The notes under the pieces: model-generated | The model's input: only the letters and a program-made list of their open reading frames with translations | What the model was told of the DNA's origin: nothing | Database searches by the model: none | Position numbers and translations under genes: made by a program | NCBI GenBank assembly: GCA_015660965.1 | Contig: JACTVG010000006.1 | Coordinates: 1 to 64,000 of the forward strand | Source: Methanoregulaceae archaeon | GTDB taxonomy: Archaea; Halobacteriota; Methanomicrobia; Methanomicrobiales; Methanospirillaceae | Length of the DNA stretch: 64,000 nt | Reading direction: 5' to 3' | Shown here: positions 1 through 64,000 of the stretch, piece after piece | How positions within the stretch are numbered: position 1 is the first letter of the stretch | Layout of the letters: every line of letters starts with the position of its first letter

Positions 1-1
1 G

Positions 2-202
2 GATAATGGGGCAGTTACCAGTTATAATGTTTCTATCAACGGTGTTCTCTTTTTAACTAATCCTGCTGGTGGCTTCCCGCCAAATGTGGGTAATTCAACA
101 TCGTTTTCTGCCAATGTAAATACTGGATCACAAAACCACGTTGTGGTTGCTGCTACATTCAATGACGGTAGCCAACAAGTAATCCTTGATAGTTATGTCT
201 AA
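2..202 (+). CDS. Archaeal type IV pilin / archaellin-like protein, C-terminal fragment (partial)
   Basis: Only the last 66 codons are inside the window, ending at TAA 200-202. The frame is open to the left edge and reads as a beta-rich, Asn/Gly/Thr-rich secreted domain: a Pro-Gly segment (NPAGGFPPN), then NHVVVAATFNDGSQQ and a terminal LDSYV. A strand followed by TFNDGSQQV and a hydrophobic end is typical of the C-terminal half of methanogen pilin-like proteins of the DUF1628 / archaeal type IV pilin N-domain family. The diagnostic N-terminal class III signal peptide lies outside the window, so the family call is an inference from the C-terminus only. Confidence 0.55.
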   Translation, partial: DNGAVTSYNVSINGVLFLTNPAGGFPPNVGNSTSFSANVNTGSQNHVVVAATFNDGSQQVILDSYV

Positions 203-320
203 TTTTATTTCTTTTTTTTTCACAAATTACGATTTCTAAACAATCTTATAGAAATAATAATTCTTCTAATTGAATAGGGATAACACCGTGAAAATTGAAA
301 TTAACACTGCTTTATAGGTT

Positions 321-435
321 TTATCTGACATAATGCCCAATAGGCTCAAGCGTCATTTTCTCGCGTTTTATTGCATCTATCGCAAGTGCTGCAGCACGAG
401 CGCCGCTTGAACGGCGGTAATATCCTCCCTCGTTA
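321..435 (-). pseudogene. Unidentified 3' coding fragment
   Basis: Reading the minus strand, a frame ending at TAA (321-323) gives a plausible protein tail with motif EGGYYRRSSGARAAALAID followed by AIKREKMTLEPIGHYVR. It has strong amphipathic, Ala-rich helix character, but upstream of about 435 the same frame becomes low-complexity Asn/Cys and unlikely to be coding. It overlaps the integrase-like frame in another register, so a frameshift or junction probably lies near 430. I do not recognise the family. Confidence 0.3.
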
Positions 436-628
436 CAATTCGAGATGTTACAGTTTTCCGATCCCTTCTTGTTTTGGGCATTTCGAGAAAGAGTGAGAAG
501 TTCTGATATCGTGTGTCCAGATGTAACTTCGACAAGTACTTGAGAAACGATTTTGCAAAGTTCAAGAGTTTACTCCAAGAATCGTGAGAGGTATATTGGG
601 TGACAACGTAATTGTGGAACGAACTCAC
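377..628 (-). pseudogene. Degenerate tyrosine recombinase/integrase fragment (core-binding domain)
   Basis: An 83-codon frame contains SWSKLLNFAKSFLKYLSKLH, then a YQNFSLFLEMPKTRRDRK segment and VTSRIVTREDI. This pattern of a helical SAM-like core-binding segment followed by a basic linker resembles the middle of methanogen site-specific integrases. The frame stops before any catalytic R-H-R-Y residue, so it cannot be an active recombinase. Its position next to a tRNA gene fits an integrase that once used that tRNA as target. The assignment is from memory of the family; a profile search would settle it. Confidence 0.45.
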
Positions 629-849
629 GGTTTATTGAGTTATTTTACCTCGTGTATGATTCCAGAAGATTCCGGAAGATTTGAATAACCTGTGCAGGGA
701 TTTCTTGGAGATATTTTGTGATCGTGAATTGGTGTAAAAACCGAGTGTCTTACGGAATTGTGAACATGGTAATCTAAGAGATTACGAGAAACGAATAATT
801 GACCTTGAAAGACGAATCGGAACGATTGAGGAACGTGGTTCTCAGAGTC

Positions 850-879
850 AACCCACACCGTCATCAGACGGTGTGGGTT
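850..879 (-). terminator. Perfect 13-bp hairpin just downstream of tRNA-Val
   Basis: The arms AACCCACACCGTC (850-862) and GACGGTGTGGGTT (867-879) are perfectly complementary around a 4-nt loop ATCA. It begins 5 nt beyond the 3' end of tRNA-Val on the transcribed strand. It could act as a terminator or processing hairpin for the tRNA transcript; it lacks a clear U-tract, so alternatively it is an element-end (attachment or recombination) structure. Confidence 0.45.
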
Positions 880-884
880 CCAGA

Positions 885-958
885 TGGGCTCGTCGTGATT
901 CGAACACGAGATCTTCGCCGTGTGAAGGCGACGTCATAGCCGACTAGACCACGAGCCC
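885..958 (-). tRNA. tRNA-Val (anticodon CAC)
   Basis: The minus strand folds as a full cloverleaf: acceptor GGGCTCG paired with CGAGCCC, D-arm beginning TGGTCTAGTCGG, anticodon stem TCGCC/GGCGA enclosing loop TTCACAC with anticodon CAC, and T-arm TCGTG TTCGAAT CACGA. Discriminator base is A (complement of 885) and CCA is not encoded. It lies 2 nt downstream of tRNA-Gly, so both are probably cotranscribed. Confidence 0.95.
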
Positions 959-960
959 AA

Positions 961-1031
961 TGCATCGACCGGGAATCGAACCCGGGCTATAGGCTTGGAA
1001 GGCCTAAGTCATGCCTCTAGACCATCGATGC
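961..1031 (-). tRNA. tRNA-Gly (anticodon TCC)
   Basis: The minus strand gives acceptor GCATCGA paired with TCGATGC, D-arm TGGTCTAGAGGCATGA, anticodon loop CTTCCAA with anticodon TCC, and T-arm CCGGG TTCGATT CCCGG. Discriminator A, no encoded CCA. A TATA-like ATTATTAATA stretch lies about 20-30 nt upstream (about 1052-1062), as expected for an archaeal tRNA promoter. Confidence 0.95.
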
Positions 1032-1208
1032 AGTGATGCTTTACCATTTTAGCAGGGACTTGTATTAATAATTGCCATATCGTCGTCAATCCGGTCCTTT
1101 TGCGGCAGGGCCACTGCGAAACATCCAATCGTTCCACCCTGACGCAGAAATGACACGTAAAATAGTAGGGTTACGGATGCGCTGGAAAAACAATGGGGTA
1201 TGGGAGGG

Positions 1209-2090
1209 TCAGTACCCGCGAAGCTCGGCTTCAACTTTTTCAAGGTTGGCAATCCGTTTTTCAAGGGGTGGGTGGGTGGAGAAGAGCTCCATGATGGTAT
1301 TGCCAGAGAGCGCCGGGATGATAAAGAATGCATTTGCCCCCTGGACTCTGGCCTTTGCTTCACGAGGAACCGCGTCAATCCTGCCGCTGATCTTGCTCAG
1401 TGCCGAGATGAGGGCTTGGGGATTCCTGGTGATCAGCGCACTACCGCGATCTGCCGCAAATTCGCGGTACCGAGAAAGTGCGAGCATAAGGAGTGTCGCG
1501 ATAAACCAGACGATGATTGAGACAACCCAGACAATGATCGTACCCCCTCCGTCCCGGTTGCGCCCGCCAAACATTGCAGAAAAGAAGAAGCTCTGCATAA
1601 TCATCGACGCGATCATGGCGATAAAACTCGCAACGGTCATGGTCAGGATGTCCCTGTTCTTTACATGGGAAAGTTCGTGGCCCAGTACAGCCTCGAGTTC
1701 ATCGTTGTTGAGGAGTCTCATGATCGAATCAGTGCAGGCAACCACAGCATGCTTCGGGCTCCGCCCGGTGGCAAACGCGTTGGGCACCGGGCTCTGCATG
1801 ATTGCGATCTTCGGAATGGGAAGATCCGCCTCCTTACAGAGTTTCTCGACCGTCCGGTGAAGCTCGGGATATTCGTCATCTGCGATGATACGGGAACCCG
1901 TGCTCCAGAGCACCAGTTTATCCGAGAAAAAGTACTGGATAAACGCCATTCCTACGGCTAGAATTACTATCAGCCCGAGTCCTGCGCCGAATGCCCACAA
2001 TACCGTCATGAACACGAGATAGACGATGAAGAGCAAGAACATGGTCAGCCAGACCCTGGCCGTCAGACCCCAGTCACGTTTCCATTTCAT
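1209..2090 (-). CDS. htpX: HtpX-type membrane zinc metalloprotease (M48)
   Basis: A 293-residue integral-membrane M48 peptidase that degrades misfolded membrane proteins. Start chosen at the ATG at 2090 (MKWKRDWGLTARVWL), the usual start of methanogen HtpX, rather than an in-frame codon 33 residues upstream. Membrane segments lie near residues 12-33, 36-56, 152-170 and 185-206. The zinc site is HELSH at 138-142, with Glu210 of REFAAD as third ligand. The C-terminal STHPPLEKRI motif is also typical. Local GC is about 50-60% by hand count, well above flanking DNA, which may mean transfer or a different selection history. Confidence 0.93.
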   Translation of the reverse strand: MKWKRDWGLTARVWLTMFLLFIVYLVFMTVLWAFGAGLGLIVILAVGMAFIQYFFSDKLVLWSTGSRIIADDEYPELHRTVEKLCKEADLPIPKIAIMQSPVPNAFATGRSPKHAVVACTDSIMRLLNNDELEAVLGHELSHVKNRDILTMTVASFIAMIASMIMQSFFFSAMFGGRNRDGGGTIIVWVVSIIVWFIATLLMLALSRYREFAADRGSALITRNPQALISALSKISGRIDAVPREAKARVQGANAFFIIPALSGNTIMELFSTHPPLEKRIANLEKVEAELRGY

Positions 2091-2243
2091 AATTGGTACT
2101 AATACGACGAGACTGGTCTTAAAATATTCGACGATGATACAGTAAAATTTCAAAAATTCAACATATTCAAGAAAGTTATTCAAATACAAAATTCAGCCAA
2201 CACCTTTCTCCCATTTAAGTTTTGAAGTAACAACATTTGTTCG

Positions 2244-2252
2244 TATATAAAT
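2244..2252 (+). promoter_or_regulatory. TATA box for the Bles03/DUF1917 gene
   Basis: TATATAAAT lies 39 nt before the ATG at 2291, so transcription would begin near 2270 and leave a leader of roughly 20 nt. This matches the archaeal TATA consensus; no BRE is claimed. Confidence 0.45.
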
Positions 2253-2290
2253 CAGAAACTATTTTTTCGGGCAGCACCTGACGATTAAGT

Positions 2291-2941
2291 ATGGCAGAAG
2301 TCGACTATGTGGCGCTCGCAGATGTTGGGTATGGGATCTTCGAGCATCTCTTAAATAAAGGACTCCGAGTACAGGGAAAATACCTGTTCTCACTAGTAGA
2401 ACAAGATGTCGACTTCAAGGCAGATTTAAATGCAATATTTCAACAGTTTGCTAAAGATTATCCACAGCTTGCAGAGGCGCTAATCGGACGGTTCAAGAAT
2501 ACCAATACTATCTATGACATGATCCTGACTGGAGAGGGGGTAGTTCCATCTAAGACCACCCAAATGTATTGGATTGTTCAGGATGCACCAGAAAGTCCAC
2601 CTGAGGCGATTGAAGATGAAAATGCAGGTAAATGGCTGATTTTCCAAGAACCAGATCAAGTAGATGCATCTTGGAAAAAGTTGCGTGATGCAACGGTTGC
2701 TGGTGAGCTTGGTATTTCGAGTAAAGTTAGTACCGCAAAACCCAATCCAGATTCTCGTGATAATCGGAAGGTCATTTATGTTTACACAAAAGATTGGGCA
2801 GACGAAGCTGATGTAATGCGAGTTCGCCAGAAGCTGAGGGATCTCGGATTTGTTGACCGAATTGGGTATAAAAGAAATATTGAGACATTTGCTGGCGAAT
2901 ATGCAAAGAAAGGTAAAAGAGTCACTTATTATAGCGCTTAA
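2291..2941 (+). CDS. Bles03-like / DUF1917 (UPF0696) domain protein
   Basis: A 216-residue cytoplasmic protein. The C-terminal half (about 105-216) carries the DUF1917 pattern: GKWLIF, a DQVDASWKKLRDAT helix, GISSKVSTA, then RKVIYVYTKDW and a closing GYKRNIETF plus GKRVTYYSA. In families related to Bles03 this domain has an eIF4E-like fold and is sometimes labelled phosphothreonine-lyase-like; no catalytic role is established for the archaeal members. The N-terminal 100 residues are helical and not recognised. Single gene with its own promoter, divergent from htpX. Confidence 0.7.
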   Translation: MAEVDYVALADVGYGIFEHLLNKGLRVQGKYLFSLVEQDVDFKADLNAIFQQFAKDYPQLAEALIGRFKNTNTIYDMILTGEGVVPSKTTQMYWIVQDAPESPPEAIEDENAGKWLIFQEPDQVDASWKKLRDATVAGELGISSKVSTAKPNPDSRDNRKVIYVYTKDWADEADVMRVRQKLRDLGFVDRIGYKRNIETFAGEYAKKGKRVTYYSA

Positions 2942-3074
2942 AATCAATAATTTAAATTTTTTTGAAAAATTAGAGATTTTTTGAGATATATTCAAAATAA
3001 TTAAAATAGTGACGATTTTTAATCTATCTTCAAGAATCAAAGAGAAAAGAACAAAATATTTTATTAATATTAAA

Positions 3075-3221
3075 TTACGCTTTGCGCTCTTTGTTCTTTG
3101 GGCGTAGTTTCTTGTATCCACATTTACGGCACGTTGTTGCACGAATCGCATTACGAGCATTGCAGTGCATGCAGATCTTCACATTGAGCAACCGGGCTTC
3201 AGCCTCTGGGAACTTGGCCAT
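3075..3221 (-). CDS. rpl40e: Large ribosomal subunit protein eL40
   Basis: A 48-codon gene too short for a standard ORF scan. It starts ATG at 3221 with [20 protein letters not shown] and ends RPKNKERKA. The four zinc cysteines are arranged as C-x2-C (ICMHC) and C-x2-C (TCRKC). It is the last gene of the minus-strand information cluster, 55 nt after rdgB. Confidence 0.95.
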
Positions 3222-3276
3222 CTCTAGAATACTCCTGCCCTGATATGAATGACGTAAAAGGTTTTAACCGTTTGTG

Positions 3277-3834
3277 TCATCCTGAGAAACCATACTTCTT
3301 GACAAACCAATCATGGAAAGCGGTAAGGGCTTTTGCACGGTGTGAAATTTGACTCTTTTCAGAAAGTGGGATCTCTGCAAGCGTTAAACCGTTATATTCA
3401 AAAATTGGGTCATATCCAAATCCTTTCCTCCCTCTGGGTGCAGTTGTAATAGTACCATAAATAGTACCGGTAAAAACTTGGAATCCATCTGTATCTGCAA
3501 ATGCAATCGCTGTACTGAAACTCGCACTACGATCTTGTATCCCATCCATCAAACGTAATATTCCTGAATTTCCTATACATTCGAGTACATATGCCGCATA
3601 GGGTCCAGGGAAACCGTTGAGTGCGTCAATTTCAAATGCAGTGTCATCAACAATCAACGGTGTTCCAAGTTGTCCATATGCATACCTTGCCTTCTCCCGA
3701 GCGATCTCTCCGACATCATCACTTCGATATTCTGGGCATTCAAGTGCTACATGGGTAACATCGACAACTCCTGAAAAAAACGCCGCTACCTCATGCGCCT
3801 TATGGGGATTGCTCGTCACGACAATAAGTTTCAG
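3277..3834 (-). CDS. rdgB: XTP/dITP diphosphatase (RdgB/HAM1 family)
   Basis: Hydrolyses non-canonical purine triphosphates (XTP, dITP, ITP) to monophosphates and pyrophosphate. Family motifs: LKLIVVTSNPHKAHEV (substrate loop), IVDDTAFEIDALNGFPGPYA, KGFGYDPIF and SHRAKAL. The first beta strand LKLIVV needed for the fold lies upstream of the only conventional start (GTG 3819). It is completed if translation begins at CTG 3832-3834, which overlaps the TGA of kae1-bud32 as CTGA. I chose CTG for that reason; GTG 3819 is the conservative alternative. Confidence 0.88.
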   Translation of the reverse strand: MKLIVVTSNPHKAHEVAAFFSGVVDVTHVALECPEYRSDDVGEIAREKARYAYGQLGTPLIVDDTAFEIDALNGFPGPYAAYVLECIGNSGILRLMDGIQDRSASFSTAIAFADTDGFQVFTGTIYGTITTAPRGRKGFGYDPIFEYNGLTLAEIPLSEKSQISHRAKALTAFHDWFVKKYGFSG

Positions 3835-5408
3835 AGGTATCTCCCTCGCAACTCTATTTCTTTCTCTCTGGCGATTACATCGTTAGCGCCAGCAAATGTC
3901 TCTCTATACCCTTCACAAAATGCATTTTTTAGTTCTGCGGAGTCCACCGTGGTGCTTTCTAAAGTCTGAAATAAAACATGGATATCTACGCCTCTCTGTT
4001 CAATCTCGGCAGTGACTTGTGCAAGTCCGAAATCTATCAAAACAAGTCGTCTATTGTCCATAATCATATTGCTTGTAGTGAGATCGCCATGCATAATACC
4101 AGAGTTATGTAATTTTCCAACCACTCGTCCCGCTTCTTTAAGGTTTTTAACCGACATGTTATTTGTAAGCAATGAACCATGGATCCTTTCCATAACTATT
4201 GTATCGTTAGTTATGTCACTCATAATTGGGGTTGGTACACCTGAGTAACGTGCAAGAGCAATCAACCTTGCTTCCGCCCGGGTTCTTTCGATAATTAAAC
4301 GGTTATCAAGGGAAGGAACACGATATCGTTTAGAGATTCTGCGTTTTAACGCACTTTTATCCGAAAATTCTATAATTGCTTCCGCACCACGAGCGGTGGT
4401 GATTTTTTTGTTTAGATTATTCGGTCTGGTAGCAGATTTTTCCGACACTTTCCATGTTACTTCAACTTGATCGGAGCGAAATGATGGGTTAATATGTGAA
4501 GATTCAACAGGGAGTGACTGACCGCTATCAAGCATCAACTTCCCAGTATATGCTATCATCGCACCATTATCACCGAGGTAACGAGATTCTGGGACAAAAA
4601 ATTGTGCATCGCGTTCCTCACACATAGTCTTAAGCATTTCCTGAAGTCGTTTATTTGCACCAACACCACCGACAAGGAGAACCTCGTCTTTTCCTGCAAG
4701 TGACATCGCTCGCTCAGTTACTTCAACACACATAGCAAAGGCGGTTTCTTGTAGAGAATGACATACGTCCTCAATCGGCGCTTTACTATCCTTTGCTGCG
4801 GACATTAGACCGGAAAAAGCAAGGTCCATTCCCTTTACGGTATATGGGAGTTCAATATATCCCCCTTTTACTGCAAGTTGTTCAATTATGGGCCCACCCG
4901 GGTGTGGTAAAACTTTTGAACGTGCGAATTTGTCAAGCATATTACCAATCCCGATATCAAGGGTCTCACCAAAAATTCTGTATCTACCATTAAGATAACC
5001 GATTACTTGCGTGTTTGCTCCGCTAACATACAACACAATAGGATCGCTGCAACTAGTTGCAAACTTTCCAATTTCAACATGGGCCACGCAGTGATTCACA
5101 CCAACAAGTGGCACATTTAACGCAAGTGCCAGTGAGCGTGCGGCGGTCGCAACTGTGCGGAGACAGGGGCCTAGCCCCGGTCCTTGAGAGAAAGCAATAC
5201 CTGTAATTGCCTTTGGATCTTTAAGCACAGACATAATAACCTCATTCATTACCGATGCATGGTGCTGAGCAGCTTCTCGTGGATGGATACCCCCGTGTTG
5301 GGGGTTGTATGGTCTTGAAGTAAGAGAAATGAGATCTGTATCAAAAACAGCGGCACTGAGGTTCCATGCAGTCCCCTCAATCCCGAGAACTTGCCTGAAA
5401 ATAGGCAT
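3831..5408 (-). CDS. Kae1-Bud32 fusion: tRNA N6-threonylcarbamoyladenosine synthase subunit plus kinase/ATPase
   Basis: A 525-residue fusion. Residues 1 to about 325 are Kae1, which transfers the threonylcarbamoyl group to A37 of ANN-decoding tRNAs; metal ligands H106 and H110 sit in GVNHCVAH, and GVGANKRL is the ASKHA nucleotide motif. Residues about 340-525 are Bud32, with the kinase motifs MHGDLTTSN and LIDFGLA. Fusion of the two KEOPS subunits is common in Euryarchaeota. Starts ATG 5408, 7 nt after the S27ae gene; its TGA overlaps the proposed CTG start of rdgB. Confidence 0.96.
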   Translation of the reverse strand: MPIFRQVLGIEGTAWNLSAAVFDTDLISLTSRPYNPQHGGIHPREAAQHHASVMNEVIMSVLKDPKAITGIAFSQGPGLGPCLRTVATAARSLALALNVPLVGVNHCVAHVEIGKFATSCSDPIVLYVSGANTQVIGYLNGRYRIFGETLDIGIGNMLDKFARSKVLPHPGGPIIEQLAVKGGYIELPYTVKGMDLAFSGLMSAAKDSKAPIEDVCHSLQETAFAMCVEVTERAMSLAGKDEVLLVGGVGANKRLQEMLKTMCEERDAQFFVPESRYLGDNGAMIAYTGKLMLDSGQSLPVESSHINPSFRSDQVEVTWKVSEKSATRPNNLNKKITTARGAEAIIEFSDKSALKRRISKRYRVPSLDNRLIIERTRAEARLIALARYSGVPTPIMSDITNDTIVMERIHGSLLTNNMSVKNLKEAGRVVGKLHNSGIMHGDLTTSNMIMDNRRLVLIDFGLAQVTAEIEQRGVDIHVLFQTLESTTVDSAELKNAFCEGYRETFAGANDVIAREKEIELRGRYL

Positions 5409-5415
5409 TCACAAC

Positions 5416-5598
5416 TTATTTTTTAAATTCAGTATAGCCACACTTTCCGCAGGCAGTCCTATCTTTATGTTCTGCCATCATGACCCCAGGTCCACAACGT
5501 GGGCAATATTTTTTTGTGGTAGTGACCTTTCCGCCTTCGATCTTAAAGTGTGCACTCCGCCTGGGTCCTTTTGCAGTCCCTGCCTTCTTTGCAGCCAT
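5416..5598 (-). CDS. rps27ae: Small ribosomal subunit protein eS31 (S27ae)
   Basis: A 60-residue zinc-ribbon ribosomal protein. Basic N-terminus [18 protein letters not shown], then [17 protein letters not shown] and ACGKCGY supply the two C-x2-C zinc pairs. It starts 2 nt after rps24e ends, the standard archaeal pairing. Confidence 0.96.
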
Positions 5599-5600
5599 AC

Positions 5601-5900
5601 TTATGCTGCCCCTTCCTGCTTAGGTTTGGGCATTCCTCGTTCCATTAGGTGCGCGCGTTCAGTTTTCTTTTTACCTTCTTCGTTGTCGTAGATGCGAACA
5701 TCACCATTAATTTCCATTTTACCGAAACTACTTTTTAAAGAATCGAGCACAACCTGTTGCTCTTTTACATTGAGAAGTGCACAGATCTTTCCGATGATCT
5801 GCATTCGAGAGGGGGTTGCACCGTCATATTTGAGAGTGAACTTTACCTCCCTTCTTGATAAAAGTTCATTTCTTTTATCGCTTTTAATTTCAAAATCCAT
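5601..5900 (-). CDS. rps24e: Small ribosomal subunit protein eS24
   Basis: A 99-residue ribosomal protein. Start chosen at ATG 5900 ([19 protein letters not shown]), the family start, not an upstream in-frame codon at 5954. Core motifs: [16 protein letters not shown] and DSLKSSFG, with a basic tail [13 protein letters not shown]. The 112-nt gap before it separates it from the dephospho-CoA kinase gene and may hold an extra promoter. Confidence 0.95.
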
Positions 5901-6012
5901 CAATATCCTGTAATTATTGGCAACCGTGTTATTTAAAATGTGATCATCATCCAAAGGAATTCTACAGACGAGAGAAAATGGGAATCAGAAACAGAAATAT
6001 TCATTAGAATAA

Positions 6013-6501
6013 TTAATCTGTGTGGATAAAATGAGACAGCAGTTCTAGCGCCTGCTCTTTTGCTTTTATATTTACTTCTTTTACTACAACACCTTTATGG
6101 GGTTGCCCGTAAAGCACCATCGAACCCATTGGTGCTGCAATTACAAGAGGGATAACGGCGAGGTCCTCTTCTCCATTGACATAGATTGTCATTGGCGGGT
6201 GAGTGACAGCATCATTAATAGTTGCGATAAGCTCGTCACTAATTGTACCGGCCGAATTCTTTACCCGAACTACTTTTCCAATGGTTGAAAAATTTTTTTT
6301 GCAGGGAGACCGCATTGTGTGACCATCAACAATTGCAACTGAAGGCGTAGCCCCATTTTTCTGGAGGTTATGGGTCACAATGTCTCCAACAGAATAGATA
6401 ATTTTTCCGGAAAGACGGGAGATAATACCAGTAATATCGGGAAACAATTCGCCAAATGGTTCTTTAAAATAATGGCGTTTTTCGTCAGGGAGTTTGAACA
6501 T
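6013..6501 (-). CDS. GTP-dependent dephospho-CoA kinase (DUF359)
   Basis: A 162-residue member of the archaeal DUF359 family, shown in Thermococcus to phosphorylate dephospho-CoA with GTP in the last step of CoA synthesis. Visible motifs: GELFPD, YSVGDIVTHNL, VAIVDGHTMRSP, RVKNSAGTIS and VYVNGEEDLAVIPL in variant form (IYVNGEEDLAVIP), then YGQPHKGVV. Its start overlaps the stop of spt4 by one base. Placement between Spt4 and eS24 is typical. Confidence 0.92.
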   Translation of the reverse strand: MFKLPDEKRHYFKEPFGELFPDITGIISRLSGKIIYSVGDIVTHNLQKNGATPSVAIVDGHTMRSPCKKNFSTIGKVVRVKNSAGTISDELIATINDAVTHPPMTIYVNGEEDLAVIPLVIAAPMGSMVLYGQPHKGVVVKEVNIKAKEQALELLSHFIHTD

Positions 6502-6716
6502 TAGCGGACCTTCAAAGCATACCGACCGGCGAGTTTAATGTTCATTTTTTTCGCCACATCGGAGTGTTCTGGGTCGATTATTACAAGATAGCCTGACCAG
6601 TCCTCACTTAGGTTGGCTGTACCGCACACTACACAGTTCTCACCATCTACAACTCGATGACACTCACGGCACACTTTCCCCTGTTTCTTTTTTCCTGCTC
6701 CAGGCATGCCCCTCAC
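6501..6716 (-). CDS. spt4: Transcription elongation factor Spt4 (RpoE'')
   Basis: A small zinc protein that pairs with Spt5 to make RNA polymerase processive. Zinc pairs: VCRECH and CVVCG. Conserved SEDWSGYLVIIDPEHSDVAK follows. It starts GTG at 6716 overlapping the rpo7 stop (GTGA), or ATG at 6707; the second is equally plausible because a GGAG lies upstream of both. Confidence 0.94.
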   Translation of the reverse strand: MRGMPGAGKKKQGKVCRECHRVVDGENCVVCGTANLSEDWSGYLVIIDPEHSDVAKKMNIKLAGRYALKVR

Positions 6717-7339
6717 TTCTCCTTTGATTTACGACCAGTTCGCTCCTTCTTTTCCTTCTTTTCTGCTGGTGGTTCTTTCTGTCTCTCTTTCTCTTGGTTC
6801 ATATCTTCTTCAAGCCATAGTGCTGTCCCAAGTCCCGCCTGACGCATTGTAAGGCCAATCTTACTATCACGGGGTTCGCGTTCATTCAGGCTTAATGTTA
6901 CAACTCTGGCTCGAACTGAATCTCCTACACCAATATATCTTTTTGACTCCTGACAGATTAACCGAGAATTTTTCTCATCGTAGTTGATGTATTCATCTGA
7001 GATTTGGCTCACGTGAAGCATGGCATCAATAGGACCGAGAGAAACAAATGCACCAAAACTTGTTGTCTCAACCACAACCCCTTCAATTACTTCTTGCAAT
7101 GTAAGACGTAGGACTAGTGCTTCGAATTTCACATCGTAATATACGCCACCATCTCCGGGAACCAGTTCCCCCTCACCAACATCGAGCACTCGCGTAATGC
7201 AGATAAATATCCCGATCTCTTTGTCAATACTACCCTCTAAATGCTCCTGCAAGACATCTAAAAGGACTTTTTCGAGTTTCTCCCCAAGGCGGATGGGAGG
7301 TACCCTGACCTTATCCTCAAGCTGTATTTTATTATACAT
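6713..7339 (-). CDS. rpo7: DNA-directed RNA polymerase subunit Rpo7 (RpoE')
   Basis: A stalk subunit of archaeal RNA polymerase that binds Rpo4 and single-stranded RNA. Residues 1-80 form the RNP-like domain (IQLEDKVRVPP, then EGSIDKEIGIFI); 82-165 form an S1 domain (EVIEGVVVETTSFGAFVSLG, MLHVSQIS). A highly charged tail (about 173-208, Lys/Glu repeats such as EKKEKKERTGRKSKEK) is longer than in many relatives. Confidence 0.95.
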   Translation of the reverse strand: MYNKIQLEDKVRVPPIRLGEKLEKVLLDVLQEHLEGSIDKEIGIFICITRVLDVGEGELVPGDGGVYYDVKFEALVLRLTLQEVIEGVVVETTSFGAFVSLGPIDAMLHVSQISDEYINYDEKNSRLICQESKRYIGVGDSVRARVVTLSLNEREPRDSKIGLTMRQAGLGTALWLEEDMNQEKERQKEPPAEKKEKKERTGRKSKEK

Positions 7340-7348
7340 AGCAATTCC

Positions 7349-7732
7349 CTAGCTTTTTATTAGTTCCAGTCTTTTCTGTTTTCTCATAGATATAACACCG
7401 ATCCTTTGGGAGAGAAGAATCTGTCTCAAGTGCCGGTCATTTGTTACAACGATACATCCATGTTTTTTTGCATAATTAACTATTTGCTGATCGACAGAAC
7501 CCACTGATAGTTCCTCGATTAGTACTTTTGTACATTTCTTTACAATTTCTAAGCCATAACGCGCTGCAGCAGCATCTCTTCCTTTACCAGAAGATATACC
7601 GGCAAGTTCACGAACCACAACATCAAGCACTAGCGGTTCAAACGCACCGATGAGTTGCCGGAGTTCATCAAATAGATCAAGTGAAAATTGTGCTGGCATC
7701 ATGAGAGCATTAGCGTCAAAGAGTATCTTCAT
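7349..7732 (-). CDS. PIN-domain ribonuclease (Fcf1/Utp23-like)
   Basis: A 127-residue single PIN domain. Acidic metal-site residues appear in [15 protein letters not shown] and VTNDRHLRQ. Families in this position (between aIF2 gamma and Rpo7) are annotated as rRNA-processing or 30S-maturation nucleases by analogy with eukaryal Fcf1. No antitoxin partner is adjacent, and its ATG overlaps the aIF2 gamma stop by 4 nt, so it is a housekeeping gene rather than a VapC toxin. Confidence 0.88.
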
Positions 7733-8964
7733 TCGCTCAGTATGCCCATACCTATCAATCGCCAGCGTGCTCCCACCTGCCGGCTGATTGCGATCCGTGC
7801 CTCAAGTTCAGCGGATACTGGTCGCTTCAGCTGAATTTCAACAATGTCCTTTTTTGTGTTAGTAACAATACCAACAGTGACCGCTGTACCCACAGAAAGC
7901 ATCAGCGGTTCATTGTGTTTCAATGGTTCGATTGCTAGTTCACTTGTGGCACCTACGACACGCTCCATAAGTGTGACTCGGCACCTGATTCGATCCCATA
8001 CCGTAGGAAGCTTGCCGATGTGACCCACGACCTGTCCGGCAAGAGCGTCGCTTTTAGTAAGTGCAGGATCAAGTTTTGTCCCAACTCCAAGAAGGCCTCC
8101 CGGTGTTGCCTCAACAACTTTGGTCGATCCAGCATTAATTGAGGTAATTGTAGTAGTGATAGGTTCCCATTTAATTCGGTTTTCAACTTGAAGTTGTCTT
8201 CCTGGCCGTATCTCAATCTCCTCTCCCTCTCGCAAGACCCCTCGAATTAGTGAACCCCCTATAACACCGCCTTTCACTTCCTTCCAATTGCATCCGGGTT
8301 TGTTTACATCAAAGGACCGTGCTATCAGCATCACTGGCTCAGCATTTGGATCGCGTGTTGGTTCTGGGATTGTTGCATCAAGTGCTTGAATAAGTGCTTC
8401 CATATTGATCCCTTTCTGAGCAGACACTGGAATGATTGGAGCGTTTTCAGCAATAGTACCTTTAATAAAATCTTTTATCTGTTGGTAATTCTCAATGGCT
8501 GCTTTTTGACTTACGACATCAATTTTATTCTGGACGATCACAATTTTGTTGATGCCAACAAGTTCCAGCGCCATCAGGTGTTCCTTTGTTTGTGGTTGTG
8601 GGCATCTCTCTGATGCGGATATAACGAGCATCGCTCCATCCATCAGTGCTGAGCCAGAAAGCATTGTTGCCATGAGTGTCTCATGCCCTGGCGCATCCAC
8701 GAATGAAATGGATCGGAAGGCTGTCCCATTGGTACCACAGACGGGGCAATTCGGATTTGTTGAGTAAGCGTCAGATCCTTGGCATGATGAACATCGGTAA
8801 AACGTTGCATCAGCATAACCTAGACGTATCGAGATACCTCGTTTAATTTCTTCACTGTGCCGGTCGGTCCACGTCCCTGTAAGAGCATTTACTAGTGTAG
8901 TTTTACCATGATCGACATGACCAACAACACCTATATTGACGCTGGGGATTGTCACATCTTGCAA
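7729..8964 (-). CDS. eif2g: Translation initiation factor aIF2 subunit gamma
   Basis: A 411-residue GTPase that delivers initiator Met-tRNA to the ribosome. G1 [10 protein letters not shown], the zinc knuckle (CSSCQ then NCPVCG), G3 DAPGHE and G4 QNKIDVV are present, followed by the two beta-barrel domains. The start is TTG at 8964 ([20 protein letters not shown]), preceded at 10 nt by a perfect AAGGAGGT. It heads the ten-gene minus-strand cluster down to eL40. Confidence 0.96.
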
Positions 8965-8974
8965 TTGAAATTCA

Positions 8975-8982
8975 ACCTCCTT
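8975..8982 (-). promoter_or_regulatory. Strong Shine-Dalgarno for aIF2 gamma, supports TTG start
   Basis: AAGGAGGT on the minus strand lies 10 nt from the TTG at 8962-8964. There is no ATG in the frame nearby, so this site decides the start. Upstream TATA-like stretches (TTATATATA near 8983-8991 and TATGTATAA near 9005-9013) could be the promoter. Confidence 0.6.
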
Positions 8983-9134
8983 ACTCTATATATAACGATG
9001 ATACTTATACATAACCAGTAAAACTCTATCGTTAAAAAATGATGAAAATAGATCTAAAAATGAGATTTTTATTTATTTTTTTGGCTTAATTCAATCTAAA
9101 ACCTTCTTATCTTGTGTTACAAAAAGAAATCGAA

Positions 9135-9160
9135 ATGTTAAAAATGACATAAAATAACAT
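9135..9160 (+). promoter_or_regulatory. Candidate NikR operator (inverted repeat)
   Basis: ATGTTA (9135-9140), 14 nt, then TAACAT (9155-9160): perfectly symmetric 6-bp half-sites ending 20 nt before the nikR start codon. NikR tetramers bind dyads with widely spaced half-sites (GTATGA-N16-TCATAC in E. coli). The location would block transcription start or ribosome entry, so self-regulation is plausible. Inference only. Confidence 0.4.
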
Positions 9161-9177
9161 CAGCGTAAGGATTCTTT

Positions 9178-9600
9178 ATGACAATTGATAGTGAACTTTC
9201 TCGCATCGGTATTTCATTGCCTAAGCACCTTTTGGATCAATTCGATCAGATTATCAACTACCGTGGCTACTCGTCACGATCTGAAGGGATCAGGGATGCA
9301 ATACGAAGTTATATCCAGTATTATAAATGGATGGCTGATGTTAAGGGTGAACGTCAAGGCGTAATTACGATGATATACGACCATGACCAACGAGGACTTC
9401 TAGTCGTGCTTACGGATATTCAGCACGAGTTTAAAGGTATTATCCAAGCGTCACTACATTCTCATGTGACAGAGTCACGTTGTCTTGAAGTGATTCTGTT
9501 ACGTGGCGATGGCACCCAGTTGAAATCTCTTGCAGAGAGATTGATGGCCCAGAAAGGCGTGGAATCAGTAAAATTGACTACGATAGGAGTGGAGGATTAA
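9178..9600 (+). CDS. nikR: Nickel-responsive transcriptional regulator NikR
   Basis: A 140-residue ribbon-helix-helix plus ACT-like regulator. Residues 1-50 form the RHH domain (RIGISLPKHLLDQFDQII, SSRSEGIRDAIRSYI). All four high-affinity Ni ligands are present: H83, H94, H96 and C102 (QHEFKG, LHSHVTESRCLEV). ATG at 9178 with AAGGA 9 nt upstream. It converges on the DUF2098 gene, overlapping by 4 nt. A nickel sensor fits an organism with [NiFe]-hydrogenase and coenzyme F430. Confidence 0.96.
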   Translation: MTIDSELSRIGISLPKHLLDQFDQIINYRGYSSRSEGIRDAIRSYIQYYKWMADVKGERQGVITMIYDHDQRGLLVVLTDIQHEFKGIIQASLHSHVTESRCLEVILLRGDGTQLKSLAERLMAQKGVESVKLTTIGVED

Positions 9601-9890
9601 CCCCCTCCCTCACAACTCTGATCAATATTTTTCAAAGCTTCTTGTAATTCGCTCCCAGCGGCGAATTCTCTCTCTTGTGCGATAATCTTTTTTGCATCCT
9701 CAATAATTGTAGTACTCACTTTTTCTGTTGCCTTTGCTGGTATAAGCTGATCAATATGGTAGAGAAGATGGGTGCTATCTAGTTCTGCAAAAGTATTACC
9801 TCGAACGGTCTCGATACGCTGCACGATGCCGGTGGTTCCCGTTCGCGGGTATCGCACCCGCATCCCCACAACGACTTCTTCCGTATGCAT
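9597..9890 (-). CDS. DUF2098 family protein
   Basis: A 97-residue archaeal protein of unknown function. Start taken at ATG 9890 (MHTEEVVVGMRVRYPRTGTT) because the 33 upstream codons look non-coding. Residues 5-50 form a small beta-barrel-like domain (VGMRVRYPRTGTTGIVQRIE, AELDSTHLLYHIDQLIPA); the rest is helical. DUF2098 occurs mainly in methanogens. It ends on nikR and starts 49 nt downstream of the deacetylase gene, so it is likely its operon partner. Confidence 0.75.
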   Translation of the reverse strand: MHTEEVVVGMRVRYPRTGTTGIVQRIETVRGNTFAELDSTHLLYHIDQLIPAKATEKVSTTIIEDAKKIIAQEREFAAGSELQEALKNIDQSCEGGG

Positions 9891-9939
9891 ACCAGACAAT
9901 AGGTAATTACTGTGTAATAAAGATGTTTTGTCTAGGTAA

Positions 9940-10923
9940 TTAAATGACAAGTTTCTGAAGCACCGATACGATGCGTTGTGTACTCTCACGTGGGATAAGA
10001 GTATTATCAGGTTCAGGGAAAGAGAAATTCCCTCTTAGAGATAAAAATATTTGTCGGATCGCTTCACCGTGTGAAGGGCCATAACCACCTTCGAGAACAA
10101 GTGCAAGAGGTGTATCGACCGCAGACATAAGAAGTGATGTTAGAATCCCAAAATCTGCAGGTACCAAACGCATCCCACTTCGGGGATCATCGGAAAGAGG
10201 GTCTTGTCCGGCAGAAACGATCATTAGATCTGGCCTAAAACGCTCAATTGCCGGTAAAAATACTTTTTCAAATACATAACGGTAATCGATTATCGTTGCC
10301 CCGGCTCGAATTGGAGCATTTATTGTAAATCCTCTTCCTTCACTCTCACCAATTTCATCGACCCATCCTGTTCGGGGAAATGAATTACCTTGATGGATCG
10401 AGCAGAAAAGGACACGATCACTATTATAAAATATCTTCTGTGTTCCATTTCCGTGATGAAGATCCCAATCCACGATTGCAACTCTTTTAACACGATCGAG
10501 TGCTACTGATGCAGCTATAGCTGCATTATTGAAAAGGCAGAATCCCATTGAACGGTCAGGTTCCGCATGATGTCCCGGGGGCCGGACAAGGGCAAAACAA
10601 TGTTCACCATCAAGAGCACAGTTCGCTGCATCAATGGCTGCACCTGCAGCGTATGATGCAACTTCAAACGAACGGCTTGTTATATATGTGTTGTTGTCGA
10701 TAAAGTGAAGTCCTCCATGGGAAGAGAACTCGTGAATCATGCGAATATGAGATGGAGAATGAATACGGAGCAAGTCATCCCAAGAAGCCGGACGAGGCTC
10801 ATTCAATGGTATATCTGAGGGAACCCCTTTAATTGCATCTTGGAGTCGGATACTAGATTCATCGTGAGTTTCAAGATCATGGTGGGAGAAGATCATCCCG
10901 GAAATAGCCCTGCATTGCGTCAT
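9940..10923 (-). CDS. Histone deacetylase superfamily (AcuC/HDAC-like) amidohydrolase
   Basis: A 327-residue zinc deacetylase. RPPGHHAEPD (H118, H119), GFCLFNNAAIAA and VDWDLHHGNGTQ (zinc ligands D154 and H156) are complete; SAGQDPLSDDP gives the third zinc Asp region and EGGYGP the C-terminal Gly-Tyr motif. The substrate may be acetyl-lysine on proteins, including DNA-binding proteins, or a small acetylated amine; sequence alone cannot decide. Forms a probable operon with the DUF2098 gene. Confidence 0.92.
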   Translation of the reverse strand: MTQCRAISGMIFSHHDLETHDESSIRLQDAIKGVPSDIPLNEPRPASWDDLLRIHSPSHIRMIHEFSSHGGLHFIDNNTYITSRSFEVASYAAGAAIDAANCALDGEHCFALVRPPGHHAEPDRSMGFCLFNNAAIAASVALDRVKRVAIVDWDLHHGNGTQKIFYNSDRVLFCSIHQGNSFPRTGWVDEIGESEGRGFTINAPIRAGATIIDYRYVFEKVFLPAIERFRPDLMIVSAGQDPLSDDPRSGMRLVPADFGILTSLLMSAVDTPLALVLEGGYGPSHGEAIRQIFLSLRGNFSFPEPDNTLIPRESTQRIVSVLQKLVI

Positions 10924-11000
10924 ATCTATCTAAAATTGACTGTGCGGTTGTTTTCAGAATCAAAAAATCTTATCATAAAATTGAATAAAAAGTGTTATTG

Positions 11001-13610
11001 TTAATTAATTGAAAGTCCCTGCATTATTGCATTCTCTGGTACATCGAATTCCTGATAAGAACCAACAATCTTGTATTTACCAACTGCTTTTACTGTATAA
11101 GGATTATCTCTTGTTGAGTATGGGACAATGAATTCCCCATTAATACTCTGCTGCCGATAAGTGAACTGACGACCCGAATTCGAGACTAGTGGTATTTCAA
11201 TTACCCCATTACCTTTGATGTGAGCACCTTTCACGTATTCAAATACTTTTACGTACTTAATGTCAGGAATCTTTGCACCATAGACATTACTGGGTGATTC
11301 ATGAACAAGCCGATAATGTGAGAGAGCAGGGATGTTGTCAACCGGTAGTGATATCGCAGGACTTAATACAGCTGCATGGTAGCCCTGTTGTGCTTTTTCA
11401 TTATATTGTTCAGCTTTCAATTGCGCATCGGATGCATTCATAGCATCAGCACGAGTGATTATTGGGTAATTAACTGAGGATATTGATGGGTCTACATATT
11501 CGACATAATATACGGAAGTTGCGTTTGTCAACGAACCGTCAAAATTGTGAAGTCGGGAGACCATGGTGTCATAATAGTGTTGATTAATCAATGGAATCGG
11601 CACCAATTGATTGGGGTTATCTCTACTCGGTGCACCGTATGTTGTCCAATATGGTGATGCACCAAGTGTTGAGTTGTACCATGTTGCCATTGCCCAAAAT
11701 TTACCGTTGATCGCTTCATCCATCTCAATATCCGTAATCACATACCGAATACCGATATTGTCTGCTATATTGTTTGCTGTGTTCTCGGACTCAGCCATGA
11801 AATACGCCGCAGATCCGTTCGGACCCGCAACTCCTTGTTGGAACGGATTAGCGTTGGGAATTCGTTTTGCAATATAAGTAATCATATGTCCATAGTCCCA
11901 CCACGAGATCACCCCATAAGATGAATTCGGGTACTGGAACGTTTTCTTATCATAAATTGTGAAATAATTCACGCCAGTATCGGGTGTGTTATTTCCCATC
12001 CATTCCAACGATTCACGCCAATCCCCGTTCATACGGATTGGATTATTAGTTGCATTGATGTAACTGTAATTTACTGATGTATAAATAAAAAGAATAGCAA
12101 TTCCAAGCGCAATTATTAAAAGACCGAGATTTAGGAAATTAAATGATGTGGAACTTATTGCCTTTTTATGACTTTTTTTCTGTTTTTTTCCTTTGGGGGG
12201 TTCGTCTTTTTTGGTTGTTTCTTTGTCATTGGAACTAGATTCGGCAGCTATTCCTTTAACTAATCGAGTCAAATCAGCCAAGCTGAGGTCTAGTAAAAAA
12301 TAAATACAGACTGCTGATAGAAGTGCGACGTTAATTGCGGTATAATATTCATATCTGATATGTTGCCAGGTTGAGTAGAACATCACGACCGACCAGACAA
12401 GTGCGAACACTTGATGCGGATGCTCGTCTTTGAAATTGTTATATACCATGACAAGAGCGCCACCAACAAAAAGAATGAGTCCATAATTGAAGGCAGCCCA
12501 CGCGAGATCAGTACTCCATCCTCTTGCCTCTTGGACAGTATTTGTTATGGGTTGTTGCCCAAAGAATTGGAATAAATCAACGATAAATAAGTTGAATAGT
12601 TGGGGAAATGCTACAAACAAAATTCCGACAGCAACAATTAATAAACCAAGAAGAGTTGCAGGATAATAGTATTTTTCCCGACCCTTAAGATACCGAGCAA
12701 GAAGGTACAAAGCACCGGTACCTCCGATAATAATGAGATAGGCATAAATGTGACCTAATGAATATGTCGAAAGGTCAATTGCACTACTGCTATTTTTAAA
12801 TCCAAAGATAAAGAGCCCTATAATTGCAATACTAAAACAAACTCCATTAATAATTAAGAGATATTCTGTCGACTTGTTTCGATAAAAATCAATGAATGAT
12901 TGTATGATTGTAAAGATACCCACAATCATAGCAAAAAGGATCATCGTTGGCATTAAAAAAAGACCAAGCAGGTAAGCAATACCCGCAAAACAAGAGAATA
13001 TGAATGTTGTTTTATAACTATCAAACTTTTTCAAATCTATCGTTTTCCCTTTGTCTGATAGTATCGCATAAATGTAAAGTAAACAGAAGAGTGTCGAAAA
13101 AAGCACTTCGCCAATATGATGATCGAAATATCCATAGAACGAACGATAAAAGAACTGGCCTGAAACTATTGCAGTGAATCCTGAAGCGAGGAGCCCCGTT
13201 TTCCAATCCCCGCAGACTTTGCCAACAAAATACATTAAAACCACTGTTATGGTCGCCATTATTGGTGGAATGAGGAGGCAGGTCCCTATAATCTCCGGGC
13301 GGGTTGTAGCACCAGTGATCATACAGGCAAAAGCTGAAATATAAATGAAAAGCGGCCCCCAGTAAATCGTTGTTCCCAACGGATACAATGTCATGGGGTC
13401 GTACCAGGTATATATCGGGAAATTTGTGAGAAGTTGTTCAACTTGACGTAGGTTGTAAAGTGGATCATCACTACCGACTATTGTGAGGATATCGGTATTA
13501 CCCATATTGAGCATTGGAATCAGGCGTAGCCAGAGTGCAAATAAGGAAAAAATTGCAATAAGGCCGATAATAAAATATGTTCGGTAATTTTTTAGCTTGG
13601 GGCCGAGCAT
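11001..13610 (-). CDS. aglB: Oligosaccharyltransferase AglB (STT3 family)
   Basis: An 869-residue membrane enzyme that moves a lipid-linked glycan onto Asn of N-x-S/T in secreted proteins. The N-terminal half has about 13 membrane segments, with the first-loop acidic motif SDDPLYNLR at 47-55. A cytoplasmic Lys-rich linker (KKDEPPKGKKQKKSHKK) precedes the last membrane segment. The catalytic signature SWWDYGHM and the soluble C-terminal domain follow. It ends the glm/agl gene series and so links nucleotide-sugar supply to protein N-glycosylation. Confidence 0.96.
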   Translation of the reverse strand: MLGPKLKNYRTYFIIGLIAIFSLFALWLRLIPMLNMGNTDILTIVGSDDPLYNLRQVEQLLTNFPIYTWYDPMTLYPLGTTIYWGPLFIYISAFACMITGATTRPEIIGTCLLIPPIMATITVVLMYFVGKVCGDWKTGLLASGFTAIVSGQFFYRSFYGYFDHHIGEVLFSTLFCLLYIYAILSDKGKTIDLKKFDSYKTTFIFSCFAGIAYLLGLFLMPTMILFAMIVGIFTIIQSFIDFYRNKSTEYLLIINGVCFSIAIIGLFIFGFKNSSSAIDLSTYSLGHIYAYLIIIGGTGALYLLARYLKGREKYYYPATLLGLLIVAVGILFVAFPQLFNLFIVDLFQFFGQQPITNTVQEARGWSTDLAWAAFNYGLILFVGGALVMVYNNFKDEHPHQVFALVWSVVMFYSTWQHIRYEYYTAINVALLSAVCIYFLLDLSLADLTRLVKGIAAESSSNDKETTKKDEPPKGKKQKKSHKKAISSTSFNFLNLGLLIIALGIAILFIYTSVNYSYINATNNPIRMNGDWRESLEWMGNNTPDTGVNYFTIYDKKTFQYPNSSYGVISWWDYGHMITYIAKRIPNANPFQQGVAGPNGSAAYFMAESENTANNIADNIGIRYVITDIEMDEAINGKFWAMATWYNSTLGASPYWTTYGAPSRDNPNQLVPIPLINQHYYDTMVSRLHNFDGSLTNATSVYYVEYVDPSISSVNYPIITRADAMNASDAQLKAEQYNEKAQQGYHAAVLSPAISLPVDNIPALSHYRLVHESPSNVYGAKIPDIKYVKVFEYVKGAHIKGNGVIEIPLVSNSGRQFTYRQQSINGEFIVPYSTRDNPYTVKAVGKYKIVGSYQEFDVPENAIMQGLSIN

Positions 13611-13667
13611 TCAATCATCCTATAGAAGTACTAAGTTGCTAACGAGAGGAGAAATAAATTTGGATGA

Positions 13668-14807
13668 TCACGATTGAGATATCAAATTAAAAATCGATTC
13701 AAACTGGCGAGATTTTTCTTTCCAACTATATTGTCCAAGATTAATATCATAATTAACGGGTTTATCAATGATTGATTTGATACATTCAAAATACTCTTGT
13801 TTTGTGCGGTATACGAAAAGATTCGGTCCACCGATCTTTATTACATCTGGAATCGGGCTCATAACGATGGGTTTTTGGCATGCAGAATATTCAAAAAATT
13901 TGTTGGGGAGAGCGATATCGACCCATTGTGGTGGTAAAAGCGGAATTGTACAGGCATCCATGCAAGAAATAAATTTAGGGAGATCCTCATAAGGTGCGAT
14001 TCCAGTAAATATAACGTGGTTCTGTAAATTTAAATCTTGGACAAGATGATGGAGTTCATCCATATATTCTGTAAAGAGAGATCCCCCAACAATCAGTAGT
14101 TTTGTGTTTTTTTGGTAAGTGATTATTTCAGGAAGTGAGCGAATCAACTCGTCAATAGCATACCATCGTTCGATACTTCCAATATACCCGATAACAAAAT
14201 CATCATTGCTAATTCCGAGTTCTTCTCGTTTTAAAGACCCATCTAAGGGTTTGAAAAGATTTGTATCAACTCCATTTGTGATAAGATCGGCATTAAAACC
14301 AAATCCCTTCAATTTATCTACAAGTGACGGCGATACCGTTGTTATTTTATTACTATTTTTCAGGTTGCGTCTTGTGATTTCCCAGACAACATTGCGGACA
14401 GTCCATTGCACTATACGATTTTTCATATATGCAGCTGCTGAATCGGGAAACCAATCCTTAAGGTCAAAAATTACTGGGATTTCATTTTTTTTTGCCGCAT
14501 GAATAGCAGCAGTTCCGGCAAGTACATGGGCTGCAACGACAATATCGATTCCTTGCTCTTTTACAATTTTGTTGATAACATGAAGATGGTATGGTGCATT
14601 GAATGTATAGTGAAGGAGTGGGTTTTTAAATGGAAACTGCGTTGCTTCGTGTACAACTAATCGTGTCTTTCGCTCTATCCCCCGGCTGACATGAAAATGA
14701 GGGACGTGCACTTCGTGACGGGTTGCTAATTCTTCAAAAATATTATGATGACGAGATAGTATTGGATGATGAATATAGTCTTGGGTTGAGACTAACAGAA
14801 TTTTCAT
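13668..14807 (-). CDS. GT-B glycosyltransferase (GT4 family)
   Basis: A 379-residue soluble or peripheral glycosyltransferase. The N-terminal Rossmann domain starts KILLVSTQDYIHHPILSRHH; the C-terminal donor domain has GYIGSIERWYAIDELIRSLP, LLIVGGSLF and the GT4 motif ALPNKFFEYSACQKPIVMS that binds the nucleotide sugar. Directly upstream of aglB and downstream of nucleotide-sugar genes, so it likely extends the lipid-linked N-glycan. Donor and linkage are unknown. Confidence 0.9.
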   Translation of the reverse strand: MKILLVSTQDYIHHPILSRHHNIFEELATRHEVHVPHFHVSRGIERKTRLVVHEATQFPFKNPLLHYTFNAPYHLHVINKIVKEQGIDIVVAAHVLAGTAAIHAAKKNEIPVIFDLKDWFPDSAAAYMKNRIVQWTVRNVVWEITRRNLKNSNKITTVSPSLVDKLKGFGFNADLITNGVDTNLFKPLDGSLKREELGISNDDFVIGYIGSIERWYAIDELIRSLPEIITYQKNTKLLIVGGSLFTEYMDELHHLVQDLNLQNHVIFTGIAPYEDLPKFISCMDACTIPLLPPQWVDIALPNKFFEYSACQKPIVMSPIPDVIKIGGPNLFVYRTKQEYFECIKSIIDKPVNYDINLGQYSWKEKSRQFESIFNLISQS

Positions 14808-14864
14808 AATGGTACATCCCTTTAATAAAATTTACGTAGATGAACGAATTTTTTACTAATCATT

Positions 14865-15464
14865 CTAGCGTCGAGTCCTCATCTCTTTTGGGAGGTTTGT
14901 CATCTTCGCTGGTACTCCAATAGCAAGTGAAAAAGGAGGAACATCCTTTGTTACAATTGCACCAGCAGCAATAAGGGCCCCCTCTCCGATATGCACATTA
15001 GGTAAAATAGTAGCATTAGCTCCGATTGATGTACCATCAGACAACGTAGGGCCTTTTAAATTCTCTATGCGTGACGGTGGATATCGATCATTGGTTAGAA
15101 CAACATTTGGACCAATGAATACTCTATTGCCAATTGTCGTATCTGTTGGAATATAAACCAAGCTTTGGAGGTTTACATCGTTTCCTATTGAGCATTTACC
15201 CTCAATAATAGATGAGGATCCAATTGTAACCCTATTACCGATTGTAGTCTTCTCTCGAATTAATACATTATGTCCAGAAGTGAAATCATCTCCAATTACA
15301 ACATCGCAATAAATAATAGTTCCAGAACGTATAGTCGCACGTTTGCCAAGTGTTGTTCCTGGATATCCGTTCTTTCCGATTTTATCATGACTGGGGAATC
15401 CTAATGTGACGGGTTCAAAGATCTGTGCCCCATTACCAAGTCTGTTAATTCCATATTCTATCAT
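14865..15464 (-). CDS. Left-handed beta-helix acyltransferase (sugar N-acetyltransferase, WbpD-like)
   Basis: A 199-residue hexapeptide-repeat protein built almost wholly of LbH turns (for example [19 protein letters not shown] and [15 protein letters not shown]). Similar enzymes in other archaeal and bacterial glycan clusters acetylate the 3-amino group of UDP-2-acetamido-3-amino sugars. Its ATG overlaps glmS by 4 nt. The context suggests acetylation of an N-glycan precursor; the exact substrate is inferred. Confidence 0.82.
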
Positions 15465-17200
15465 TCAACCGTCACACTCTTTGCTAGGTTTCTCGGTTTA
15501 TCTATATCTCTTTTCAGTGCGACTGCGGTGTGGTAAGCGAGCAATTGAAGGATAACAAGGCTTGTCAGTACCTGAACAAACTTATGTGTTTTTGGAACGG
15601 AAATGAAGAGATCCACAACATCTGTAAGTTCACTATCTCCTTCAACACCCAAGGCGATTACAGGTGCTCCACGTGCCTTAATTTCCTTGATATTTGATAT
15701 CATTACTCCATAGGTGTCATCAGGCATACAGATAGCGATAACAGGGGTGTCTTTGGAAAGCAGCGCAAACGGACCGTGTTTTAGTTCTCCAGCTGCATAT
15801 CCCTCGGCATGGATATAAGATATTTCCTTCATCTTTAGAGCCCCTTCAAGGGAAACCGGGAAAAAAGCGCCTCGTCCTACATAGAAGAGACTATGAGCCT
15901 TTTTACAGATCGCAATAGCTTCTGATAGATCCTTAAGTAGAATATCTTCAATTGCACGGTGCCCCTGAAGTAACACTTTGTTGAACTGGTTATCAGAATA
16001 AATATTGATAAGTTGCATCAAAACAGCAAGCTGGGCGACAAATGATTTTGTTGCTGCAACGCTAATTTCTGGTCCTGCACGCATGTAGAGAGTAGAATCT
16101 GCAATCCTACTGACCGAACTTCCTAACACATTTGTAATTGCAAGAGTAGAACAGTTGTGTGCTTTTGCCTGTTTAAGGGCAGTAAGTGTATCGGCCGTCT
16201 CTCCCGATTGAGTAATACCTATTACAAGACCATTAACTGGCGGTGGGAAATATTTAAACTCAGATGCATATTCAATTCGTACTGGAATTCCGCAAGTTTC
16301 TTCCAATAGATATTTGAAAATTAGCCCTGCATGGAAAGATGAGCCGCAGGCAACGATTACTACTGATGATGGTTTTATTGCGACTCTGGGAATTGTTTCT
16401 TTTGTTATACCACTGATCGAATTGTAAAATGCCTGGGGTTGTTCATAGATTTCCTTGAGCATGTAATGGGGAAATCCACCTTTTTTAGTATCCTCAACCG
16501 ACCAGTCAATTAGTTCGATCTGACGAGTAACAATATCATCACCATGAAAAATTTCAACCTTGGTTTGAGATAGACTTGCAATGTCTCCATCTTCTAAAAA
16601 CATGGCACGTTCGGTATATTCGAGAATTGGAGTCATATCAGAAGCAGCAAAAAATTCACCATCACCAACCCCAATAACAAGTGGACTCGCATTGCGGGCT
16701 GCGACAATTCGTTGTTCTTCGGGAGATATCACTAAAAGTGCAAAGGATCCCTGAAGATCTGACACAGTATCGCGTACAGCGGTAAGTAAGTTGTTGGTAT
16801 ATTTTTCTTCGATTAGATGAGCAATAACCTCTGTATCAGTTTCTGAAAGAAACCTGTGCCCGCGTGCAATAAGCTGGCGTTTAAGATCCGCATAATTCTC
16901 AATAATTCCGTTATGGACAATTGCGATTCGGTTTTTGCAATCCATGTGTGGGTGAGCATTGATATCATTGGGAATGCCGTGCGTTGCCCAACGGGTATGT
17001 CCGATACCAATCGTTCCATTTAAACGAATCGCTGACCGCCCATTTTCCGAAATTCTACCCTCATGTTTTGAAATCTCTATCCCACTTCCTAATGTTGCAA
17101 TACCGAACGAGTCGTATCCACGGTATTCAAGCTTTTTTAATCCTTTGACAATTATTGGTGCAGCAGTTCTTCGACCAATATATCCAAAAATACCGCACAC
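15461..17200 (-). CDS. glmS: Glutamine--fructose-6-phosphate aminotransferase (isomerizing)
   Basis: A 579-residue enzyme making glucosamine-6-P from fructose-6-P and glutamine. Cys2 (MCGIFGYIG) is the glutaminase nucleophile; GHTRWATHG follows. Two SIS domains carry TQSGETADT and [18 protein letters not shown]. The C-terminal [12 protein letters not shown] is the canonical ending. One nt separates it from the upstream GlmU-like gene, indicating tight coexpression. Confidence 0.97.
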
Positions 17201-17201
17201 C

Positions 17202-18356
17202 TTATATCACCAGCGCATCGTCAGGAACAAACGAAGAGATGACTCGGTTACCGTCTTCTATCGTGACATTGTTTCCGACGATACAATTTTTGAATGTAAT
17301 GAAAGCGCCAGCTCGCACCCCATCTCCAAGTACAGCACCGAACTCTGGTTTTATGGCAGCACCTTCGATCTCCATTATTGAAACGCTCGTACAGGTAGTG
17401 GTGTGATCAGAGAGCATGCAGCCCTCTCCAAGTACTGTATCAATTATACGAGAATGCGATCCGATGAAACAATCATCCATAATAAGGGCATTCCCCAAAT
17501 AACAAAAAGGTTCGATTTTTACGCGTGCCCCAATACTGGTATTAGGCATTACACAACAATTTGGTCCAATTTCACAATCATTCCCAATAACAACCGGCCC
17601 AGAAATTATTGTGTTAGGGCCGATGTTAGTGCCTTTACCTATTTGAACAGCACCAGTAATGGTTGTATTTCTATTAGATGTACCGTACCGCGACGGGACG
17701 ATCTGTGATAGAAGACGAGTATTCATCTTAAGAAGATCCCAAGGATAGATTGCGTCTTGCCAGTCATCAGCTGCAACCCCTTTGATCATTCCTCCTTCAT
17801 TAATCATACCCGAAATGACATCAGTAATGTTGTTATCCTTTATAAATTTGAAAAATGCTGGAGTAAGAGAGAAAATTCCGGTGCTTACCAAAAAACTAGG
17901 GGCTCTTTCCGGTTTTTCAATAATATCTGTGACAAAACCATCTTTTAACAGCACAACTCCGAAATTCGAGGGATTTGGATGCTCTTTTACAAGCATGGCA
18001 TTACGCATTTCTTTGATTTTGGCAATTGACCCCATATCAATATAATTATCTCCAGGAAGAAGAAGGAAATCTTCTTTAATCTTTGATTCAGCGCATTTTA
18101 GGGCGTGGGCCGTTCCAAGTTGCTTATCTTGAAAGACGACCGATACTGGAACTTCTAGCTGGTTAAGATATCGTGTTACTTGCTCTTTTCGGTACCCAAC
18201 AACCACAATAATATCGCGTATACCGTTTTTTATGAGAGAATCTATCACATATTCAATAATTGGTCTGTTTGCAATTGGAATCAATGCCTTTGGTCTACTC
18301 CGAGTTAGGGGACGTACCCGTTTCCCTTCTCCTGCTGCAAGAATAACTGCCTGCAT
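17202..18356 (-). CDS. Bifunctional sugar-1-P nucleotidylyltransferase / acetyltransferase (GlmU-like), second copy
   Basis: A 384-residue protein. Residues 1-225 form a nucleotidyltransferase domain with LAAGEGKRVRPLTRSRPKAL and the metal-site LLLPGDNYID; 235-384 form hexapeptide repeats. Archaeal homologues with this domain order make UDP-GlcNAc or UDP/dTDP-sugars from GlcNAc-1-P, GlcN-1-P or Glc-1-P. It is a diverged paralogue of the next gene, so the two probably differ in substrate. Confidence 0.9.
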   Translation of the reverse strand: MQAVILAAGEGKRVRPLTRSRPKALIPIANRPIIEYVIDSLIKNGIRDIIVVVGYRKEQVTRYLNQLEVPVSVVFQDKQLGTAHALKCAESKIKEDFLLLPGDNYIDMGSIAKIKEMRNAMLVKEHPNPSNFGVVLLKDGFVTDIIEKPERAPSFLVSTGIFSLTPAFFKFIKDNNITDVISGMINEGGMIKGVAADDWQDAIYPWDLLKMNTRLLSQIVPSRYGTSNRNTTITGAVQIGKGTNIGPNTIISGPVVIGNDCEIGPNCCVMPNTSIGARVKIEPFCYLGNALIMDDCFIGSHSRIIDTVLGEGCMLSDHTTTCTSVSIMEIEGAAIKPEFGAVLGDGVRAGAFITFKNCIVGNNVTIEDGNRVISSFVPDDALVI

Positions 18357-18364
18357 CTTCCTAC

Positions 18365-19564
18365 CTACCGAATAAATGAATTTTCACCAATAAGTCCATC
18401 AATGTAACTCCCAGGGGCAAATTTTGCACCTGTACCGATGACTGCTCCGACATTAATTGAGCAGTTAATTCCAAATTGGACTCCATCACCAACAATCGCA
18501 CCGAACTTTTTTTTCCTGCTATCCCTGCCTGCAACTCTTATAGTTGCATGGTCGTGCCGGAGATTTGCAATTTTTGTACCGGCTCCAAAGTTACAACGGC
18601 TTCCAATGATACTATCACCGATATAATTAAAATGAGGAATTTTTGTATCGAACATGATGATTGAATTCTTTAGTTCTGAACAATGCCCGATATGACAATT
18701 ATCGCCAATAGATGTTGAACCACGAATGAAAGCGTGAGGTCCGATTCGGCAATTGGAACCAATTATACATGGCCCTTCAATATAGCTTCCCGATTTCACT
18801 ACTGACCCTTTTCCGATAACGACCTGACCTGAACAATGAACATTTTTTTCAACAATTCCTTCATTATGAGATTCGATTGATGCCATGAGTATTGTATTTG
18901 CATCAAGTATATCCCAAGGATTACCGACATCCATCCACGACATGAGTTGGTACGCTTTCAATTTTTTATTGCTTATGTAATCAACAAGTGCATCAGTTAA
19001 TTCGAGTTCCCCTCTTGAAGAGGGCACTACTTTTTCAAGCTTTTCGAAGATGTCAGGATTAAAAACATAGGCACCAGCGTTAATAACATTGCTTTTTGGA
19101 TGTGGAGATTTTTCCTCAAGAGTGGTTACGAACCCATTTTCCACAAGTACTACACCATACTCCTCTGGGTGTTCGCTGACACTAGTGCCCATACAAGGAG
19201 CTTTGTTCTTTGATAGAGCTTGAATATCGGAACTCTTTAAGATCATATCTCCATTTAAGAGTACGAAGTTCTTTTCGACATAACTTCGAGCTGCGTTCAA
19301 TGCATCCGCAGTACCAATTTGTTGTCTTTGGGGAGCATATTTAATTTGAATTCCAAGTGAGTCCCCGTCTCCAAAGTGTTTACGGATTTCACGCTCACCG
19401 TAACCAACGACAAAAACAAAATCCTTTATACCACTATCCCGTGCAGCGATGACAAGATGTTCCATCATCGGGCGATTTGCTAGGGGAAGCATCACTTTCG
19501 GACGCTTTGCTGTAAGAGGACGCATTCGCTTCCCTTCGCCAGCCGCTAGCACGACACATTCCAT
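18365..19564 (-). CDS. Bifunctional GlcN-1-P acetyltransferase / sugar-1-P nucleotidylyltransferase (GlmU-like)
   Basis: A 399-residue protein with LAAGEGKRMRPLTAKRPKVM at the N-terminus, VLLNGDMIL as metal site and an LbH acetyltransferase domain (for example GSNCRIGPHAFIRGSTSIG). The C-terminal region CNFGAGTKIANLRHDH resembles the acetyl-CoA/GlcN-1-P pocket of GlmU (NFGAGT). It lies between glmM and glmS, supporting a role in making UDP-GlcNAc. Confidence 0.92.
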   Translation of the reverse strand: MECVVLAAGEGKRMRPLTAKRPKVMLPLANRPMMEHLVIAARDSGIKDFVFVVGYGEREIRKHFGDGDSLGIQIKYAPQRQQIGTADALNAARSYVEKNFVLLNGDMILKSSDIQALSKNKAPCMGTSVSEHPEEYGVVLVENGFVTTLEEKSPHPKSNVINAGAYVFNPDIFEKLEKVVPSSRGELELTDALVDYISNKKLKAYQLMSWMDVGNPWDILDANTILMASIESHNEGIVEKNVHCSGQVVIGKGSVVKSGSYIEGPCIIGSNCRIGPHAFIRGSTSIGDNCHIGHCSELKNSIIMFDTKIPHFNYIGDSIIGSRCNFGAGTKIANLRHDHATIRVAGRDSRKKKFGAIVGDGVQFGINCSINVGAVIGTGAKFAPGSYIDGLIGENSFIR

Positions 19565-19589
19565 AAAATAAGCTTTTCGTCAACAACCT

Positions 19590-20840
19590 TTAAGCAGTTT
19601 TTCCCTGCGAAAGAAGAGAGCGCCCTTTTTCAAGCATCGCTTTAACATGACCGCGAGTCTTCCCTTCTGCGGTTACCCGAATCTTTGGTTCAGTACCGCT
19701 TGCACGAATGAGGTACCACCCATTTTCATTTTCAAAACGAATACCCTCAGTCGGATTTTTTGCACCAAGAGTAGTCAGAGTCTCACGTGCCTTTTCACTC
19801 TGGAAAGATTGTCGTATAATAGGATATTCTGGCATCGCTGCGAGTTCTTCAGATACATCCCATTCCGATGCAATCTCGCAGAACAAAGCTGCTGCAAAGG
19901 GTCCATCTGGACAATAAGAAATTTTAGGGAAAATCCATGCACCCGATGGTTCGCCACCGAAATCACCCCAGGATAGGAGTTCTTCAGAAACATAAGAATC
20001 TCCAACCGGTGTACGCCGAACATCGGCAACTTCCTCAATCATCATTGAAGCATCATCATTTGTGACCACTTTTTGAGCACCAAGGTACTTTGCAAAAAGA
20101 AGAAGCATATGGTCCCCATCAATGAACTTTCCTGTTTTGTCCCATGCCATCATACGATCAGCATCCCCATCATGGACAACGGCACAACGTGCTCCGGTAC
20201 TTTTCACCATCTTACCAATATAGGGGAGGTTCTCTGCAAGCGGTTCTGATGGACGTGAAAAATACCCAGATGGATTACAATTTAGACAAACCGGTTTGAT
20301 ACCCAATGCCGACAAGATATGGGGAGTGAGCATGCACCCTGCACCATTACCACAATCGATTACAGCACTGAATTTATGGGCGATATTTATATTATCTAGA
20401 ATTGCTCTTTTGTGTTGCGAGATTGCATCGTATGATCTAAGGGTTCCCTGAGTTTTCCAATCGACCCAATGATCAACAGTGAGAAGTCTCTCCATCTCAT
20501 TCTGTTGACGACGTGTGAATGAAGACCCATCTGGATTAAAGAGCTTCAACCCGTTATACTCTTCTGGATTATGAGAAGCAGTAATCATGCATGCCGAACT
20601 CATTTTCCGTGTGGCAAATGCAATAGATGGTGTTGGTACCATTCCACATGAATAGGCAATCCCCCCAGAACCAAGTATCCCTGAAATAACCAAATGGGCG
20701 AGCAAGGGGCTTGTTGTTCTCGTATCGATACCAACAAGCACTTCAGACGATTTTGCTCCTAATGCTGATCCTGTTCTGAGCGCAATACGGAGAAGTTCCT
20801 TATCGAACTGTCTCCTTATCCCAGAGGATCCAAAAAGCAT
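19590..20840 (-). CDS. glmM: Phosphoglucosamine mutase-type phosphohexomutase
   Basis: Converts glucosamine-6-P to glucosamine-1-P (or a related hexose phosphate). Catalytic Ser89 lies in TASHNPEEYNG, the metal loop is DGDADR at 224-229, GGEPSG is the sugar-binding loop and RASGTEPKIR the phosphate-binding motif. At 416 residues it is somewhat shorter than usual for the family. It is the first gene of the glmM-glmU-glmU-glmS series. Confidence 0.93.
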   Translation of the reverse strand: MLFGSSGIRRQFDKELLRIALRTGSALGAKSSEVLVGIDTRTTSPLLAHLVISGILGSGGIAYSCGMVPTPSIAFATRKMSSACMITASHNPEEYNGLKLFNPDGSSFTRRQQNEMERLLTVDHWVDWKTQGTLRSYDAISQHKRAILDNINIAHKFSAVIDCGNGAGCMLTPHILSALGIKPVCLNCNPSGYFSRPSEPLAENLPYIGKMVKSTGARCAVVHDGDADRMMAWDKTGKFIDGDHMLLLFAKYLGAQKVVTNDDASMMIEEVADVRRTPVGDSYVSEELLSWGDFGGEPSGAWIFPKISYCPDGPFAAALFCEIASEWDVSEELAAMPEYPIIRQSFQSEKARETLTTLGAKNPTEGIRFENENGWYLIRASGTEPKIRVTAEGKTRGHVKAMLEKGRSLLSQGKTA

Positions 20841-20889
20841 ACAATATACTGGTATACAGTTGAAATAGTTTTATCCTTACATCTGGGAA

Positions 20890-21495
20890 TCATGTGCCAT
20901 AAGGACAAAACCTTTCGATTTTTTCAAGGCTTGCAATGCCAGATGTAGATGGTCCAATGAATAGAATTGTTTTTTTGTTTATGAATTTTTTAACAATATC
21001 ACCGACTTCTGGTGTGATTGATCCTTCACCATTAATCAAAATAATATCAGCAGATACCGGATCTGAAACTATGAATCGTCCAAACACGCTCTCAATTGTT
21101 GGCATTGTGCCCAGACAGCAAACGCTCTTTGAACCGATCCGACTCTTTAGGTCATGAACACAAAGTTCATGTGATTTTGCCGGGCATGCTCTGACATTTC
21201 GGCTAAGACAAAGAAATTTTGTTACAACATTCATGATAGCGCAAGCAGCGCCACGAGTTTCCTGGGAATCGAGAGTTGCCCCAAACATGAATTCCAATTT
21301 TGTTGTGGCACGAATAGGATTAAAAGTGGTGAACTCACCACTTCTCCCACCAAAACACGCTTCCATGCAAGCACCTTTTTCATATTGGCAGGAGATAACA
21401 TCGGGATTGACTTGTAACACAACCCCGCCATCTTCACAACCGCTGTGAGTGATGACCTCTTTCAATTTGTTAACTGCTTCAATTACAATATCCAT
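20890..21495 (-). CDS. Cys-rich protein of unknown function
   Basis: A 201-residue cytoplasmic protein I do not recognise. Thirteen cysteines include CQYEKGACMEAC, RACPAKSHELC and SVCCLGTMPT, enough for an Fe-S or metal site. The C-terminal 50 residues (ADIILINGEGSIT, then ILFIGPSTSGIASLEKI and FCPYG) look like a Rossmann-type fold with faint resemblance to the chelation domain DUF364. It follows the cyclase gene by 3 nt and precedes glmM by 49 nt. Possibly a methanogen-restricted family. Confidence 0.6.
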   Translation of the reverse strand: MDIVIEAVNKLKEVITHSGCEDGGVVLQVNPDVISCQYEKGACMEACFGGRSGEFTTFNPIRATTKLEFMFGATLDSQETRGAACAIMNVVTKFLCLSRNVRACPAKSHELCVHDLKSRIGSKSVCCLGTMPTIESVFGRFIVSDPVSADIILINGEGSITPEVGDIVKKFINKKTILFIGPSTSGIASLEKIERFCPYGT

Positions 21496-21498
21496 TAT

Positions 21499-22107
21499 TT
21501 ATTCCTCTTCAGAATATAGTACAACACGTGCGGGTGATCCATCTAACCCTGCGAGAGGAAGTGGCAAGGCTATCATATCATATTCACCTTCGTTTACATT
21601 TGAGAGATCGAGAAGTTCAATGATAATACATCCATGTCCTAGCAATTCCCGGTGCACCGAACCATCACATTGATAGGATTCAATTGATGGAGAATCTATG
21701 CCAATACATTTCATTCCATAGTGGGTGATGTATTTTGCTGCGTCTTTTGTTAGGTGTGGGTAATTCTCTACGAATTTATTAGCACCAGAAAATGATGTTT
21801 TAAGAAGAAGCCTTTCTGTTTGTTGAATTTTACCATGAAGATAGTTAGCATCGATAGAATTTTCAACTTCGCTTAGATCAAGTACTTTGCACTTTCCAAT
21901 GAGATAATTTAATGGAATGCTGTCTATTGTGGCACCTGTTTTAAGATAATGGCTTGGAGCATCGATATGTGTTCCAGTATGTGTGCTTAATGAAAGATCG
22001 GTGATTAGAAATTGTCCCCGTTCATGTTTTTTAAAGATAACATCGGAATCCCCGGGATAGATCAAGATTTCAGGAGAAAGTTGACGTGTTATATCAATAA
22101 ATTTCAT
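21499..22107 (-). CDS. Cyclase-family metal-dependent hydrolase (KynB-like)
   Basis: A 202-residue member of the cyclase/arylformamidase family. Zinc motif HTGTHIDAPSHYL is intact; MKCIGIDSPSIE and HRELLGHGCIIIELL are the later conserved segments. Start chosen at ATG 22107 (MKFIDITRQLSPEI), 5 nt after pcm ends; an in-frame ATG at 22125 inside pcm is less likely. No tryptophan catabolism genes are near, so the substrate is unknown. Confidence 0.85.
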   Translation of the reverse strand: MKFIDITRQLSPEILIYPGDSDVIFKKHERGQFLITDLSLSTHTGTHIDAPSHYLKTGATIDSIPLNYLIGKCKVLDLSEVENSIDANYLHGKIQQTERLLLKTSFSGANKFVENYPHLTKDAAKYITHYGMKCIGIDSPSIESYQCDGSVHRELLGHGCIIIELLDLSNVNEGEYDMIALPLPLAGLDGSPARVVLYSEEE

Positions 22108-22112
22108 CACCG

Positions 22113-22763
22113 TTAGTTCTCCCATCCATGTTCACCAATGAGTGGCACAAATCGAACTCCGCCATGTAAATTTTGTATTACTTTACCACCTCGTTTTTCT
22201 AGTACGATTAATTCTTGAATCTCTCGTCCACCAACTGGTGCGACAAGGCGTCCTCCATCTGCCATCTGATCGATTAGTGGTGGAGGAACTTGAGGTGTTG
22301 CCGCAGTAATGATGATCCCATCATATGGAGCATTTTTTGGATAGCCCAGTGTTCCATCTCCAATCACAACCTCAACATTATTGCAGTGGAGAGCGACTAG
22401 ATTTCTCCTTGCCAGATTGGCAACTTCTGAAATACGTTCAATAGTTGTTACTTTTTTGACAATTGTCGCGAGAATCATCGCTTGATATCCACTTCCTGCA
22501 CCTATCTCGAGTATATTATCACCAAGTTTCGGGTGGATCAATTCTGTCATTAACGCCACGATATAGGGTTGGGAAATTGTTTGCCCATTACCAATGGGAA
22601 GGGGGCAATCGTCATATGCAGCACGATCATAAGGTGGCGGAATAAAAAGGTGACGGGGTGTTTCACGCATTGCTGAAAGAACACGTGGATCATGGATCCC
22701 TCTAGCTGCAATCTGGAGATCAACCATCCTACGGCGTTCTTCATCGCGTGGAAACGAGAACAT
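22113..22763 (-). CDS. pcm: Protein-L-isoaspartate O-methyltransferase
   Basis: A 216-residue SAM-dependent repair enzyme acting on isoaspartyl residues of aged proteins. Motifs: GNGQTISQPYIVALM (substrate and SAM), NILEIGAGSGYQAMILA (motif I) and YDGIIITAATPQVP. It sits 17 nt after sufB. Confidence 0.96.
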   Translation of the reverse strand: MFSFPRDEERRRMVDLQIAARGIHDPRVLSAMRETPRHLFIPPPYDRAAYDDCPLPIGNGQTISQPYIVALMTELIHPKLGDNILEIGAGSGYQAMILATIVKKVTTIERISEVANLARRNLVALHCNNVEVVIGDGTLGYPKNAPYDGIIITAATPQVPPPLIDQMADGGRLVAPVGGREIQELIVLEKRGGKVIQNLHGGVRFVPLIGEHGWEN

Positions 22764-22780
22764 TATCGACCAATTATAAA

Positions 22781-23896
22781 TCAGAATCCAGCTTTCTCTG
22801 CCACATCTATTGTCGCATCAATCTGCTTTTGTAACGCATCAGGAAGACCCGTGATTTTGACATCAAGAAATCCTCTGATGATGGTCGCGGTTGCTTCGTC
22901 TTCGTCCAAACCTCGTGACATCAGATATTCAATCTCATCTCTCGCGAGTTTACCAACAGCTGCTTCATGTGATAGCTCGGTTCCGACAACAGATCCTTCG
23001 ATCTCTGGAATCGCATAGATCATCCCGTCTTGAAGAATCAGACCTTTACATTCAAGATGACCTCGAGTACCAGCAGTTTTTCCTTGGATATGGCCCCGAG
23101 ATATAATAGTACCGCCTTTTGTAATTGCACGTGTAATCAGTTCTGCGCTTGACCCTTTCCCCTCAAGGATTGCACGCGAACCTAGATCCATATAAGATGT
23201 AGGTGATGCAATTACGATGCTAGAGAATCGAGCAACAGAGTTTTCTCCAGAAAGTGTCGCAGTCGGATACATCTGTACTTTCTTGACTGGGTGCATACAT
23301 ACATAATTCGAGAGGAATACGCCGTTCTCTTCAACACGGGATGCACTTCGTGGATACACTTCAATGTTCTCACTCCAAGTGTGGATCATCGTAAAGCTTA
23401 TTTTTGCATTCTTTTTTACGTAAAACTCAGAGATGCCGTAATGAGCACCACCTTTGCCAACATGAGCTCCACTCGTACAACCTGAGATAATGTGGAGCTC
23501 AGAATCCTCTTCTGCAATAATGATATTATGAACATGTTGGATCTGGTCTCGGCCGAGAAACAGACACGCTTGGATAGGAAGGATATTACTCGATCCCTTA
23601 TGCGCAATTATCACATAGCCTTTGGGCTCTTTTTGTGCTGCAACATATTTTGTAACATCATCTTTTTCTGATGAAACAACCTTCCAATTATACTCTTTCA
23701 ACCAGTCATATTTTTCCATGGCCTTTTTATAAGAGAGAACTTCCATTCCCTCTTGCATGCATTCTGCGTGAACGACTTCCTGGTCCATCTGGAGATAACT
23801 GCCACACCTATTCTTCATTGCAAGATCGATTCCTGACTGGGCAAGCCGCTCCTGATCAACTTTTGAGAGTTCTGGAGCTTTCAATTGTGACGGCAT
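22781..23896 (-). CDS. sufB: SufB/SufD-family Fe-S cluster scaffold
   Basis: A 371-residue SufBD protein. The C-terminal part (about 130-350) is the beta-helix core (HVGKGGAHYGISEF, SRGHIQGKTAGTRGHLECKG, LSHEAAVGKLARDEIEYLMS). With SufC it forms the minimal archaeal SufBC machine for Fe-S assembly. The start overlaps the end of sufC by 16 nt. Confidence 0.95.
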   Translation of the reverse strand: MPSQLKAPELSKVDQERLAQSGIDLAMKNRCGSYLQMDQEVVHAECMQEGMEVLSYKKAMEKYDWLKEYNWKVVSSEKDDVTKYVAAQKEPKGYVIIAHKGSSNILPIQACLFLGRDQIQHVHNIIIAEEDSELHIISGCTSGAHVGKGGAHYGISEFYVKKNAKISFTMIHTWSENIEVYPRSASRVEENGVFLSNYVCMHPVKKVQMYPTATLSGENSVARFSSIVIASPTSYMDLGSRAILEGKGSSAELITRAITKGGTIISRGHIQGKTAGTRGHLECKGLILQDGMIYAIPEIEGSVVGTELSHEAAVGKLARDEIEYLMSRGLDEDEATATIIRGFLDVKITGLPDALQKQIDATIDVAEKAGF

Positions 23897-24612
23897 TCAA
23901 GGCACTCCTTATACCCACGTTGCTTTATATCCATTAAGATCTCGCGGGGGTTACCATGACACTTGATTTGACCGTCACACATGACATGCCCTCGGTCGGT
24001 TTCGAGGTAATCAAGGATGTAACCCGTGTGAGTTATTACCAGTCCACTCTTTTGACGCTTTATGATGTGTTTGTCTTTTTCGAGAAGCGAACCAATAGCT
24101 GCCCCAATCAAAGAGATGTTCTCGAGATCTACCCCACTTTCAGGCTCATCTAACATGATAAAGTCGGGGTTCTGGATTAAAAGCTGGAGCACTTCACTTC
24201 GCTTAATCTCCCCTCCAGAGAAGCCTTTGTTAATATCACGCTCTAAGAAGCCGTCCATATGGACAGAGCGGGCGAGTTCCGGAATATTTTCCCCCTTATC
24301 GTGAGATATTGCAGTCAGAATCTTCCCAAGTTTCAAACCTGAGATGGTTGGGGGGCGTTGGAACAGCATCCCCATACCACGCTTTGCGCGTTCGTGAGCA
24401 TGCATTTTCGTCACATCCTCACCTTTGAAAAGAATTTTTCCTTCAGTAATAGTGTAGTTAGAAAAACCCATGATTGTCATGAGTAACGTGGTCTTTCCCG
24501 AACCATTGGGACCTAGAAGAACATGGGTTTCTCCCTCGTTAATGTGGAGGTTAATGTCATGCAAAACCTCTTTTTCCCCGACTTTTACATGGAGATCTTC
24601 TATATGCAGCAT
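23881..24612 (-). CDS. sufC: Fe-S assembly ATPase SufC
   Basis: A 243-residue ABC-type ATPase. Walker A GPNGSGKTT (34-42), signature FSGGEIKRSE, Walker B IMLDEPESGVD and an H-loop VITHTGY are all present. It drives conformational change in SufB during cluster assembly. First gene of the long minus-strand series; the 127-nt gap upstream is shared with the divergent methyltransferase gene. Confidence 0.96.
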   Translation of the reverse strand: MLHIEDLHVKVGEKEVLHDINLHINEGETHVLLGPNGSGKTTLLMTIMGFSNYTITEGKILFKGEDVTKMHAHERAKRGMGMLFQRPPTISGLKLGKILTAISHDKGENIPELARSVHMDGFLERDINKGFSGGEIKRSEVLQLLIQNPDFIMLDEPESGVDLENISLIGAAIGSLLEKDKHIIKRQKSGLVITHTGYILDYLETDRGHVMCDGQIKCHGNPREILMDIKQRGYKECLECRHN

Positions 24613-24739
24613 AGAATAATCGTAGAGAGTATGTCGATTACTGCATTAAACGCTTTTCACCTTAACACAGATTGGATCTCGTGATATCGTCACAATTTAA
24701 CTAATCCTGAGTAATAGTACACAAAGTTACAGGTGTCAC

Positions 24740-25648
24740 GTGCGACCGGAGAAAGTGAAAGATAAAGAAGGCAAAGCGAGAGTAAGAAAAGGATCAAAAG
24801 ATGCCAAAAGGGAGATCGTATCCCAAGAACCCGCAGAAATAAAAGAGTTTATCAATCGAATTATATGTGGTGATGCAAAGGAAGTACTTTCTCGTATCCC
24901 ACGCAATAGTATTGATCTTATTATTACCTCCCCACCCTATAACTTCGGACATACATACGCCCAAGATCCCCATGATGACACTCATGAATGGAACGAATAT
25001 TATGCAAAACTCCTTTTAGTCTGGCAAGAATGCAAACGTGTGTTGAAACCGGGGGGGAGGATTGCAGTTAATATTCAACCTCTCTTCTCAGATTACGTCC
25101 CTACACACCATATTATATCACAACAACTCTCTGGTCTCGGATTGCTTTGGAAGGCAGAATTTCTCTGGGAGAAAAATAACTACAATGCAAAATATACTGC
25201 GTGGGGGAGCTGGAAATCACCGTCAATGCCCTATATTAAATATACATGGGAGTTTATCGAGGTCTTTGATAAGGAAACACATAAAAAATTTGGAAGACGG
25301 GAAAATATCGATATCACTGCAGACGAATTTAAAGAATGGGTTATCGGCCGTTGGTCATTTCCACCCGAAATTCGCATGAAGGATTATAATCATCCAGCTA
25401 TGTTTCCTGAAGAATTGCCTTGGCGGGTGATGAAACTTTTTTCATACAAAAATGATCTAGTGCTCGATCCTTTCAATGGTGCCGGAACAACAACACTTGT
25501 TGCATGGAAACTCAGGCGACGATTTATTGGTATAGATATTTCACGACAATATTGTGATATTGCACTCAAACGTGTTGCATCAGAAGTAGATAATCGAGAC
25601 TTTTCAGAAAAATTTCCCAAACCTGAACTGATGAATGTCATTGATTAA
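24740..25648 (+). CDS. DNA methyltransferase, beta-class, probable N4-cytosine (orphan)
   Basis: A 302-residue DNA methyltransferase beginning at GTG. The catalytic TSPPY (63-67) precedes the SAM motif DPFNGAGTTTL (243-253), the beta-group order; TSPPY favours N4-cytosine. It resembles the small archaeal CTAG-type enzymes in its WEKNNYNAKYTAWGSWKSPS region, but target specificity is inferred. A Lys/Arg-rich 30-residue N-terminus is unusual, so the true start may be later. No restriction gene is adjacent. Confidence 0.85.
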   Translation: MRPEKVKDKEGKARVRKGSKDAKREIVSQEPAEIKEFINRIICGDAKEVLSRIPRNSIDLIITSPPYNFGHTYAQDPHDDTHEWNEYYAKLLLVWQECKRVLKPGGRIAVNIQPLFSDYVPTHHIISQQLSGLGLLWKAEFLWEKNNYNAKYTAWGSWKSPSMPYIKYTWEFIEVFDKETHKKFGRRENIDITADEFKEWVIGRWSFPPEIRMKDYNHPAMFPEELPWRVMKLFSYKNDLVLDPFNGAGTTTLVAWKLRRRFIGIDISRQYCDIALKRVASEVDNRDFSEKFPKPELMNVID

Positions 25649-25682
25649 ATTGAGATATTTGAAAAAATGGTGATATAAAATT

Positions 25683-26744
25683 TTAAAGATCAATTGAGTG
25701 CGTTTTCACCCACTCAAATGTACCTTTGCGATCATATTGGTGATCGAGAATATAATTATGGATTTCTGCAAACCTATTGCGTTTCTGTAAGAGGTTGTTG
25801 TATTGTGGGACAAGTAGATTATATTGGTTAATATTATGCGTACTAGCAAGCGATTGAAGTTCGTTTTTCATATTTTGTACCTGAGAAGTGATTTCGTCAA
25901 CCTTTTTTTCAGATGTAATATACATTCCATGAATATAGCTTGTTTGGTCGCACTTCCCATAGATTTTCGTTCCTGTTCCTATAGGAATAACAAGTGGTTC
26001 TGAATGCAGGATAATGCCCCCAACAAGCTCGTCGGGTCGTACTCCGACGAATGAAAGATTTGTAGTTTCCAAATACACATATCCAGTATCTTTGTATTGC
26101 ATTCCGGGACAGGAGATACCAACTGCCATATGGGATTCTTCAGGGAACGAAAGAAGAGCCGTTTGATAGCCTTCATGAGAAAGTAGGCCGGCAAGAAGTA
26201 GACTCTTGTCATCGCAGTCACCTGATTTCTCGGCAAATGTTTCTATGGGGAATTTGGCTGGGTTTTCACCAATTGTTTCATATTTAATTGATTGGACAAA
26301 AACCGCAATCAATTCAAGGTATTCGTCATCACTTAACTGATATTTATCTCGTATCTGTCGGAAACGGATAAGCAGGTTTTGATAGAATTCTTCTTGGGAG
26401 GGGTCATTTATCATCGCGAGGTAACTCGGAGTGATCCAATCGCGTTCAGAAACGTTACCATAGACTGTAACCTCTTTATCTGATGCTTTTGCTCCCGCAT
26501 AGACCGACCCATTGACTGGCATTCCGAGCGTTATAATCGTATTCTCAAAAGGGAAAATGTAAATGGGTGGAGCGGGGGCGACTGCGTTCTCAATTGGAAC
26601 AATATGTGGAGTTACGACATTTGAGCCATGCAATAGTAACCCAATACAACCCGCAGACAACGGTATAAACAGGATAACTAATACCAATAACCCAAGAGCC
26701 CTCTTATCGAAAGACGTTGAGAGCGAGAGACGATCTCGGCTCAT
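25683..26744 (-). CDS. Secreted transglutaminase-like lipoprotein
   Basis: A 353-residue protein with a hydrophobic signal at 17-32 and lipobox SAGC (Cys33), so anchored outside the membrane. The transglutaminase-like domain (about 120-230) keeps its triad: C177 in SGDCDDKS, H205 in ESHMAVG and an acidic E226 in VYLETTN. A C-terminal coiled coil (about 285-330) follows. Such domains are usually proteases or peptide-processing enzymes. Its ATG overlaps the upstream HAD gene by 4 nt. Confidence 0.85.
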   Translation of the reverse strand: MSRDRLSLSTSFDKRALGLLVLVILFIPLSAGCIGLLLHGSNVVTPHIVPIENAVAPAPPIYIFPFENTIITLGMPVNGSVYAGAKASDKEVTVYGNVSERDWITPSYLAMINDPSQEEFYQNLLIRFRQIRDKYQLSDDEYLELIAVFVQSIKYETIGENPAKFPIETFAEKSGDCDDKSLLLAGLLSHEGYQTALLSFPEESHMAVGISCPGMQYKDTGYVYLETTNLSFVGVRPDELVGGIILHSEPLVIPIGTGTKIYGKCDQTSYIHGMYITSEKKVDEITSQVQNMKNELQSLASTHNINQYNLLVPQYNNLLQKRNRFAEIHNYILDHQYDRKGTFEWVKTHSIDL

Positions 26745-27511
26745 AAGATGGCTCTAAGCCCGGCAATCGTATCAATGACATATGTAGGTTTAATAACGGC
26801 GTTTTGCAGTGACTCTTGATGGAATTTGCCTGTTTTAACCAAAATTGTTCTCATTCCGGCCTTACGACCCCCAGCAATATCAGTTATGATATCATCCCCA
26901 ATCATTGCAACCTCCTCAGGACGCAGATTCATGTCCTTCAGTGCCATTTCGAAAAATACCTTAGATGGTTTGCCAATAACCGTTGCACTTTTTCCCGTTG
27001 CAAATTCCAAAGCAGCGACAAATGGACCCGCAGAAAGCATCAATCCATCCGGTGCCATCCAGTAACGGTCTTTCTCGAGAGCTATAATCTCTGCCCCAAC
27101 ATTCACTGCTCTGAATGCTGCATTGAGTGTATTGTAGGTCATTTTATCCCCAGCATCCCCGATTACAACATAATCAACTTTGCTGTTTTCAGGAGTTCGT
27201 TCGCACCACAGCTCAAAATCCTTGTAGACGTCACCTGTAGTGATGAGCATGCAGTGATGTTTCCCTGTGGCGTTCATACGGGCAATCGCAGCAAGAGGTG
27301 GTGTGAAGATAAAGGATTCAGATATATCAAATCCAAGTTGAATTAAACGTTCGACAATCGTTTTTCGGCATTTCCGCGTTGTATTAGAAACAAACCTATA
27401 TTGGTATTTTTTTTCCTTTAGTAAATCGATCGTTTGTTGTGCTCCTTCAATCGCCCGATCCCCGACATATAATACCCCGTCGAGGTCAATAAGAAAACCT
27501 TTGACATCCAT
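26741..27511 (-). CDS. HAD-superfamily phosphatase, NagD/HDHD2-like
   Basis: A 256-residue HAD phosphatase. Motif I FLIDLDGVLYVGD, motif II VSNTTR, motif III lysine in IGKPSKVFF and motif IV IGDDIITDIAGG are all present, with the C2 cap of the NagD group. Start chosen at ATG 27511 (MDVKGF); a GTG four codons upstream is less likely. Substrate unknown, probably a small phosphorylated metabolite. Confidence 0.9.
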   Translation of the reverse strand: MDVKGFLIDLDGVLYVGDRAIEGAQQTIDLLKEKKYQYRFVSNTTRKCRKTIVERLIQLGFDISESFIFTPPLAAIARMNATGKHHCMLITTGDVYKDFELWCERTPENSKVDYVVIGDAGDKMTYNTLNAAFRAVNVGAEIIALEKDRYWMAPDGLMLSAGPFVAALEFATGKSATVIGKPSKVFFEMALKDMNLRPEEVAMIGDDIITDIAGGRKAGMRTILVKTGKFHQESLQNAVIKPTYVIDTIAGLRAIL

Positions 27512-27658
27512 TCTGATAACCACTTTATACAGATCTAGATATTAGGGGACCTGTTTTTTCCTTTGATCATTTTGGTTGGATAAGGACATGAGCATTGCTT
27601 CACTTTCGCCCCACGCAGCGGGAGTTTAAACCACGGGTAATAGATTGTTGTTTTGACG

Positions 27659-28744
27659 ATGGCTGCTGTAAATGCCCATGCCGGAATCGGTGCCCTCTGG
27701 CAACAGCGATTAGAAAAATTGCAGGAATATGAGGTTATCCGTGATGGGAATATTTTTAGGACAAGTTTTCGAAATAGCTATGTTTTCGCCTCGGAATATG
27801 AACAGGCCCGACAATATCTCGATTGGCTAATTACAAAATATCGAAACGTGCCATTCACGACAATATTTTCTGGGAATGAATTGGCAAATGAAGGCGGAGT
27901 ATGCTTCTCACTTTGTAGTTACCATCCTACGATTGTTAAAACGATAGACATTGAACGGTTTAGGTCAGAAATACTCACGGATTTAACCCTTGTTCTGGGT
28001 ATCGGGGAAAAGATAGAGAGACGGTTAAAAAATCGGGGATATCAAACGCTGTACGATCTTTTGCAACATCAAAAATTCCGTATGCCAGCCCGGCAGGTAA
28101 TTGAATGCTTGACTTATGGTAATTCTATAGATCTTATAAACCTCATTGGAAGGCGACGTTCAAGATCTCACCCACGTGTTCTAGGAACGGCAGGATTCCA
28201 TGATCCAGAGGAGTATGTATTCCTTGATATCGAGACTTTGGGACTTTTCTCTCGTCCAATTATCCTATTTGGTGTGGGGACAATTGAAAACAAACGGCTT
28301 ATCGTTCATCAGTATCTCTTGCGTGATATTGATGAAGAACAGGCAGCTCTTATCGCGACAATTGAGCAGATGTCTGGTGACCACCCAGCACTCATTACAT
28401 TCAACGGCAAATCCTTTGATTTTCCTTATCTTCAGGATCGGCTCGCCTATTATGGAATGAACAGAAATTCTCAAATCCCTCACTTCGATGTGCTTCAATT
28501 CTCCCGAAGCAGATGGCGGGACGAGTTCCATTCATTGCGCCTATGCATGCTTGAAAAAGAGATTCTCGGCATCAATCGGGAGAATGACATTCCTGGACAA
28601 ATGGTGCCTGAGTTCTACGAAACATATCTGCATACCAATAACTGCGGTCCACTTATACCAATTATCGAGCATAATAAACAAGATGTAGTCTCACTTGCGC
28701 TACTCTTCTTCCGATTACTTAATGACTATTATGGCTGTTGCTGA
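27659..28744 (+). CDS. MrfB/YprB-like RNase H-fold exonuclease
   Basis: A 361-residue protein. A helix-hairpin-helix region (LTLVLGIGEKIERRLKNRG) precedes a DEDD exonuclease domain: D190 and E192 in FLDIETLG, D254 in FNGKSFDFPYL, and a final HNKQD (H338, D342). This matches Bacillus YprB/MrfB, the metal-dependent exonuclease partner of helicase MrfA in mitomycin-damage repair. Start at ATG 27659; TTG at 27653 is the alternative. The 3' end overlaps the helicase gene. Confidence 0.85.
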   Translation: MAAVNAHAGIGALWQQRLEKLQEYEVIRDGNIFRTSFRNSYVFASEYEQARQYLDWLITKYRNVPFTTIFSGNELANEGGVCFSLCSYHPTIVKTIDIERFRSEILTDLTLVLGIGEKIERRLKNRGYQTLYDLLQHQKFRMPARQVIECLTYGNSIDLINLIGRRRSRSHPRVLGTAGFHDPEEYVFLDIETLGLFSRPIILFGVGTIENKRLIVHQYLLRDIDEEQAALIATIEQMSGDHPALITFNGKSFDFPYLQDRLAYYGMNRNSQIPHFDVLQFSRSRWRDEFHSLRLCMLEKEILGINRENDIPGQMVPEFYETYLHTNNCGPLIPIIEHNKQDVVSLALLFFRLLNDYYGCC

Positions 28745-31040
28745 CATTATTGGATTACTAAAACAGAACCCCGTATACAAAAAGCGGGTCGTTCATATTG
28801 ACATTACCGAATCGAAACAACCGCAGTACGGAACACTTGCTGCCCCACTAAACGAATCAATTTGTAGATATCTTGACCAACGAAAGATACACCTTTACAG
28901 CCACCAATGTGATGCTATCAACTACATTCGTGAAAAAAAACATATCATAATCACAACGCCAACAGCAAGTGGCAAGACTCTCGCTTTCAATATTCCAGTC
29001 TTTGAAAGTCTCGCAATAAATCCAAAAGCACGGGCGTTGTATCTCTATCCAACCAAGGCACTTTCCAATGATCAACTTGCAACTCTTGAACAAATGGCAC
29101 ACTTCACTGGAATTAATGTTAAACCAGCGATTTATGATGGCGATACACCGCAATCAAAGCGACCGGCGATCCGTGAAAACGCCCATATTGTTATCTCAAA
29201 CCCATATGAACTTCACCGGGTATTGTCGTGGCATACAAAGTGGAGTGAATTTTTCTCATGCCTTCAATTTGTAGTAATTGATGAGGCCCACCGGTACCGT
29301 GGGGTTTTCGGTTCCAACGTTGCGTTGTTGATTCGAAGATTGTTGCGCCTTTGTCAATATTACGGATCAGATCCCCAGTTTATTCTCTCAACTGCAACTC
29401 TTGCGAACCCATTAGTGTTTGCCGAACGATTGACCTCCCGATCGTTTGAACTTGTGGATGATGATGGATCACCACATGGAAAAAAACATTTCGTTCTCTA
29501 TAATCCGTTCTATGATGGGATCGGAGAGCGATCTGCCCACCAAGAAACTAAAGATCTGTTAGTTTCTTGTGTTCGAGGGGATCTCCAAACGCTCTGCTTC
29601 ACTGGATCACGAAAGATGGCAGAGTTAATTACAGTTTGGGCCCGTGACGATCTTCGACATGTCACTTCCTGTTTAGTTGATGCTATCGCTGCGTACCGTG
29701 CTGGTTATCTCCTGGGAGAACGCCGAGCGATAGAAAAGCAACTGAAGGATGGATTGATGAAAGGTGTTGTTTCAACCAATGCACTTGAACTTGGAATCGA
29801 TATCGGATCTCTAGATGCTGTGATAATTTCTGGATACCCTGGTACCATGATGTCGACTTGCCAGCAGGCTGGAAGAGCAGGTAGGAAAGGTGAGCTTTCT
29901 CTTGCCATTCTCGTTGCACAAGCAAACCCCCTCGACCAGTATTTTATGCATCATCCCGACAAGTTCTTTGCGCGGTCGTATGAGTACGCAATTGTTGATA
30001 CTGCAAACCCATACATTGTTTCTGGACATATGCTCTGTGCAGCGTCAGAGCTACCAATGAATGATCTGACCGATCAAAAATTCTTTGGAGATTTATACAT
30101 CCCCCTGCAAACTGAACTTGCGTCTCAGAATCTTATACGTCAGACAGGTCATGGATGGGTATATGCTGGACGAGGAAGGACTGCTGATGCAGTTCATCTA
30201 GATGGGATTCCGGGTGAAACATTTCGAATCGTGTGCAATGGGCGTTTACTTGAAACAATGGATCGTGCGCAGGCATACCGAGAAGCCCACAAAGGGGCTA
30301 TCATGCTCCATCAAGGTGAGAGCTACATTGTTAAGGAAATGGATCTTGAATCCCATACAATTAGAGTTACTGAAACAGATGTGGACTATTACACGCAACC
30401 ATTGAAAGATGTGAGCCTCGCTATTCTCGAGGTTCTAGAAAACTGTACGATCAATGGGGTAAAATGTGCATTTGGTGACGTGGAGGTAACAGAACAATAC
30501 ACCGGTTATAAGATCAAACGTAAAGACACAATTATTGGGGTTGAAGTGCTTGCGCTCCCGCCGCTCATTTTCCGGACAAGAGCGTTTTGGTTTGTACCTC
30601 TTGAAAACATTGAACATAAAGTAACAACTGCAGGTTTTGATTTTGCAGGTGGCTTACACGGTACTGAGCATGCGATTATTGCATTAATGCCCCTCCATGT
30701 TATGTGTGATCGGTGGGATATTGGGGGGCTTTCCTCACCAGTATATGGTGAGAGTGGTGAACCAACTGTCTTTATTTATGATGCATATGAAGGAGGAATC
30801 GGGCTTGCAGAGAAAGCATTCGAAATTCTCCCGAAACTCTTCGAAACATCATATGAACTCGTCCGGGATTGTCTGTGCGAGGAAGGGTGTCCATCTTGTA
30901 TCTACTCACCGAAGTGCGGAAATGATAATCAACCTCTAGATAAACAAGCGGCGGAGCTGATCCTTAAGGACCTATGCGAGTCTCGGGAAAAAAAAGATCG
31001 TACTGAGATTTGGGATCAGTGCCTGAAGAGCATTTCATAA
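28731..31040 (+). CDS. MrfA/YprA-like DEAD/H helicase with DUF1998 (Hrq1-related)
   Basis: A 769-residue SF2 helicase. Motif I TPTASGKTLAFN, motif II VIDEAHRYRGVFG, motif III STATLANP, motif V TNALELGIDIG and motif VI QQAGRAGRKGE are complete. The C-terminal DUF1998 part holds YDAYEGGIGLAEKAFE and a four-Cys cluster (CLCEEGCPSC, then KCG), the metal site of MrfA-type helicases. Start ATG 28731 (MAVADII); ATG 28722 is possible. It overlaps the exonuclease gene by 14 nt. Confidence 0.92.
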   Translation: MAVADIIGLLKQNPVYKKRVVHIDITESKQPQYGTLAAPLNESICRYLDQRKIHLYSHQCDAINYIREKKHIIITTPTASGKTLAFNIPVFESLAINPKARALYLYPTKALSNDQLATLEQMAHFTGINVKPAIYDGDTPQSKRPAIRENAHIVISNPYELHRVLSWHTKWSEFFSCLQFVVIDEAHRYRGVFGSNVALLIRRLLRLCQYYGSDPQFILSTATLANPLVFAERLTSRSFELVDDDGSPHGKKHFVLYNPFYDGIGERSAHQETKDLLVSCVRGDLQTLCFTGSRKMAELITVWARDDLRHVTSCLVDAIAAYRAGYLLGERRAIEKQLKDGLMKGVVSTNALELGIDIGSLDAVIISGYPGTMMSTCQQAGRAGRKGELSLAILVAQANPLDQYFMHHPDKFFARSYEYAIVDTANPYIVSGHMLCAASELPMNDLTDQKFFGDLYIPLQTELASQNLIRQTGHGWVYAGRGRTADAVHLDGIPGETFRIVCNGRLLETMDRAQAYREAHKGAIMLHQGESYIVKEMDLESHTIRVTETDVDYYTQPLKDVSLAILEVLENCTINGVKCAFGDVEVTEQYTGYKIKRKDTIIGVEVLALPPLIFRTRAFWFVPLENIEHKVTTAGFDFAGGLHGTEHAIIALMPLHVMCDRWDIGGLSSPVYGESGEPTVFIYDAYEGGIGLAEKAFEILPKLFETSYELVRDCLCEEGCPSCIYSPKCGNDNQPLDKQAAELILKDLCESREKKDRTEIWDQCLKSIS

Positions 31041-31054
31041 ATCCATCTAATAAT

Positions 31055-31297
31055 TTAATCAACAATCACAACCCTACTCTCAGGGCTTTCAGGTTCCGGT
31101 ACCTCCTCCTCAAATATGAACAAGTTTTCAATTGTCGTGTTCAAGGTTTTAGCAACATCGTGTGCCAGCTTAAGTGAGGGATTATATTTTCCCCGCTCAA
31201 GGAAGACAATAGTTTCCCGTCGTACTCCCACCTTTTTTGCAAGGTCTTCCTGTGTCAGGTTCTGTCTTGTTCGATAATCTTTAATCCGTGTAATCAT
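31055..31297 (-). CDS. Small XRE-family HTH transcriptional regulator
   Basis: An 80-residue protein with one Cro/C1-type HTH ([20 protein letters not shown], then [20 protein letters not shown]) and an acidic tail. Start placed at ATG 31297 (MITRIKDYR), as in relatives; the in-frame ATG at 31318 falls inside an operator-like dyad. It converges on the helicase gene. Related small regulators usually repress their own promoter. Confidence 0.9.
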
Positions 31298-31299
31298 GT

Positions 31300-31317
31300 T
31301 GTTATATATCTCTAACA
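31300..31317 (-). promoter_or_regulatory. Operator-like dyad 2, upstream of HTH gene
   Basis: TGTTA, 8 nt, TAACA: a perfectly symmetric dyad ending 3 nt before the chosen start codon. Together with the copy at 31332-31349 it forms two near-identical sites on one face of the helix, centres 32 bp apart. Confidence 0.55.
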
Positions 31318-31331
31318 TTGTCGATTATTAA

Positions 31332-31349
31332 AGTTATCTATTTCTAACA
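31332..31349 (-). promoter_or_regulatory. Operator-like dyad 1, upstream of HTH gene
   Basis: On the minus strand TGTTA, 8 nt, TAACT: one mismatch from the second dyad. The shared 20-nt context (CAATGTTAGA with ATAAC, 18 of 20 bases equal) shows it is a repeated binding site. An AT-rich TTTAATAATC between the two could be the TATA element. Confidence 0.5.
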
Positions 31350-31458
31350 TTGGGTGTTTTAAAATGAACTTTAATGCAAAGCATACGGATATAAAAATCT
31401 CATAAACATTCACAGAAGAATTTTCATGCAAAAATGAGATTAAAAAGAAATATGCGTA

Positions 31459-33111
31459 TTATTCTTGTATTGTTGACCGCACAGTCAGAAACACCGGTCC
31501 CCGCACATCAACCTTTTTCTTATTATCAGTAATATATCGCATCGCATAATCCTCAATTTTAAGATTGATATCGCTTGGCAGTTTTGCCATTTTTACCTGT
31601 ACAACTGTGGATTTTGAATGTCTTGCTGCATCTTCAATACGTGCTGCAGCAAGTGCAGAAACCGCGTCAATATAAGTTATTGAAGTCGATACACCTTCAT
31701 TACGCACAGCCTTCCACTTCTCATTATCAGGAATACCAAGAATCGATCCATCATGTACGAAAATCTCATTAATACATGCTGGGCCGCAAAGTTTTGCAGT
31801 TGCCTCTGGTTCTTCAATAACAATCTCAACCTTTGAATTTCCAAGTGTACCTTTCCATACTTCAAACGAACATGGTCCCTGCGCATCGGCATGGTCGATA
31901 GCAGTTTTTCGAATGGCAAGGGTAAGCACCTTCCCTTCTGGTGAAACGGGCTCTTCACGGAGATGAACAGCTTTAGCGATCTCTTGATCGCTAAGCGAAC
32001 GTGGGAAAAACTGAGGATATGTGAGCTGACGAACGTCGTTTGCATTGTAGGCAATCATCGCAAGCCGTTCTACCCCCAGCCCAAGGTTCATAACGGGGAT
32101 ACCGATTCCATATTCAGCGAGTGCTGAGGGAGAATACATTCCAAATGTTGCCACTTCCACCCATCCATGTACTGGATGCCAGGCATAAACTTCAGTCTGG
32201 GAATCCGGCATATAATACTTGGAACGTTTCTCATCTGGTTGAAAGCGGAATTCGGTATATCCAAATGCAGAGAGAAGCGCTTCGCTTACCGTTTTTCCCT
32301 CTTCATTGGTGATATCTTCACCAGCAACAACGCATGATGCGGAATGGTATGTCAAGAGTCGTGTTGGACCTTCAGCTTGTTCGCGTCGGAAGCACCGATC
32401 AACAGAGAATAACCGGATTGGAAGGGGCAAGCGTTCCCAGATGGCCCGAAGGGTAAGGAACCACCCGCTTGTCATATGACTACGCAACGTTGAACGAGAC
32501 GACTCTGGCACAAGCGCCTTAAACTCCGGAAACACCGCATCAAGGATATGTACAATAAGTGCGTCATCCACTCCCAGCACTTTTGCCAGCTCAATAGTAA
32601 GCTCATCACCGTCAATTTCAGATTTCTTATATGCATGGAGCGTCTCTCGCAGTTTTTCCTCGGTTTCCTTCGTCATAGGCTGGTGTGGTTCATGATGCCG
32701 TGTGGAGTCATATGGTACTTTTTCCGCATGAACAAGCGGGCTCTTATGACTCGTTAAGATCTCATTGATCTCATCGAGTTGCTTACGTGAGATCCCCACA
32801 TTTGGACGCGGAAGCCCAGCGAGATAAAATACTCGATCAAGAACTGCCATTGCTTCTGGACCAAACTGACGGTAAATATCCTGTTCATCAACGATCAGAG
32901 GGTTCTCCACTTCATCGAAGCCTAAAGCCAAATAAGTTTCTCGCAACCGGTTTATTGTCTCAAAAATTGGGTGTGCCTGCGCCCGCTTATAACCATGACG
33001 AGGATATCGACTCGCATGTCCTGCTGGAGTTAGCACAGATGGCCCTTCGTGCCATGCCTCCTCGAAATTCTCATGCGCCTTACGTTTCCACTCTTCAGGG
33101 TTGAATTTCAT
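31459..33111 (-). CDS. sepS: O-phosphoserine--tRNA(Cys) ligase (SepRS)
   Basis: A 550-residue class II synthetase that charges tRNA-Cys with phosphoserine, which SepCysS then converts to Cys. It begins [40 protein letters not shown] and [14 protein letters not shown] are catalytic-core segments (motif 2/3 type). This indirect route is typical of methanogens. Its ATG overlaps taw1 by 4 nt. SepCysS is not in the window. Confidence 0.96.
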
Positions 33112-34007
33112 TTAATACGCTCCATGCAAACTACCCTGCTTATTTGTTTTTCATCCTTGATGCGGTAATCGCATGTGGTAGCGATCTTTGCAGCAAATGC
33201 ACGCACCAGATCATGATCAGGCATATTCTCTCTCACCAATCGGTTTCTACTGTATCCCAAATACATATATCCCTTTACTTCAACAAAATTGGCCCCAGAT
33301 TCCTGCAACATTGCCGCATACCGTTCAGGTGAATGATCATTGTAACCTTTTACAAGAGTAATTCGAACTGCCGACCTCTGACCTCCAAGAAGGGTAAGAC
33401 TCTCTTTAATTAATTCCCAGGTATCTCCAACTGGACGACAAACTTTTCGGTATGTTTCATTGTCAGGTGCTGTTAGAGAGACATACATTTGATATGGGCG
33501 GCAGCGTGCAAGTATACTTGGATTTGTCCCATTACTGACGAGAAAGGTTGTGTACCCTTTTTGATTGAAGAGACTAATGAGTTCGGGAAGCTGACTATAG
33601 AGTGTGGGTTCTCCAGAAAGAGAGATTGCCACATGATTTGGATTCAGTGCTTCCTGCCAAAGCTCCTTAGTGACACTATTTTGGAGGACTGCGTTATATC
33701 CAGCAAGTGCCTTTTTCTGGAGTTTGTGAATACCTGAAAAGATAGTATCTGGTGAGCACTCTTCTTCCCCAGTTATTTCGTGCTCAAACGAACGCCAGCA
33801 AAATAGGCACCGCTGATTGCAGCGAAGTGTGGGTGTCATCTGAACGCAACGATGACTGGTGATCCCATAGAATTGGTGCTTGTAGCACATATCGCCACCT
33901 GCTAATGCTCGTTTACACCACATGCATGGTTTGAGTGCTGCAGAAGAAGTTCTTGAAAAAAACTGGTAACCCTGTTTAATCAGGGCATCACATGGTGCTG
34001 ATGGCAT
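33108..34007 (-). CDS. taw1: 4-demethylwyosine synthase Taw1 (radical SAM)
   Basis: A 299-residue enzyme forming the tricyclic base imG-14 from m1G37 of tRNA-Phe. Radical SAM motif [11 protein letters not shown] (C-x3-C-x2-C); a second N-terminal Cys set ([17 protein letters not shown]) fits the extra cluster. [10 protein letters not shown] is the GGE-like SAM site. Start overlaps argS by 20 nt. Confidence 0.95.
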
Positions 34008-35676
34008 CTATCCCTAAAGTCTCAAGAGATTCTTTGAGTGTATTCTGGACCGCTTTCACAAGTGTAACTCGACGGTCTCTGATTGCCCCTTCACTTTTTA
34101 ACACCGGTTCGAAGTGGTAGAATGTATTGAATGTGTCAGCAAGTTCACGTGCGTATATAGCTAGGAGATGTGGCCGAAGCTCGGATACAACTTTTTCGAT
34201 AGTTGCAGGAAACTTCGCGATTTGTTTGGCTACTGCAAGTTCATATTCAGTCTCTAAATCAAAGCATTCAGTGAATTTCTCAGCTTTTTCGAGAATACTG
34301 CAGGCTCTGGCATGGGCATACTGAATATATGGTCCACTTTGGCGTTCAAAATCCAACGCCTCTTTCCAGTCAAAGACAGTACTCTTTTCTGGTGATACTT
34401 TCACAATGTCATATCGGATTGCTGCAAGTCCAACGGATTTTGCAATTGCTCTGCGGGTACTTTCATCAAGTTCCGGTCTGCGTTTTGTCACCTCATCGAA
34501 CGCTCGTTTCGTAACTTCAGCAATAAGATCATCAGCTGAAACGAACTTACCAGCACGTGTACTCATTGATCCTTCAGGTAGCGACACAAACTCAAAATGA
34601 ACAATTTGGGGTGCTTTTTCTCCTAGGAGCTTAAGTGTGCATATGAGCTGGGCTCCTATCAATTTGTGATCCGCACCAAGTACATCAATAATCCTATCAA
34701 AATTTGCTGCCTTCCATGTATGATAGGCAAGGTCGCGAGCAGCATAAACTGTAGTACCATCACTTCGTCGGATCACATACTTATTCTCAAACCCCCATTC
34801 AGAGAGATCAAGTGCGAGACTACCCTCTTCTTTTTCCTGTGGGAGCTTTTTGATCCGCCCAATTATCCTTTTAGTATCACCATTCCGGATGAAGTCACTC
34901 TCCCAAACAAACCGGTCATGAGCCACATTCAGGTTTTTCAGAGTTACAACAAACCCGTCAAGACACCGACTAACCTCTTTACGAAATTTTTTCACGGTCG
35001 TAATGTCTCCACCCTCAACAAGTTGCATCAAGTGATCGACTTGTTGAGTAATTCCTGGATTCTTCTCGAGCTCCCGGTTCGCTGCTATATATATGCGGGC
35101 GATATGGGTATCCTCTTTCTCTCCTTTAAGCTGAGTGTTATCAAGATTGTCGAAACCCCATACAACGATAGCAATCTGGCGACCCATGTCATTAACGTAG
35201 TATTGCACTTCAAGGTTATACCCCGCTTTGCGGAATGTTCGTGCAAGAGTATCACCTATGATAGAGTTTCTGATATGGCCAACATGAAGAGGACCGTTTG
35301 GGTTGGCACTTGTATGTTCCAAGACCACTCGAGCACTTTTCTTCTTCAACGAGCCATAACCAGGTTTTATTGCGTCTTTTAAGAGATCTTTTTCCGGGAT
35401 GTTATTGTATTGAAAATTAAGGTACGGTCCCTTTGCCTCAATTGTAATCCCAAGTAACTTGAATTCAGGATTTGAAGATATTTCTTTTGCACATTCTTGT
35501 GCAATTGTACCAGGAGGTTTTTTTTCTTTTTTAGCAAGTGAAAATGCAATCGTCGAGGTTAAATTTGCATGTTCTCCTCCATCAATTAATTGGACATCGT
35601 TTTCTTTTGTCGATTCCTGAAGGACTTTAAGAATTGTTTGAAATCGTTTTTTGAATGGGTTATCAACGTCTTCCAT
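33988..35676 (-). CDS. argS: Arginine--tRNA ligase
   Basis: A 562-residue class I synthetase. HIGH motif HVGH within NPNGPLHVGHIRNS, a KMSKS-like MSTRAGKF, N-terminal Add-1 domain for tRNA D-loop recognition and a C-terminal DALR anticodon domain (SGPYIQYAHARACSILEK). Its start codon shares one base with the prf1 stop. Confidence 0.97.
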   Translation of the reverse strand: MEDVDNPFKKRFQTILKVLQESTKENDVQLIDGGEHANLTSTIAFSLAKKEKKPPGTIAQECAKEISSNPEFKLLGITIEAKGPYLNFQYNNIPEKDLLKDAIKPGYGSLKKKSARVVLEHTSANPNGPLHVGHIRNSIIGDTLARTFRKAGYNLEVQYYVNDMGRQIAIVVWGFDNLDNTQLKGEKEDTHIARIYIAANRELEKNPGITQQVDHLMQLVEGGDITTVKKFRKEVSRCLDGFVVTLKNLNVAHDRFVWESDFIRNGDTKRIIGRIKKLPQEKEEGSLALDLSEWGFENKYVIRRSDGTTVYAARDLAYHTWKAANFDRIIDVLGADHKLIGAQLICTLKLLGEKAPQIVHFEFVSLPEGSMSTRAGKFVSADDLIAEVTKRAFDEVTKRRPELDESTRRAIAKSVGLAAIRYDIVKVSPEKSTVFDWKEALDFERQSGPYIQYAHARACSILEKAEKFTECFDLETEYELAVAKQIAKFPATIEKVVSELRPHLLAIYARELADTFNTFYHFEPVLKSEGAIRDRRVTLVKAVQNTLKESLETLGIDAISTM

Positions 35677-36947
35677 TAATATCCCGTCCTATATCGTAGA
35701 ATCGCAGCTATTCCGCCAAATGCCGAGAATAAGATCGATCCTTCTTCAAAATCATCTGAGATGAGTTCTACCTTTGCACTACTTTGATCAGCGAACTTCG
35801 TCAACTCATCAACGATGTCCGTTTCCTCCTCAAGTACAAGTGGTGCAGTGCATTTCGGGCAGTTGCCAAGTTCTATGTCCTTAGTGGTCTTTCCCGTTTC
35901 GATGCTCACAGTTCGTTTGTCGACGTAATCACAACTTTGGCATTTGATTTTGAGCCGCGATTTTCGGAGATTTGAAGAAAGAAGTAGTATGTCAACTGCA
36001 CCTAGTTCAAGATTTTTTCGAATGCTTTCTTCACCATAGGCAGCAAGACCGTTATCTTTTACTAGTTCTTTCAAGAACCGATCCATGATAGCTTTCTCCT
36101 TAATAACCTCCATTCCCGAAAGGGCATCTTTTGCGGCGTCAACGAGTTCTGGTAGTCCATCTTCATTTGTGTAGGCAACATCAAAGAGTCCGATGATTCT
36201 CTTTTGAATCTCGTGATTGAGGTAACCACCCGCTTCAAACTCCTCTTTTGTTGGGCTGGGCCCGCCAATCAACACACCTTTAAATCGTTCAAAGAAATCT
36301 TTCTCTGCGAGAAATATGGCACTTGCTCGTTCTCCAACTTTTGTGTAGAACTCGTTAATTGCAATTTCTCGGAGACGCCCAAACCGTGCAGCTGATTGGC
36401 CACCTTTGCGTTGCTTACCCGGGACTGTGGATGTGGCACCACCGATTGGCTCAATCCTGTTCCCTCGTAAAAATCCCCAATAAGCTTCCCGCCGGTCGAG
36501 AACAATTAATCCATAAATGCTTTTCTCTTCGAGCATTTGCTTTAATGGATCGAGCTCGAACTTTGAGCTGCAGCGGTACATGTATAAATTGAGAGGTTCG
36601 GGAGGCTCGATTATAGTACACTGAAGGTCAGTGCGATCGCCATATAGCTTAATTGTACCACAAAAAACCGCCATGCCGTGTTCTGGAGATTTTTTGTAGT
36701 ATTTGAGTCGTGAGAGGATAGATGAAATAGCACTTTGTACGTTAGTACGAGTTTGTTTGCTTTTAATATTCGCACATTGTCCGTATTCGTCTTTTAATTG
36801 CCCGGTTACATCATAAATTTGTTTGTCGGGAGGGATGTAGAGTGTGATCAGCTCTGTTCCATCTCCCTCTTGTGACTCGAGCTTCTCGAGTGTTTTTTTA
36901 AATTCGTAGCGTTTGCGTGCCTCGTCCATCTTTAATGCTTCGGCCAT
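35676..36947 (-). CDS. prf1: Peptide chain release factor aRF1
   Basis: A 423-residue class I release factor reading all three stop codons. NIKS at 60-63 recognises the stop codon; GGQ at 182-184 triggers peptide release; the C-terminal domain holds a zinc-like four-Cys set (KCQSCDY and NCPKC). First gene of the prf1-argS-taw1-sepS series. Confidence 0.97.
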   Translation of the reverse strand: MAEALKMDEARKRYEFKKTLEKLESQEGDGTELITLYIPPDKQIYDVTGQLKDEYGQCANIKSKQTRTNVQSAISSILSRLKYYKKSPEHGMAVFCGTIKLYGDRTDLQCTIIEPPEPLNLYMYRCSSKFELDPLKQMLEEKSIYGLIVLDRREAYWGFLRGNRIEPIGGATSTVPGKQRKGGQSAARFGRLREIAINEFYTKVGERASAIFLAEKDFFERFKGVLIGGPSPTKEEFEAGGYLNHEIQKRIIGLFDVAYTNEDGLPELVDAAKDALSGMEVIKEKAIMDRFLKELVKDNGLAAYGEESIRKNLELGAVDILLLSSNLRKSRLKIKCQSCDYVDKRTVSIETGKTTKDIELGNCPKCTAPLVLEEETDIVDELTKFADQSSAKVELISDDFEEGSILFSAFGGIAAILRYRTGY

Positions 36948-36982
36948 TAACGTCCATCAACCTGTAAAAAGCTAATACCTAT

Positions 36983-37897
36983 TCACCCGCGGGTGGCATA
37001 AATTTGCGCCCACCGCTCAAGGATCCTGTCATCCACGTCTGCATTGATACCGTGGCTGCCGGAGAATTCGGTAAAGATTTTCGGTTCGCCTGCCTGTTCA
37101 AAGAACGCTTTCCCGCTCGCAAACGGGATGATGGGATCGGTTGCATTGTGGAAGATCCAGACCGGGCGCGGAGAAATCTTCAGGAGGTACGTACTGGGCT
37201 CAATTGATGTCGCGAACCGGACTGGATCACCTGTATAGCCCTGTTGGTTTACGGCATCCAGCACCCCCCAGTCAGAGGTGGAGATACCTACATACCCGGC
37301 AAAAGCCGGATCGACACCAGCCGCAATCGCAGCATACCGTCCACCATTGCTCGATCCCACCGCATATACTGGGACGGAGAACCGGTCCGTGAGGAGCTGG
37401 CGGGCATTGACAAGATCGCAGATCGTGAGGTAATATTGCGGCCACTCTCTGGACTCGAATTTACTAAAATCCTGCTGGAGCAGTTGCTGGCCGAACGGGA
37501 CACCTGGGGTCTCCCCTTCCCTCCCCCGCGTGTCGACGAAGAGGAATGCAAACCCTGCCGCAGCATACTTCACCATGCGCTCTTCATGGGCAGCAATGGT
37601 CTCACCGGCGCCCGGCACATAGACGATCGCAGCTTTCGGTTGTTTTGGTGTGGCAAGATATGTTACAACATCACCGTCTTGCGTGTGCATTACAATTCGG
37701 CTCTTTGTATAAGTATCATTAGAAAAGATCAACTCTTCGTTTGTTGTTGGTGGTGCACATTTGACTGAAAGGACGCCGTTGTTATCGACAGAATATGACG
37801 ATTTCTCTGAAATGCTGGTGCACCCTGCAAGAAAAATGAGGGAAACAAACACGCATGTTACAAAAATGATTGATCGCAAATTTAGCACCCCAAACAA
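36983..37897 (-). CDS. Alpha/beta-hydrolase lipoprotein
   Basis: A 304-residue secreted hydrolase. Signal segment at 8-25 with lipobox FLAGC (Cys26). Nucleophile Ser183 in GSSNG, Asp254 in ATDPIIPF and His282 in SGSHG form the triad; esterase or peptidase specificity is unknown. The start overlaps the NUDIX gene by 16 nt. Base composition is split: about 37% GC in the 5' part (37681-37740) against 52-58% in the rest, suggesting a recombinant origin. Confidence 0.85.
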   Translation of the reverse strand: MFGVLNLRSIIFVTCVFVSLIFLAGCTSISEKSSYSVDNNGVLSVKCAPPTTNEELIFSNDTYTKSRIVMHTQDGDVVTYLATPKQPKAAIVYVPGAGETIAAHEERMVKYAAAGFAFLFVDTRGREGETPGVPFGQQLLQQDFSKFESREWPQYYLTICDLVNARQLLTDRFSVPVYAVGSSNGGRYAAIAAGVDPAFAGYVGISTSDWGVLDAVNQQGYTGDPVRFATSIEPSTYLLKISPRPVWIFHNATDPIIPFASGKAFFEQAGEPKIFTEFSGSHGINADVDDRILERWAQIYATRG

Positions 37898-38379
37898 TGG
37901 TGGATCAAACAGATGGTCTTTGCATCACAAATTGTGCCATTATCAATCATTGTATTAAGATCATTTATTGCAACATCTACCACTTCAATCAATTCATCCT
38001 CATCTTTCCCAAATTCTGATGAGGGATAAAGGTCACGAGCTTCGAACAAAAAAATCTTTTCGTCTGTAAATCCTGGTGTTGTATAGATAAATCCTTTTGA
38101 TATAATTGTTTTAGCGGCAAAACCCGTTTCTTCAATCAGTTCCCTATGAGCTGTTTCTTCCGGCTTTTCATCGGGTTCCATAGTACCTGCCGGGGCCTCG
38201 TAAATATAGTCTCCAATAGCATATCGATACTGTCTCAACAATTTACATCGATCGTTATCAATTGGAAGAATCGCTACTGCGTGTCCTGGGTGGATAATGA
38301 CTTTCTCTCTCTCAATACCATTGGGGAATCGTATAATACTCTTCTCAACCCAAAGGCGCCTACCACGATATATCTCCAT
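37882..38379 (-). CDS. NUDIX hydrolase (ADP-ribose pyrophosphatase-like)
   Basis: A 165-residue NUDIX protein. The box spans 65-87 (GTMEPDEKPEETAHRELIEE, then TGF) with all catalytic glutamates. The N-terminal strands (VEKSIIRFPNGIEREKVI) and the Pro placement match ADP-ribose/ADP-sugar pyrophosphatases. It directly follows queC with no gap. Confidence 0.92.
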   Translation of the reverse strand: MEIYRGRRLWVEKSIIRFPNGIEREKVIIHPGHAVAILPIDNDRCKLLRQYRYAIGDYIYEAPAGTMEPDEKPEETAHRELIEETGFAAKTIISKGFIYTTPGFTDEKIFLFEARDLYPSSEFGKDEDELIEVVDVAINDLNTMIDNGTICDAKTICLIHHCLGC

Positions 38380-39045
38380 CTATACCTCGTAAGGGATTGG
38401 GTCTATTACACCGATTGCGGCAAATGCTTCCCGACGGTAATGGCATGATCCGCAGGTACCACACGCTTTCGTCTCATTCCTATAACAGGACCATGTGTGT
38501 TCGTATGGAACCCCGAGTTTCACTCCTACTTTGAGAATATCGGTTTTTGTCATCTTGATGAAAGGAGTTTTGAGACTAATATGTGTGGTATCTTTAGTAC
38601 CTAGATCAATCACTTTTTGAAATGCCTTCATGAACTGCGGACGACAATCTGGATACCCACTATAATCCAACGACTGGACTCCCATATAAATCGCATCCGC
38701 CTGTTTCGCTTCAGCAAAACTCGTTGCAATTGAAAGAAGGTTTGAATTTCGGAATGGCACGTACGTATTCGGCATATGTGCTCGAGCCGAATCGTAATCT
38801 TCTACATCTATCGTTCTATCGGTCAGGCTGCTCGCTCCGAACTTTGTAAAATAGCTGACATCCACCTCAACAAAATCTTGGGCATCAAGTAATTGTGCGA
38901 TCTTTTTCGCGCAATCGCGTTCTTTCCGTTCCGTCCGTTGTCCGTAATTTAGATGCAGAGCGACAATCCCATATCCTTCACTTTTTGCAAGGTAGGCAAG
39001 AGTTGAAGAGTCCATCCCACCTGAAAGCAAACAAATTGCCATCAT
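38380..39045 (-). CDS. queC: 7-cyano-7-deazaguanine synthase QueC
   Basis: A 221-residue PP-loop ligase making preQ0 from CDG and ammonia. PP-loop LLSGGMDSSTLA near residue 8 and zinc site CYRNETKACGTCGSCHYR are complete. In archaea preQ0 is used for archaeosine in tRNA. Start overlaps queE by one base. Confidence 0.96.
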   Translation of the reverse strand: MMAICLLSGGMDSSTLAYLAKSEGYGIVALHLNYGQRTERKERDCAKKIAQLLDAQDFVEVDVSYFTKFGASSLTDRTIDVEDYDSARAHMPNTYVPFRNSNLLSIATSFAEAKQADAIYMGVQSLDYSGYPDCRPQFMKAFQKVIDLGTKDTTHISLKTPFIKMTKTDILKVGVKLGVPYEHTWSCYRNETKACGTCGSCHYRREAFAAIGVIDPIPYEV

Positions 39046-39653
39046 TATTTTACTCCCACAATCTTGTGCAATTGAAGCTGAAACCGAACTGGTAAGTTAT
39101 TGATAAGAATGAATTTTATGATTGGTTTATAATCAGTGCCATAAACCGGTGAAAAAAATATCTCACCAGCAATCTGGTGCTCATTTATTATCTCCTGTGC
39201 ATACCGGCAATCCGTTTCATCTTTTACGACAAACTTCACACTATCTTCTTTTCTGATCTTATTGAGTAAGGTGAGATCACTCGTCTCTCCAGATGAAGGG
39301 CATTTGACGTCCATACAGATCAAAGCATATTTTTGGAACTGTGTAAAATCGATTGTGCCATTTGTTTCGATATCAATCATTGTGCCTTGTTTGTTGAGTG
39401 AGGCAAGTAACGGTTCGAGCTGATCAGCTTGCAAGAGTGGTTCTCCTCCTGTGATACATACATACGGTGGATGAACCCGCCAAACTTGTTCGAGTACTGA
39501 GTCAAGAGCCATTTCTATACCCCCCATCTGTGCATCGGGGGTATCACACCAGCGACAGTGTAAATTGCACCCGGCGAATCGGATGAATAGACACGGTTTT
39601 CCTTGATTTTTCCCCTCGCCTTGAAGGCTCTTGAATATTTCAGCGATTTTCAT
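39045..39653 (-). CDS. queE: 7-carboxy-7-deazaguanine synthase QueE
   Basis: A 202-residue radical SAM enzyme converting CPH4 to CDG. Cluster motif FAGCNLHCRWCDT (C-x3-C-x2-C) and the SAM motif TGGEPLL are present. Start chosen at ATG 39653 (MKIAEIFKSLQGEG), the family start. It overlaps the end of queD by 14 nt. Confidence 0.95.
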   Translation of the reverse strand: MKIAEIFKSLQGEGKNQGKPCLFIRFAGCNLHCRWCDTPDAQMGGIEMALDSVLEQVWRVHPPYVCITGGEPLLQADQLEPLLASLNKQGTMIDIETNGTIDFTQFQKYALICMDVKCPSSGETSDLTLLNKIRKEDSVKFVVKDETDCRYAQEIINEHQIAGEIFFSPVYGTDYKPIIKFILINNLPVRFQLQLHKIVGVK

Positions 39654-40053
39654 CCGTAAGCTCAGCAAAACAGCTTGGAGATTCCCAGACCCGGATTCGT
39701 ATTATTTTCGCTGATATTCTCTGTGACCGGCAATATTTTTCGAGATCATCTCGGATAACAACTGCAAGAAGTTCACTTGTAGGATCTCCTGGTGTTACAA
39801 TGATGTGCTGGAATTTCTTGATGCAGGTGGCCATGGGGTCATCAATGTTTAGGATGATTTGGTGATCGAATTTTCCAATAATCTCTTTTATCTTGTTATA
39901 GTCAAGCAGAATACTGGTGGTATTATCAGGTTCCCCTTCAACCCACACTTCGACTTTCCAACGGTGTCCATGAAGGTTTGCGCATTTACCTTTATAATGG
40001 AGTAGACGGTGACTTGCATCGAAGTGAACTTCTTTAAAAATCTGAACTTTCAT
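39640..40053 (-). CDS. queD: 6-carboxytetrahydropterin synthase QueD
   Basis: A 137-residue T-fold enzyme for the first dedicated step of preQ0 synthesis. Zinc ligands come from FDASHRL and CANLHGHRW; Cys of that motif is catalytic. Start at ATG 40053 (MKVQIFKEVHFDASH); the 51 upstream codons are non-coding. First gene of queD-queE-queC. Confidence 0.95.
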   Translation of the reverse strand: MKVQIFKEVHFDASHRLLHYKGKCANLHGHRWKVEVWVEGEPDNTTSILLDYNKIKEIIGKFDHQIILNIDDPMATCIKKFQHIIVTPGDPTSELLAVVIRDDLEKYCRSQRISAKIIRIRVWESPSCFAELTDENR

Positions 40054-40136
40054 CGTATCATATTGGCCGGGTCGGCATATAATATTATGATGAGTAAAGG
40101 ATAATAGTATAAGACAGGCAAATAAATTGCCACAAT

Positions 40137-40145
40137 TTATAAATT
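40137..40145 (+). promoter_or_regulatory. Candidate TATA box for the uS12-uS7-EF-2 operon
   Basis: TTTATAAAT matches the archaeal TATA consensus 72 nt before the uS12 start. A second candidate, TATATAT at 40161-40167, lies closer. GAGG at 40206-40210 is the ribosome-binding site. Confidence 0.4.
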
Positions 40146-40217
40146 GGTGTCCTGCGCTAGTATATATCTCAGTGTAGGTTATCAATAACTTCAAAACAAA
40201 ATTCATGAGGACAATTA

Positions 40218-40646
40218 ATGGGACAGGGTAAATTTGCAGCCAGAAAATTGGTTAGGGATTCTAAAAAGTTCCGGTGGAGTGATAAAAATTACGCTCGTCG
40301 CGAACTCAATCTTGATGTGAAATCAGATCCCCTTGAGGGTGCTCCACAGGCAAGAGGTATCGTGCTAGAAAAGATTGGTGTCGAAGCAAAACAGCCCAAC
40401 TCGGCGATTCGGAAGTGCGTTCGTGTCCAACTTATCAAAAACGGGCGACAAGTCACAGCTTTTGCTGCTGGTGACGGGGCAATCAACTTTATAGATGAAC
40501 ATGATGAAGTCGAGATTGAGGGCATTGGCGGTCGTCTAGGAAGATCGATGGGAGATATTCCTGGGGTTAGATACGTCGTCACAAAAGTGAATAATGTCTG
40601 TCTCCACGAAATGGTCATCGGAAGGATGGAGAAACCGCGCAGGTGA
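40218..40646 (+). CDS. rpsL: Small ribosomal subunit protein uS12
   Basis: A 142-residue decoding-centre protein. Archaeal N-terminus [20 protein letters not shown] and the conserved [33 protein letters not shown] are present. First gene of the str-type operon, 5 nt before uS7. Confidence 0.97.
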
Positions 40647-40651
40647 TTTGA

Positions 40652-41230
40652 ATGGCTGAAGCAGAAGGTAAGAAACTGTTATTCAACCAGTGGGATTCTA
40701 CTGAAGTAAAAGTGAACGATCCCAGTCTTGTTCGGTATGTTAACCTCACTCCCCAAATCATCCCACAGACCTGTGGTAGGAATTCACAGCAGGACTTCAA
40801 TAAAAGTAATACAATGATTGTAGAGCGTCTGATTAACGATCTGATGCAAACTGAAAATAATACCGGAAAAAAACAAATGACAACCCGTATTGTCCGCGAT
40901 GCTTTTAATATCATCAATAAAAAGACCAAACAGAATCCAATCCAAGTGCTAGTTGATGCTATTGCAAATACCGGTCCCCGAGAAGAAACAGTTCGTCTGA
41001 AATATGGGGGAATCAATGTCCCAAAGTCTGTTGATACAGCTCCTTTACGAAGGGTTGATTCTGCAATTGGGTTTATTGCTGAAGCGGTTTTGAAGTCTTC
41101 ACGCAAAAACAAGAAAAGTGTGAGTGCAGTCCTTGCCGATGAACTAATTGCCGCTGCAAAAGGCGATGCAAAGTGTTACTCGGTGAATAAGAAAGAAGAA
41201 CGTGAGCGCATTGCAAAATCTGCTCGATAA
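40652..41230 (+). CDS. rpsG: Small ribosomal subunit protein uS7
   Basis: A 192-residue primary 16S rRNA-binding protein that nucleates the 30S head. [20 protein letters not shown] and the C-terminal [13 protein letters not shown] are characteristic. Confidence 0.97.
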
Positions 41231-41255
41231 AAACATTTTCTTTTTTAGGTGATTT

Positions 41256-43451
41256 ATGTCCCGTGGCAAAAAAACAGTTGAGCGCGTAACAGAGCTCATG
41301 AATGATCCGAAACACATTCGGAATATCGGTGTTGTAGCGCATATCGATCACGGAAAAACTACACTTTCCGATAATTTGCTTGCCGGTGCAGGGATCATTT
41401 CTGAAGAGCTAGCTGGTAAACAGCTTTTCATGGACTCTGATGAAGAGGAGCAGGCGCGCGGTATCACCATTGATGCCTCGAATGTCTCTATGGTGCATGA
41501 TTATGAGGGTCAGGACTTCCTCATCAATATGATTGACACGCCAGGTCATGTGGACTTTGGTGGTGATGTGACACGAGCAATGCGTGCGGTAGATGGCGCG
41601 CTTGTACTCGTAGACGCAGTTGAGGGAACAATGCCCCAGACTGAGACAGTGCTACGACAAGCGTTAAAAGAACAGGTGCGCCCGGTGCTCTTCATCAATA
41701 AGGTTGATCGTCTCATTAACGAGCTCAAGGTTGACGAGATGGAAATGCAAATCCGACTCGGTAAAGTGATCGACAAAGTTAACAAGCTTATTAAGGGAAT
41801 GAACGAGCAGGCGTACAACAATGGCTGGAAATTGGACGCCTCTCTGGGGACGGTCGCCTTCGGTTCTGCACTCTATAACTGGGCAGTCTCGGTACCGTTC
41901 ATGAAAAAGAGCGAGGTCTCGTTTAAAGATGTCTACCAGAAGTGCCGTGATGGTGACATGAAGTATCTCGCAAAGAAAAGTCCGCTTTGTGATGTTGTCC
42001 TTGATATGGTTGTCCATCACCTTCCCAATCCCCTTGACGCCCAAAAGCGTCGTATTGCTGTTATTTGGCACGGTGACAAGGAGTCTCCAGAAGGCAAGGC
42101 TATGCTTTCCTGTGATCCAAACGGTCCCGTCGCATTGATGGTAACTGATATCTCTTTTGATCCGCATGCTGGCGAAGTTGCGACGGGGCGGCTCTTCTCT
42201 GGAAGATTGAAACGTGGTGACGGACTTTACGTGATGGGTACAGCAAAGAAGGAAAACCGACTCCAACAGGTCGGTATCTTCATGGGACCAAAGCGTGTCG
42301 AAGTCGAGGAGATTGTTGCAGGGAATATTCCTGCAGTCACAGGACTCAAAGATGCGATTGTCGGATCCACGGTAACTAATCTCATGGAAATGACACCGTT
42401 CGAATCGCTCAAACACTATAGCGAACCCGTCATGACAGTTGCCGTTGAGGCAAAAAACATGAAGGACTTGCCCAAGCTCGTCGAAGTGCTGCGACAGGTG
42501 GCGAAGGAAGACCCAACACTTGTTATCTCAATCAACGAGGAGACCGGTGAGCACTTAATCTCGGGTATGGGAGAGCTTCACCTTGAAATTATCACAGGAC
42601 GTATAAAACGGGATAAAGGTGTGGAAATTGTTACTTCTGAGCCGATCGTGGTATACCGTGAGACCGTTACTTCGAAGGTGGAATCTGTTGAAGGAAAATC
42701 GCCTAATCGGCACAATCGCTTCTATTTCGACCTTGAACCGTTACCTGATGCAATTGTCAACCTGATCAAGTCCGGTGAGATATCGATGAACCAGCAGATG
42801 CTCGAGCGAAGAGATATTCTTATGAAGGCGGGCATGGACAAGGACGAGGCAAAGAATGTCAAGGACATCAAGGGCACCAACATGCTCATTGACACTACGA
42901 AGGGTATTCAGTACCTCAATGAGACGATGGAACTTATCATCGAAGGTATTCATGAGGCTCTTGCAGGTGGTCCACTTGCTGATGAGCCGGTGCAGAATCT
43001 CAAGATTCGGCTTGTTGATGTAAAATTACATGAGGATGCAATTCATCGAGGTCCAGCACAAGTTATTCCAGCCGTGCGGAGTGCTATCAAAGGGGGCATG
43101 CTTATCGCCGGAGATTCTCTCCTCGAACCTGTCCAGAAAATCCAAATTACCGTACCAATGGACCATATGGGCAATGCAACATCTCAGATCCAAGGACGGC
43201 GAGGCCAAGTCTTTGATATGGCGAGTGAGGGTGATACAATTACTGTTGTCGGCAAGGCACCAGTTGCAGAGCTCTTTGGGTTCTCTGGGGACATTCGATC
43301 GGCAACTGAAGGGCGTGCGATATGGAACACTGAGTTTGCAGGATTCGAGCTCGTCCCGAATAATATGGTTAAGGAAGTTGTTCTTAGCATTCGCAAGCGT
43401 AAAGGATTGAAAGAGCAACTTCCGAGTCCAAGTGATTATATCTCTGCTTAA
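41256..43451 (+). CDS. fusA: Translation elongation factor EF-2
   Basis: A 731-residue translocase GTPase. G1 [13 protein letters not shown]3 DTPGHVDF and G4 NKVDRL are complete. His597 in DAIHRGPAQ is the diphthamide site. Third gene of the uS12-uS7-EF-2 operon; no EF-1 alpha or uS10 follows here. Confidence 0.98.
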
Positions 43452-43547
43452 TTTTTTTACGTTTTTACACGATCCTTTTTTTGTTTCTGATTGTTTTTCT
43501 TAGATTAACCGAAATTGTAAACATCGATTGCATCAACATTTTATCAG

Positions 43548-44063
43548 ATGAATGAAGATAAGCTCAAAATTGTCGTTTTTGGAGCCTTCGGTGCAGGTAA
43601 AACAACGCTTATTCAAACTCTTGATCCCAACTCAAAGCATGTGGAAGCCGATTGTGCTGGTGGGAGCACGACCATTGCCCTCGATTTTGGAAGGATCGTA
43701 GTGAACGGACGCCATGTATATCTTTTTGGTACACCCGGGCAGGAGAGGTTTGAGTTTGCTCGTGAGATCATTGGAAAAGGGATGGATGGGGCAATTTTGC
43801 TGGTTGATGCCACATCTCAGATTGATGATTTCACACAGCATCTCTATGATTCACTTTCAGATGCAAAAATTCCGTTTGTTGTGATGATCAATAAGTGCGA
43901 AGAAGTAGGGGCACACACCGACATAATCAAAAAACATTTTTCAAGAGTACCGATACTTGTAATATCAGCGAAAGATTATGGAAAATCTTCAGAAGCTCTA
44001 TGTTCGTTCATCGCGCCGCTCCCACCAGGAAAAGGGCATGTTCACCACGACGAATCTCATTAA
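43548..44063 (+). CDS. Small Ras-like GTPase of the COG2229 type
   Basis: A 171-residue GTPase. P-loop GAFGAGKTT (12-20) and G3 GTPGQERF (61-68) are good; the G4 motif is NKCE (115-118) with Glu replacing the usual Asp, which could alter nucleotide choice. Homologues in bacteria and archaea are linked to signalling and polarity systems (MglA-like), often beside roadblock proteins; none is adjacent here. Its role is unknown. Confidence 0.85.
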   Translation: MNEDKLKIVVFGAFGAGKTTLIQTLDPNSKHVEADCAGGSTTIALDFGRIVVNGRHVYLFGTPGQERFEFAREIIGKGMDGAILLVDATSQIDDFTQHLYDSLSDAKIPFVVMINKCEEVGAHTDIIKKHFSRVPILVISAKDYGKSSEALCSFIAPLPPGKGHVHHDESH

Positions 44064-44175
44064 TCTCTAAAAATATATCAATTTGTTATGTGCATTTATC
44101 AAAGCATTTTAATCTACTAGATTTGAGATTAAAGGAGTATCAATCCCTTTTTGTAAAAAAATATGGAAAATACGT

Positions 44176-44766
44176 TCAGACTACTATAGCATGAATAATT
44201 GTCACATTTTGAAGTGGGCGATCACCAGGACCCGTCTTTACTTTACCTATCCTCTCAACCACATCCATACCGTCAACAACTTTCCCAAAGACAGGATGTT
44301 TGCTGTCAAGAAAATTATTATTAACAAGGTTTATGAAGAACTGGCTTCCTCCTGTGTTTGGCCCAGCATTTGCGATTGAAATAGTACCTCGGTTATTTTG
44401 GTTGTGATCAGTGAATTCGTCTTTAATCATATATCCCGGGCCACCACTTCCTGTCCCAGTGGGATCACCCCCTTGGATCATAAATCCGTCAATAACACGA
44501 TGGAAGATCACGCCATCATAGTATCCTTTTTTCACAAGCGATTCAAAATTACCTGCCGTAACGGGCATATCGGAAGCTAATGCAATAGTAATATTGCCCA
44601 TATTTGTTTCAAGTCTTACCAATTTCTGTGGGTTTTGTTCTAGTGTCGTCATTTTTTCTACCTCTCTTTGATGGGAACTGTCTCTTTCTTGAATAGATTG
44701 GGTGCACCCTGATGATAGAATGAGGATGACAATCAGTGCAATCAAAGGTGCTTTTTTCATGGGCAT
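44176..44766 (-). CDS. Secreted cyclophilin-type peptidyl-prolyl isomerase (lipoprotein)
   Basis: A 196-residue protein with a signal segment and lipobox SSGC (about residue 21), so folded outside the membrane. The cyclophilin domain (about 50-196) has [20 protein letters not shown] and [20 protein letters not shown], with the catalytic Arg in FHRV. Start may be ATG 44766 or 44760. It probably assists folding of exported proteins. Confidence 0.93.
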
Positions 44767-44920
44767 GGATACCAGTGTTGGCTTCGAATTAAATAGAAAT
44801 TACGGCTCGAGTTGGTGATTTCGGTATACCCTCTTAAAAAATTATATTATCATTCACAAGGATTTGCCGATAGGTTCCTCATTATTTTTACATGAAGCGC
44901 GATGATGAATAGATAAGAGC

Positions 44921-45670
44921 ATGAAACCAGAGGCAGAGACTTGGTATTCACGCGGAACTGCACTCTTTTGTGTTATGCGGTATGCAGAGGCAATTATGTG
45001 CTTCGATCAGGCTCTCGAAATTGAACCTGGTAATCCCGAGATCTTAGTTGCGTTAGGTGCAGGAATCGATAGACTAGGACTATTCCATGAAACAATTGTC
45101 TGTTGCGAATCTGCACTAAAGATAGAATCTTCCATGACCGATGCATTTTTCATGAAAGGGGTTGCCATGTATCGGCTCGCGCAGTACTCTGAGGCAATTT
45201 CGTGTTTTGATCAAGTAATCCAACGAGATCCCAACCATGCCGAAGCATGGTTCATGAAAGGGAACAATCACTACCAAATAAGGGAGTTCGATAGAGCAGT
45301 CCATTGTTATAATGAAACAATCCGCATTAGGTCAAAATATCCAAAAGCTCTCTATAACAAAGGTGTCGCTCTTGCCGATCTCGGTAGATATGAGGAATCA
45401 ATCCGGTGTTATGATGAATGTCTTCGGATTAATCCTGGTGTTGCTGTAGTAATGACAAATAAAGCCGTTGCATTGGCGAATCTTAAACGGTATCCGGAGG
45501 CAGAAATTTTGTTACGCAAGTCGCTTGAGATTGACTCCAATGATCCGACTGCATGGAGCAATTTAGGTTTATGTCTAAGCAAACTTGGACACGATCAGGA
45601 AGCGATTCGGTGTTTTGAAAAAGTCCAAGAGCTGACGGGGAAACGAGAAATCCAAATTCTCCGTGGATGA
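44921..45670 (+). CDS. TPR repeat protein
   Basis: A 249-residue protein made of about seven tandem 34-residue TPR units (for example YAEAIMCFDQALEIEPGNPE and YEESIRCYDECLRINPG). Such solenoids bind partner proteins; no catalytic domain or signal peptide is seen. It stands alone between convergent and tandem neighbours. Confidence 0.92.
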   Translation: MKPEAETWYSRGTALFCVMRYAEAIMCFDQALEIEPGNPEILVALGAGIDRLGLFHETIVCCESALKIESSMTDAFFMKGVAMYRLAQYSEAISCFDQVIQRDPNHAEAWFMKGNNHYQIREFDRAVHCYNETIRIRSKYPKALYNKGVALADLGRYEESIRCYDECLRINPGVAVVMTNKAVALANLKRYPEAEILLRKSLEIDSNDPTAWSNLGLCLSKLGHDQEAIRCFEKVQELTGKREIQILRG

Positions 45671-45794
45671 GAAGGTGAACCCTGATATTTCGTTCATGAT
45701 GTGGTACGGGATATGCTCTTTTTATTAATCAGATAGTGCCAATCGTGTTACTATTGATATACTCCAAATTTATGAAATGAGAATGAATTGATCC

Positions 45795-46076
45795 ATGAAA
45801 GAGATTGAATATAAAAAAGAAATAACGATTGAATACAAACCCAAAATCTCGGCCAAAAAAATATTAATCTCGATTAGTGTCGGGAGTTCTCTTGGGGTAT
45901 TATTCTCATTGATAGTTTTGTTAGTTGGGGGTGTGACATTTACAACATTTATGTTCTTTGGCTTTGGCACATTTTTCATCCTAGCGTTTGTATATTTGAG
46001 AAAGGAACCAGAACTTTCTGAAATTTTTCAAAAATCTGGATCCGATTATATTCGCAACATTCTTTTTAAACGTTAA
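45795..46076 (+). CDS. Small membrane protein, two transmembrane helices
   Basis: A 93-residue protein. A Lys-rich cytoplasmic start (KEIEYKKEITIEYKPK) is followed by hydrophobic helices at about 25-47 and 50-68 and a charged tail. Not recognised. It precedes the Nramp-like gene by 113 nt, so it may or may not belong to that operon. Confidence 0.65.
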   Translation: MKEIEYKKEITIEYKPKISAKKILISISVGSSLGVLFSLIVLLVGGVTFTTFMFFGFGTFFILAFVYLRKEPELSEIFQKSGSDYIRNILFKR

Positions 46077-46189
46077 AAGCTATTTATTTGAAGATACAGT
46101 TCAGTATTGGATGGTCAAGTTTTCCGACATAATATTTATGGACGACGGCTAGATTCAGGAGATGTAAACGCACTATTCGGATGTGACTG

Positions 46190-47458
46190 ATGGATTTTGG
46201 ATCGACCTTTTTTTACAAATATCGTAGGTTTGTCAAAGCGTTAAAAATATATCTCATCCTTGCTGGTCCTGGTCTCATCGTTATGCTTGCAGATAATGAT
46301 GCTGGCGGGATTACAACTTACACGGTCACAGGTGCTAAATTCGGTTATGGTCTCATCTGGTTTTTATTAATCCTGCTTCCTGTTGCTTATGTCGTCCAAG
46401 AAATGACTGTGCGGTTAGGTGCGGTGACAAAACGAGGGCATGCGGAGGCAATTTTTGACGCTTTTGGATCTTTCTGGGGTTGGTTTTCGTTTCTTGACCT
46501 TGCTCTTGTGAACTGGTTGACGCTTGTCACCGAATTCATTGGAATGACCGCAGCACTGTTAATATTCCATATTCCTCCCCTTATAACTATAATCGTTGTT
46601 TCGATTATCATGATGATCATGGTGCTTCAAGGACGCTATTGGACGTGGGAAAAAATCGCTATCCTATTTGCAGCGGTTAACCTCATTTATATTCCAGCAG
46701 CCTTCCTTGTCCACCCCTCGGTCGGGGATGTGCTCGCGCAGGGCCTCGTCCCGCATTTCCCCGGAGGGTTCAACGGCGAGCTCTTTTTCTTCCTCATGGC
46801 GAACATCGGTACAACGATTGCTCCTTGGATGATCTTCTTCCAGCAGAGCGCCGTGGTTGACAAAGGAATGAAGGAAAAGGACATCCCGTGGGGGCAGATG
46901 GACACCCTGATCGGGTCTGTCTTCACGGTCATTGTCGCAATCTTTTGCGTGGTCGTAACCGGCACGGTCCTCTACGGTGTGCCGGTGGAGAGCGCGGCGC
47001 AGGCAGCAGCTATGATGATTGGTACCAACCCTTGGCTTGGAACCTGCATTGCCATCGGGCTTTTCGATGCCGGGTTCCTCGGAGCGATCTGCATATCACT
47101 TGCGAGCTCATGGGCGTTTGGCGAGGTATTTGGGTGGGCGCACTCCCTTAACTTCAAGATACGGGAAGCCCCGTGGTTTTATGCATGTTATCTCTTTGCA
47201 CTCATCACTGCGGGGATCGTAATTCTCCTGCCGAATGCCCCCCTTGTCCTGATAACGCTCTTTGTGCAGGTTATTGCAGTGACGTTACTTCCTGCAGCTC
47301 TTGTATTTTTAATCCTCCTCTTGAATAACGAAGAGATCATGGGGAAGTATAAGAATACCATTGCGCAAAACATTGCAGGGATTGTCATTGTTGTGAGTAT
47401 CATTATCCTATCCACATTGTATGGCATTACGACTCTCTTTCCAAACCTATTGAGTTAA
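46190..47458 (+). CDS. Nramp-related divalent metal transporter (possible Mg2+ type)
   Basis: A 422-residue transporter with about 11 membrane helices. The SLC11 TM1 motif DPGN is replaced by DAGG (Asp37 kept), and TM6 MPH is replaced by APW (211-213), losing the Met that makes classical Nramps select Mn2+/Fe2+. Nramp-related Mg2+ transporters also lack that Met. A downstream MgtE-type sensor protein supports Mg2+ as substrate. Residues from about 167 to 363 are encoded by GC-rich DNA (about 62% at 46741-46800) against about 30% at 46201-46260. Confidence 0.85.
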   Translation: MDFGSTFFYKYRRFVKALKIYLILAGPGLIVMLADNDAGGITTYTVTGAKFGYGLIWFLLILLPVAYVVQEMTVRLGAVTKRGHAEAIFDAFGSFWGWFSFLDLALVNWLTLVTEFIGMTAALLIFHIPPLITIIVVSIIMMIMVLQGRYWTWEKIAILFAAVNLIYIPAAFLVHPSVGDVLAQGLVPHFPGGFNGELFFFLMANIGTTIAPWMIFFQQSAVVDKGMKEKDIPWGQMDTLIGSVFTVIVAIFCVVVTGTVLYGVPVESAAQAAAMMIGTNPWLGTCIAIGLFDAGFLGAICISLASSWAFGEVFGWAHSLNFKIREAPWFYACYLFALITAGIVILLPNAPLVLITLFVQVIAVTLLPAALVFLILLLNNEEIMGKYKNTIAQNIAGIVIVVSIIILSTLYGITTLFPNLLS

Positions 47459-47475
47459 GAAATAAAAGTGAAACT

Positions 47476-47682
47476 ATGATAACTCCTGAACGATTGTTTG
47501 GACAAAGAATAGGTAGGGTAATCCATAGTTGGATAGATAAAATCAACGAGATTAATAGGAAGTATGCAGAGCCGAAGATCCAGATGTCAGGTGGCGTTAA
47601 ATTTGCCTTACTAATCTTGCGGTTATACCTGATCTTTCTCGTGCTGCTCCTTGCATATAAATTCTATACGATGCTCAGATAG
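47476..47682 (+). CDS. Small single-pass membrane protein in the transporter operon
   Basis: A 68-residue protein: basic amphipathic N-terminus (RLFGQRIGRVIHSWIDKINE) and one hydrophobic helix at about 43-64. It lies 17 nt after the Nramp-like gene and 22 nt before the MgtE-N/CBS gene, so it is cotranscribed. Possibly an accessory subunit; no known family recognised. Confidence 0.6.
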   Translation: MITPERLFGQRIGRVIHSWIDKINEINRKYAEPKIQMSGGVKFALLILRLYLIFLVLLLAYKFYTMLR

Positions 47683-47704
47683 GTGATGATGGAGGTTCTG
47701 GCAA

Positions 47705-48988
47705 ATGGTGAATGAAACAAGTGCTGGAAAACCAATAAAACCGGATAAACACTTCCTTTTAAGTGACTTGCTTGGGTCGATGGTATTTTTACGAGGAAAA
47801 AAGATCGGCAAGCTTACAGATATGGTTATTGTCGAGACCGGGAAACTTCCGGAAGTTAAGTTTTTTGTTGTTACTCGACCTTTTGGATACCCCCCCCTCC
47901 TTGTACCTTGGGAAAATGTCACATCTATTGAACCAGGTGTATGTGTAGTTGATATTGCTGAAATGAACAAATTTGAAGGCACCCCCTCTGAAGACGCCAT
48001 TCTCCTTCGTGATCATATACTTGACAAAAAAGTTCTCGATATGGAAGATTCTGAGGTCGAAGTCGTATATGATATTCGCCTTGTAGAACGGAACGCAAAA
48101 TTATATGTGACAGAAGTAGATACCAGTAAGTCCGCCCGGCTCCATAGACTTGGCATCGGATTTTTAAGCGGTCTTCTGTATCGGGGTGCTGAGAATAAAG
48201 ATAATGGTGCTATCTCGTGGATGTACGTTCAATCCCTCCCTTCGAATATTAGTAGCTTTAAAGGTGACGTCAAACTCAAAGTGCTCAAAGAGAAACTTGC
48301 TGAAGTGCACCCTGCTGACCTTGCTGATATTCTCGAAGAACTTGACCATGACCAGCGTGTCATGATATTCTCCTCACTCGACAATGCACATGCATCTGAC
48401 ACGTTAGAAGAGATCGAACCGTTTGTACAACGAGATATTATCTCGTCTTTAAGTACTGAAAAAGTGGTTCAGCTAATCAATGATATGACACCAGGGCAAG
48501 CAGCAGATATTCTTTCAGTACTTCCATCAGATGAAGCACAACCGATCCTTGCAGCATTACAACCAGAGAATTCAAAAAAAATTCAATCGATCATAGACAG
48601 ACAAGAGGAAAAAGTCATCCATTATACTACACAAAAAATTTTAAAATTTTCCCTGGAGACTATAGTAGAGTACGTCCAGAATGATTATCCGCGACATGCC
48701 AGAGGAAAAGATGTTATAATGTATGTGTACGTTGTGGATGATCATGACAGGTTGCTCGGGGTAATCGATCTTAAAGAGCTTCTTCAGGCAGATGACAAGG
48801 CAGAATTAAAAGATATCATGATTGAGAACGTCATCAGTCTTTCAACAGAGAGTACATTAAAAGAAGCATCCCAACAGTTCGCCCGGTACGATTTCCGAGC
48901 ACTTCCTGTGACTGACGACCAGAACAAACTTGTTGGTGTTATTCCCTATCGTGACGTCATGAACCTTACTCACCATTTCCTTGAATAA
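47705..48988 (+). CDS. PRC-barrel / MgtE N-domain / CBS protein (soluble Mg2+-sensor-like)
   Basis: A 427-residue protein with no membrane helices. PRC-barrel-like modules occupy about 15-170 (FLRGKKIGKLTDMVIVETG), the MgtE N-superhelix about 195-300 (EVHPADLADILEELDHDQR, MTPGQAADILSVLPSDEA), and a CBS pair about 310-425 (VVDDHDRLLGVIDLKELL, ALPVTDDQNKLVGVIPYRDV). In MgtE channels the N and CBS domains bind Mg2+ and gate the pore; here the pore domain is absent and an Nramp-like permease is the operon partner. GGAGGT lies 8 nt before ATG. Confidence 0.88.
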   Translation: MVNETSAGKPIKPDKHFLLSDLLGSMVFLRGKKIGKLTDMVIVETGKLPEVKFFVVTRPFGYPPLLVPWENVTSIEPGVCVVDIAEMNKFEGTPSEDAILLRDHILDKKVLDMEDSEVEVVYDIRLVERNAKLYVTEVDTSKSARLHRLGIGFLSGLLYRGAENKDNGAISWMYVQSLPSNISSFKGDVKLKVLKEKLAEVHPADLADILEELDHDQRVMIFSSLDNAHASDTLEEIEPFVQRDIISSLSTEKVVQLINDMTPGQAADILSVLPSDEAQPILAALQPENSKKIQSIIDRQEEKVIHYTTQKILKFSLETIVEYVQNDYPRHARGKDVIMYVYVVDDHDRLLGVIDLKELLQADDKAELKDIMIENVISLSTESTLKEASQQFARYDFRALPVTDDQNKLVGVIPYRDVMNLTHHFLE

Positions 48989-49320
48989 TCCTCTTGCAAA
49001 CTTTTTTATTAAAGGTTAGATAACGGAAAAATTTGATTAATATGTTTTGTTACCGAAAATATCGTTATCAAAAATAATTAATTAGTTCATTGCTGACGAA
49101 CTTTATCTGATAAAATAACCGTTTGATACCAAGGAATCTCAATAAACGCTTAATATTGATTGTATAAATCATTCCGCAGTTTATACCGACGGTATTTTTA
49201 ATTCTCCAATAGTTTTAGATGAAACATAGAGATTATTAGAAATGTTTTGATGTGTAATGTAAATATAACAACGAATTATTATTTTGGAATCCAATATTCC
49301 CAAAGATAAGGAGTGATTAG
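48989..49320. other. AT-rich intergenic region
   Basis: 332 bases without a credible gene. It ends with a strong ribosome-binding site (AAGGAGTGAT, 49309-49318) for the thioredoxin-like gene. No repeat or hairpin beyond chance was seen; it probably holds the terminator of the transporter operon and the next promoter. Confidence 0.6.
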
Positions 49321-49722
49321 ATGGATAAAATTATCAAAATTATTACCGCAATAGCAATCATTGTTGCAGTATTAAGTGTTGGATATTTTATTTCTCAAAC
49401 TTCAAAAACTTCAGAGACAACTCTTGGACTAGGAGATCATGGACCGGTTTATTTCTTTTACGGAGAAGGATGCCCACACTGTGCTATTGTCATGCCCCTA
49501 ATAGTAAATTTATCAAAAAAATATCCGGATGCTCATATCCAAATTTTAGAAGTATGGCAGAATGAGACTAACCAAGGCATATATAATTCAGTGAATCAGC
49601 AAATGGGAATATCTCAATTACCAGGAGTACCAGAAGTTATCATTGGTAAAACAATTCTAGTAGGTGACCGTGATATTCCGCAACAGTTTGAAGGATTAAT
49701 TCAAAAAATGTTAAAAAAATAA
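49321..49722 (+). CDS. Membrane-anchored thioredoxin-fold protein (CPHC)
   Basis: A 133-residue protein with an N-terminal membrane helix (5-24) and an outward thioredoxin domain. The redox motif is CPHC (51-54, as in DsbA), and LPGVPEVIIG supplies the cis-Pro loop. It may handle disulfides or reductant on the outer face. Solitary gene with its own ribosome-binding site. Confidence 0.85.
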   Translation: MDKIIKIITAIAIIVAVLSVGYFISQTSKTSETTLGLGDHGPVYFFYGEGCPHCAIVMPLIVNLSKKYPDAHIQILEVWQNETNQGIYNSVNQQMGISQLPGVPEVIIGKTILVGDRDIPQQFEGLIQKMLKK

Positions 49723-49826
49723 ATTACTAGCATTTTTTTGAAATTTTATAAATTTAAGCTCGTTCCGTCAATTCCCTAGATATAGTCCTAAATTATTCTT
49801 ATTTACTTCTTCATAAGGGTCGATGA

Positions 49827-50375
49827 ATGATCAAATTTGCAGAACAAGCAACACTTATTATGGTGAATGCTGGATTCTTTGATGATAGCATGACACACAA
49901 AGAGACATTCCATGGTGTACCGGGTATCCTTAGACCTTTTAAAGAATATATCGACGCAAAGAGATTGAAGAAAGGTGACCAGATAGTATATTATGGTGTG
50001 CCAGGGACTTGTACACCATTCATTGAATTGCTGGGATTCGCAATCAGATCACTTGAACTTGAACAGATTTTTGTTCCATTGCTAGACGAAACAAAAGCAA
50101 AGAAAATTCAAAGCGTTTCTGATGTCGGAATGCAAGTCAGTCTTCAAGCAGTTACACTAAAGCCTAATGTTATTGTTGTCATGGGCGGGCTCTCGATGCC
50201 AAATGTTCCGGTGAAGCCAGAACAGGTAAAAGCGATTATTGACAAGCATACTGACGCTATCATCATCGGTGTCTGCTTTATGAAAATGTTTGAAAAAGCC
50301 GGGTGGTTGAAAATAATTGAGTTTGACTGTCTGATCGATGCAAATATTGATCCGGTTGAAGTTATCAAGAAATAA
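49827..50375 (+). CDS. DUF2124 family protein
   Basis: A 182-residue cytoplasmic protein of an archaeal family of unknown function. Characteristic segments: GVPGILRPFKEYI, VYYGVPGTCTPFIELLGFAI and VIVVMGGLSMPNVPVKPE, a Rossmann-like alternation. It converges on frhB. ATG at 49827; an overlapping out-of-frame ATG lies 4 nt upstream. Confidence 0.75.
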   Translation: MIKFAEQATLIMVNAGFFDDSMTHKETFHGVPGILRPFKEYIDAKRLKKGDQIVYYGVPGTCTPFIELLGFAIRSLELEQIFVPLLDETKAKKIQSVSDVGMQVSLQAVTLKPNVIVVMGGLSMPNVPVKPEQVKAIIDKHTDAIIIGVCFMKMFEKAGWLKIIEFDCLIDANIDPVEVIKK

Positions 50376-50390
50376 AAAAATACCATCAAT

Positions 50391-50407
50391 CGTTTTTTTT
50401 TAAAACG
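50391..50407. terminator. T-rich hairpin between convergent DUF2124 and frhB
   Basis: CGTTTT and AAAACG flank a run of T: a short hairpin overlapping a T10 tract between two converging stop codons. Archaeal termination depends chiefly on T tracts, so it can serve DUF2124; the A-rich complement serves frhB less well. Confidence 0.4.
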
Positions 50408-50426
50408 TTCCAAGAAAAGAAAAAAA

Positions 50427-51353
50427 TTAGATGTATGGGTTGCGCAGTGCCTTACCCACACCAAAGGTCTTTCGCTCTTCGAGAGTAGCCTTGTTCTTGG
50501 TGATTTTCTCGTTAGCGAGTTTGGTTACGAGTTCAAGACCAGGCTTTACCTTCTCAATTGGTTGGGTCTCGAAGGCGCCTGCTGCGATTGCCTTTGCCCA
50601 GACCGAGTCACCGATCTTGCTTCTCACAAAGACCGTGCTCCAGCCATCAGGGCTGCCGACGGATCCTGTCGAGATATCAGCGAGATTTGCGACATAGTCG
50701 AGACAGACATGACACCCAGGCTGCTCGTACTTGTGGGTCACTTTGAGTGGCAACTGGACAACCTGTCCGCGCTTGCCGTAAACCCAGAACTTGCCCTTGC
50801 CGATCTCCATTTTCTTGACAGATTCCATCTTCATTGCAGCATGGTCTTCCACGAGTTGAAGAATACTCTGGTACGGGAAGTTTTCCATACAGAAGATACC
50901 GACTGCAAGAGCGATACTGGCGCCTACATCACGGAGCCCAATCGGGTAAAGCTGACCTTTTCTGACCGCTTGCATCTGGCAGGGGGTGCCAACGATACCG
51001 ACTTTATCGAGCCCAAAGCTACGGGTAGCTTCCTTGATCATGGACACGTTCGGGCTGAGGTTATACTTGGTACCAGCTGCAGCAAGCAGATCAGCCTTTG
51101 TTGTTACAATGGCCGGGATAGGTCTCCATGGCTCAGGGAAGTCAAAGTTCGAGTTATCTCTCATGATCTTTGATGGATTTGCCTTCGCAAACTCCTTGGT
51201 TGCAGCGACAATCGCGCCGTCAATGATACCTTCATCGAGTGCAAACGCGAGCAGGTGAGTGACGATACCGCCATCCTGCGAATGCTTAAGAAGCTTCTTG
51301 TTGGTGCTCCGTGCTGAGACACATAATTTGTATTTACCGAGTTCTGTTCCCAT
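50427..51353 (-). CDS. frhB: Coenzyme F420-reducing hydrogenase, beta subunit
   Basis: The F420- and FAD-binding subunit (308 residues) that passes electrons from FrhG to F420. SQDGGIVTHLLAFALDEGII and VGIVGTPCQMQAVRKGQLYP are the flavin/F420 signatures; later cysteines (GIFCMEN, GCHVCLDY) hold the [4Fe-4S] cluster. Start at ATG 51353 (MGTELGKYKLC). Confidence 0.96.
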   Translation of the reverse strand: MGTELGKYKLCVSARSTNKKLLKHSQDGGIVTHLLAFALDEGIIDGAIVAATKEFAKANPSKIMRDNSNFDFPEPWRPIPAIVTTKADLLAAAGTKYNLSPNVSMIKEATRSFGLDKVGIVGTPCQMQAVRKGQLYPIGLRDVGASIALAVGIFCMENFPYQSILQLVEDHAAMKMESVKKMEIGKGKFWVYGKRGQVVQLPLKVTHKYEQPGCHVCLDYVANLADISTGSVGSPDGWSTVFVRSKIGDSVWAKAIAAGAFETQPIEKVKPGLELVTKLANEKITKNKATLEERKTFGVGKALRNPYI

Positions 51354-51363
51354 TTCAATCACC

Positions 51364-52248
51364 TCACTGGAGCGCCGCCATTATGGCCTCGTTGATCGCC
51401 TCGTAATTCTCGACAACTTCGAAGCTGAACCAGCTCCGCGGGCATTGGTTATAGCAGGCACCGCATTTGATGCACAAGTCGCGCTCACCTTGGGGCTTGC
51501 CATACTCATGAGTAATTGCACGGACTGGGCATGCCGATGCGCAGCTGCCACATCCCATGCAGAGACCTTGGTTGATGACTTCTGTCATCAAGTCGCAGAA
51601 GCAAGCTGTTGTTCCTCGCTGTGCCGCCATCATTAGGGGTGTGAGGTATTTGGTTGCGAGATCCTTCTGCTCCTTTGTTCCCTTAAGCAGTAGGTATGCC
51701 ATAACAGCCACGTTTCTGATCATTTGGGGGGACGGAGCACATCCGGGGATGTACACATCGACCTTGATTATATCCCCAATCGGCAGGTATGCCTCGTGTT
51801 GTGGCTGGTTCTGCTGGCCACCGCGGGAGAACCGGGTGATGTTACCATAACAGGCACAACCGCCAAGTGCTACAACAACTGCTGACTTTTCACGGGTTTC
51901 TTTAATCTCTTGAACTGCAAGTTTGTCATTAATACAGACTGAACCCTCAACGAATGAAACATCAACCTTCTGAATGTGCCTTACATCTGCAAGTGTGGGC
52001 ATGTATTTTAGGTCAACGTATCTGTCGAGGAGTGTTAACAATCCACCGTAGTTGTCTGCTAATGCAACAGTACAACCGGTACACCCACTCAGGTGTGTAT
52101 AGCCCACTGTAATCTTGTCTACCACAGGCTTAACCTCCTTTTTCGTTGTTTCCGTTTTTGTTCCTACATCAGCTGGTTTCTGCGGAGCCGCAGCTTTTTG
52201 CGGTTCCTCGCTGACGCTCTTCTTGAAGACGCTTGATAGTAGTCCCAT
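51364..52248 (-). CDS. frhG: Coenzyme F420-reducing hydrogenase, gamma (small) subunit
   Basis: The 294-residue electron-transfer subunit. SGCTGCTVALADNYGG (C56, C59) begins the proximal cluster site; two ferredoxin motifs CMGCGSCASACP and CIKCGACYNQCP follow. Relative to the usual start just before the VGYTHLSGC segment it has about 45 extra residues, a Lys/Pro/Ala-rich linker after MGLLSSVFKK. That extension overlaps the frhD coding region by 80 nt. Confidence 0.95.
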   Translation of the reverse strand: MGLLSSVFKKSVSEEPQKAAAPQKPADVGTKTETTKKEVKPVVDKITVGYTHLSGCTGCTVALADNYGGLLTLLDRYVDLKYMPTLADVRHIQKVDVSFVEGSVCINDKLAVQEIKETREKSAVVVALGGCACYGNITRFSRGGQQNQPQHEAYLPIGDIIKVDVYIPGCAPSPQMIRNVAVMAYLLLKGTKEQKDLATKYLTPLMMAAQRGTTACFCDLMTEVINQGLCMGCGSCASACPVRAITHEYGKPQGERDLCIKCGACYNQCPRSWFSFEVVENYEAINEAIMAALQ

Positions 52249-52708
52249 AATCCACTCCTATTGTTTCCAGTATTACCCGAATTGTGTTCGGAATCGCCTT
52301 CTGAACTGTTTCAGAAAGTCCGAGTTCAAATTCAGGATCTGTAACCTTTGCTGGTTGGCATCCTATGATCGTAATATCGATTTGATCCTTAATACGCTGG
52401 AGCGGCTCTGCAAGATCCCATGAATGTGCATCACGGTAACTTCCGGGAGGCAGATCTTCAACCCGTAACTTCGCGATAGTACCGGGGTCTGCACCGAAAT
52501 CAGCGATGTCTACAATCACGAGTTTCTTAGTCACTTCCGGATTAAGTAGCGTAAAAATAAAGTGCGGGCCTCCAAGGCCAGCATCAACTACTTTTACATT
52601 GTCGGGAAGTGTGAGTTTTTGCATTTCCTCAATCACCGCAGGTCCGAATCCATCATCGGCAAACAGGGGATTTCCGCATCCAACAATTACGATCTCTGGA
52701 TACAACAT
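52169..52708 (-). CDS. frhD: F420-hydrogenase maturation endopeptidase
   Basis: A 179-residue nickel-dependent protease that trims the FrhA C-terminus after Ni insertion. VGCGNPLFADDGFGPAVIEE at residues 9-28 contains the Ni-binding acid; VDAGLGGPHF and VIVDIADFGADPG follow. The last 25 residues are Arg/Glu-rich and lie in the overlap with frhG. 10 nt after frhA. Confidence 0.95.
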   Translation of the reverse strand: MLYPEIVIVGCGNPLFADDGFGPAVIEEMQKLTLPDNVKVVDAGLGGPHFIFTLLNPEVTKKLVIVDIADFGADPGTIAKLRVEDLPPGSYRDAHSWDLAEPLQRIKDQIDITIIGCQPAKVTDPEFELGLSETVQKAIPNTIRVILETIGVDYGTTIKRLQEERQRGTAKSCGSAETS

Positions 52709-52718
52709 CGGGTTACAC

Positions 52719-54086
52719 TCACTGGATGAGCTTCTGAGCCACTAGCTTGTTGTCCTCATCCAATACGATCATGTGGGTAGCACACGATACACAGGGGTCA
52801 TACCCACGCATGACAACTTCAGCAAGCTGCCAGGGTGCACCGACAAGTGCAGCACTGCAGGTCGCAAAGTTCCAAGTTGTCGGAACTAGCATGGAGAAGT
52901 ACTGGACTTTCCAATCCTTCACACGTGCTATGTGGACATCTGTGCCACGGGGTGCCTCATTCGCTGCCCATCCGAGAGAACCATCGCCATCTGGGACAAA
53001 GTCTGCCATGACCTTTCCACTGGGATTCAATGCGTCAATGCAGTCAATCATTTCGTAGAAAGAATCCTGGTATTCCATCTCTCGAGCAACGTTCTGGCCA
53101 ACAGTACCTTTCTCATCAAAGTTCTTGTAAGTGACAAGACGTGCACGTGGACCGACTTCAACGGGTTGTCCATCATACATCGGGATACCAGTGCAAGCTT
53201 CCATCTGTGGGTTGACTTTGGTTCCCATCTTGGTGGTTCCACCTACGGGGTATTTCGGCTCTTCAAGTGAGATTTCCATCTCACCCATGTACCAGTCCCA
53301 CGGCCGGACTTCCTTGAATCGGTTAATGTCCCAGGAGGGGCATTCTTCAAGGCTTGAGCTGCCATAGAACGCATCAGTTGCAAGGTAACCCTGGTCATGA
53401 TAACCGAGGTCCTTAGGTAGTGGAACTTTCATGCCGCCGACGTCAACCCAGTCTCTCTTCTGGTAGTTGCGGAGGACTGCAATCATGAACTCAGCTTGTT
53501 GGTGAGCAAGAACAAGTCCTTCCTTTGCAAGATCATACATTTTCGTCTTTGCCTGCTCGGAGCAGTTCCTATACATACCGCCGACACGGGTATTGCTCGG
53601 GTGGATACATTCTCCACCAGCAATTTGGCCGATAGTCTGACCGATCTCACGGATCCTCTGAATGCGCTTTGCTACGCTGCGCACCGGCTCTTCTGGTGTG
53701 AATGGGTTGACCTTGACCTCTGTTCCCGGTATATATAAGTCCGGTAGAATCAGGATGTCGTGCAGTGCAATGCTATGGGCCCGGTTGGCTAGCTGAAGGA
53801 TATGACGAAGCATCTTTGCATCCTTGGGAATTTCACACTTAATGGATGCTTCCATTGCTTCAGTACCTGCCAAATTATGCGCAATCGGACAGATACCACA
53901 GACACGGGATGCGATCTTGGGCACCTGCTCGGGTGTCTTTCCGATGGCGAGTTTTTCAACTCCCCTTACCGGAGTAATAGAACACCAATTACCCTTCTCG
54001 ATGATGCCTGCGTCGTTAACCTTCAAGACAAGTTTTGAGTGACCCTCATGTCTTGTGGTTGGGGAAATCTCTACAACTTTCGACAA
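52719..54086 (-). CDS. frhA: Coenzyme F420-reducing [NiFe]-hydrogenase, alpha (large) subunit
   Basis: The 455-residue catalytic subunit, H2 to F420. Ni-Fe ligands: C63 and C66 in RVCGIC, and C432 and C435 in DPCVSC. H438 is the expected cleavage site, leaving a 17-residue peptide (MIVLDEDNKLVAQKLIQ) to be removed by FrhD. All four are Cys, so this is the non-selenium form. Start is TTG at 54086, with GAGGCG 7 nt upstream. First gene of frhADGB. Confidence 0.97.
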   Translation of the reverse strand: MSKVVEISPTTRHEGHSKLVLKVNDAGIIEKGNWCSITPVRGVEKLAIGKTPEQVPKIASRVCGICPIAHNLAGTEAMEASIKCEIPKDAKMLRHILQLANRAHSIALHDILILPDLYIPGTEVKVNPFTPEEPVRSVAKRIQRIREIGQTIGQIAGGECIHPSNTRVGGMYRNCSEQAKTKMYDLAKEGLVLAHQQAEFMIAVLRNYQKRDWVDVGGMKVPLPKDLGYHDQGYLATDAFYGSSSLEECPSWDINRFKEVRPWDWYMGEMEISLEEPKYPVGGTTKMGTKVNPQMEACTGIPMYDGQPVEVGPRARLVTYKNFDEKGTVGQNVAREMEYQDSFYEMIDCIDALNPSGKVMADFVPDGDGSLGWAANEAPRGTDVHIARVKDWKVQYFSMLVPTTWNFATCSAALVGAPWQLAEVVMRGYDPCVSCATHMIVLDEDNKLVAQKLIQ

Positions 54087-54388
54087 TATTATCGCCTCAT
54101 TTGTGTTGTTTTGTTCACAGCGCTATACAAAATTTTCTTCTTAGATCTCTCATCTCTAGAGATAATTGACCGTACAAAGTACGTTCGACTTTAGTTAGGT
54201 GTATCAATTTAATAACCCTTTTTAATTAGATCTGATCGTATTACAAGACGTAAATGCAATAATAAATCGATATTTTCAAAAAACCAATGTGCAATAATTT
54301 TTATCTCTATTAGCTTTTGTTAAATGAAATATAATTCTCTCTACCATAATCAAATAAAATTTAAAGATTTTTTACTAACAATTGCTAT
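54087..54388. other. frhA upstream region with two palindromes
   Basis: 302 bases between frhA (start) and mptA (stop). It must carry the frh promoter. Two symmetric sites occur: ATCTCTAGAGAT (54152-54163, perfect 12-bp) and CGTAC-AAA-GTACG (54171-54183). AT-rich tracts near 54205-54225 could hold the TATA element. No coding region is seen. Confidence 0.5.
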
Positions 54389-55399
54389 TCAATCCGATAC
54401 ATGCAATCGATCGCCGTTTAGTTCATCTATAAGTTCAGCGATTGTAGCTCGCCTTTCCGCATAGGCGTCGTGTTGATGGATACTCTCTTCATTAGTTTGT
54501 TTAATTGTGACTACAGAATCACCAGAAAGATACTCAAACTGGGCAAGAACCATCTTTGCCATTTCCCGCACACAATCTTCGACGAAACGGGGATTCTTGT
54601 GTGCGGCAAGCACGACGTGGCTTTCATCTCCTCGTTTCAACAGTTCATATATCCCACTACTCATCGAATCTTTTAATATGACTATAATCTTTTCCAGATC
54701 AACGGTCTGGTCATCGTCTGTCTCGATACAGAGAAAACCCCGTCCTCTCTGATTATGGGTTGCCATCGGGACTTCGGAAAAGAACTTTTCAATTGTTCCT
54801 TCCTCAACTCCGAGAGTATGAAATACATGCGTTGCCCTTTCTTTCATAATGTTTTGAGCACAAGGGCAGGCTGTCATACCTGTTACTTCAGCGCCAATGC
54901 TTTTACGAACAATGGGTTGACGGAACGTTCGACGTGCAATTGCACGGGCATGAACCTTAACCACTTCATGGCAAGTGGTGTGACTTACGGGAGTTTCACG
55001 CTTAACCATGAATTCGCTTCTCATCAGTACCTCTGTTCGGTCTGCATACTCATGACGATCAAGAAGCTTGCGGGCAACGGCACTACATAAATTCTCAATT
55101 TCGTTCACTTTGCCGTCAATGGCTTGCTGTAGTACCTCATCGATTACCTCAAAATTCCGTGAAAGGTTCGCCCCTTTCAAGCTTCCCGGGAGGTCAACGA
55201 AAATGTCAAAAGATGAAATAAAGATAATAGGTCGTTTTTCAGGGCGTGCAACTTCCACGAGTTTTTTAACACCTTTCACCCCTACTCTTGTAAGGTTGAT
55301 CCTAACATCTGGCGATGTTGCTTGAATGTCAGGCAATTCCCGGGCAAACGAGTTCTCGGGTTTGTCATTCGTGCTAGTGTGGGGAATAGATAATCCCAT
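54389..55399 (-). CDS. mptA: GTP cyclohydrolase MptA
   Basis: A 336-residue Fe2+-dependent GTP cyclohydrolase (type IB family) that starts tetrahydromethanopterin synthesis. GVKGVKKLVEV, FVDLPGSLKGANLSRNFEVI and MTACPCAQ (metal Cys) are signature segments; SHVVLAAHKNPRFVEDCVR closes the core. The first 20 residues are a variable extension, so a later start is possible. Confidence 0.95.
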   Translation of the reverse strand: MGLSIPHTSTNDKPENSFARELPDIQATSPDVRINLTRVGVKGVKKLVEVARPEKRPIIFISSFDIFVDLPGSLKGANLSRNFEVIDEVLQQAIDGKVNEIENLCSAVARKLLDRHEYADRTEVLMRSEFMVKRETPVSHTTCHEVVKVHARAIARRTFRQPIVRKSIGAEVTGMTACPCAQNIMKERATHVFHTLGVEEGTIEKFFSEVPMATHNQRGRGFLCIETDDDQTVDLEKIIVILKDSMSSGIYELLKRGDESHVVLAAHKNPRFVEDCVREMAKMVLAQFEYLSGDSVVTIKQTNEESIHQHDAYAERRATIAELIDELNGDRLHVSD

Positions 55400-55483
55400 C
55401 CTTGTGGTTATCTTATCGTGTGCTCTTGAGTTGTCTTCATATAATATTTATGTGCTTTGTTGCTGATATCAAAAGGAAGTGCT

Positions 55484-56473
55484 ATGGTTAAAAAATATTA
55501 TGAGTCTGATGCCGATCTCGGTGTCCTGAAAGGGAAAAAGATTGCCGTGATTGGTTATGGTTCACAAGGACGTGGGCAATCGTTGAATCTTAAAGATAGT
55601 GGGCTCGACGTTGTTATTGGGTTGCGCCCAGGAAAAAGCTGGGATGCGGCAAGCAAAGATGGGCAAAAAGTTATGCCGGTCTCCGATGCAGTGAAAAAAT
55701 CGGAAATTATCCAAATCTTGGTTCCCGATGAACTCCAAGCTGCATTGTACCGTACTGAGATTATGCCGTTCTTATCTGACAAAAAATGTTTAATGTTCTC
55801 TCATGGATTCAATATCCATTTTGGTCAGATACTCCCGCCTCAGAAAATTGATGTTATCATGGTTGCGCCAAAAGGACCCGGTGCCATGGTGCGCCGCCAA
55901 TACGAAGATGGGAAAGGAGTTCCTGCCCTCATTGCCATTCACCAGGATTATACCGGAAATGCTCATAAAATAGCACTCGCGTATGCAAAAGCTATTGGAG
56001 CGACACGAGCGGTTGTGCTTGAAACTACGTTCCGTGAAGAAACAGAAACCGATCTCTTTGGTGAACAGGCCGTTCTATGCGGAGGTACTACCTCTTTAGT
56101 CAAAGCAGGGTTTGAGACGCTTGTCGATGCCGGTTATTCTCCTGAAATGGCATACCTTGAAGTCTGCCACGAGTTGAAGTTAATCGTCGATTTGATTTAC
56201 GAGGGGGGTCTCACGAATATGCGAAAATATATTAGCAACACTGCACAGTATGGCGATCTGACTCGTGGTCCACGTGTAATAGGACCAGAGGTCTATGTCG
56301 CGATGCAGGAAATTCTCAAAGACATTCAGGACGGTAGTTTCGCAAGGGAATGGATGCTGGAGAATCTGGTCAATCGGCCAGTCTTTAATGCACTTACCAA
56401 AGCAGATGAGGAGCATCTAATTGAGGACATCGGGCGCGAAGTCCGAGCCATGATGCCCCAGTTTAAAAAATAG
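55484..56473 (+). CDS. ilvC: Ketol-acid reductoisomerase
   Basis: A 329-residue class I enzyme of Val/Leu/Ile synthesis. NAD(P) motif [18 protein letters not shown] and the Mg2+-binding [12 protein letters not shown] and [11 protein letters not shown] segments are clear. Start at ATG 55484 with GGAAG upstream, not the in-frame codon at 55457. No ilvB/ilvN neighbours here. Confidence 0.96.
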
Positions 56474-56520
56474 AATAATATCTGGCAACCTTTTTTTCTC
56501 GGAATACAGATATCTCTGTT

Positions 56521-57003
56521 ATGGCACGGTGTATTATTTATTATTCATATTCTGGTACCACTCGTCGTCTTGCAAAAAAAGTTAAGGCTGCCTGTGGTGC
56601 TGATAGTATTGAGGTAACCTCTAATAAAACTTATAATGCACTCACCGTCTATCCCCTTGGAAGTTACCGGGCGAGCAAAGGTGAAAAGGATCCTATCGAA
56701 CCGAAAAAAATCGATGTAACTAGATATGACTTGATTATATTGGGCACGCCGGTTTGGGCTTGGAAACCAACTCCCGCTATGAACGCGGCAATTGCAGCTT
56801 TAAAAGGATGTGAAGGGAAAAAGGCAATTATCTTTGCAACGTGTGGTGGTCAACCTGGTAAAACGATTGACATCATGAAGAAGCAACTCGAGTCTCAAGG
56901 CGTGAAGGTTATTGGAGATTTTATTTTTAATAGAAAAGATGTAAGGGATGGAAAAAAAATTAACGAGTTAATTGTATCTGTCAATGCCACAATAACTGAA
57001 TAA
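56521..57003 (+). CDS. Flavodoxin-family protein
   Basis: A 160-residue flavodoxin-like protein. FMN phosphate loop YYSYSGTTRRLAKK near residue 7 and LGTPVWAWKPTPAM plus FATCGGQPG around the isoalloxazine site are typical. Likely a cytosolic electron carrier. Separate gene, 47 nt after ilvC. Confidence 0.92.
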   Translation: MARCIIYYSYSGTTRRLAKKVKAACGADSIEVTSNKTYNALTVYPLGSYRASKGEKDPIEPKKIDVTRYDLIILGTPVWAWKPTPAMNAAIAALKGCEGKKAIIFATCGGQPGKTIDIMKKQLESQGVKVIGDFIFNRKDVRDGKKINELIVSVNATITE

Positions 57004-57018
57004 CTATTTTTAGCTCAA

Positions 57019-59100
57019 TCATTTCTTTGATTTGTGCATTAGATTCGTGAGAGATGAAAGTGCGTTCTCCATCTCTTTTTTATTTATTGAAAATGAATTC
57101 TTTCCAACTGTTACATTTAATGCATCTCCGCCAACATCTCCAATGACGTTATAAACAAGTCCTTTAAGTGCAGATTCGTTCGTAAATGCGGCAAGAAATC
57201 GCCCATATGTCTCTGAAAACAACTGTTCGTAGGGATCACCATTAATTCGAACAGTCGCTTGGGGAGCTATAACTGAAAGTGCAGCAACAAGACCACCTTG
57301 TGATAAATCGGTGACTGCAATAAAGTCATCATTCTCCATGTTTGTGCGAATAGTATCAACAATGGTGGGATCCGCTTGATCGGGTGCAGCACCGCCGCAT
57401 GCGGTAATGTCATCAAGAACCGAACCTCCAAAGTGGGCCCCTGCGGTACCAATTAATGCAATCTCGGATCCATCAGGTGGCTGGAGCCATTGTTTAATCT
57501 GCCCTTTACCTACCATTCCAATTGTCGGGGTCGGTTTGATTTTCGTATTGAACTCGTCACTTTCATTATAGAGTGAGACATTACCTCCAACAACAGGGAT
57601 ATTCATTTTGCGTGCCATATCACCCATTCCCAATATTGATTGTTCTAATTGCCAGAAGATTTCTGGATGAATTGGACTTGCAAAATTGAGACAATCTAGC
57701 AAGCAGAGAGGAGTTGCACCCATGCAGGCAAGGTTCGCTGCATTTTCATAGACAGCATTTGCAGTTCCTGCATAAGGTTTGAGGTAAATTTGTCGTGGGT
57801 TACAACCACAGGAAAGGACGAGAGCTGAATCCTCTAAACGCAAGACGGCAGCGTCATTTACAAGGGATATAGTCCTCGTTTGTACATCGTGGTCGTATTG
57901 CTCAATTACCCAATCTTTGCGTGCGACTTCGGGATGCGCAAGAATCTGCAGAGTAAGCGATTTCAAACTTTTTCTTGGACGTTTAAACGGCTTCTCAGCA
58001 TTATATGCCTTTCTCTCCCAAATACACAGAGGTGTCTCTCCGGATAAAAGGAGAATGGGAAGGTCGCAGACGACTTCCCCATGGAATTTTACAATATATT
58101 TCGGTTCAGCAATAACTTCACCGATGTTGCTCCATTTGAGATCGTATTTCTCTGCGATTTTTCCCATAAGCTCAACGTCTTGAGAAGCAACTTCAATTAG
58201 CATCCGTTCTTGTGATTCAGCAACCATTATTTCGAACGGTTTCATTCCCAGTTCACGTTGATGGACACGGTCAGCATGGATCAATCCACCAAATGTACTA
58301 CACATCTCACTTGATGCTCCTGCAAGTCCTGCAGCACCAAGATCTCGACAAGAGAATACCTTGCCCGTTTCAGTCATTTCGAGAATTGCATCAATAACTA
58401 GTTTTTCTGTAAATGGGTCACCAATCTGGACGCTGGGTCTGTCGTCTGCTTCCGCACCTTCAGAAAGATCCCGAGATGCAAATGACGCCCCGCCAAGTCC
58501 ATCTCTACCGGTTGTTGCACCTATAAGAACTAGATTATTACCAGGTTTTTTCACGCGTGCCGTTATGAATTTGTCAGGATGAACAGTACCTACACAAACA
58601 ACGTTGACGAGTGGGTTACCAGAAAAGTCTGGATCAAAACAGAGATCTCCCCGTACAACTGGAACTCCTATACAATTGCCATAACCGCCAATCCCACTTA
58701 CTACATGTTCAAACAGGTGCCTGTTCTTGTCGCTATCAAGGGTGCCAAAAAAGAGGGGGTCCATCAGTGCGATTGGTCGTGAACCCATAGAAAGAACGTC
58801 GCGGACAATTCCACCAACACCCGTCGCTGCACCATCGTGTGGATCGACATAGCTCGGATGGTTATGGCTTTCCATAGATACTGCAAGAGCACAGGTTGGA
58901 GAAAAACGTACAATTGCCGCATCGTCACCAGGTCCTAAAAGGACATTCTCTCCTTGTGTTGGTAGCGTTCGAAGCAGTGTTTTTGTTGATCGATAACTGC
59001 AGTGTTCGCTCCAAAGGTTCTCAAAACAGGCGAGTTCAACATCAGTAGGTTCCCGTCCGAGTTTTTTGCGGATAATGGCACAATCCTCTGCAGACAACAT
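57019..59100 (-). CDS. purL: Phosphoribosylformylglycinamidine synthase subunit PurL
   Basis: A 693-residue small-type PurL, ATP-dependent amidation of FGAR in purine synthesis. FENLWSEHCSYRSTK, GPGDDAAIV, SHNHPSYVDPHDGAATGVGG and GGNVSLYNES are conserved. Start at ATG 59100 (MLSAEDCAI); PurQ and PurS are not in the window. Confidence 0.96.
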   Translation of the reverse strand: MLSAEDCAIIRKKLGREPTDVELACFENLWSEHCSYRSTKTLLRTLPTQGENVLLGPGDDAAIVRFSPTCALAVSMESHNHPSYVDPHDGAATGVGGIVRDVLSMGSRPIALMDPLFFGTLDSDKNRHLFEHVVSGIGGYGNCIGVPVVRGDLCFDPDFSGNPLVNVVCVGTVHPDKFITARVKKPGNNLVLIGATTGRDGLGGASFASRDLSEGAEADDRPSVQIGDPFTEKLVIDAILEMTETGKVFSCRDLGAAGLAGASSEMCSTFGGLIHADRVHQRELGMKPFEIMVAESQERMLIEVASQDVELMGKIAEKYDLKWSNIGEVIAEPKYIVKFHGEVVCDLPILLLSGETPLCIWERKAYNAEKPFKRPRKSLKSLTLQILAHPEVARKDWVIEQYDHDVQTRTISLVNDAAVLRLEDSALVLSCGCNPRQIYLKPYAGTANAVYENAANLACMGATPLCLLDCLNFASPIHPEIFWQLEQSILGMGDMARKMNIPVVGGNVSLYNESDEFNTKIKPTPTIGMVGKGQIKQWLQPPDGSEIALIGTAGAHFGGSVLDDITACGGAAPDQADPTIVDTIRTNMENDDFIAVTDLSQGGLVAALSVIAPQATVRINGDPYEQLFSETYGRFLAAFTNESALKGLVYNVIGDVGGDALNVTVGKNSFSINKKEMENALSSLTNLMHKSKK

Positions 59101-59239
59101 GTGACAAAACATCTTTTTGTCAACCTTATTATATCATATCCCAACAAGATCTCGCACTTTTTTGCCATCTTATTCCGTCCCAGTCTAACAGAATGAGTCT
59201 GAGAAAGACTTTTGGTTGTGTTGCACCTCTATATGTACG

Positions 59240-59854
59240 ATGACCGATTCTTATGAAAACTTATTAAAAAATGCGTACTCAAAGATATCCGAAGTCAGTA
59301 TCTCTTCAGAGCGTTTTGTGGTTCCTGAAGCTAAAGCGTATATTGAAGGAAAGACGACGGTCCTAGAGAATTTTGTTGAAATTGCCGATAAAGTCCGTCG
59401 CGACCATGATCATCTTCTGAAATATCTTCTCGGAGAGCTTGGTACATCGGGTAAGATTGACGGGAACCGTGCTATTTTTAACGGGAAATTTGAGATATCC
59501 CTAATAAAAACGATCATTAAAAATTATGTCGATGACTATGTCGTATGCTCAGAATGCGGTAGACCCGATACACGACTAGTAAAAGATGATCGGATACTCC
59601 TCCTACGCTGCGATGCCTGTGGTGGTCACCGACCAGTAAGAAAACGTAAGGCACGTACTGAACCTATGGAAAAAAGCCTTGAAGAAGGAGCAGTTTTGGA
59701 TTTGGAGATCCAATCGCTTTCTCGTCGCGGGGACGGAGTCGTGAAAATGGGGCGTTATATCATTTATGTAGCAAACGCGAAACCGGGTCAGGCTGTAAAA
59801 GTTAAAATCACCAGGATTTCAGGATCTATTGTATTTACTGAACGAGCGTCATGA
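59240..59854 (+). CDS. eif2b: Translation initiation factor aIF2 subunit beta with C-terminal TRAM domain
   Basis: A 204-residue protein. Residues 1-135 are aIF2 beta with zinc pairs CSECGRPD and LLRCDACGG; residues about 148-204 are a TRAM RNA-binding domain ([20 protein letters not shown]). The fusion occurs in some methanogens. Start ATG 59240 (MTDSYENLL). Confidence 0.94.
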
Positions 59855-59923
59855 TCTATTAAATAAAAAAATTTTAGAAAACTTTGAAAAGTAAAAAAAC
59901 TTGATTATCATCAATTTTGTATC

Positions 59924-60193
59924 TTATTTCTTTACCAGTCCTTTCATGAGTTTGTCACAGTTCTTTGATAATCTTTTACACGCGTCACGGATAACGACAA
60001 ACGGGTCCTTCTTCCCTTTTGTTGTGACGAGAAGTTCTGGATCGGAGAACTGGAATTCGATCATATATTTCGCGACATCAACAGAGGGATCCCGAAGAAT
60101 CTCATCGATAAGGGCATTCATGAACGTATGTCCTTCTCCTTGAATAACGAGTCGCACCTTGTTGTTCTCCTGCTCGATTACTTTTACGATCAT
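59924..60193 (-). CDS. rpo11: DNA-directed RNA polymerase subunit Rpo11 (RpoL)
   Basis: An 89-residue subunit that pairs with Rpo3 to start polymerase assembly. Start at ATG 60193 (MIVKVIEQENNKVRLVIQGE); GEGHTFMNALIDEIL is the conserved alpha-motif. Upstream 17 codons are not coding. Confidence 0.95.
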   Translation of the reverse strand: MIVKVIEQENNKVRLVIQGEGHTFMNALIDEILRDPSVDVAKYMIEFQFSDPELLVTTKGKKDPFVVIRDACKRLSKNCDKLMKGLVKK

Positions 60194-60268
60194 GCACCTA
60201 TCTGTGGGGAGCTGAAAATGATTAATGTATGGGTATAGTAGCACCGTTCAAGCGAATCGTAAACATAT

Positions 60269-60988
60269 TCAGAATTTGAAAGAGTTTCCATCCTTTGCAA
60301 TATGAGGGAGATCCCATGAAAGTAGATGGCTTGTATGAATGCACTGAAATTCTTTCGGGTTAAGGGACTGAGCAAGCGTGCAGGCATCTAAGTAGTTCAT
60401 GTGCTTATGAATTCGAATATCCGAAGGCACAAGTGCATCAACAAGTAAGAGGTCAAGGTCTTTGAGTAGCTCGAGGCTCTTATTTGGGATATCGCTATTT
60501 GTATCTGATGTAAATCCAATTCTTGCACCATTGCATTCTATGAGTAACCCGCAGGTGTACGCTGGTGGGTGTTTGACTAGAAATGGGGTTATTGAACACC
60601 CAAAAAGATCAAATGGTTCATACGGTTTTACGATATTTTGTTCAAAAGTGAGAAACCTGAAAATCTCAACGCAGTATTTCAGTACTGGCAGTGCTGCATA
60701 GACTGGTGGAACATCCTGCACACGGTAAAACTCGCCGAAACCGATGAAATGATCGTAGTGTCCGTGTGTCCAGAAGACGGCATCGATTTTTGGTGAATCG
60801 TATTTGAGAAGTTGTTGACGTAGATCGGGTGAGGTGTCGATTAACAAATTTTTACCTTCATTTTCAAGAAGTAAAGAAGTCCGCAGCCGCATTTCGCCAG
60901 TCGTTCTGGCACGTGTGCACTGCGGGCAAGAACAACCAATTTTTGGTGTACCAATTGCATCTCCGGTGCCAAGCAGTGTGAGTCTCAT
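60269..60988 (-). CDS. MBL-fold hydrolase, PhnP-like phosphodiesterase
   Basis: A 239-residue metallo-beta-lactamase-fold protein. GTGDAIGTPKIGCSCPQCTRA carries the PhnP-type Cys-rich insert; THGHYDH is the metal motif and TSDTNSD the later Asp. PhnP cleaves cyclic ribose phosphates; no phn genes are near, so the real substrate may be another cyclic nucleotide or RNA end. Confidence 0.85.
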   Translation of the reverse strand: MRLTLLGTGDAIGTPKIGCSCPQCTRARTTGEMRLRTSLLLENEGKNLLIDTSPDLRQQLLKYDSPKIDAVFWTHGHYDHFIGFGEFYRVQDVPPVYAALPVLKYCVEIFRFLTFEQNIVKPYEPFDLFGCSITPFLVKHPPAYTCGLLIECNGARIGFTSDTNSDIPNKSLELLKDLDLLLVDALVPSDIRIHKHMNYLDACTLAQSLNPKEFQCIHTSHLLSWDLPHIAKDGNSFKF

Positions 60989-60989
60989 T

Positions 60990-62264
60990 CTATATCCATG
61001 TCAAGCGCCGGATTGCATCCCGGTTTTTCACCATGATGATGCCTTTCTCAATATCACTTCGTTCGATTTTTTGTCGGTTGTCGATTAAGGCTGAAAGCAT
61101 TGCTTCCTTTATCGTTAGCTTTAGATCTGCGCCGGAGAATCTCTCTGTATCTTTGGCAAGTTCATCATAATCGCAGACGCAGTCTATGGATGACGTTACT
61201 TTTTTAAGAATTTCTTTGCGCATTCGCTCATCTGGCAGGGAGAATTCAACGACTTCATCAAATCTCCGCCAAGCTGCCTCATCAAGTAATTGTGGATGGT
61301 TGGTTGCACTTATTAGAACCACGCCATTTTTTACGAGACTGATCCGATCTATATTTTTCAACAGCGAGTTGACCGCACGTTTCATCGCCCCATGATCATC
61401 AGTGACTCGGCTCTTTGCCACAAAGTCAAACTCATCGATAAATAGTATTGAAGGAGCGAGCTTTTTTGATAATTCAAAGATTCTATCAATATTTTTTGAT
61501 GTCTCACCAAGATATTGGGAAGTGATCATAGATAACCTAACTTCGAGAATTGGCATATGAAGAGTCCGAGACATCGCAAGTGCAAGCGATGTTTTTCCAG
61601 TGCCAGGAGGTCCAACAAAAAGGAGTCTTCCTACTTCATAAATCCGGTGCCGTTGTAAAAAATCTCTGTACTTTAGTGCATGATGTATTTTATTTATGAT
61701 CCGATTTTGAGAAGGTGTGCAAACAAGATCATCCATCTTTTGCTCAACTTCGTCAGGAGCATTTAGAATAACAAGATCCAGTGCACCACGGATTTTTTCG
61801 TCATCGGCAAGAATTTTTGAGATTTTTGTATCAAGGTATGCTTTTGTGTCTTCGAATGGAGGATTTGCATCACGAACAGTACTATATGAGACCCCAACTG
61901 AATCAATATGTTCAAAATAGAATGCAAGAGCGGGATTTCTCTCAATGTGTGTTTTACCTCCCTGTTTCAGGAACCACTGTGCAGCAGGTTCCAAAGTGCT
62001 TAATCGGATGCGCTGTCCAAATTCTTCGTAAGTTACAAAAGGATTGTTTTTTAGTTTAAGATGGGCATCGGGAATTCCCAGGACGCGTTTCATCATCCCT
62101 TCACTAACATATACCGGACGTTTTATTCCAGATGAACCGCTCGAAGTGAATATTTCTCGGCAAATTGGCGTCAGATCATTGGTATCAAGCTGTGGGTTCT
62201 GATTAAAAATTTCCGCGGTAAGAATGACTTCCATTAAGTTTAGAGTGTCAGCGTCACTAGTCAT
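60990..62264 (-). CDS. AAA+ ATPase of unknown role
   Basis: A 424-residue protein: a novel N-terminal domain (1-190) and one AAA module. Walker A GPPGTGKTS, Walker B LFIDEFDF, sensor 1 SATNHP and arginine finger in AWRRFDE. It resembles proteasome-type and spastin-like single-ring ATPases but has no protease or membrane domain. One nt separates it from the PhnP-like gene, so the pair is coexpressed. Confidence 0.85.
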   Translation of the reverse strand: MTSDADTLNLMEVILTAEIFNQNPQLDTNDLTPICREIFTSSGSSGIKRPVYVSEGMMKRVLGIPDAHLKLKNNPFVTYEEFGQRIRLSTLEPAAQWFLKQGGKTHIERNPALAFYFEHIDSVGVSYSTVRDANPPFEDTKAYLDTKISKILADDEKIRGALDLVILNAPDEVEQKMDDLVCTPSQNRIINKIHHALKYRDFLQRHRIYEVGRLLFVGPPGTGKTSLALAMSRTLHMPILEVRLSMITSQYLGETSKNIDRIFELSKKLAPSILFIDEFDFVAKSRVTDDHGAMKRAVNSLLKNIDRISLVKNGVVLISATNHPQLLDEAAWRRFDEVVEFSLPDERMRKEILKKVTSSIDCVCDYDELAKDTERFSGADLKLTIKEAMLSALIDNRQKIERSDIEKGIIMVKNRDAIRRLTWI

Positions 62265-62308
62265 GGTTGTAACTTATAGTATTGTCTCTAAAAACGAATA
62301 AGGTTATC

Positions 62309-63184
62309 TTATCTTGTAGTGACTATGCACCCTTCATTGGTAACAATAAGGGTATGCTCGTGCTGGGATACTAGTGAACCAGCAATATCTGAAAGAACTG
62401 GATAGACATGGAGATGCTGCGAACGTACAAGTCCAGAAAGTGTTATTTCGGATTTTCTCTCAGGAAGCCAGCGTCGTGCAAACGGAAGTCCTTTTCTCTC
62501 TCTAATATGATCGATAATTGCACGTGCTGACGGTATACGAACTGGCTTTGTTGATATTTGCTGGTAGATCTCCCTCCGGGTTTTGTCACTCACACGGCCA
62601 CTACCTGTGCTAGCGAAGGGCTCGATTGCAAAGACCATGCCCTCTTCAAGAACAACACCTCCGTTTATTCCGACGTTTGGAATTGTAGGTGGGCAGTGAA
62701 TAATATAACGTCCAAGGCCATGTCCTGTAAGGTTCGAAATTGGGCGGTAACCTCGACTCTCTATCTCCATTTGGATTACAGATCCTAACTCTCCAACTGT
62801 AACCCTAGGCCGAACTTTTTTAATCGCATTTTCGAGAGCTTGGTTTGATGCTTCAACAAGGAGTGAATTTGTACCAAGATCTACTGTTGTCGCGGTATCG
62901 GCAATATAACCGTCAATATGCACTCCGAGATCAACTTTAGCCAAGTCGCCTTTTTGGAACAGACGCTCATCTCTTAGAGAAGCGGTGTCATGAGCTGCAT
63001 CTTCGTTTAATGAAAGATTGAGTGGAAATGCAAGTCCTGCTCCTTCCTCGATAACCATTGCCTCAATCATTTCCACAATTTCAAGGTAAGAAGCTCCAAC
63101 ACGTATTCTCTGAGCCCCTTCTGTAATCACCTTTTTAGCGATTATACCTGCTTCGCGATAATGATCAAGTGTGGTATCATCCAT
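62309..63184 (-). CDS. map: Methionine aminopeptidase, type II
   Basis: A 291-residue M24 metallopeptidase removing initiator Met. Metal ligands appear in KVDLGVHIDGYIADTATTVD, GHGLGRYIIH and FAIEPFAS; the type II insert (SDKTRREIYQ to LPFARRW) is present. Its start overlaps the next M24 gene by one base. Confidence 0.95.
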   Translation of the reverse strand: MDDTTLDHYREAGIIAKKVITEGAQRIRVGASYLEIVEMIEAMVIEEGAGLAFPLNLSLNEDAAHDTASLRDERLFQKGDLAKVDLGVHIDGYIADTATTVDLGTNSLLVEASNQALENAIKKVRPRVTVGELGSVIQMEIESRGYRPISNLTGHGLGRYIIHCPPTIPNVGINGGVVLEEGMVFAIEPFASTGSGRVSDKTRREIYQQISTKPVRIPSARAIIDHIRERKGLPFARRWLPERKSEITLSGLVRSQHLHVYPVLSDIAGSLVSQHEHTLIVTNEGCIVTTR

Positions 63185-64000
63185 TAGATTACTAACTCCT
63201 CAGGAAATTTAGTGAACCGTTTGAAACCCTTTGATGTCACCGCTCCAATATCCTCAAGTCTAACACCACCAATTCCCGGATAATATAAACCGGGTTCTAG
63301 GGTGATTACATTCCCTTTAACTAACTTCTTTCCGGAAGGACCAACCGATGGTGCTTCATGTACTTCAAGCCCAATACCATGCCCTAAATTGTGCATGAAC
63401 CCTTTAGCGCCTGATTCATATCCAAGATCCTTAAAAAAATCCACTACCTCTTGGTGAATTTCTGATCCTGATATACCTGGACAAACTTGGGCCATTCCCA
63501 ATCTTTGAGCTTCTCGAACAGCGCCATACATTTCAAGAATTTTGGATTCGGTTTCCCCCTTTGAAACAGTTCGTGTCATATCCGTGTAATAGCCACTTGT
63601 TTCATCTTGGGGAAACATATCAATTACAATGGGTGAACCAGAATGCAAAGGACCACTCCCCATATTATGTGGAATTGCAGCGTCTTCTCCGCAAGAGACA
63701 ATAGTGTCAGTTGCACAACAGCCATTGTTCAACAAAAATTTGTGAATTTCAATTCTCACTCGTTCTGACGTTAGAGGTTTGTCATTAAAATAAAGGATAT
63801 CTTTTTTTACCTTAGATTTTTTGATATATGACAACGCTAATTTCATCGCTCCTTGGGTAATGTTTTGCACATTTTGTATCTGTTGGAGTTCTTTGTTTGT
63901 TTTAACAGCTCGAATCGATTCAAGAATATCATCATCAACAATGATCTTAACAAAATTTTTCAGTTCCTGAGCAAGTGCCAGAGGGAATTTAGGAGGAACA
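63184..64000 (-). CDS. Xaa-Pro aminopeptidase-like M24 peptidase (5' end outside window)
   Basis: An M24 peptidase open through the right edge; about 270 residues visible. VIDMFPQDETSGYYTDMTRT, HNLGHGIGLEVHEAPSVG and VITLEPGLYYPGIGGVRLED contain the metal site. Residues before SIRAVKTNKELQQIQ belong to the N-terminal creatinase-like domain. Likely removes N-terminal residues before proline. Confidence 0.92.
   Translation of the reverse strand, partial: VPPKFPLALAQELKNFVKIIVDDDILESIRAVKTNKELQQIQNVQNITQGAMKLALSYIKKSKVKKDILYFNDKPLTSERVRIEIHKFLLNNGCCATDTIVSCGEDAAIPHNMGSGPLHSGSPIVIDMFPQDETSGYYTDMTRTVSKGETESKILEMYGAVREAQRLGMAQVCPGISGSEIHQEVVDFFKDLGYESGAKGFMHNLGHGIGLEVHEAPSVGPSGKKLVKGNVITLEPGLYYPGIGGVRLEDIGAVTSKGFKRFTKFPEELVI

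Follow-up and report, generated by a model that had tools for sequence, protein, structure and literature searches.

The window analysed here is a stretch of 64,000 nucleotides at the start of contig JACTVG010000006.1 (Methanoregulaceae archaeon, GCA_015660965.1), drawn from a methanogen genome that is 99.9% complete. It harbors three closely spaced genes on the + strand, namely P (46190..47458), encoding a putative NRMT-type (SLC11/NRAMP-related) divalent metal permease of 422 aa, S (47476..47682), encoding a single-span membrane microprotein of 68 aa that is a probable small subunit of P, and R (47705..48988), encoding a predicted soluble regulator of 427 aa with PRC, MgtE_N and CBS domains. 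The P-S gap is 17 nt and the S-R gap 22 nt, and the three open reading frames lie as placed on this strand in a preliminary description made from the sequence alone. Just upstream of P, at 45795-46076 on the same strand, lies the gene for a protein of 93 aa that has membrane helices and matches no family with confidence. An Rfam scan of the whole window returned two tRNAs as its sole matches, and no M-box was found near the operon.

P matches the Pfam family Nramp (PF01566, E 1e-71), and its best sequence match in the PDB is EleNRMT (7qia, E 2.5e-66), with MntH far behind. The AlphaFold model of P (pLDDT 89.8, pTM 0.89) contains 11 predicted membrane helices, of which helices 1 and 6 are broken, and places EleNRMT (7qji/7qia) on top in a Foldseek search (E 9e-22, TM-score 0.84). 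The DAGG of helix 1 and the APW of helix 6 noticed in the preliminary description are present (D37-G40, and T208-A211 within TTIAPW), the site residues being D37, G40, T208, A211 and W213. The published NRMT signature combines DxxG (helix 1) with TxxA/T (helix 6); it is complete in P, and DxxG-TxxA is found in 57/57 permeases of P-S-R loci. The helix-6b histidines associated with proton coupling are replaced in P by W213 and Q218, and in EleNRMT by W and N. In a tree from a quick search, P joins EleNRMT and the archaeal permeases of R-P loci, separate from the Nramp outgroup sequences, on a branch marked 99*; this placement is approximate because the outgroup branch is very long, and long branches also lie between the P clade and EleNRMT, to which P is 34% identical and from which it is set apart in a separate deep clade. 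Sequence and model thus support the assignment of P as an NRMT-type permease. Haloarchaeal Nramp-like proteins (L020-L028) were excluded as another Nramp-related clade, in which GPGT and TT[IV]VGY replace the metal-site motifs and the helix-1 Asp is absent. Inside P (46190-47458), GC3 moves from 0.35-0.47 over the first 180 codons to 0.60-0.80 over the next 180 and then to 0.45, near relatives being flatter, and this jump could possibly reflect a recombination mosaic.

The Pfam matches of R are PRC, MgtE_N (PF03448) and two CBS stretches (PF00571), arranged as a PRC barrel at 16-84, MgtE_N at 202-296 and a CBS pair at 312-426, with a probable second PRC-like barrel at ~108-140. The cytosolic domain of MgtE (2yvy) is both its closest PDB sequence match (E 1e-26) and the top Foldseek match (E 3.5e-20) of its AlphaFold model (pLDDT 87.6, pTM 0.51), in which the N-terminal part is rich in strands, the N domain is helical and the CBS pair can be seen. 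No transmembrane part, PF01769 pore-domain match or plug helix was found in R, and the protein terminates behind the second CBS, at the expected start of the plug helix; the early reading as a PRC/MgtE-N/CBS protein lacking a pore is thereby borne out. Like the MgtE channel (Thermus thermophilus, 2yvx/2yvy), R has the N domain and the CBS pair, whereas it differs from MgtE in being a separate soluble protein with no pore domain or plug helix and with an extra N-terminal PRC part, and sequence and model support its description as the cytosolic sensor of MgtE minus the pore.

The site residues of R were compared over 78 aligned relatives with TtMgtE positions E59, D91, D95, D226, D247 and D250, whose roles in Mg2+ binding are described together with those of the ATP-contact residues (PMC5882242; PMC5529423). 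The R clade retains 3/6 of these acidic positions: E59, D95 and D247 correspond to D232, D268 and D417 of R and are largely acidic among the relatives, the D91 and D250 equivalents are absent from R and lost across the S-bearing clade, and the D226 position is kept in the R of the window and variable among relatives. The ATP-contact positions Y170, R187, D188 and F227 (Y340, K357, E358 and F397 in R) are mostly retained. Metal gating by an MgtE-type gate is therefore not supported as it was originally put, since R retains part of the Mg2+-site residues and lacks the plug helix; the partial retention of both sites suggests that R could sense Mg2+, and perhaps ATP, by other than the exact MgtE scheme. 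In one relative (G286, L003/L034), a frame change splits the R gene while P and S are apparently intact, for which a sequencing error or decay is possible.

The pairing of an Nramp-like permease with an MgtE sensor recurs far beyond this genome. In a survey of 295 Halobacteriota genomes, 19 NRMT loci were found, and R adjoins the NRMT gene in 18/19, the remaining one having a broken R. Two layouts occur in Halobacteriota, namely P-S-R as in the window, and R-P without S; in every related archaeal locus with S, the three genes share strand and order. A broad scan of 84,980 species genomes yielded 80 fetched loci of many phyla, whose permeases share 51-83% identity with P. R was found in 76/77 bacterial or archaeal loci with enough downstream sequence, and the four of 80 without it comprise three truncated loci and L149, which has no R within 4 kb on either side. 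The position of S tracks the permease subclade, as either P-S-R or P-R-S. Co-occurrence thus confirms the detached MgtE sensor beside an NRAMP permease, and the three-gene set is not due to chance, since the P, S and R families recur in archaeal loci and, truncated contigs and L149 excepted, in the 80 loci of many phyla. On conjugative plasmids of Citrobacter freundii (pPSV, L156) and Serratia marcescens (L170), P-S-R, with P 71% identical, lies downstream of an ArsR-type regulator gene and a gene for a P-type ATPase, with transposase genes nearby.

The pairing itself is not new, as most NrmT genes in bacteria were reported to adjoin a gene for an MgtE cytosolic domain, and feedback gating was proposed (Shin et al., 2014; PMC4072509); among open-licence papers, nothing beyond this study was found that links NRAMP proteins to MgtE_N/PRC or to small membrane proteins. 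The present system resembles NrmT/NRMT (Ca_c0685, Ca_c3329; EleNRMT) in fold, in DxxG-TxxA, in the loss of the helix-6b histidines and in the neighbouring MgtE-cytosolic-domain gene (Shin et al., 2014), here R, 22 nt after S. It differs in being archaeal, in carrying S and in having no M-box riboswitch, although the M-box is described upstream of a subset of the bacterial members only and is non-defining.

S proved to be a 68-residue one-helix protein, as first described, with a hydrophobic helix at ~43-61 and the core PRIxM[ST]...L..LR.YL..L...L..KF, whose L and Y are invariant in 93/93 aligned sequences. It has no Pfam match and no PDB relative. Across loci, S measures between ~37 aa (MPRVKMTRTVKVALYFLRFYLILL... 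type) and 84 aa, and the longer forms carry a conserved INxKY stretch N-terminal to the helix. With pN/pS of 0.18-0.48 among near relatives, S is under purifying selection. Its net charge is +3.3 before the helix and +0.7 after it, and the N-terminus is basic and conserved, which by the positive-inside rule predicts a cytosolic N-terminus. Profile searches place S in 77/77 loci with enough sequence among the 80 fetched, the three misses being truncated contigs, and a combined S profile gave 79 matches at E up to 1 against the ~9,100 ORFs of these loci. Weak S matches (E 0.03-1) from genomes that lack the operon were rejected as chance, the inspected ORFs (L059-L064, L068) being of oxidoreductase type. 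On Citrobacter pPSV and the Serratia plasmid, S lies in the P-R gap with no gene listed there, the PLSDB gene table being incomplete. S was not mentioned in the open-licence literature searched, including the searched passages of both NRMT papers, and may be described elsewhere; within that literature it is an unreported element of the operon, and its least expected part.

In several lineages, the permease carries an S-like helix fused to its C-terminus, namely in Rhodococcus, Mycolicibacterium, Cellulomonas, Arthrobacter, Leifsonia and Streptomyces, as well as in Alicyclobacillus, Burkholderiales and one Bacillota MAG. In the fused tail, an additional helix 12 is followed by a loop on the cytosolic side and then by the S-like helix with an LRxYL core. 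Profile comparison of S with the tail gave 95.7% and a score of 41.5, whereas 54 controls scored at most 21.6 (14 other permease segments up to 12.1, 20 column shuffles up to 10.7 and 20 within-helix shuffles up to 21.6; tail alignment without L173). The added helix 12 gives the fused S part the N-in orientation that the basic N-terminus predicts, and as the tail both matches S and keeps this orientation, the fusions are the best evidence for S as a subunit of P, albeit as an association of homologous parts rather than of these proteins themselves. The idea of a three-protein structure from translation across loci that are in frame (L076, L078, L128) was dropped, since the topology of P and S invalidates a short covalent link.

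On balance, we favour a reading of the operon as a metal importer of three components, with Mg2+ as the most likely substrate, P as importer, S as subunit and R as brake. This reading builds on the observed identities of the parts, their conserved linkage, the purifying selection on S and the fusions. P would carry a partly hydrated ion inward, driven by the membrane potential and free of proton coupling, as demonstrated for EleNRMT (PMC8806188). S would be a small single-span subunit of P with its N-terminus inside, stabilising or tuning the permease, and a physical S-P complex is quite probable. R would act as a cytosolic brake that senses Mg2+ through its MgtE N domain and its CBS pair and keeps P closed at high internal Mg2+; that R inhibits P is reasonably likely, while tuning of R by ATP is a tentative suggestion.

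The substrate of P is likely to be Mg2+. The helix-6 Met is lost, as initially stated, but the loss alone is insufficient for Mg2+ selectivity, because EcoDMT with its whole site converted to NRMT residues moved no Mg2+ (Ramanadane et al., PMC8806188) and an NrmT-group protein of A. capsulatum behaved as a Mn2+ transporter (PMC4072509). Neither CorA nor the MgtE pore domain PF01769 was found in the own genome, corA adjoins P in three genomes (G262, G286, G335) and MgtC/SapB genes lie near relatives of P, which together favour Mg2+. CorA is absent from the source genome (G000) and one congeneric genome, and nearly all relatives have it (97/101); this operon is found in two of the four without CorA (G000, G295), and MgtE in the other two (G003, G277). 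The own genome also encodes an MgtA-type ATPase, hence P need not be the sole Mg2+ route, and its candidacy as the only Mg2+ importer was rejected. Alternatively, Mn2+ or another transition metal could be imported and sensed by R, with Mg2+ as a poor substrate. The A. capsulatum protein, despite its MgtE-like neighbour, fully rescued Mn2+ uptake and Mg2+ uptake weakly (PMC4072509), EleNRMT also carries Mn2+ (PMC8806188), and some plasmid relatives adjoin genes for ArsR, heavy-metal ATPases or CDF proteins; against this stand the NRMT site, complete in all P-S-R permeases, and the CorA, MgtE and MgtC evidence given above, and we regard the Mn2+ reading as unlikely.

S might instead act as an adaptor, holding R at P and passing on the Mg2+ state of R. 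Its location between P and R, or directly after R, in nearly all loci would fit, as would the basic N-terminus predicted to face the cytosol and the INxKY of the longer forms. However, S occurs without R, namely in L149 and, within 1.5 kb flanks, at several further P paralogues from its genome (G345, a Bacillota MAG), the archaeal R-P clade has R and P with no S, and the fusions join S to the permease, no S-R fusion having been seen. Hence S belongs with P and looks like its subunit rather than an adaptor for R, which can accompany P without S, and the adaptor role seems quite unlikely. G345 holds seven NRMT-like permease matches (loci L149, L158, L160-L165); several of these have S directly behind them, and one is a fusion with S. 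That R serves as a chaperone or assembly factor, or regulates some other target, and stays beside P by operon habit, is improbable, even though co-expression of the A. capsulatum MgtE-like neighbour left rescue without measurable change (PMC4072509), the PRC-barrel part is absent from MgtE and S-bearing P is found without R, since R and P stay closely linked through three gene orders in many phyla and the acidic and nucleotide-site positions of R are retained.

With the three-component importer as the favoured reading, S can be set beside known small proteins. AcrZ of AcrB, MgtS of MgtA and KdpF are small single-span proteins that act on a transporter or whose genes accompany one. We know of no sequence relation of S to any of them, and S differs in its association with a permease of the NRAMP family, to which some lineages have it fused. 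AcrZ has been described as a small membrane subunit (PMC7267776).

Since 2014 it has been a question why a detached MgtE sensor accompanies NRMTs. NRMTs constitute the fourth class of bacterial Mg2+ importers. Across many phyla, S is conserved beside, or fused to, this importer branch, and at least two plasmid gene tables omit it; single-gene tests from the P clade may therefore use incomplete complexes. A further-reaching idea, which we consider rather doubtful, gives S the role of an obligate third subunit in a large, mobile NRAMP-related clade, supplying an outer helix and, in loci with R, helping to couple the detached MgtE sensor to a LeuT-fold transporter. If true, this would be a modular Mg2+ gate on a carrier, not a channel. 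S offers a direct test of how the sensor of a channel could be put to new use on a carrier.
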